IMG/VR virus record: IMGVR_UViG_3300046506_000487
Location: 1-24,288 of that record
From: a virus
Strand: one strand, 5' to 3'
DNA: 24,288 bases
Positions 1 to 24,288 of the stretch are shown here, one piece after another (position 1 is the first letter of the stretch; each line of letters opens with the position of its first letter). The position numbers were made by a program, and so were the translations under genes. Under the pieces are notes generated by a model. The model had not been told where the DNA came from. It was given only the letters and a program-made list of their open reading frames with translations, and searched no databases.

Positions 1-492
1 TCATGCGATCTTGTTCGCCGCGAGGTCCCAGCCGCCCGAGGTGTTGCCACCGGCGCCGCCCGTGACTTTCTGCTGGGTGTACTTCCACTTGATCTTCGAA
101 AATTTCAGCGCGATGCTTTCGCCCATGATGCTGCCGCCGGACACACCCGGAGCGACGTGGCCGATCAACACGTTTTCCAGCTCGATCTCAAAATACTTGA
201 TGCGCGCTCCCTGCCCGTCCGCACGCATGAATTCAAATTTGGCCTTGGGGATCGTCTTGCCGGCGCAGCAAGTCTGCGCAAGGATAGGTGAGGCCAGGTC
301 GGCCAGCTTGAAGAAGGTAACGTCTTCAAGATCGACGCGCCCGGCCGTGTGGCCGCCGCCGGTTGAGGCCGTGGCTGACCGCGGCTGCGACATGGCCCAG
401 TTGACAGACTCACACTCGATCCAGTCTTTGTGCTTGTCGTCTTGGGACTCGCCCTTGATCCCGTCGATCTGAAGGTAGACGTCGATTGCCAT
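1..492 (-). CDS. hcp: Hcp, type VI secretion tube protein
   Basis: This 163-residue protein has the standard length and layout of Hcp1-family proteins, which stack as hexameric rings to form the inner tube of the type VI secretion system and are exported to the medium or target cell. Recognisable parts are the N-terminal MAIDVYLQIDGIKGES, then KHKDWIEC, TGGGHTA, the KAKFEFMRADG strand, YFEIELENVLI and the C-terminal KWKYTQQK with a GGW tail. The ATG at 492 was chosen over an upstream ATG because a strong Shine-Dalgarno (GGAGGA) precedes it and family members start there. It carries two adjacent cysteines (Cys-Cys-Ala-Gly) in mid-protein. No other secretion gene is visible, so it is an orphan or the edge of a cluster to the left. 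It may be host DNA flanking the prophage. It is a structural analogue of the phage tail tube encoded at 14273-14659 but not a copy of it. Confidence 0.95.
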   Translation of the reverse strand: MAIDVYLQIDGIKGESQDDKHKDWIECESVNWAMSQPRSATASTGGGHTAGRVDLEDVTFFKLADLASPILAQTCCAGKTIPKAKFEFMRADGQGARIKYFEIELENVLIGHVAPGVSGGSIMGESIALKFSKIKWKYTQQKVTGGAGGNTSGGWDLAANKIA

Positions 493-498
493 GAGTTC

Positions 499-539
499 CT
501 CCGTTGCAATTAGTGGGATTCCACTGTGGCGCAACGGAG
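499..539 (-). promoter_or_regulatory. Hairpin sequestering the hcp Shine-Dalgarno
   Basis: On the minus strand CTCCGTTGC pairs perfectly with GCAACGGAG (9 bp). The second arm contains the GGAG of the hcp ribosome binding site, and the start codon follows 7 bases later. Inside is a second 5-bp stem, AGTGG/CCACT, with a four-base loop. The complementarity is seen directly. That it controls hcp translation, for example through a CsrA/RsmA-type GGA-binding protein, is inference. Confidence 0.5.
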
Positions 540-586
540 AGAAACCCGCTCTGCTGGCCGGCAAGGAGCGGTGTATTTTTTGACGG

Positions 587-622
587 GAATGCGCCAGAGC
601 CGACCTGGCTCAAGGCACATTC
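587..622 (-). other. Stem-loop after the methylase stop codon
   Basis: Starting 5 bases after the TAA of the methylase gene, the minus-strand RNA can form a 14-bp stem: 9 bp including one G-U pair, a small internal loop, then GAGCC/GGCTC around a 5-base loop. No T-run follows it on this strand, so it is not a canonical intrinsic terminator. The G-U pair is a C-A mismatch in the plus-strand RNA, which favours minus-strand function. It may be a 3' end stabiliser or a weak terminator. Confidence 0.4.
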
Positions 623-627
623 TTACG

Positions 628-1416
628 TTAGAACAGTCCGACTGGATCCTTCGACCGATCCCAGCTGTAGATGATGACCTCGGTCCGATCGACCGACTTG
701 CCGCCACCGCCCACTGTGTAGGAGATCGGCACCGTGTCCATCTCGAACGCGGCAAAGATGCGCCGGATGTCCGGGTGGTCGTTGAGGCTGACGATGGCCT
801 TGCCCTGCAGCTTGCCCATCAGCGCGGCCATTTTCTCGTATTCCTCGATCCCGAAATCGACGCCATACCCTTCCGTTTCCCAGTACGGCGGATCCAGATA
901 GAACAGGGTGTGCGGCCGGTCGTAGCGCAGCATGAGCTTGTGCCAGTCCATGTTCTCGATGTACGCGCTGTGCAGCCGCAGGTGCGCGGCCGAGAGGTTT
1001 TCTTCGATGCGCAGCAGGTTGATCGGCGGCGCCGTCGTGGCCGTACCCCAGGTCTGCCCGTCGACCTTGCCGCCGAACGCTTGCTGCTGCAGGTAGAAGA
1101 ACCGCACCGCGCGCTGGATGTCGGTCAGGGTGTCCGGCGGCGTCTCCTGGTGCCACTTGAATACCTCCCTGCTCGACAGCGCATATTTGAAGTGGCGGAC
1201 GAACTCCTCGAGGTGATTCTGGACGACGCGGTAGAGCCGGACGAGCTCACCGTTGATGTCGTTGATCACCTCGACCTCGGCGGGCGGCCGCATGAAGTAA
1301 AGCGCGGCGCCGCCGGCGAAGACCTCGACGTAGCATTTGTGTGCGGGGAACTGGGGAATCAGGTGGTCAGCAAGACGTCGCTTGCCGCCGATCCAGGGGA
1401 TGATAGGCATTGCCAT
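628..1416 (-). CDS. D12-class N6-adenine DNA methyltransferase
   Basis: This 262-residue protein fits the D12 (Dam-like) adenine methyltransferase family, which transfers a methyl group from S-adenosylmethionine to adenine N6 in DNA. Visible motifs are PWIGGKRRL at residues 7-15 (N-terminal cofactor region), FAGG at 33-36 (motif I), NDIN at 52-55 and the catalytic DPPY at 175-178. The length is typical of phage D12 enzymes. The ATG at 1416 has an AAGG seven bases upstream; an in-frame ATG lies two codons later. No restriction partner is seen, so it is an orphan methylase. Its place after the tail fibres matches that of the mom DNA-modification gene in Mu, so protection of phage DNA from host restriction is a reasonable inference. 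The target sequence cannot be told from this sequence. Confidence 0.93.
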   Translation of the reverse strand: MAMPIIPWIGGKRRLADHLIPQFPAHKCYVEVFAGGAALYFMRPPAEVEVINDINGELVRLYRVVQNHLEEFVRHFKYALSSREVFKWHQETPPDTLTDIQRAVRFFYLQQQAFGGKVDGQTWGTATTAPPINLLRIEENLSAAHLRLHSAYIENMDWHKLMLRYDRPHTLFYLDPPYWETEGYGVDFGIEEYEKMAALMGKLQGKAIVSLNDHPDIRRIFAAFEMDTVPISYTVGGGGKSVDRTEVIIYSWDRSKDPVGLF

Positions 1417-1599
1417 TAGTAAACCTTTTTAACTTCATTCGTGCTAGACTCCCCGCGCCCTCCGGAGGGTGGCAGAGCCTTGCTTGGTTCACTGGCTGCT
1501 TCAGTGGATTGAGGTCTGCACTGGTTGTTAGCGCAATCGGTGCAGACGCTCTGTCTTTTTCGAACCGCCCTAGCTACGGTCGATCCTTCTACTTCTTCC
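1417..1599. other. Intergenic gap with a strong inverted repeat
   Basis: This 183-base gap between rdgC and the methylase gene holds no supportable gene. It contains a long inverted repeat at 1514-1547: GTCTGCAC and GTGCAGAC are perfect 8-base arms. In plus-strand RNA the stem extends to 14 pairs with two G-U wobbles around the loop TTAGCG. In minus-strand RNA the same positions are mismatches. A second perfect 12-bp palindrome, CCCTCCGGAGGG, lies at 1458-1469. Neither is followed by a convincing T-run on the minus strand. Function is unknown. Confidence 0.45.
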
Positions 1600-2496
1600 T
1601 TACGCCGTCGCTTCGCCGCCCAGCACTTCCACCAGGTCGGCGAACATCTTGGCCAGCTCGCCCGACATCAGGGCAAAATCGCTGTCGAAGCGCTCGGCGT
1701 CATTGGCGCCCGAGCCGGTCCCTTCCTTGATCACGTCGAGCGCCCTGACGCTCTTGATTACCAGCGAATCGGTCAGGACGAACGAGATGCGGCTGTTCCA
1801 GGTGAGCGCCAGACGCGTGCACTGCTTGCCGGCGGCGATGTGGCGGCCGACGTCCTCGGGATCCAAGGTGTGCTTCACGTAGCGCACAGCCGCCTTGCTC
1901 TCGCCGGTGGCGCGCAGGTCGGCGTCCTGGTCGACCGTGAAGCCTGGTGGCGCTTCGTCCGCCTCCAGCCAGCCGGTCATCACCGCGATCGGCGCACGCT
2001 TCACGCGCACGCTTTCCAGCGGCATGCGGTCGACGGCCTTGAGCAGATGCTTAATGACGTCGTCCGTCACGGCCTGGCTGGCAGCGTCGACCACCAGCCA
2101 GCCGTTGACCGGATCGATCCAGACCAGGGTGTGCGTTTCGATCGAAAACGCCCTCGGCAGCAGCTCGTCGGCCGTGCGTTCCTTCAGCTCCTTCATCGCC
2201 TTCTTCCCGGGTGGGAAGCCTTGCGACTCTTCCAGCTCTTCGGCTTTTGCCCGGGCTACCTGGTTGATAACCGACGCCGGCAGCAGCTTTGCCTCGGTGC
2301 GCAGCTGCAGCAGGAGCTGCCCGTTCACGCTGTGCACCAGCGGACCGCCGGCGCGCGGCGCGGTCCACCCCATACGCCTCAGCTCGGCGCTGGTGCACGG
2401 AGTGAATGCCTGCCCGGCTAGCTCGTTACCAAGCTGCTCCGCGGTCATGGGCCAAGGTGCTGGCAGGCGGTAAATTCGAAGATGTTTGAAGAACAT
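1600..2496 (-). CDS. rdgC: RdgC, recombination-associated DNA-binding protein
   Basis: This 298-residue protein matches RdgC in length and in conserved stretches: MFFKHLRIYRL at the N-terminus, the LHS-type loop VHSVNGQLLL, EAKLLPASVIN, LLPRAFSIETHTLVWIDP, then MTGWL and the C-terminal RISFVLTDSLVIKSVRALD. RdgC forms a ring-shaped dimer on double-stranded DNA and limits RecA function; in proteobacteria it affects recombination and replication restart. The ATG at 2496 was chosen because AGGAG lies 4-5 bases upstream; an open frame extends 57 codons further but has no family resemblance. It sits between a phage receptor-binding-type gene and a methylase, all on one strand. It is either phage cargo that modulates RecA or a host gene next to the prophage. 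The sequence alone does not decide this. Confidence 0.95.
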   Translation of the reverse strand: MFFKHLRIYRLPAPWPMTAEQLGNELAGQAFTPCTSAELRRMGWTAPRAGGPLVHSVNGQLLLQLRTEAKLLPASVINQVARAKAEELEESQGFPPGKKAMKELKERTADELLPRAFSIETHTLVWIDPVNGWLVVDAASQAVTDDVIKHLLKAVDRMPLESVRVKRAPIAVMTGWLEADEAPPGFTVDQDADLRATGESKAAVRYVKHTLDPEDVGRHIAAGKQCTRLALTWNSRISFVLTDSLVIKSVRALDVIKEGTGSGANDAERFDSDFALMSGELAKMFADLVEVLGGEATA

Positions 2497-2545
2497 GTTG
2501 CTCCTATCTCCGCAGCGTGGCGGCGTTGTCATGCAGTCGATTCGC

Positions 2546-3316
2546 TTACGCGGCCACTTCGGCCAGCATCCTTTCCAAGGCTGCCAGGTCGTCCCCTGCC
2601 AGTACCCGGTTGAAGGCGATTGCGGCAGCGTAATGGCCGTACTTGGACACATGGGCGTTGGTCGCACTTACCACAGCGCCGAAGCGAAGGCCATTCAGCA
2701 GCAGTTTTGTGGAAATGTTCGGATTGACCGCCGTAAAAGCGACAGCACCGTTGGCGCGAATCGTCACAGTTCCAGTTGCGCGATCGACGATGAAAACGAT
2801 GGGCGTCAAGTAAGCAGCCGCAAGGGGCCGCCCCAGGTATTGCCCATAGGTGCCCGAAATGTCACCCAGCGAAAACCTCAGCTTCCCGGTGTCTGCGCTT
2901 ACCGAGTTCTCGCTGCTGATGTACCAGGAACTCCCGGCGCCGAGGGTCGGGTCGCCGTAGCTACCGAATCCGCAAAAGTCGCGTACGACAACACCCACGG
3001 TGAACGAGCCGGCACTGCTGAAATCAGGGTCGATGGGGCAATGGTTGACGCCAGCGACGTTATAGACCGACTTTCCGTTGGCCGAGACTGCAAAGCTGGT
3101 CGACACATCGACGGCGCCGAACGTTGGACAGACGGCGTCGTCGACGCGGTCGAGAAACTTGTCCTTCGAGGGCGGCACGTCCCACGCTGCCATGCCCGGC
3201 CAGTAGACCAGGCCGTCGATATTGCAGACAGCGATCTCCGCCTCGGATACGTCGATCAGTGGGTTCCCCGGGACTGCTGCGGTGCCAGGAAAGGAGAGGA
3301 TTTGTCGTGCGGGCAT
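2546..3316 (-). CDS. LamG/concanavalin-like tail-associated protein
   Basis: This 256-residue protein has the composition of a beta-sandwich and ends in AFNRVLAGDDLAALERMLAEV, the closing strand and helix typical of LamG/concanavalin A-like lectin domains. A stretch near residues 105-190 (GSFTVGVVVRDF, then ISGTYGQ and VTIRANGAVAF) reads as further strands of that fold. It starts 9 bases after the tailspike stop, with AAGGA six bases before the ATG, so it is probably co-transcribed. A carbohydrate-binding or accessory tail-fibre role is inferred from fold and position. It lacks the N-terminal attachment domain shared by the two upstream fibre proteins, so it may bind the tailspike or be a decoration protein. 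The exact function is unknown. Confidence 0.65.
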   Translation of the reverse strand: MPARQILSFPGTAAVPGNPLIDVSEAEIAVCNIDGLVYWPGMAAWDVPPSKDKFLDRVDDAVCPTFGAVDVSTSFAVSANGKSVYNVAGVNHCPIDPDFSSAGSFTVGVVVRDFCGFGSYGDPTLGAGSSWYISSENSVSADTGKLRFSLGDISGTYGQYLGRPLAAAYLTPIVFIVDRATGTVTIRANGAVAFTAVNPNISTKLLLNGLRFGAVVSATNAHVSKYGHYAAAIAFNRVLAGDDLAALERMLAEVAA

Positions 3317-3325
3317 AGGGAATCC

Positions 3326-5593
3326 TTATTGGTTGACGATTGGTTTGGAGAACATGACGGACCAGTTGTAGAGTGGGGCGCCATCAAAGCGGGACATGTC
3401 GCGAGTATCCGAATCGCGAATGTTGCTGCGGCGGCCGATACTGTTCTGCGGCTGGTTCAGGTTCGTTTGCAGCGCGCACGACAGCGTGGCGCCGACAGTC
3501 GGCGGTGTGGCGGTCGCGATGTTGACGGTTTTTCCGTCCGCGCCCAGCGTGACTCCAGTAATGACGGTGCCGTCGGAATACGAGTAACCACAATTACCCG
3601 GGTCGCTAAGCAGCGTCTTGTCGATGACCAGGTTGCCGATCGGGCCAGGCGTGGTATGGTCGCCATCGACGACGTTGTTATACTTGACTGCGGTGTTGAG
3701 GCCGCTGGCGACGATCGACACCGGACGAAGGGGCTGCCATTTGTAACCTTGCAGCCAGAACCGCTCAGCGCGCGCCTCATACTCGCCCTGCTTGACGTAG
3801 CCAGGGGCGAGCATGTGATAGACGTCGAAATACGGCTGGTGCACGTACTTTGGCCCTACCATGCAGATGTTCGGGTTGGTCTCGTGAGCTTCCAGTTGCG
3901 CCAGGTTGATATGTGGCGTCACGCCTGCGCCAGAGCCCGCCATCTGACCGATGAAGCACATAGGCTTGATGGTCTGCCCGGTGATCGCGAGGATATCGGT
4001 CTGGTAGTCGCTCACCCACTCATTCATCATCGCCAGGTACTCGGCTTGGGTGGTGTTGTCCTGGCTTTCGCCGTGCGCAATCATCAGCGAGTGCACAACA
4101 TGCTTCAAGCCCTGGGAGTCCGCAATCGCCTTCGTTTTGCTAATCAGGGCAATGGCCTTGTTATAGGTCGCCGTGCCTTTCTTGAGGCTCGCATAGGGCA
4201 CGCCACCGAAGCCGCAAACGGTCGCCAGCAGGCGCGGGTTCAGGTTCGTGTTCATCACGAACCATTTGCGCAGGGCGAGCGCCCAAGAGCTGGCCGTCGT
4301 CTCGCCGGTGACGCCATCGGCATATTCGCGGATCGGCTCGAAGGCGGTCGAGTTCTCCCAGCCGGCCGTGGGGCGCGGGCCGCCGAGCAGCGACAGGCAG
4401 TAGTCCCGGTACTCTTCCGGAATTCCGGTCGTGAACAGGTTGCCCCGGATGCCGTTCTCAATTTCGTAGTCGCCGTTCGGATGCAGGATGAAGCCGCGCG
4501 AGCCAAGAGAAAGCGACTGGCCGGTAATCAGCTTTTGGAGCAGGACTTTTTCGGCGGCGTTGAAGATGAAACCATTTGGCAGGACCCGATACGGCATCAA
4601 GCTGCCGCCGCGGTCGCCCAGGCAGCGGACGATATTGGCGCCTTCCACGACTGGCGCACGCCAATTCGATCCAGTCGGCGTAATCTGCCGGTAGACTTGC
4701 CCGTCGTGCACCATGATCTGGGACTTGCTGTCGACAACAACAGCTTCGGCTACCCACGAACCAGCGCCTGGGCCAGCCACCTCCGCGTCGAGGCGTGCAC
4801 GCAGCGTCGCAACCTCAGTGCTGGCCGAACTGGCAAGAGCTTCGGCCACGCTGAGACGCGCAGCGGTTCCAGGCGGGGCAATCTCACCAACGACGGTTGA
4901 ACCGAACATCAGCAACGTGCCTGCGGCATGTGTGGGGCCGCGCGGGCGGCGGCGGACCGCCGCAAGGTGCTCCAGGTTCTGGCCGACGCTTACCACCAAG
5001 CCCGGAATATTCTTGGGGCCACGCGGCCTGCGGCGCACCGAAGCGGCCGCTTTGGCCGCGTTGGCCGTACTGGTTGTGGCGTCGAGTCTGAGGCTGGTGG
5101 CCGACGCGCCCTCGGCGACCCAGGTCCCGGCACCTGATACGCCAGACTTGCGATAAGTGCGGTTGTTAGCAGGATTGGGGTCGCTCATCACATACGCGAC
5201 CGTCTTGTCCGCGCGCGCAAGGTCCGCCATCAAGCTAGCGTAGGTGTCGTAACCAAGCACACCGGCGCCTTGCGCCGTCTGAATGGCGATGATCTTCGCC
5301 TCGGCGTCTACCAGCGCTGCACCCACACTTGTGCCGTGATGACCGACTGCGAGCGAGCCGCTTGGCGCCGCCAGTTCGCGCTGGATGACCACCGCATTAG
5401 CGAACTGATCGTGATCTTCCGAGGGCACCATGCCGCCCCTTTCGATGACGCGCACGACAGATTCCTGCAGGCCGTTGCAAAAGTCGGCAGAGAGAAACGT
5501 GGGATCGGACACACCCGGCACGCCCGCGCGGAAGCCGTCCTTGCCTGGGCCGAATTTATCGAATTCGCGGTTTGGCGTCTCAATTCGCTTCAT
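3326..5593 (-). CDS. Tailspike with SGNH/sialate-esterase-type domain
   Basis: This 755-residue protein begins with an attachment module (about residues 1-70) nearly the same as that of the fibre at 5910-6785: MKRIETPNRE, FGPGKDGF, VPGV, QESVVRVIE. A low-complexity Ala-rich linker follows (about 155-280), interrupted by two VRRRPRGP segments at 186-193 and 213-220. The enzymatic domain (about 350-620) shows SGNH hydrolase blocks: GQS with catalytic Ser360, a glycine loop GFGGVPY at 461-467, HGES at 507-510 and DxxH with Asp590 and His593. This resembles the carbohydrate-acetyl-esterase (SASA) branch. A beta-rich C-terminus follows. The likely role is host adsorption with de-acetylation of capsule or O-antigen. 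The ATG at 5593 has AAGGAT just upstream. Calling the substrate an acetylated polysaccharide is inference. Confidence 0.85.
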   Translation of the reverse strand: MKRIETPNREFDKFGPGKDGFRAGVPGVSDPTFLSADFCNGLQESVVRVIERGGMVPSEDHDQFANAVVIQRELAAPSGSLAVGHHGTSVGAALVDAEAKIIAIQTAQGAGVLGYDTYASLMADLARADKTVAYVMSDPNPANNRTYRKSGVSGAGTWVAEGASATSLRLDATTSTANAAKAAASVRRRPRGPKNIPGLVVSVGQNLEHLAAVRRRPRGPTHAAGTLLMFGSTVVGEIAPPGTAARLSVAEALASSASTEVATLRARLDAEVAGPGAGSWVAEAVVVDSKSQIMVHDGQVYRQITPTGSNWRAPVVEGANIVRCLGDRGGSLMPYRVLPNGFIFNAAEKVLLQKLITGQSLSLGSRGFILHPNGDYEIENGIRGNLFTTGIPEEYRDYCLSLLGGPRPTAGWENSTAFEPIREYADGVTGETTASSWALALRKWFVMNTNLNPRLLATVCGFGGVPYASLKKGTATYNKAIALISKTKAIADSQGLKHVVHSLMIAHGESQDNTTQAEYLAMMNEWVSDYQTDILAITGQTIKPMCFIGQMAGSGAGVTPHINLAQLEAHETNPNICMVGPKYVHQPYFDVYHMLAPGYVKQGEYEARAERFWLQGYKWQPLRPVSIVASGLNTAVKYNNVVDGDHTTPGPIGNLVIDKTLLSDPGNCGYSYSDGTVITGVTLGADGKTVNIATATPPTVGATLSCALQTNLNQPQNSIGRRSNIRDSDTRDMSRFDGAPLYNWSVMFSKPIVNQ

Positions 5594-5595
5594 TT

Positions 5596-5910
5596 TTATC
5601 CTTGTTGTTCAGCGTTCGGAAGACTCGGCACGGCTTTCCCGCCGGCGAGGGATAACTGCACGACAAGGGACGCTTCAGCGGCCGTCACGAGCGAATTGCG
5701 CATAGATTCCGTTGCGGCCGCACCCTGGCGAACTTCTTTCGATGTCTCGATGAGCAGCATTGGCATCCACGCTATCGCGCATGCGTACTCGTCGACCTCC
5801 GCGCCAGTTTGAGGGTTGGTACCGCGCACTTGGGTGTACCAGCTGCACTGGAGTCCAATGCAATTCTTTTTGATGAGAGGGCAGAAGCTGCCTTGTTCCA
5901 GTCGTGCCAT
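5596..5910 (-). CDS. Small conserved cysteine-containing phage protein
   Basis: This 104-residue protein lies between the two fibre genes. Its start codon overlaps the fibre stop by one base (TAATG). The N-terminal half has a distinctive cysteine pattern, FCPLIKKNCIGLQCSW, then a fourth cysteine in YACAIAW, with conserved-looking RGTNPQTG and RQGAAATESMRN. Four spaced cysteines suggest metal or iron-sulfur binding, but this is inference. It has no signal peptide or membrane segment. I recall similar small proteins beside tail fibre genes of other phages without a known function. A fibre chaperone or a host-directed moron are both possible. I do not recognise its activity. Confidence 0.75.
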   Translation of the reverse strand: MARLEQGSFCPLIKKNCIGLQCSWYTQVRGTNPQTGAEVDEYACAIAWMPMLLIETSKEVRQGAAATESMRNSLVTAAEASLVVQLSLAGGKAVPSLPNAEQQG

Positions 5911-6785
5911 TAGTCTTTGCTCGCGATGATGACGTCGACGTACTTGACATCGAGGTTGATGGAGTGGGAGTGGGCATTACCGCCGCCAGTCGACGAGATC
6001 GTCGCACTTGGCGTGATGGTCCCGAGGCCTGAAGCGGTGCTGGCGGTGACTAGGAACCCCTGTCCGCCCGTGCTGTCGCTACCGTCAGTAGCGGTCAAGG
6101 TGTGGCTGTGCGACGGCATTTGGTCAACGCTAAGCGCCGTTGCGCCGACGCTGCCGCTGGCAAAGGCGCTCGTGAAGTCGAGGGTACCGCCCGAGCCGAC
6201 CGCGCCGCTTACCACGCGGAGGGCTTTGTTGTTCTGGTCGACCACCTTGGTCCAGCCGACCGGCGCCGTGGTCTGCTGGAACAGCATGCGCGTGCCGCTG
6301 TCGAACTTGCGCTCCTTACCGGCCAAGGCGTTCGTCATCGTGACCGCGAAATTCGGGTCATTTGCCATCGCGGTAGCCAGCTCGCTGAGGGTGTCGAGCG
6401 CCGCCGGCGACGAATTGACCAACGCGGTGATCTGCTGCGCCACCCACGGCTCAAAGGCGACATTGCCGTAGTCGACGCCGGCGATCTCGGCCTTGAGCTT
6501 GGCGCCTGGGGCCGCTCCGATCTTGACGGCCCCGGCGATCTGGCCGGCACCGCCGCCTTGGGAGACGAAGAGCGCCCTAAGCGCGGCGGGGAACTGATCA
6601 AAGTCCGCAGCGCTGAGTGCAATGCCTGCGGCCTCGATGACGCGCACCAGGCTTTCCTGGACCATGTTGAACCAGTCCGGTGTCAACTCGGTGGCGCTGG
6701 CGACACCTGGCACGGCGGCCTTGAAGCCGTCCTTGCCGGGGCCGAATAGCGCGATCGCGCGATTCGGACTGTCGATACGTTTCAT
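5910..6785 (-). CDS. Tail fibre protein (first copy)
   Basis: This 291-residue protein starts at the ATG at 6785, where the N-terminus MKRIDSPNRAIALFGPGKDG matches the start of the tailspike at 5593. The longer open frame upstream overlaps gp48 and is not used. Residues 1-70 are the shared attachment module. The middle is helical and alanine-rich. The C-terminal third has GWTKVVDQNNKALRV, then MPSHSHTLT and AHSHSINLDVKYVDVIIA, a histidine-rich pattern seen in short tail fibre tips and collar-type domains. It lies 8 bases downstream of gp48, the usual fibre position in Mu-like phages. It probably trimerises at the baseplate and binds the host surface. Two receptor-binding proteins on one attachment site are implied. 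Confidence 0.85.
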   Translation of the reverse strand: MKRIDSPNRAIALFGPGKDGFKAAVPGVASATELTPDWFNMVQESLVRVIEAAGIALSAADFDQFPAALRALFVSQGGGAGQIAGAVKIGAAPGAKLKAEIAGVDYGNVAFEPWVAQQITALVNSSPAALDTLSELATAMANDPNFAVTMTNALAGKERKFDSGTRMLFQQTTAPVGWTKVVDQNNKALRVVSGAVGSGGTLDFTSAFASGSVGATALSVDQMPSHSHTLTATDGSDSTGGQGFLVTASTASGLGTITPSATISSTGGGNAHSHSINLDVKYVDVIIASKD

Positions 6786-6793
6786 GTAAGACC

Positions 6794-7366
6794 CTATCGG
6801 TAGGTGAAAAGGAGCACGGTGTGTGCCGGCTTGAGGCGGCTGAAGAGGCACTCGACGGCCCCGGTCAGGTAGTAGTCGACCGGGTTGGTGCACGGCGAGT
6901 CAGCGCGGAACACGGCGTAGTTGTCGATCTCGTGCGGCAGGTTCACTTCCCACGCCATGCGCCACGGCTCGGTGCGCAGCGCTCCGTCGCAGCGCATTTC
7001 GCAGCTGGCCGGCACGAACGACGTGATGGCCGTGTCCTGGTAGCCAAGAACCTGCGCCAGGCGCGCGAAATACGCTTTCGACAGCCCGCCGGTTTCGGCC
7101 ACCTTGGCTGCCAGGTAGGCGCGCCGCTCCTCGATCGTGGCGCCGGTGCCGACGCAGGCATCCGGCAGACCATAGACCCGCTCCCAGCTGTCCAGCAGCA
7201 TCTCGGTGGTCCGCGGGTCGATCTCGGCCATCAGCGCGTCGACCAGCTCCTGGAACTCGTCAAGCCGGGCGCCGTGTGCCGCGATCTCGGCCGACAGGGC
7301 CGGTCCTGTCTTGTCATAGGCGACCGGCGGCAGCAGCAGCTTGAGCAGGGATGCGTGCGTGCTCAT
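6794..7366 (-). CDS. Baseplate protein, Mu gp48-like (DUF2313)
   Basis: This 190-residue protein matches the gp48/YmfQ (DUF2313) family by length, by its N-terminal pattern (LLKLLLPPVAYD, then a helix ending in LMAEIDPRTTEMLLDSWERVYGLP) and by RRAYLAAKVAETGGLSKAYF. In Mu this protein belongs to the baseplate wedge and connects the baseplate with the tail fibre. It starts two bases after the gp47 stop and is followed by the fibre gene. The C-terminus carries paired cysteines near CTNPVDYYLTGAVECLFSRLKPAHT, a common ending in the family. Confidence 0.88.
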   Translation of the reverse strand: MSTHASLLKLLLPPVAYDKTGPALSAEIAAHGARLDEFQELVDALMAEIDPRTTEMLLDSWERVYGLPDACVGTGATIEERRAYLAAKVAETGGLSKAYFARLAQVLGYQDTAITSFVPASCEMRCDGALRTEPWRMAWEVNLPHEIDNYAVFRADSPCTNPVDYYLTGAVECLFSRLKPAHTVLLFTYR

Positions 7367-7367
7367 G

Positions 7368-8429
7368 TCACAGCGCCAGGGCGACGGTGCCGAGCGTCGG
7401 CATCTCGACCCGGGAGGCGTCGACCACAGACACCAGGTTGGCGGCCGGGGCCGCCAGCTCGAAGTCGATCACGCCCTCGATGTCGCCGAGGATGGTTTGA
7501 ACCCGGCTGCGGCGAGCGGTGCCGCCCGGGACCATCGAGGCCGAGTAGGCGGCAAGACCTTCGTTGGCCTTCGCCAGCACGGTGTTGAAGTCGGCCTCGT
7601 CGTCGAGCACGAGCTTGCCGACGACGTCAAAGGGGAGCAGCTGGGGAGACAGCACCATGCAATCGGCCTCGACTGGCTTGCGTTCGTCGATGTAGGCGGT
7701 GACAGCGGCGCGCAGGGTCTCCGAGGGAGGCTGACCGTTCGACAGGATCGCCACATCGACGGTACCGATGCCGCGCCGCAGCGGGTAGACGAAGGCCGCC
7801 GTGACACCTGGCACCTCGCGGGCCCAGCGCGGGTAGTCGTGCTTGTTGCCGCCTGCAGGCGGTTGGCGCAGGCGGTCCAGCACCTTGCTCAGCAAGGATT
7901 CGAGCGACTCGGCGTCGACGCCGCCGCTCATCTGCAGAAGCACCACGGCCGGGTCGACGCCAGCCGGCGCAGTCTGCAGCACGCCCGGGGTGTTGTCCGG
8001 CATGTTGCCGACCGGGCCGACATTGATGGCAGACGCGCTGACGTTCGCGCTTCCGTCCGCGCCAATCACGCCGGGCGCGGTCGTCTGGAACTGCTTGCCG
8101 TCCGCCGTCTGGATCAGGGTAGCCAGCGGAATCGCCGCGCCGACCGTGCCGGTAAAGCGTGCGGTGCCAGTGGCGCCAACTGCCGGCAGGCGGGCGATGC
8201 CGCGCACATCGGCGAAGCGCTCGAGGTTTTCGGTATCTGCCGTGTCCGGGAAATACTGGTTGATGCCCCAGGCGGCGAACTGATACAGGCCGAGGATCGC
8301 GCTGGCCATTCCGCTGGCCCGGATGAAGTTGTCCGAGTCAGGGGCGACCGTGATCTGGTTGTCCTGGTTGCGCCACTCAGTCAGGATGCGCGCACGGATC
8401 TCTTCGAGCGTGGGGATAGGTAGGGACAT
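7368..8429 (-). CDS. Baseplate J-like protein, Mu gp47
   Basis: This 353-residue protein is a baseplate J-family protein, a structural wedge component of contractile tails. Supporting parts are MSLPIPTLEEIRARILTEWRNQ at the start, the GMASAILGLYQFAAWGINQYFPDTAD helix, ERFADVRGIARLPA and the GTVGAAIPLATLIQTADG segment typical of the family, then VTAAFVYPLRRGIGTVDVAIL and PVEADCMVLSPQ in the C-terminal half. The ATG at 8429 overlaps the gp46 stop (ATGA). The open frame extends 31 codons upstream inside gp46 in another frame and that part is discarded. Its place before gp48 agrees with Mu. Confidence 0.93.
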   Translation of the reverse strand: MSLPIPTLEEIRARILTEWRNQDNQITVAPDSDNFIRASGMASAILGLYQFAAWGINQYFPDTADTENLERFADVRGIARLPAVGATGTARFTGTVGAAIPLATLIQTADGKQFQTTAPGVIGADGSANVSASAINVGPVGNMPDNTPGVLQTAPAGVDPAVVLLQMSGGVDAESLESLLSKVLDRLRQPPAGGNKHDYPRWAREVPGVTAAFVYPLRRGIGTVDVAILSNGQPPSETLRAAVTAYIDERKPVEADCMVLSPQLLPFDVVGKLVLDDEADFNTVLAKANEGLAAYSASMVPGGTARRSRVQTILGDIEGVIDFELAAPAANLVSVVDASRVEMPTLGTVALAL

Positions 8430-8779
8430 CAGGCGACCTTCACGTAATGCTGGAATGTGGTTGCGGCCCGCCCTGCCTGGTAAATGGTGCCGATCAGCTC
8501 GAGGCGGCCGTCGTGCTGCCAAGTGGCGTCGACGTCGATCCGATCGGCGCGCTTGTCGTCGACCAGCGGCTGCAGGGCTTCGCGGGTGTATTGGATGGCG
8601 AGGGTTTTGTTGCGCTCAAGGTCCTTGAGGCGGCGCAGCAGGTGCAGTTTGCTGCCCAGGGTCTTGTCGGCCCAGTAGCTGCCGAGCGGCGTGACGATCC
8701 GCAGATACACCGCATTGTCCAGATCGGAAGTGCGGGTGCGGTCATAGTCGCCAGTGGCGGGGTCGATGCGAGAATCCAT
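8429..8779 (-). CDS. Baseplate protein, Mu gp46-like
   Basis: This 116-residue protein resembles the GP46 family of Mu-like phages (MDSRIDPATGDYDRTRTSD, then AVYLRIVTPLGSYWADKTLGSKLHLLRRLKD), a baseplate wedge component similar in role to gp25/gpW proteins. I chose the ATG at 8779. The upstream ATG at 8812 would add eleven residues, Ser-Ala-Arg-Ala-Arg and on, read through an alternating CG tract that belongs to a proposed promoter. The ATG at 8779 has GGAG eight bases upstream, and family members begin at this point. The stop overlaps the gp47 start by four bases (ATGA). Confidence 0.87.
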   Translation of the reverse strand: MDSRIDPATGDYDRTRTSDLDNAVYLRIVTPLGSYWADKTLGSKLHLLRRLKDLERNKTLAIQYTREALQPLVDDKRADRIDVDATWQHDGRLELIGTIYQAGRAATTFQHYVKVA

Positions 8780-8785
8780 GCCCGG

Positions 8786-8828
8786 ATTCTCCGCGCGCGC
8801 GCGCGCGGACATAACTAAAGCGCTTTAG
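8786..8828 (-). promoter_or_regulatory. Proposed Mor-type late promoter, copy C (before gp46)
   Basis: A perfect 14-bp palindrome, CTAAAGCGCTTTAG, lies at 8815-8828, right after the gp45 stop. It is followed on the minus strand by the alternating palindrome CCGCGCGCGCGCGCGCGG at 8791-8808 and by the -10-like hexamer GAGAAT at 8786-8791. The dyad and hexamer centres are 33 bp apart, the same as in copies A and B. Mor and C activators of Mu bind short dyads just upstream of a weak -35 region, so an activator-dependent promoter is a good fit. Function is inferred. Confidence 0.6.
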
Positions 8829-8830
8829 AT

Positions 8831-9406
8831 TTACTGCGGTGCGGCGGTCTTGCTGCCTGCAATCGGGTGCACGTGTCCCTTGAGGGACTTGCCGGCAGCG
8901 ACCACGTCGACGTCGGCTGTCATGGTCTGGCCGACGTCGACGTTGCCGGTGATATCGGTGGTGGCGGCGTCTATGCTGACGGCGGGCGCCTTGATGTTCA
9001 CGGCCTCGGACGCCTCGACGTTAAGCGTGGCGCACTTCATGTCGATGACGCGGCCGTTGCGCAGGATGACCGAGTTGGCCTCCCCGTCGGTCTCGTTGAA
9101 TATCGCCACTTCACCAGGCTTCAGGTCGACCACGAACAGGGAGCCGTTGCTCATGGCGACCACGACGCCGTTGGCACTGCGCCCGCCCAGCGGGATCACG
9201 ATGGCCTGCATGCCTTCGACTGGGATGCTGCGCAGCCCGGGCTGCTGGAAGACCTCGGCGTTGTTGAACACTTCGCCGGCGAGACCTTCGGCCTGCGCCA
9301 GGATCACCTGCTTGCCGCCGCCGGCGCGCTGCACGCGGCCGCGCAGCGCCTGGCGCACGCTGCCCAGGGCGCTTTGTATCATGTTCTTGATCTGCCGAGC
9401 GTCCAT
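8831..9406 (-). CDS. Baseplate spike, Mu gp45-like
   Basis: This 191-residue protein matches the gp45/gpV-type central spike of contractile phage tails. The N-terminal part (about 1-110) reads as the OB-fold spike base (MDARQIKNMIQSALGSVRQALRG at the start, then AIVIPLGGRSANGVVVAM and GEVAIFNETDG). The rest is short-strand, Val/Ala/Asp-rich sequence typical of a triple-stranded beta-helix. It ends with GHVHPIAG, where His178 and His180 form the HxH pair that binds an iron ion at the needle tip in this family. The start overlaps the P-like gene stop by one base (TGATG). The first of the late promoter-like elements by map order follows its stop codon. Confidence 0.92.
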   Translation of the reverse strand: MDARQIKNMIQSALGSVRQALRGRVQRAGGGKQVILAQAEGLAGEVFNNAEVFQQPGLRSIPVEGMQAIVIPLGGRSANGVVVAMSNGSLFVVDLKPGEVAIFNETDGEANSVILRNGRVIDMKCATLNVEASEAVNIKAPAVSIDAATTDITGNVDVGQTMTADVDVVAAGKSLKGHVHPIAGSKTAAPQ

Positions 9407-10509
9407 CAGTCATCGTCCCCATCGGCGTAAGCGCCTCTTCTCTTCCCATAGCTGGAGCGGCGTTTGGCCTTCACGAACGGCATTGGCAGGAGCCAGGTGC
9501 CGTCCGGGATCAGGTGCAGCTCGGTGCCCGCGCCGGCCGCGCGCGAGCGCGTGAAGGTGCGGCGAATGATGAAATACACGGCCGCGATGCCGTGGGGCTC
9601 GGACAACACGTTCACGCGCATGCCGGGAGCCCATGGCTTGCCAGGCCCCGCGGTCGTGGTCACGCGATGGCCCTCGACACTGGCCACCAACTGCTCGCGC
9701 TGCATCTTGCTGTCGGCCATGAGCTTGGTGGCGCGGTGGACTGCCAGCTCGGTGGACTCGCAGTTGCCGTCCACCACGGTCAGCGGGCGGTACAGGGGCA
9801 CGGTATCGTCGGTGGCGGTGCCCTTGATGTTGTGGTGGCCGACCTCGCCCTCGCCGGCGGACTGGCCGAGGACCGTGATTTGAGAATAGCTCTGGTGCAA
9901 GCTGCGGGTGCGCTGCAGCCGGAGCACGTTGTTGCCGGCGCCATCGCGGCGCAGGATCAAGTCGGCCACCGGCGGCGTCGTGTAGTCCGGACGGCCGATC
10001 ACCAGGGTGCCGTCCGCCGCCATCCATGGCCATACCTGGTTGGCCTCGCAGGCCGCCTGCAGCCACTCCCAGACGTTCTGGCCGGGCTCGGTATGGACCT
10101 TCTGGCGTGGCGCCGCGGGCTTGGCGCGGTATTCGACTTTCTTGATGCCGAGTGGTTGCACGGCCTTGCCCACGATCTGCTCGAGCGTGGCCAGCTGCAG
10201 CGACAGCATTGGCGCCGAACAGTCGAGCAGCAGGCTTGCGCGATCGCGGCCGTACAGCTCGGCGGAGACGCTGTGCTTGTCGACCGATTCGTCGATCGAA
10301 TCGATCAGGCCCGATAGCAGCTCGTCGTCGCCCAACCGGAGGCTGATCGGCGCACCTTCGAACACGAAGTCGGGCAGATTCTGTCCAGCCGCCGCCGACA
10401 CCGTCATGCTCCAGTCGTCGGCCGGGCTCAGCAGGTCGCTGTCGATACGATAGCTTTCCCACTCGTCGTGGACATGGCCACCGACCAGGAGACGAAGCGG
10501 TTCGTTCAT
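9406..10509 (-). CDS. Baseplate hub, Mu gpP/gp44-like
   Basis: This 367-residue protein matches the Mu P (gp44) baseplate hub family, which forms the trimeric hub on which the spike sits. Signs are the N-terminal LLVGGHVHDEWESYRIDSDLLSPADDWSMTV region, DFVFEGAPISLRLGDDELLSGLIDSI, LYGRDRASLLLDCSAP, PGQNVWEWLQAACEANQVWPWMAADGTLVIGRPDY in the middle and the GKPWAPGMRVNV segment near the C-terminus. The C-terminus is basic (KAKRRSSYGKRRG) and then acidic. The start overlaps the N-like gene stop by four bases (ATGA) and the stop overlaps the spike start by one base, so these are translationally coupled. Confidence 0.93.
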   Translation of the reverse strand: MNEPLRLLVGGHVHDEWESYRIDSDLLSPADDWSMTVSAAAGQNLPDFVFEGAPISLRLGDDELLSGLIDSIDESVDKHSVSAELYGRDRASLLLDCSAPMLSLQLATLEQIVGKAVQPLGIKKVEYRAKPAAPRQKVHTEPGQNVWEWLQAACEANQVWPWMAADGTLVIGRPDYTTPPVADLILRRDGAGNNVLRLQRTRSLHQSYSQITVLGQSAGEGEVGHHNIKGTATDDTVPLYRPLTVVDGNCESTELAVHRATKLMADSKMQREQLVASVEGHRVTTTAGPGKPWAPGMRVNVLSEPHGIAAVYFIIRRTFTRSRAAGAGTELHLIPDGTWLLPMPFVKAKRRSSYGKRRGAYADGDDD

Positions 10510-11774
10510 AGTGCGTAAGCCCGCAGGATGGTCCCGCCAGTGATGTGGTTGGGGTTGCGGACCAGCGGATTAAGTCGCAGCAGCTCGTCGGCCCGGCGGT
10601 AGTCGCCGTACCACAGGTGGGCCAGCAGCTGCAGGTTGCCCGGCGTATCGACGGTGCGGTCGACCAGCGGCGGCCGCACGGCGATCAGCTGCTCGGCCGC
10701 GACGGTAACGGTCAGGGCAAGCTCTTTCAGGGGCTCGATCAGCGGCAGCGACTGGACGATGTCGGGAAACGTCGTGCGCACCCGCTCGATCGCAGCACTG
10801 ACCACGGTGCGCGTCTCCGACGCGATGGTCTCGATGTCGGCCGGCGTCATCACCTCGTCATCGAGGCCCTTCTCGAAGATGCCGGCAGCGCAGCCGGCTA
10901 CCGCGAGCGCGATCTGCACGTCGACGTGGGCGACCAGGAACGGCTGCACCGGGGCGGCTGGGTTACTGTTGTCCAAGAGAGGCTGCTGCAGGTGCAGCTT
11001 GGGGGCGCTCCAGATCGCGGCCAGCCCGGCACGCCGATAGCCCGAGGCGGCACCACTGCCGCCGTCACCGCCGAAGCCCACGCGCAGGTCGATCGGCGAC
11101 ACCAGCGCCTTCATGCGCGAGACCAGACCACCGGTCAGCTCGTCCACGAAAGACGCCGGGTTGTTCAGGTAGTGAAGCCCCGACGCCAGCCAGCCCCGCG
11201 CGTCCAGCACCTGGTCGGCGTAGCCGCGCATCTTGTCCATCGCGCCGAGCATGTCGGCCGACAGTTTGTCACGCAGCTGGGCCGGCAGCTTCAGCGCGCC
11301 CGCGATGTCCAGTTTGAAGCGATCCTCGGCGGCGTCGAGCACCTTGTCCGCCGCGGCGTTGACCGCTTCCACCTTCTGCAGCGGCAGGACGCGGTCGAAC
11401 AAGGCAGTACGGGCCCGGCTTTCGAGGAACTCGAGCGTGATCCGGGTTTGGTCGGGCAGCGTGGCCTCGTGCGGGATGCTGGTGCGGACGAACTGGGCTT
11501 CGATGGCGCCGAACACCGGGTGGATCAGCTCGCCGGTACCGGCCTGGTCGAGCGCCTGCAGCACCTCCTGCAGCTTGAGCTCGTAGTCGTCGCCGTAGAA
11601 CACGGCAGTGACGTTGATCCGGCGCGCGGCGCGGCCCATGTCGACGACGCTGGCGCCGTCGACATTCGGGTACTCGTGCACCACCACGGCGCGCTCGATG
11701 TCGTCAGCGGTGGCGGTTACCTCGAATTGGATGCCCCGGAACGAGGCCGGCAGCAATGTATTTTCCCAAGCCAT
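10506..11774 (-). CDS. DNA circularisation/tail protein, Mu gpN-like
   Basis: This 422-residue protein matches the Mu N family, annotated as DNA circulation protein from its N-terminal domain. That domain reads MAWENTLLPASFRGIQFEV, then VVVHEYPNVDGASVVDMGRAARRINVTAVFYGDDY and GELIHPVFGAIEAQF. The C-terminal third (QLLAHLWYGDYRRADELLRLNPLVRNPNHI) resembles the end of gpN-type tail proteins and contains the LysM-like segment common there. In the virion it acts in the tail near the baseplate hub. AAGGAA lies five bases before the ATG. The stop overlaps the P-like gene start by four bases. Confidence 0.9.
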   Translation of the reverse strand: MAWENTLLPASFRGIQFEVTATADDIERAVVVHEYPNVDGASVVDMGRAARRINVTAVFYGDDYELKLQEVLQALDQAGTGELIHPVFGAIEAQFVRTSIPHEATLPDQTRITLEFLESRARTALFDRVLPLQKVEAVNAAADKVLDAAEDRFKLDIAGALKLPAQLRDKLSADMLGAMDKMRGYADQVLDARGWLASGLHYLNNPASFVDELTGGLVSRMKALVSPIDLRVGFGGDGGSGAASGYRRAGLAAIWSAPKLHLQQPLLDNSNPAAPVQPFLVAHVDVQIALAVAGCAAGIFEKGLDDEVMTPADIETIASETRTVVSAAIERVRTTFPDIVQSLPLIEPLKELALTVTVAAEQLIAVRPPLVDRTVDTPGNLQLLAHLWYGDYRRADELLRLNPLVRNPNHITGGTILRAYAL

Positions 11775-11783
11775 GGTGTTTCC

Positions 11784-13601
11784 TTATTGGCGGCGCGCGT
11801 CGCGCCCGTTGTACTTGTTGACTGCTTCGGCGACCTTCACGCCGTCGATGTGCACCTCGATCGGGCGCATCGCGGCGTCGGACAGCGTCTTGACCGCCTC
11901 GCGCACTTCCTTCTGCAGCAGCGCCTCGGCGGGATCCGGCGCTTTGGCCGCGCGCGGGATCGGGACGTAGCTATCGAACAGCCAGCCGGACTGGCGTTGA
12001 AAGCCCTTGGCGCGCATCTGGACGTCCATCTTGTCTCCCCAGTCGGGGTCATAGGGCTGCTGCTTGCTGTCACCGCTCAGGGCGAGGACCGGCAACACGC
12101 GCAGGGCCGCTGCCCCCAATGTGCGCGCGGTGGCCGCCCAGCCGCCTGCAGCTGCCGCCCCAGCGCCGGCGCCAGCGCCGGATCCGCCGGCGTTGCCGTT
12201 CATACGGCGCATCCGTTCGGATGCCTTTTCAGGGCCGCCCGGCCAGTTGGTCACGAATACCGGGACCACGTCCCCCTTTCCGCCACCCATCCCATCGAGC
12301 ATGCCGGCGCCACCCTTGCCGCGGCCCAGCCGATTCCACATGTACTTCCCAGCCAGCACGGTGCCCAGCGCCGCGGCCGAGGTCGCAACCGGATGCTCGG
12401 AAAACATGTTGGCGACCGCGCCGGCGGCGCCAGTGGCGGCCTGGCCGGCTTCGGAGACCTTGAACTTCTGGATCTCGATCTCCGCCGCTTTGATCTTGCC
12501 GAAGTTGGCCTCCCTGATCACGCCCAGGTTGACGCCCAGCTGGCCGCTGTTCATCGCCGCCTTGCCGCGCTCCATCATCTTGATCAGGTTCGGATTCTTG
12601 TCGCTGTCGTCGGCGCGCAGCGATCGCATCATCTCCAGCCAGAACGTCCGGGTGTACTGCTCGCGGAAACCTGCCTTGCCTAGCTTGAACGGGTTTTCAA
12701 GCCCTTTCTCCATCATGGCCCGGGTCAGCGCCAGGATGCCCTCGACGCCGCCTTCACCTTTGAACTTGCCGCTCTTGTCGAAGTAGCTCGTCACGTCGAT
12801 GCCGGCATTCTTCTTCAGCTTCTTGACGTAGTGCGGGTCGGTGATGTGCGACAGCCCGTGCTTGATCAGGGTGGCCACTTCGGCCGGGTTCTGCACCGTC
12901 GCGTTACGCATCATCCGCTGCGTCATCGCACCCATCAGGTTCAGGCCGGCTTCGCTGTTCAGTCCCACCAAGGCACCGGCGTTGAGCAGTTCCGGCGCTT
13001 GGCGCGCCATGTCCATCGTCTCGAAGCGACCGCTCGTGGCGTGGAAGTAAAGCATGTCCAGCATTTGCGGGATGCGATCGTTCCGGATGGCGGTTTTGGT
13101 GATCTTGTCGAACACCAGGTCGGCGATCTCGCCTGCCGGCGCGTCGAACACCTGCGCCGCCGAGGCAATGTGCGGCGACAGCTGGCGGATGTCCTGCATC
13201 TTCAGGCCGGCGCCGGCAAGGCGGTACTGCATCTGCACGATATCGAGCGGCGAGTTGAGGGTCGTCTTCGACAGGTCCATGGCCATCTGGCGCAGCTCGG
13301 CCAGTTCGCGCGTCGTGGTGCCGGCGGTGAACTTGATCTTCAGCAGCGTGCGCTCGAGAGCCAGGTTGTCGTCGATGACCGACTTCAGCCCGCCGGCCGC
13401 CGCGCCGATCCCGATCATCTTTGCTGCGGTGGATGCGCCATTGATCGCGCCCATCACCCTGGTGGCGTGCGCCTGCAGGCGGGTCAGGTCGCGCCCGGCA
13501 CCCTGGGTGAACCGGCGGACGCGGTTCTCGGCCCCGTTCAGTACCTGGTTCAGGCCGCTGTTGTTGCCGAGAAGGATCAGCCGGAGTCGCATGTCGCTCA
13601 T
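11784..13601 (-). CDS. Tail tape measure protein
   Basis: This 605-residue protein is the tape measure, a long helical protein inside the tail tube that sets tail length. It follows the frameshifting chaperone pair, which is diagnostic of its identity. The N-terminal region (MRLRLILLGNNSGLNQVLNGAENRVRRF and helices after it) and the segment LSKTTLNSPLDIVQMQYRLAGAG belong to the tape measure core family. A Gly/Ala-rich hydrophobic part lies around residues 385-520 (VATSAAALGTVLAGKYMW, then AGAGAGAAAAGGW). The C-terminus has a short acidic and basic tail. At 605 residues it predicts a shorter tail than in most long-tailed phages. The ATG overlaps the stop of the frameshifted chaperone product (ATGA), so the two are coupled. 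Confidence 0.92.
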   Translation of the reverse strand: MSDMRLRLILLGNNSGLNQVLNGAENRVRRFTQGAGRDLTRLQAHATRVMGAINGASTAAKMIGIGAAAGGLKSVIDDNLALERTLLKIKFTAGTTTRELAELRQMAMDLSKTTLNSPLDIVQMQYRLAGAGLKMQDIRQLSPHIASAAQVFDAPAGEIADLVFDKITKTAIRNDRIPQMLDMLYFHATSGRFETMDMARQAPELLNAGALVGLNSEAGLNLMGAMTQRMMRNATVQNPAEVATLIKHGLSHITDPHYVKKLKKNAGIDVTSYFDKSGKFKGEGGVEGILALTRAMMEKGLENPFKLGKAGFREQYTRTFWLEMMRSLRADDSDKNPNLIKMMERGKAAMNSGQLGVNLGVIREANFGKIKAAEIEIQKFKVSEAGQAATGAAGAVANMFSEHPVATSAAALGTVLAGKYMWNRLGRGKGGAGMLDGMGGGKGDVVPVFVTNWPGGPEKASERMRRMNGNAGGSGAGAGAGAAAAGGWAATARTLGAAALRVLPVLALSGDSKQQPYDPDWGDKMDVQMRAKGFQRQSGWLFDSYVPIPRAAKAPDPAEALLQKEVREAVKTLSDAAMRPIEVHIDGVKVAEAVNKYNGRDARRQ

Positions 13602-14271
13602 CGGTGGGCCTTGCTGCGCTTTTTCACGCGTTGGGATTTAGGTGTGGAGGATCCCGCACCTGGTACGGGATCGTTGCGGCGGCGGGTGGCCACGTGCTTC
13701 TGGGTCGGCTCGTCGCCCTGGGCTTCCGCGCTGGCCATCGCCAGCATGTACAGCCACTGGCCGTTGGTCAGCTCTTCGGCTGGGAGGCCAAAGAAAGCAC
13801 GAGCCTTCTCAGCGTGGCGCCACTTAAACCGTTCAAAGCCGGCATCTCTGGCTTTTTTTTAACGGTCTCCAGTAGCGCCACGAAGTCGGCTTCGGACATG
13901 GTGCGGTCGGACGGCGAATGCTCCTTCTCGAAGTCGAAGTAATCGTCCGCCAGAGCGTTGCGCTCGTCGCGCGACAGGGTCTCGCGGACCTCGGCGGCGC
14001 TGGCAAAAACGGGCTTCTTCGTCTCCGGGTCGATCAGGAAGCGACGGATCAGCTCAGTGAATTTCTCCGACTCGAAAAGGTCCGCGTTGGCCGGGTTCAG
14101 CTCGGCGTCGTGCTTTTCGAGCATCGCATTTGCCGCCCAGCCGGCTTCCTGGTGATCTTGTTCCGTCAGGATGCGCAGCGCCGCGCTGACCGAACCTTCA
14201 CCATCACCGATAACGATGATCTTGGTGACGGAACGGCCGGCTTTCAGTTTTGCGAGGATGTCCGTAGCCAA
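13598..14271 (-). CDS. Tail assembly chaperone, long frameshifted form (GT-like)
   Basis: The zero frame from the start at 14271 reads 140 codons to the run GTT AAA AAA AAG. A -1 slip there enters a second open frame that continues 84 codons and ends at the TGA at 13598, giving 224 residues in total. The -1 extension begins Ala-Arg-Asp-Ala-Gly-Phe, then FKWRHAEKARAFFGLPAEEL, NGQWLYMLAMASAEAQGDE, and ends with a basic tail. This reads as real protein, while the zero frame carries only 27 more codons. Such G/GT pairs before the tape measure are conserved in tailed phages and act as chaperones for it. The extension has no start codon of its own, so it is reached only by frameshifting. Slippage efficiency is unknown. 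Confidence 0.85.
13768..14271 (-). CDS. Tail assembly chaperone, short form (Mu gp41-like)
   Basis: This is the zero-frame product of 167 residues, rich in Glu and Asp, with MATDILAKLKAGRSVTKIIVIGD at the start and AEVRETLSRDERNALADDYFDFEKE in mid-protein. It is the G-like chaperone that coats the tape measure during tail assembly. The start codon is TTG at 14271, directly after the tube gene stop (TAAG then TTG), with AGGTGG a few bases upstream. No in-frame ATG occurs until about residue 50, so the TTG start is well supported. The downstream frame is reached by -1 slippage at 13852-13858. Confidence 0.85.
   Translation of the reverse strand: MATDILAKLKAGRSVTKIIVIGDGEGSVSAALRILTEQDHQEAGWAANAMLEKHDAELNPANADLFESEKFTELIRRFLIDPETKKPVFASAAEVRETLSRDERNALADDYFDFEKEHSPSDRTMSEADFVALLETVKKKPEMPALNGLSGATLRRLVLSLASQPKS
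13852..13858 (-). promoter_or_regulatory. Slippery site for -1 frameshift (A AAA AAG)
   Basis: The minus strand reads eight A residues followed by G, in the phase GTT AAA AAA AAG. The heptamer A AAA AAG is the same class used by E. coli dnaX. A slip of one base moves ribosomes into a frame open for 84 more codons. Mu itself is reported to use a -2 shift at this place, so the -1 direction here is worth noting. Confidence 0.85.
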
Positions 14272-14272
14272 C

Positions 14273-14659
14273 TTAGACCACCTGCTTGTCCAGGGCGTGC
14301 GCCGAGATTTCCCGCACCGCTTCCTTGCTCACGCCGTACTTGCCGCCGACTTCCTCGACGGTGACGCCGCTGTAGATCTCGCGTTTGCCACCGGTGCCGC
14401 AGGCCGGGTAGATGGTGATCGTGGCGTTTTTCATGTTCTCCCAGTCCGGCTCGGACCCGTCGAGCGGGATCGCGCACTCGAGGCGCAACGAGATTTCCTT
14501 GGTGCCGCAGGCGGTGCCGAGGGCGCGCTTCTTGCTGTTCATCGTCGGTACCGGCTTGTTGCCGGTCTTGACGGTGGTGTCGACCGAGACCACGTCGTAT
14601 TCGGTCCCGTTGACCTCCATGACGATCGTGCCGCAGTACTCTTTCGTGTTGATGCCCAT
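14273..14659 (-). CDS. Tail tube protein, Mu gpM-like
   Basis: This 128-residue protein follows the sheath gene and matches the Mu M tail tube family: MGINTKEYCGTIVMEVNGTEYDVVSVD, then KALGTACGTKEISLRLECAIPLDGSE-like sequence and the C-terminal part ending DKQVV. It polymerises as stacked rings forming the inner tube inside the sheath. AGGAG lies five bases before the ATG. It is a structural relative of Hcp, also encoded in this window, but with no clear sequence likeness to it. Confidence 0.9.
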   Translation of the reverse strand: MGINTKEYCGTIVMEVNGTEYDVVSVDTTVKTGNKPVPTMNSKKRALGTACGTKEISLRLECAIPLDGSEPDWENMKNATITIYPACGTGGKREIYSGVTVEEVGGKYGVSKEAVREISAHALDKQVV

Positions 14660-14717
14660 GTGGACTCCTAAAAAACGGTTTGGTAGGACGCTGCTGGGCT
14701 CTCTGGCCCGAGGATCG

Positions 14718-16139
14718 TTACAGCAACAGGTCGAAGCGCTCGGCCAGGATGTGCAGGCCGTTGATGACGTCCAGCGGGATCCGCTCGTTCAGCCGGCTGA
14801 CATCCTGGGAATCGCGCTCGATCACGTACTGCGGCAGGTTGTCGGTCACCTTCTCGATGATTTCCAGATCCTCGAGCTGACGCAGCAGGACGATGCCGGT
14901 GTCGCGCATGCTGGCGATCAGGCGGTCACTGATCTTGGTGCGGCTGTAGCGGCGCGCGCGGTCCTCGACGAAGGCCTTGGCCACGTACTTCAGGGTGCGG
15001 GGCGTGGTCAGGTCCAGCAGCGACACGTCGGGCACGCCGGCCGGGTTCAGCACATAGGTGGTGACGGCGCGCACGATCTGGACGCGCTCGCCCGGACCGA
15101 CGTTCAGCGGGGTCACGCCGTTGTAAAGCGCGCTTTCTTCCTCGGTACGCGAGGTGCGGTCGGCCACCAGCGGCGGCGCGATACCGGTCACGGCGACGTT
15201 ATCGAACGGCAGGGCCGGATCTTCCGTCGCCGCGATCGTGGCGGCGTAGGCTGCGGCGATCTCCATGGTGGTCGTGTTCGTATTGCGGCACCACACGTTG
15301 CTCATCCAACCGTGGTTCAGCGCGGCGGACAGGGCGATGGCCGTGGCCAGCGTTCCGTTCGATGCGGTGTAGCCCAGCGCCCAGCGCTTCTCGGCGTAGT
15401 TGCCGACGTTGTCCAGATGGGTGCGCAGCGCGGTCAGGTTCGGCGTGTCGCGGTATGGGACGACGATCTGGTCGTGACCGCCCAGGAATGCGGCGGTCAG
15501 GGCCGGCGTGATGTCGGGGTCGGTGGCGCCGGCGACAGCCGCGCCAGCCGTAAGGGTCATTCCTGGCACGGCGCCCGACGCGGTCACCTTGAAGCCGTTG
15601 GCCACGGTGCCCTTGTTCTTGGCGGTGAAGGTGATCACGCCGGCGGCGTTGGCCGCCGTGAACGGCAACTCCGGCTTGGCGGTGACGGCGGTCACGAAGG
15701 CGGCGGCCACCGAGGTCGGGGTGTCGGTCACGCCGGCGTTCACCTGCAGCACGGTGTCGTTCAGGCTGATGGCGAAGGTGCCGGGGCCGGTTGGTGCGCC
15801 GGCGACGGTCACCGGGAAGCTGGCCAGCGTGCCGGCCACGACATCAGCCAGCGCGACGATCGACAGGCTGGCGTTCGGATTCGCCAGCAGCGAGGCGCGC
15901 ACCATGCGGTGCACCTGGGAGCCAGGGCCGCAGAGCGCGGCGGCTTCGACATCGGAGAACACGTCGGTCAGCAGCAGCGGCGCCAGCGCGCCGGCGGCGG
16001 TCTTCTGGCCGATGATCAGCGTGCGCTGACGGTTGCCTGGAAGGCTGCGCACCGCCATCTTGGTGTTGAACTCAGTGTAGACGCCCGGCTTGCGGGTGCT
16101 GGACGGGATGGTCTCGAATGCGACGTTGGGGGATGCCAT
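14718..16139 (-). CDS. Contractile tail sheath, Mu gpL-like
   Basis: This 473-residue protein is the tail sheath subunit that contracts during injection. Family features are the N-terminal PSNVAFETIPSS-type start (here MASPNVAFETIPSSTRKPGVYTEF with NRQRTLIIGQK), PLLLTDVFSDVEAAALCGPGSQVHRMVRA, the variable beta-rich insert around residues 115-200, then FLGGHDQIVVPYRDT and ALGYTASNGTLATA, and the C-terminal PAGVPDVSLLDLTTPRTLKYVAKAFVEDRARRYSRTKISD. The ATG at 16139 has AAAGG six bases upstream. It lies in the order DUF2635, sheath, tube, as in Mu. Confidence 0.96.
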   Translation of the reverse strand: MASPNVAFETIPSSTRKPGVYTEFNTKMAVRSLPGNRQRTLIIGQKTAAGALAPLLLTDVFSDVEAAALCGPGSQVHRMVRASLLANPNASLSIVALADVVAGTLASFPVTVAGAPTGPGTFAISLNDTVLQVNAGVTDTPTSVAAAFVTAVTAKPELPFTAANAAGVITFTAKNKGTVANGFKVTASGAVPGMTLTAGAAVAGATDPDITPALTAAFLGGHDQIVVPYRDTPNLTALRTHLDNVGNYAEKRWALGYTASNGTLATAIALSAALNHGWMSNVWCRNTNTTTMEIAAAYAATIAATEDPALPFDNVAVTGIAPPLVADRTSRTEEESALYNGVTPLNVGPGERVQIVRAVTTYVLNPAGVPDVSLLDLTTPRTLKYVAKAFVEDRARRYSRTKISDRLIASMRDTGIVLLRQLEDLEIIEKVTDNLPQYVIERDSQDVSRLNERIPLDVINGLHILAERFDLLL

Positions 16140-16183
16140 GGGGAGCCTTTCGCTCTACGGTAGGGGGTTACTCAGGCGGCCGT

Positions 16184-16393
16184 TCAGGCAGCGCTGGCGA
16201 CGGCCTTGGCGGCGCGCGCGGGGGTGGCAGGTTCTTCAGCCGGCACTTCGACCAGGTCACCGTCGGCGATGGCCTTGCGGTAGTAGTGCGATGCCTCGAC
16301 CTGGACCGGGGCGGCGTCCGTGATGTAGGTGCGGGGCGCACCTTCCTTCGGCAGCTGGAGGCCGGGGGCGGCCTTGACGTTGAGTGTGTTCAT
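16184..16393 (-). CDS. DUF2635 small phage protein (Mu gp38-like)
   Basis: This 69-residue protein precedes the sheath gene and matches the small DUF2635 family: LNVKAAPGLQLPKEGAPRTYITDAAPVQV, then SHYYRKAIADGDLVEV, with a variable Ala-rich tail. Its role in Mu-like phages is unknown; its fixed place suggests a tail or head-tail joining function. AAGGA lies five bases before the ATG. It is the first gene after the promoter-like element B, so it would be the first gene of the sheath transcript. Confidence 0.87.
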   Translation of the reverse strand: MNTLNVKAAPGLQLPKEGAPRTYITDAAPVQVEASHYYRKAIADGDLVEVPAEEPATPARAAKAVASAA

Positions 16394-16434
16394 GCGCGTC
16401 CTTTTGTGAGCAGAGATCGGCTAGGAGAACCGTC

Positions 16435-16477
16435 ATTCTGGTCGCGCGCGCGGGGGAATCGGAGTAAAGGGCTTTAG
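16435..16477 (-). promoter_or_regulatory. Proposed Mor-type late promoter, copy B (before DUF2635/sheath)
   Basis: GTAAAGGGCTTTAG at 16464-16477 differs from the perfect copy C at two positions. It is followed by the alternating tract CGCGCGCGCG at 16443-16452 and the -10-like hexamer CAGAAT at 16435-16440, centred 33 bp from the dyad centre. It lies in a 136-base gap between gp37 and DUF2635, the only wide gap in that part of the cluster. Predicted transcription would start near 16428, leaving a leader of about 35 bases with a normal ribosome binding site. Confidence 0.55.
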
Positions 16478-16529
16478 AATTTCAGGGAGGAAAGACAGCG
16501 CGCGGCCAGCTGGCGCGCTGCAGGCGGCG

Positions 16530-17123
16530 TCACGGCGCCGCGTGGACCGTCACGGCTGCGGCGTCGGCGTTGTCGTCGCCTGGCTTGAGGTAGAAGGTCT
16601 GCCCGGTCTTGCGCCAGTCTTCTGTGGTGACGTTGGCGCACTCGGGGAGCGCGGCCTGCCAACCGAACTGGCACTCGAAGGAAACCGCCAGGATGCTTTC
16701 GGCTTGGGCGCCGTCCGACTTGCGTGCCACGAACAAGGTATCGATCTCGTTGAAGCTGAGCGGCTGCGCCATCGGCATGCCCAGGCGCTGGTTCTCCAGC
16801 AGGGCGATAAGGTCCTCTGCGATCTGGTAGCTGCCCGGCTCGTGCATGTCGCCATGGCGGGTGGAGCGCTCATTACGCGGGTTGCGGGCCGCCACATACA
16901 ACACCAGGTGCGGATTCACCAGCCGGCCGCGCTCGCCCAGGGCGCCGCTCTTCTTCATCCTGGTGAAGGCCACGAACACAGCCGGGAAGCGGAAGGTGGA
17001 CTGGGTGTCCTCGCTGATCTGGCCACCGTAGGTCTCGACCGTGAGCAACTTGTACGGCCACAGGCCAGCTGCCTGGGCCGCCTTGATGCGGTCGACGACC
17101 GCGTCCTCGAGCTCGCCGATCAT
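16530..17123 (-). CDS. Mu gp37-like protein (DUF1834)
   Basis: This 197-residue protein fits the DUF1834 family (Mu gp37), thought to be a head-tail joining or tail-terminator type protein. It shows MIGELEDAVVDRIKAA at the start, LLTVETYGGQIS, RFPAVFVAFTRMKKSG, then NPHLVLYVAARNPRNERSTRHGD and YQIAEDLIALLENQRLG. Its ATG overlaps the gp36 stop by four bases (ATGA), so translation is coupled. Its function is inferred from position only. Confidence 0.9.
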   Translation of the reverse strand: MIGELEDAVVDRIKAAQAAGLWPYKLLTVETYGGQISEDTQSTFRFPAVFVAFTRMKKSGALGERGRLVNPHLVLYVAARNPRNERSTRHGDMHEPGSYQIAEDLIALLENQRLGMPMAQPLSFNEIDTLFVARKSDGAQAESILAVSFECQFGWQAALPECANVTTEDWRKTGQTFYLKPGDDNADAAAVTVHAAP

Positions 17124-17602
17124 CGCGTGCCACCCATGAAGTCGCGCAGGCCACGGGGTGAAAACACCCGGGGTGCCGTATCGAACTCAACTTCGCCGGC
17201 AGTCAGGCCCTCGGGCTGCAGGCCGTTGCCGCCAGGCGCACCGCCGCTGTTCTGCTCGCACAGGACGATCTTGCCGGCGATGATCTGGTTCAGCTTGCCA
17301 TCGGCCGCGTTGAAGCGATCGCGCACCTCGTCGGTCGCCGTGATGCCCGATGAGCCGGTCAGGCGGTAGCGGGCGATGTCCATGCACAGCTGCTTGAGGA
17401 AGCTGGCGGTCGACGGGTTGGTGATGACCAGGGGCAGCGCGCAGCGCTGGCTGGCGGCAAAGTCAATCTGTTCCGATGCCTTGGCGAGCGCGCCCTGGAC
17501 GCGCTCGAGCACCATCTCACCTGTACCGTCGGGGTCGCCGATCACGCGCATCTCGCGCTGGCCGAACTCGTCGACCATGTCCTGGGGGGTTGCGTAGGGC
17601 AT
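17120..17602 (-). CDS. Mu gp36-like head-completion protein (DUF1320)
   Basis: This 160-residue protein begins MPYATPQDMVDEFGQREM, the usual start of DUF1320/gp36 proteins, and continues with ALAKASEQIDFAA, FLKQLCMDIARYRL and DEVRDRFNAADGKLNQI. Such proteins are related to head-completion (gp6-like) adaptors. The C-terminus (VFSPRGLRDFMGG) is typical. It follows an intrinsic terminator in the capsid operon, so expression would depend on read-through or an unseen promoter. Confidence 0.92.
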   Translation of the reverse strand: MPYATPQDMVDEFGQREMRVIGDPDGTGEMVLERVQGALAKASEQIDFAASQRCALPLVITNPSTASFLKQLCMDIARYRLTGSSGITATDEVRDRFNAADGKLNQIIAGKIVLCEQNSGGAPGGNGLQPEGLTAGEVEFDTAPRVFSPRGLRDFMGGTR

Positions 17603-17633
17603 GCTGTTCTCGTCTGTTTGTAGGGTCTAAATG

Positions 17634-17661
17634 AAAAACCCCAGCCGTCGGCCGGGGTTTT
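17634..17661 (-). terminator. Intrinsic terminator inside the structural operon
   Basis: The stem CCCC, one mismatch, GCC, loop GTC, GGC, then GGGG is flanked by five A residues on one side and four T residues on the other, so it can work on both strands. On the minus strand it lies just after the 62-residue gene and before gp36. It would cut transcription after the major capsid and its small partner, giving capsid transcripts in excess over downstream genes. Confidence 0.7.
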
Positions 17662-17680
17662 GCTTCAACAGGCCGCGCCG

Positions 17681-17869
17681 TTAGTTGGCGCCGGCGGTGG
17701 ACTCGTCTTCGATCACGTCCGGCTTGCGGATCGCGCCGCAGCCAATGAGCGGCTCGGCCTCGTCGTCGTCCAGCTCGATCGGCTTTCCTGGGGCAATGGT
17801 GACGTTCTCGGCACCTTTTTTGGCGCCCGAGACCCTCATCGGGGTGACGACGATGTACTGCTTCTTCAT
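17681..17869 (-). CDS. Small hypothetical protein after major capsid
   Basis: This 62-residue protein reads MKKQYIVVTPMRVSG, then VTIAPGKPIELDDDEAEPLIGCGAI, with an acidic C-terminus. It has no signal peptide or membrane segment. Small proteins of this kind follow the capsid gene in many Mu-like phages without a proven function. AGGAGA lies five bases before the ATG, in the same 14-base context that precedes the capsid gene. Together with the terminator that follows, this suggests it belongs to the capsid transcript. Confidence 0.7.
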   Translation of the reverse strand: MKKQYIVVTPMRVSGAKKGAENVTIAPGKPIELDDDEAEPLIGCGAIRKPDVIEDESTAGAN

Positions 17870-17872
17870 AGA

Positions 17873-17886
17873 GCTCTCCTGGATTG
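17873..17886 (-). repeat. Ribosome-binding block shared with the capsid gene
   Basis: CAATCCAGGAGAGC occurs here and, identically, at 18880-18893 before the major capsid gene. A shorter copy, CCAGGAGAGC, lies at 17936-17945 just after the capsid stop. All carry the AGGAG site. The repeat could mark a past duplication, or selection for equal strong translation. Confidence 0.55.
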
Positions 17887-17951
17887 TGGATGTTACTGTT
17901 GCCAGCTATGGGGTGGCTGGCCAGCACCGTGTAATGCTCTCCTGGGAGCGG

Positions 17952-18875
17952 TCAGAAGACGTTCTGGATCAGGAAGCCGGCGCCGGACCCTGCGATCACC
18001 GGCGTGCGCTCGTGCTTGACGCCGTAGACCCACGACTCGCGGTTGTTGTCGCGGTATGGGGTCTTGACGCTCGGCTGGCCGCGCAGGCGGTAGGTGTAAC
18101 CGTACGACGGGGCACGCTGCGAGCGGAAATTCTTCGGAACGAAAGCCAGCACGATGTCGTTGCCCCACACGTCGAGCAGGGAACCGTTCAACTGGTTCGC
18201 GTAAATCGCATTGCCTTCGACAACGGTCTCGACGCCGAAATACTTGGCCAGCTGATCGGCCGTGACCGAGTCCTTACCCGTGTACTTCAGGCGGTCGCGC
18301 ACATCCGGGTGCTTGTCGAGCTTGAAGATCGCGCCGGGCGGCAGGATCATCACGTTCGGGTACTTGCCGGTGGCAGCGCGGATCGCGGCGCGGGCTGCAG
18401 CCACGTCATCACGCGGCGTCGAGGTGGAGGTGCTCCACATGGTGGTGCCGCTCAGGGCGGCCTTGTTGCTCGCAGCGTACTGTGCGGCATTGCGCGCGGC
18501 CATGGCACGCTGGTATTCCAGCTTCAAGGCCATCGAGTCGAAGACCAGGCCGACGCTCTCCTGGGCCAGGTCGAGACCGGGCACGACGTTGGCGTCACGG
18601 CCGATCTCATCCGGCACCAGCGCTTCCAGCGCGTGGTTTTCGCAGGCGTAAGGCTTGCCCAGGTAGCCGAACTCGATGCGCTTGGTGGCGCCGCCTGGTG
18701 CACGCTGGGTGTCGATCAGCAGGAAGGATTCCTTGCCGAACTCGATCACCTGGCCGCCGGCCGCGTCGACGTCGACCTCGGGAAACAGCAGGCTCCCGAC
18801 CATTTCGTTGTTGCTGTAGCCACGGATGAAGGTGGTCAAAATCGGATCGATGATCCGGGCCTGCTGATTATTCAT
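17952..18875 (-). CDS. Major capsid protein, Mu gpT-like
   Basis: This 307-residue protein lies two genes after the protease, as in Mu-like phages, and has the length of the major head protein family. Signs are MNNQQARIIDPILTTFIRGYSNNEMVGSLLFPEVDV, FLLIDTQRAPGGATKRIEFGYLGKPYACENHALEALVPDE and YTYRLRGQPSVKTPYRDNNRESWVYGVKHERTPVI near the end, typical of the HK97-fold capsid group in these phages. It forms the icosahedral shell. AGGAGA lies six bases before the ATG. No N-terminal delta domain is visible, consistent with a separate scaffold in the protease gene. Confidence 0.93.
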   Translation of the reverse strand: MNNQQARIIDPILTTFIRGYSNNEMVGSLLFPEVDVDAAGGQVIEFGKESFLLIDTQRAPGGATKRIEFGYLGKPYACENHALEALVPDEIGRDANVVPGLDLAQESVGLVFDSMALKLEYQRAMAARNAAQYAASNKAALSGTTMWSTSTSTPRDDVAAARAAIRAATGKYPNVMILPPGAIFKLDKHPDVRDRLKYTGKDSVTADQLAKYFGVETVVEGNAIYANQLNGSLLDVWGNDIVLAFVPKNFRSQRAPSYGYTYRLRGQPSVKTPYRDNNRESWVYGVKHERTPVIAGSGAGFLIQNVF

Positions 18876-18920
18876 TGATGCTCTCCTGGATTGGGAAAAG
18901 GTTTGCTACTCGGGTTCGGC

Positions 18921-19271
18921 TTAGACCGTCAGGACCAGCAGGCCCTCGACGATGTCGCCAGCTGCAGCGGCCGACTGGCCAGGGCACAGCTTTGCCAAGC
19001 ACGCGGCGGCGGTGCCGCCCACGATCGCCCGGCCCTGGGCGTCCGCGATCAGGTACTTGGTGCCGGCCGGGATGGCGGCGCCGGCCTCGAGGGGCGCGGT
19101 GCCCTGCACGTTGGTCAGCACGTATTCGCCGGCCGCTGCCGCATCGTTCGCAGCGATGCCGAAGATGTCGATGGCCGCGTGGGCGCCGACGGCAGTGACG
19201 GCGCGGTATTTGGTCAGGGCGCCGCCGGCTTTGATGCCGAGGGCGAGAATGGGGATGGACTGATTGCTCAT
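18921..19271 (-). CDS. Capsid decoration-like protein
   Basis: This 116-residue protein lies between protease and major capsid genes, the usual slot for a capsid decoration or cement protein (DUF2190/gpD-like). It is rich in Ala, Gly and Val with short beta-like strands (ILALGIKAGGALTKYRAVTAVGAHAAIDIFGIAANDAA-like start, then GEYVLTNVQGTAPLEAG and AAIPAGTKYLIADAQGRAIVG). It has two cysteines. CGGAG lies five bases before the ATG. The role is inferred from size, composition and position. Confidence 0.75.
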   Translation of the reverse strand: MSNQSIPILALGIKAGGALTKYRAVTAVGAHAAIDIFGIAANDAAAAGEYVLTNVQGTAPLEAGAAIPAGTKYLIADAQGRAIVGGTAAACLAKLCPGQSAAAAGDIVEGLLVLTV

Positions 19272-19310
19272 GGGTACTCCGGTTGGGTTGAAAGTGGCGA
19301 GCGCTTAGGA

Positions 19311-20450
19311 CTACGACACGGCCTTGACCGCGTCGATGAATCCAGTACCCGGATGGTCCTTCTGGTAGGCCTGGGCCTTCTGCATTACCTCGAGCCCGCC
19401 GGGATCGACGTCGTAGCCCATCGGAGCGGCGAAGTCCGCCGTGCCCGTCGCGCCGGCGCCGCTGCCGGCCGCGGCGCTGATGCGGCCGAACTCGACTTGC
19501 TTGGGCTGCTTCTCCAGAAATTCCTTGAAGAGGGCCGCGCCGGTCTTGCCGTGGTTCGGGTCGCCCTCGGCAAAGTCGGCCACCTGGTTGATGCCGTCGA
19601 GCTGCACCAGGATCTGCACGACCGTGTCCTGTTCGGCCGGCAGCAGCTGGCCGCGTTCGCACAGCGCTGCCGCGAATTCCGCGTGGCCAGCCTTGCTCAG
19701 CTTCGCTTCCATTTCGGCGATGCGAGCCTCGCGGCTGGCCAGATCGGTTTCGCGCTGGGCAAGCTCTGCAGCCGCTTGTGCGTTTTGTTGCGTGTTCAAT
19801 TCGACCTCCGTCGGTTGTGGATTGGGTTGGGAAAAGGCGGGTTGGGTCGCGGTGCTCTCGGCTTCGATCTGCGTGAGGTCATCGAGCTGGTAGTCGGGGA
19901 TGATGTTGTTGGCGGTTTCCATGCCGTGGTTCTCGACGAACCAGTCGCGCAGCCGGCGCAACATCCGCACGATCACCCGGTCCTCGTAGGCGAAGTCCGC
20001 GACGCCGGCTTCGGCCTCGGAGAACTCGACCGCCTTGAGGCCCTTGACGGCCGGCGCGGCGCCGCCCAGGAAACCGATGTGCCGCAGGTAGTGCTTGCCC
20101 GGGGTCGGGTTGCCCGGCGCGTCCGGCAGGTAGATCGAAGCCGACACCCTGGTGTAATGCTTGTTGTTGACGGCCTCGGCGAACTCGGGGACGACCTCGG
20201 CCGTTTCGGCGCATAGGACGCCCGCAGCGTTCACGAAGAGCCGCTCGGCGCGGCCGAAGCGCGGTGAGGTCAGCTTCGGGTGCCCGACGACCAGGGGCGC
20301 GTCGGCGAAGTCGGGACGGTAAGTGTCGGCCAGCTCTTGAACTTGCGCCGCCGTGAACGAGTACTTGGTGCCGTTCATGGCAGTAAAGCTGCCGGGCCGG
20401 AAGATTTCGATCGGCTTGATGCCGTTGCTGCCTTGGGTTTGGGTGTCCAT
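19311..20450 (-). CDS. Head maturation protease/scaffold, Mu gpI-like
   Basis: This 379-residue protein matches the Mu I protease family. The N-terminal half has IKPIEIFRPGSFTAMNG, then PLVVGHPKLTSPRFGRAERL (conserved GHP motif at 56-58), YTRVSASIYLPDAPG with SAS at 103-105 and LRHIGFLGGAAPAVKGL at 122-138, the usual conserved block. The second half (about 190-320) is charged and helical, ending with a glycine-rich tail, as expected of the linked scaffold part that Mu also makes separately as Z. No ribosome binding site precedes the internal ATG at 19922, so a separate scaffold product is not supported here. The start codon at 20450 has no clear Shine-Dalgarno, and a promoter-like element ends 7 bases upstream. 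Confidence 0.92.
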   Translation of the reverse strand: MDTQTQGSNGIKPIEIFRPGSFTAMNGTKYSFTAAQVQELADTYRPDFADAPLVVGHPKLTSPRFGRAERLFVNAAGVLCAETAEVVPEFAEAVNNKHYTRVSASIYLPDAPGNPTPGKHYLRHIGFLGGAAPAVKGLKAVEFSEAEAGVADFAYEDRVIVRMLRRLRDWFVENHGMETANNIIPDYQLDDLTQIEAESTATQPAFSQPNPQPTEVELNTQQNAQAAAELAQRETDLASREARIAEMEAKLSKAGHAEFAAALCERGQLLPAEQDTVVQILVQLDGINQVADFAEGDPNHGKTGAALFKEFLEKQPKQVEFGRISAAAGSGAGATGTADFAAPMGYDVDPGGLEVMQKAQAYQKDHPGTGFIDAVKAVS

Positions 20451-20456
20451 CTGGGC

Positions 20457-20499
20457 AGTATCCCGGTCGCGCGAGGATGCCGTAATTAAAACGTTTTAG
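20457..20499 (-). promoter_or_regulatory. Proposed Mor-type late promoter, copy A (before protease)
   Basis: TTAAAACGTTTTAG at 20486-20499 keeps the dyad of copies B and C; its two inner changes are compensatory. A shorter CGCGCG tract lies at 20468-20473 and the -10-like hexamer GATACT at 20457-20462, again centred 33 bp from the dyad centre. In Mu the PI promoter also lies directly upstream of the protease gene. The predicted start point coincides with the first base of the protease ATG. Confidence 0.55.
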
Positions 20500-20585
20500 T
20501 TTTTGCCGCAGGGAATCAAACAGGTAGAACGCGAGGGCGTGATGAATCGGCTGGGTAGCAAAGGCTTCCGATTGGCCGGATTCGA

Positions 20586-20614
20586 TTTATAAACGCTGCT
20601 GGCGGCGTTTTCAG
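20586..20614 (-). promoter_or_regulatory. Possible sigma-70-type promoter between mor and protease
   Basis: On the minus strand CTGAAA (4 of 6 to TTGACA) is followed by a 17-base spacer and TATAAA (5 of 6 to TATAAT). The spacer contains an inverted repeat, AAACGC/GCGTTT. It would yield a leader of about 130 bases crossing the proposed late promoter A. It is a weak call because one such match is expected by chance in this much sequence. Confidence 0.3.
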
Positions 20615-20646
20615 GCGTCCTCGCGCAGATGGGGCCGGTATAGGCG

Positions 20647-20671
20647 AAAAAAAACGCCCTGTGGGCGTTTT
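20647..20671 (-). terminator. Intrinsic terminator after mor
   Basis: ACGCCC and GGGCGT form a perfect stem with a three-base loop, extended by A-T pairs, and eight T residues follow on the minus strand. It overlaps the mor stop codon. This is a strong Rho-independent terminator ending the early/middle operon. The stem is nearly symmetric, so it could also stop plus-strand transcripts. Confidence 0.85.
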
Positions 20672-21051
20672 TACTCAGTCCCGGTTGGGAACAGGTTTTC
20701 CTGGCGCGCTCGCCGGTCGACCTTGGCTGCGTGGGTGACGATTTGCCGAATCCTCATCTCGGTCAGGTCGTACTTGCGCGCCAGCTCGGCATAGTTGTCG
20801 CCCTTAAAGTCGGTCCAGATCTCGCGATCGCGCTGGCTCAGGTCGTAGCCCGTGCCACGCGGGATGTAGGTGGCGACGCCGCCGATGTTCTTGCGCACGC
20901 TCTCGGCCACCGACATCGCTACCTCCGCCGCGATCGGATGCGCGAGTCGGAGCTTCGGGTGCTCCATCAGCTGCTCGTGCACCGTACGGGCGATATCGGC
21001 GAGCACCTCCGGATAGGATTCGTCCAGGAACAGACTGGGCTTGTCAGCCAT
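20671..21051 (-). CDS. mor: Mor-family late/middle transcription activator
   Basis: This 126-residue protein matches the Mor/C activator family: N-terminal dimerisation helices, then the beta turn IPRGTGYD at 63-70 and the C-terminal helix-turn-helix around 79-107 (IWTDFKGDNYAEL, then RKYDLTEMRIRQIV). In Mu, Mor activates the middle promoter and its paralogue C activates late promoters by binding short dyads upstream of RNA polymerase. The ATG at 21051 was chosen; the frame opens upstream but family members begin near here. The start overlaps the GemA stop by eight bases. No C paralogue is visible, so Mor may itself drive the late genes. The three dyad elements listed here are its candidate sites. 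Confidence 0.93.
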   Translation of the reverse strand: MADKPSLFLDESYPEVLADIARTVHEQLMEHPKLRLAHPIAAEVAMSVAESVRKNIGGVATYIPRGTGYDLSQRDREIWTDFKGDNYAELARKYDLTEMRIRQIVTHAAKVDRRARQENLFPTGTE

Positions 21052-21529
21052 GATCAGCCTCCGATGCTGTTGTTGCTGCGGCCGGATCGGCCGGTGCACT
21101 CGCGACCCGGTCCCGCCATTTCTTCAATGTCTCGATAATAACCGTCACCTGCGCATTACTGCAAAAGGCGAAGTCTGCCGTGCTGGTGATCCGCTTGATA
21201 TAGACGCGGATCGCTGCCGCCGTGTTCGTCTGCACCGCGCCGGCGCGATGCAGCTCGGACCACAGCGCCTGGATCTTGCGGTACTGCGGGTTGTCCTCGT
21301 TCTTGCCTGGTTTCGACGCCGCGGTGCTCTTGACCTTGAAGCCCTTCGTCTTCATGTGCTCGAGCACCTTCTTTCGGCCCTGGGCGTCGAGGTCTTTCGA
21401 TGATTCGACGCCGGCCACTTCCTTCAGCATGGCGCGGTAGGTTTCATCATCGAGCTGCAGCTCGCGCCGGCCGACGTGGATCAGGACGATTTCGCGAGCA
21501 CGGGCTTGCTGGGCGGGTGTCGCTTTCAT
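21044..21529 (-). CDS. gemA: GemA/gp16-like regulator (DUF1018)
   Basis: This 161-residue protein fits the Mu gp16/GemA (DUF1018) family: VGRRELQLDDETYRAMLKEVAGVESSKDLDAQGRKKVLEHMKTKGF, then QYRKIQALWSELHRAGAV and AIRVYIKRITSTADF with an ending QVTVIIETLKKWRD. In Mu, GemA modulates host gene expression and DNA topology. The ATG overlaps the preceding gene's stop by four bases (ATGA), and the 3' end overlaps mor. Its place directly before mor agrees with other Mu-like elements. Confidence 0.92.
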   Translation of the reverse strand: MKATPAQQARAREIVLIHVGRRELQLDDETYRAMLKEVAGVESSKDLDAQGRKKVLEHMKTKGFKVKSTAASKPGKNEDNPQYRKIQALWSELHRAGAVQTNTAAAIRVYIKRITSTADFAFCSNAQVTVIIETLKKWRDRVASAPADPAAATTASEADHG

Positions 21530-21846
21530 GCGGTACCGCCTTTCTTTTTAAGTTTCCAGACCAGGAAGCCCACGCCAGCCGCGACAATCGGGCCGCCCCC
21601 CGCCAGTATGCGCACCAGGATCATCTGAGTCGTGTAGTAGCCGCAACCTCCGCCCAGCCAGTTCGGGGCGGGACAGAAGAACCAGAACACCGCCAGGGGC
21701 GGCCAGTCGGCGACAGGCGGCAGTGACGCGAGCCGCTGCGGCAGCACCGTCATCCAGTGCCAGGTTTGCGCCGGCCACTGAGGCCAGCAGGAGATCGACG
21801 CGAGCAGCGCTGCGGCGACCAGGGCGAGAGTGCGGACGACTTTCAT
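21526..21846 (-). CDS. Small membrane protein of unknown function
   Basis: This 106-residue protein has a hydrophobic N-terminal segment (MKVVRTLALVAAALLASISC), which may be a signal peptide or first membrane helix, a Trp/Pro-rich middle with three further cysteines, and a C-terminal membrane helix near residues 75-96 followed by KLKKKGG. Two membrane segments and a lysine-rich tail are also features of small holins, but it lies in the early operon between an unknown gene and gemA. No lipobox fits well at Cys20. Both ends overlap neighbours by four bases. The role is unknown; superinfection exclusion or a holin-like function are guesses. Confidence 0.7.
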   Translation of the reverse strand: MKVVRTLALVAAALLASISCWPQWPAQTWHWMTVLPQRLASLPPVADWPPLAVFWFFCPAPNWLGGGCGYYTTQMILVRILAGGGPIVAAGVGFLVWKLKKKGGTA

Positions 21847-22565
21847 GGTGTCTCCGGTTTGTCGGCTACATGGTCACCGTCGATGCAGTGCGCGCCGTGC
21901 TCGAACATTGCTTCAAAGGCCGCGCGCTGCTCTGGCGTTGGTTCCGGCATGTGCTTCATCAGCATGCGGTGCAGTCCCTGGGCGCGCAGCACGAGGATGC
22001 GCAGCGCCACACCCTTCCGGATCTTGCCGGCGCCGATCGATACATCGCACGGCAGCGGCATGTCCAGTGGATCCCCGGTTTCCCCGACGATGTGGTCGGT
22101 GAGGGACGTCCAGTGCGAAGGCCCGCCGGGGCCATCTTTCGTATAGTTGACCAGCCACTGGACGCCGTCGTTCGTGTCGAGGTACTTCCACGGGTAAGGC
22201 AAGCCCTCGATGTACTTGGCCTGCGATGGGCGACCATCGATGCCGAAACGGATGAGAACCTCCCGGCCGTTGCGCGGGGCGGTCGCGATAGGCCGCCAGG
22301 AGCGTGCTTTCGACATCAGCGCGAGGATCGCAGCACCGATAGCCGCCTTGGTGTCGCCGCAGGGCTCACGATGCCACGCCGCGCACAGCTGCTCGTAGGC
22401 GCTACCAATACGGCAGCCTGGCGGGATGTCGATGCCGCTCAAGTCGGGGCCGTCATCGTCCAGGTCTGCCGATGTCACTGCTGGCTCTCCCGAGGGGGCA
22501 TGGCAGGTGCAGCGGTCGGGCGCATAGTGGCCGCATACACAGCAGCGAAGTTTTTGGCCGAACAT
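21843..22565 (-). CDS. Hypothetical protein with cysteine cluster and DUF551-like motif
   Basis: This 240-residue protein starts with a compact cysteine cluster (C8, C9, C11, C19, C21) that could bind zinc. From residue 90 it has WRPIATAPRNGREVLI, resembling the WqPI..aP.dG start of DUF551-type proteins common in phages. The C-terminal quarter is helical (RILVLRAQGLHRMLMKHM, then TPEQRAAFEAMFEHG). Its ATG shares one base with the preceding stop (TAATG) and its stop overlaps the next start by four bases. Function is unknown. The combination of metal cluster and DUF551-like segment in one chain is unusual to my knowledge. Confidence 0.75.
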   Translation of the reverse strand: MFGQKLRCCVCGHYAPDRCTCHAPSGEPAVTSADLDDDGPDLSGIDIPPGCRIGSAYEQLCAAWHREPCGDTKAAIGAAILALMSKARSWRPIATAPRNGREVLIRFGIDGRPSQAKYIEGLPYPWKYLDTNDGVQWLVNYTKDGPGGPSHWTSLTDHIVGETGDPLDMPLPCDVSIGAGKIRKGVALRILVLRAQGLHRMLMKHMPEPTPEQRAAFEAMFEHGAHCIDGDHVADKPETP

Positions 22566-23263
22566 TACGCGCCTCCCGATCCGATTTGAGCCATCGCAGC
22601 AGCGCCGCCGACACCACGCTCGAGCCTGGAGGCGAGGCCGGCTACGGCACCGGCAACCACGGCGTCATGGTCCTTGTCCCGAAGTTTCCGGTTCGCGTTG
22701 CGATCAGCCACCGCGAGTTCCTGCATCTGTGGGTAGTGCTGCAGCAGATAGGCATCGATCGCGGCCTCGTCGCCGTCCTGGCCTGCCAGCATTTGAATCT
22801 TTCTCGCGGCGGCACTTACCCAGGCATTGCAAAACAGGTCAGCCCTGCGCACTTTGCTTGCCGGAACCAGGCGCTTGCATTCGCCCTTGACGAAGGCTGA
22901 ACGACTCTTGCGGAGCTGGCGGAGCATCACCTCGAAAGCGTAGGCCGCCACGTCAGCGTTCGCCCCCATACCAACGAAGACCCAGTTGCCCGCGGGTCTC
23001 TCAGGCCGGAAGAAGTACGAGCAGCCAAACGCACGGCCGACAACGAACACCAGGCCGGCTTCCCAGGCGACCGGCTTGAGTATCGCGCCGGCGCGCGCTG
23101 TCGCCTCGGTAACGCCAGCGATGAACAGCTCGGTGTCGGTAACGCGATGCAGCTCCATCAACTTCTGCGCCTGGCGCAATGCTGCGGCAGCCTCATGCTC
23201 ATTCCCGCTTTTCGACAACGCCAGGCATTTCTGGATCTTGCCGATGATGGTTTTCTTGTCCAT
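22565..23263 (-). CDS. DUF2786 domain protein
   Basis: This 232-residue protein begins with IIGKIQKCLALSKSGNEHEAAAALRQAQKLMELHRV, a clear DUF2786 domain (residues about 5-42). The remainder has FVVGRAFGCSYFFRP and AYAFEVMLRQLRKSRSAFV-like helices typical of the longer phage members, with CNAWVSAAARKIQML further on. Its function is not established; similar proteins occur in the early region of Mu-like phages. It starts three bases after the DUF3164 stop. Confidence 0.88.
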   Translation of the reverse strand: MDKKTIIGKIQKCLALSKSGNEHEAAAALRQAQKLMELHRVTDTELFIAGVTEATARAGAILKPVAWEAGLVFVVGRAFGCSYFFRPERPAGNWVFVGMGANADVAAYAFEVMLRQLRKSRSAFVKGECKRLVPASKVRRADLFCNAWVSAAARKIQMLAGQDGDEAAIDAYLLQHYPQMQELAVADRNANRKLRDKDHDAVVAGAVAGLASRLERGVGGAAAMAQIGSGGA

Positions 23264-23266
23264 GGC

Positions 23267-23926
23267 TCAGGCGCCCGTCATGTCCATGCTGATCGGCAGG
23301 TACTTGTCCGACTCGCCGATGCGCTCGTACACCCGGATATAGCTCTTGCTGCTCGAGACCGACAGCGATTCGCCGATCGCGCGCATGGCGCTCTGCCAGT
23401 CCTTATCCTCGATCTTCATGCGGCGCAGGGCGAGCACGCGGCCGGTGTTGATGTTGCCGGCTTTATCCACCTGGAAGGCGTCGTTGATCAGCAGCTTGAT
23501 CTCCGGGGTGGAGCCTTCGCTCCAGCGCTGCAGGCAGCTGTCGATCAGGGCCTTGGCGGCCTGCAGGCGCTCGTCGAACACCAGCGTCTCGGAGATCGCG
23601 CGGATGACCTTGTAGCGACCGTCGAACGACGTCAGGGTGACGTTGCCTTTGGTGCCGCCGATCTTCGCGCCGTAGCCTTCGGCGCTGAGCGAGACGAAGG
23701 CGGCGATGTCGCTGAACGTCTGCGCGCGGAATGCGGCGACCTGCTCGGACATCGCCTTTGCCTTGCCCACGATCTCCTGTACCAGGGAGTCGCGTGCCAT
23801 GTCGATTGCGGGAATCTTCGCTTCCGGCCACAGGCGGCCCTGGGCGTCCATCTTGAAGCCTTCCGGAATCTGGAGCGCGGCCGGTTGGGCTTTCGTCATG
23901 GTGCCGCTTTCATTTGACTGGTTCAT
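23267..23926 (-). CDS. DUF3164 domain protein
   Basis: This 219-residue protein has the DUF3164 pattern: IPEGFKMDAQGRLWPEAKI, a long helical part with MARDSLVQEIVGKA, then GTKGNVTLTSFDGRYKVIRAI, FDERLQAAKALIDSCLQRW and the C-terminal part ending DKYLPISMDM. This family is a regular early gene of Mu-like phages, with unknown function. The ATG at 23926 was preferred over one nine codons later because AGAGG lies upstream of it only. A 66-base A/T-rich gap precedes it and may hold an internal promoter, but no clear one is seen. Confidence 0.92.
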   Translation of the reverse strand: MNQSNESGTMTKAQPAALQIPEGFKMDAQGRLWPEAKIPAIDMARDSLVQEIVGKAKAMSEQVAAFRAQTFSDIAAFVSLSAEGYGAKIGGTKGNVTLTSFDGRYKVIRAISETLVFDERLQAAKALIDSCLQRWSEGSTPEIKLLINDAFQVDKAGNINTGRVLALRRMKIEDKDWQSAMRAIGESLSVSSSKSYIRVYERIGESDKYLPISMDMTGA

Positions 23927-23992
23927 ACGTTTTGTTTCCTCTTGGTAAAATTAGCTTGTTGTTTTGGTATTCAACTTCTGCGTTACAAAAAT

Positions 23993-24190
23993 TTACTCAT
24001 TCCGCTTCCAGAGGTAGTCCGGCGCGGTGCAGCTCGCTCGCGTTACTTCGCCCTCGACCACTCGCATCGCGGTCTTTGAGTCCAGCGTCTGGAGCAAGGC
24101 AGCGGCCGCCTGCAGGACTGACTCTTCCTGTCCCTTCGTGAAGCTCGCCACGTTGCGCCAAGCGCCAGCATCCTTGATCTGCAGCTTCAC
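23993..24190 (-). CDS. Small hypothetical early phage protein
   Basis: This 65-residue protein starts with GTG at 24190, which overlaps the stop of the preceding reading frame by three bases (GTGA). It reads MKLQIKDAGAWRNVASFTKGQEESVLQAAAALLQTL and ends in CTAPDYLWKRNE. No membrane segment or known motif is seen. Its size and place match the many small early genes of Mu-like phages. Confidence 0.65.
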   Translation of the reverse strand: MKLQIKDAGAWRNVASFTKGQEESVLQAAAALLQTLDSKTAMRVVEGEVTRASCTAPDYLWKRNE

Positions 24191-24288
24191 TTCTGGCCCG
24201 CTTCCGTCAGCGCGTGGTGCAGGCTCGGGATGTCGCGGTAATCAAAGGCACCGTCGCGGATCGGGCGGACTGGAGGGCGCGGCGCCAT
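24187..24288 (-). CDS. Short reading frame at the window edge
   Basis: A frame of 33 codons begins with an ATG at the very last bases of the window and ends in a TGA that overlaps the next gene's GTG. It may be complete or the 3' part of a longer gene extending beyond the window. The tight overlap with the next gene argues that it is real. It reads MAPRPPVRPIRDGAFDYRDI and on, rich in Arg and Pro, with no known motif. Confidence 0.5.
   Translation of the reverse strand: MAPRPPVRPIRDGAFDYRDIPSLHHALTEAGQK

Follow-up and report, generated by a model that had tools for sequence, protein, structure and literature searches.

In Escherichia phage Mu (NC_000929), both late blocks lie behind mor on one strand, and separate lys and I late promoters are under the control of one activator. 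Two activators of the Mor/C family, Mor and C, are encoded by this phage, and its late promoters are driven by C, not by Mor. In the Mu promoter Pm, the place of the -35 element is taken by a dyad centred at -43.5, to which a Mor dimer binds (PMC4390567). Another organization is found in the Burkholderia phage KS10 (NC_011216), which forms plaques and has a contractile tail (PMC2628397). There, the F, portal, TerL, TerS and lysis genes on one strand are followed by the repressor and then by the divergent series Ner, MuA, MuB, early genes, GemA, Mor, protease, capsid and tail. The divided capsid module was unique to the knowledge of the KS10 authors, and the reason for the arrangement was left unexplained (PMC2628397).

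The window analysed here spans an entire IMG/VR record (24,288 bp), which is classified as linear. With a probability of about 0.9, it corresponds to the early and head-tail arm of a Mu-like myophage having the KS10-type layout, in which the late genes are split around the Ner|c core and the gap between mor and the protease gene is made up of a terminator and a predicted late promoter, P_I.

The Mor–protease junction and its relatives

The genes of GemA, Mor and the protease are all on the minus strand within 2 kb (Table 1). The preliminary description of this DNA had reported that mor is followed by a terminator, 220 geneless bases and then the protease, with the later head and tail genes in standard order. 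Pfam and PHROGs matches, the hairpin fold and the ORF list, which has no whole ORF of at least 50 aa in the 220 bp, bear out this arrangement, and family profile matches place the capsid, sheath, tube, tape measure and baseplate genes downstream in the Mu order. GemA, Mor, an I-type protease, a T-type capsid and Mu-type tail genes together mark a Mu-like transposable phage. Mor is directly followed by the protease on the same strand with no late genes between them, as in the KS10 type; the early genes are not divergent from the protease and tail genes, as they would be in the BcepMu type. The window thus contains the leftward arm, from the early genes through GemA, Mor and the protease to head and tail. 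The 220-bp gap looks like the mor terminator plus the predicted P_I, not like a deletion scar.

Table 1. Features of the window around the Mor–protease junction and at the other predicted late promoters
Feature	Position	Strand	Basis or remark
mor–protease intergenic region (terminator and predicted P_I)	20451..20670	-	ORF-free; elements conserved in six relatives
Intrinsic terminator at mor stop, hairpin and U-run	20647..20672	-	within -18 kcal/mol fold, z -3.2 vs shuffles
GCGTTTATAAA element, clade-conserved	20586..20596	-	sequence comparison
Predicted P_I operator palindrome, core TAAAACGTTTTA at 20487-20498	20481..20504	-	shared element, weight matrix
-10-like hexamer GATACT, 30 nt downstream of palindrome centre	20457..20462	-	fixed spacing in clade
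Head maturation protease (Mu I-like)	19311..20450	-	phrog_976 E 1.3e-102
Mor	20671..21099	-	Pfam PF08765 E 5.5e-27; phrog_532 E 1.8e-28
GemA	21044..21529	-	PF06252 and PHROGs
DUF3164 early protein	23267..23926	-	Pfam/PHROGs match
Major head protein (Mu T-like)	17952..18875	-	phrog_1005
Tail sheath, query that found relatives	14718..16139	-	family match
Predicted second late promoter operator, upstream of gp38-like and sheath genes	16459..16482	-	weight matrix 16.2 bits (weaker)
Predicted third late promoter operator, upstream of GP46-like gene 8429-8812 (PF07409)	8810..8833	-	weight matrix 28.9 bits

Single-sequence scans with the protease gave almost no matches, whereas the sheath query and a protease alignment succeeded. 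The former retrieved four virus records (sheath 68-77% identical) and the latter an Oxalobacteraceae MAG and a Herbaspirillum frisingense MAG; a survey of 393 genomes of Oxalobacteraceae added G206 and G126. G206 is a complete 3.78-Mb chromosome that apparently carries the same element as record G003, and the copies in G126 and G013 sit in longer host contigs. In the six closest relatives, the protease is 57-66% identical to that of the window, which is nested inside their clade in the protease tree (support 100). The host group would be the Oxalobacteraceae or near relatives. Among the INPHARED matches listed for the protease as well as for the portal, which did not include KS10, no close relative with the split layout was found, the two genes being on the same strand a few kb apart.

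The four virus records are collinear with the window from the tail to the early genes. Mor adjoins the protease in each of them, and about 20 kb separate the sheath from Portal_Mu, which all four have on the other strand. More generally, the Mor–protease junction occurs in 6/6 relatives, with a gap of about 205-268 bp in five and of about 650 bp in one. Past the point where the window stops, the relatives continue with MuB and MuA (present in all six) and Ner. Then comes a right arm on the other strand, with a c-like repressor, phage lysozyme, holin-like and small genes, TerS (Phage_Mu_Gp27), TerL, portal, an F-like minor head protein and a G-like neck protein. In every one of the six, this lysis-terminase-portal-F-G block lies on the opposite strand beyond Ner|c, and 15-16 kb separate the protease from the portal. 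A search for terminal repeats in G206, G126 and G013 gave none that was convincing, with a script that recovered those of KS10.

The ends of the elements carry additional genes. At the left edge of the window (1-564, minus strand), a T6SS Hcp-like protein is encoded (PF05638, E 1.7e-41). This gene looks like phage cargo and not like host flank because a copy 66% identical lies within the tail region of G004 (5861-6352, minus strand). Beside the tail fibre genes, a full-length RdgC homologue (1600-2667, minus strand; PF04381, E 4.7e-107) is encoded, of which the four relatives compared showed no copy. A D12-class adenine methylase is located at the tail end in the window (628-1416, minus strand), in G001 (1789-2550, minus strand) and in G126 (local 8657-9433, minus strand). 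In G002 (27519-28307, plus strand) and G004 (36510-37298, plus strand), it is found instead at the other end, past the packaging block. By its distribution, it appears to be a cargo gene moving between the two ends.

A predicted late-promoter element shared by the two arms

In the clade, the mor–protease gap holds, besides GCGTTTATAAA, a palindrome (core TAAAACGYTTTA) immediately before the protease gene, with a -10-like hexamer 30 nt downstream. This palindrome recurs ahead of the endolysin gene of the relocated block and ahead of the GP46-like tail gene, in both cases with a GC-rich stretch after it and a -10-like hexamer at the same spacing; in several members of the clade, it also precedes the gp38-like and sheath genes. 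P_I, P_lys and the tail promoters of the clade are alike in carrying one palindromic element whose distance to a -10-like hexamer is fixed. Three sites in the window are found with a weight matrix (Table 1), of which only the P_I site at 20487 was used in building it. The operator before the gp38-like and sheath genes has the same position in G126, G013, G002 and G004, and the one before the GP46-like gene in G206, G126, G013, G001 and G004. In three host genomes, the exact core is confined to the prophage, at three, four and two places; in the complete chromosome of G206, its three copies are all inside the prophage.

The region upstream of the protease was compared with that upstream of the lysis genes in a shared-dyad test using 100 shuffles. 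Elements of the window clade beat all or all but one of the shuffles. Most split elements of other lineages beat all 100, with a dyad sequence that differs per lineage (G699/G612, G527a/G630, G527b); the result is weaker in G611 (3/100) and G092 (15/100). In KS10 and G107, unlike in the window clade, the test found no shared dyad. In G693, a shared 18-mer was rejected as an operator since it falls within a more extended segment of identity, whose position (-152) is odd. The promoter analysis agrees with the earlier suggestion that the piece absent from the junction corresponds to one late transcription unit, in Mu from Plys to PI.

If the hexamer is numbered -12 to -7, the palindrome would be centred at about -42.5, as expected of a Mor-type promoter, with a dyad near -43.5 in place of the -35 element and a -10 hexamer. 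Mor is the only protein of the Mor/C family found in the clade, compared with two in Mu. Because the operator position resembles the Mor site of Mu and because no second member of the family was detected in the clade, it is proposed that one activator, Mor, probably switches on both blocks. In such a model, Mor would bind the palindrome and activate every late unit. The leftward unit would comprise the early genes, GemA, Mor, P_I, protease, head and tail, and the rightward unit, beyond the right end of the window, would comprise c, P_lys, endolysin and holin, TerS, TerL, portal, F and G. With its own promoter on each late unit, place and orientation would matter little.

Two observations count against late promoters driven by Mor: those of Mu depend on C, and the clade palindrome is without the G/C-rich six-base spacer described for the Mor site of Mu. 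The layout could therefore be as described and the palindrome, plain in its core, be the target of another regulator, for instance a phage repressor or a host LacI-type protein. However, no copy of the element lies in the rest of the host genomes, the spacing between it and the -10-like hexamer suits Mor-type activation, and Mor is the only member of its family detected. Another regulator is thus unlikely, although it is an alternative to be taken seriously, and control of both blocks by Mor is preferred.

In the clade, only about 6-8 nt separate the ends of the -10-like hexamers of P_I (20448-20462) and of the GP46 promoter (8797-8833) from the predicted start codons. Late mRNAs made from such promoters would have no leader or almost none. 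As for GCGTTTATAAA, it lies about 100-150 bp upstream of the protease across the clade and is nearly absent elsewhere in these genomes.

Placement of the packaging block

Portal_Mu has no match anywhere in the record, and the preliminary description had considered the whole packaging block to be missing, by loss or by relocation. The absence holds for the record. It does not extend to the phage, because the record is a fragment that ends before MuB, MuA and Ner, the relatives continuing past that point. Loss of the block would make the element a defective prophage, or a satellite borrowing terminase, portal and lysis functions from a helper, and would account for a record without portal. Against this, the record is cut before the place of the block in the relatives, the block is present in every close relative long enough to contain it, and the conserved genes of the window match their families over their full length with no evident frameshift or stop. 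Neither loss nor helper dependence finds support, and we regard loss as very improbable. Relatives sharing the order with packaging genes elsewhere, the observation that the preliminary description had itself set against loss, are what the junction comparison revealed. The KS10-type layout is already described and compatible with a functional phage, since plaque-forming KS10 has it.

That the split layout is an artefact of misassembly or of two neighbouring Mu-like prophages is hardly credible: several relatives are metagenome-derived, but each element has a single Ner|c core, which led to rejection of the neighbouring prophages, and a single MuA, and the order is shared by a complete chromosome, several draft genomes, independent virus records and cultured KS10.

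The reading retained is that of a relocated block. Relocation is shown for the clade and is very probable for this phage, in line with the earlier idea that the module could be carried at the far end of the early region. From the relatives, the packaging and lysis genes very probably lie just beyond the right end of the record, reversed, on the far side of the control region. The complete phage would measure roughly 38-40 kb, of which the window would cover about 60%. In a Mu-like contig, a 'missing terminase' can thus mean a cut record, not a defect.

With protease, portal and GemA genes located in additional Burkholderiales genomes as well, the comparison covered 38 elements. Two blocks, P (lysis-Ter-portal-F-G) and T (protease-head-tail), are arranged around the divergent Ner|c core, and all four placements occur. 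P then T stand behind mor in the Mu type and behind c in the BcepMu type. T is behind mor and P behind c in the KS10 type, and P is behind mor and T behind c in a mirror-image type (G092 C26, G611 C161, G693 C17; L125-L126, L147-L151, L153), of which no description was found in the limited selection of literature searched. The portal tree requires 8 layout changes and the protease tree 10, for a minimum of 3, counts that are rough as the trees are quick and the sample uneven. For the KS10 layout, at least four changes are forced by well-supported branches of the portal tree. On these trees, it appears to have arisen several times, as a recurrent layout and one of four. Module exchange by recombination may account for part of the changes. 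We are inclined to consider P and T as movable modules that can stand behind mor or c in all four combinations, with repeated switching, a lineage-specific shared operator letting one Mor-type activator keep them in step.

Comparison with known systems

With Mu, the window clade shares gene families and the order inside each block, and separate lys and I promoters under one activator would be a further common feature; the two differ in the placement of the packaging block. In a second group of prophages (G427, G487, G480, G087, G101, G093), as in the window clade, the packaging block is divergent from the early genes and behind c; there, the protease-head-tail genes follow the packaging block, whereas in the window clade they follow mor. 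We take these prophages to be of the BcepMu type, a name used partly from general knowledge and partly after PMC2628397; BcepMu itself was absent from the compared set. The Leptospira TG1 transposable prophages have two divergent arms, with TerS-TerL-portal apart from the other structural genes, as in the window clade, but they have no Mor/C genes and their hosts are unrelated (PMC8705779).

KS10 has the same layout as the window clade, with a Mor–protease gap of 157 bp. Its sequences are distant (27% for the protease), and the G-like neck gene is kept in the protease-tail block in KS10 and its sister G107, whereas in the window clade it follows F within the packaging block. The divided capsid module, unexplained in KS10, is here recurrent and comes with a testable proposal for coordination, the same operator on each late unit. 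A four-way pattern and a testable mechanism are thereby added to the known KS10 layout.
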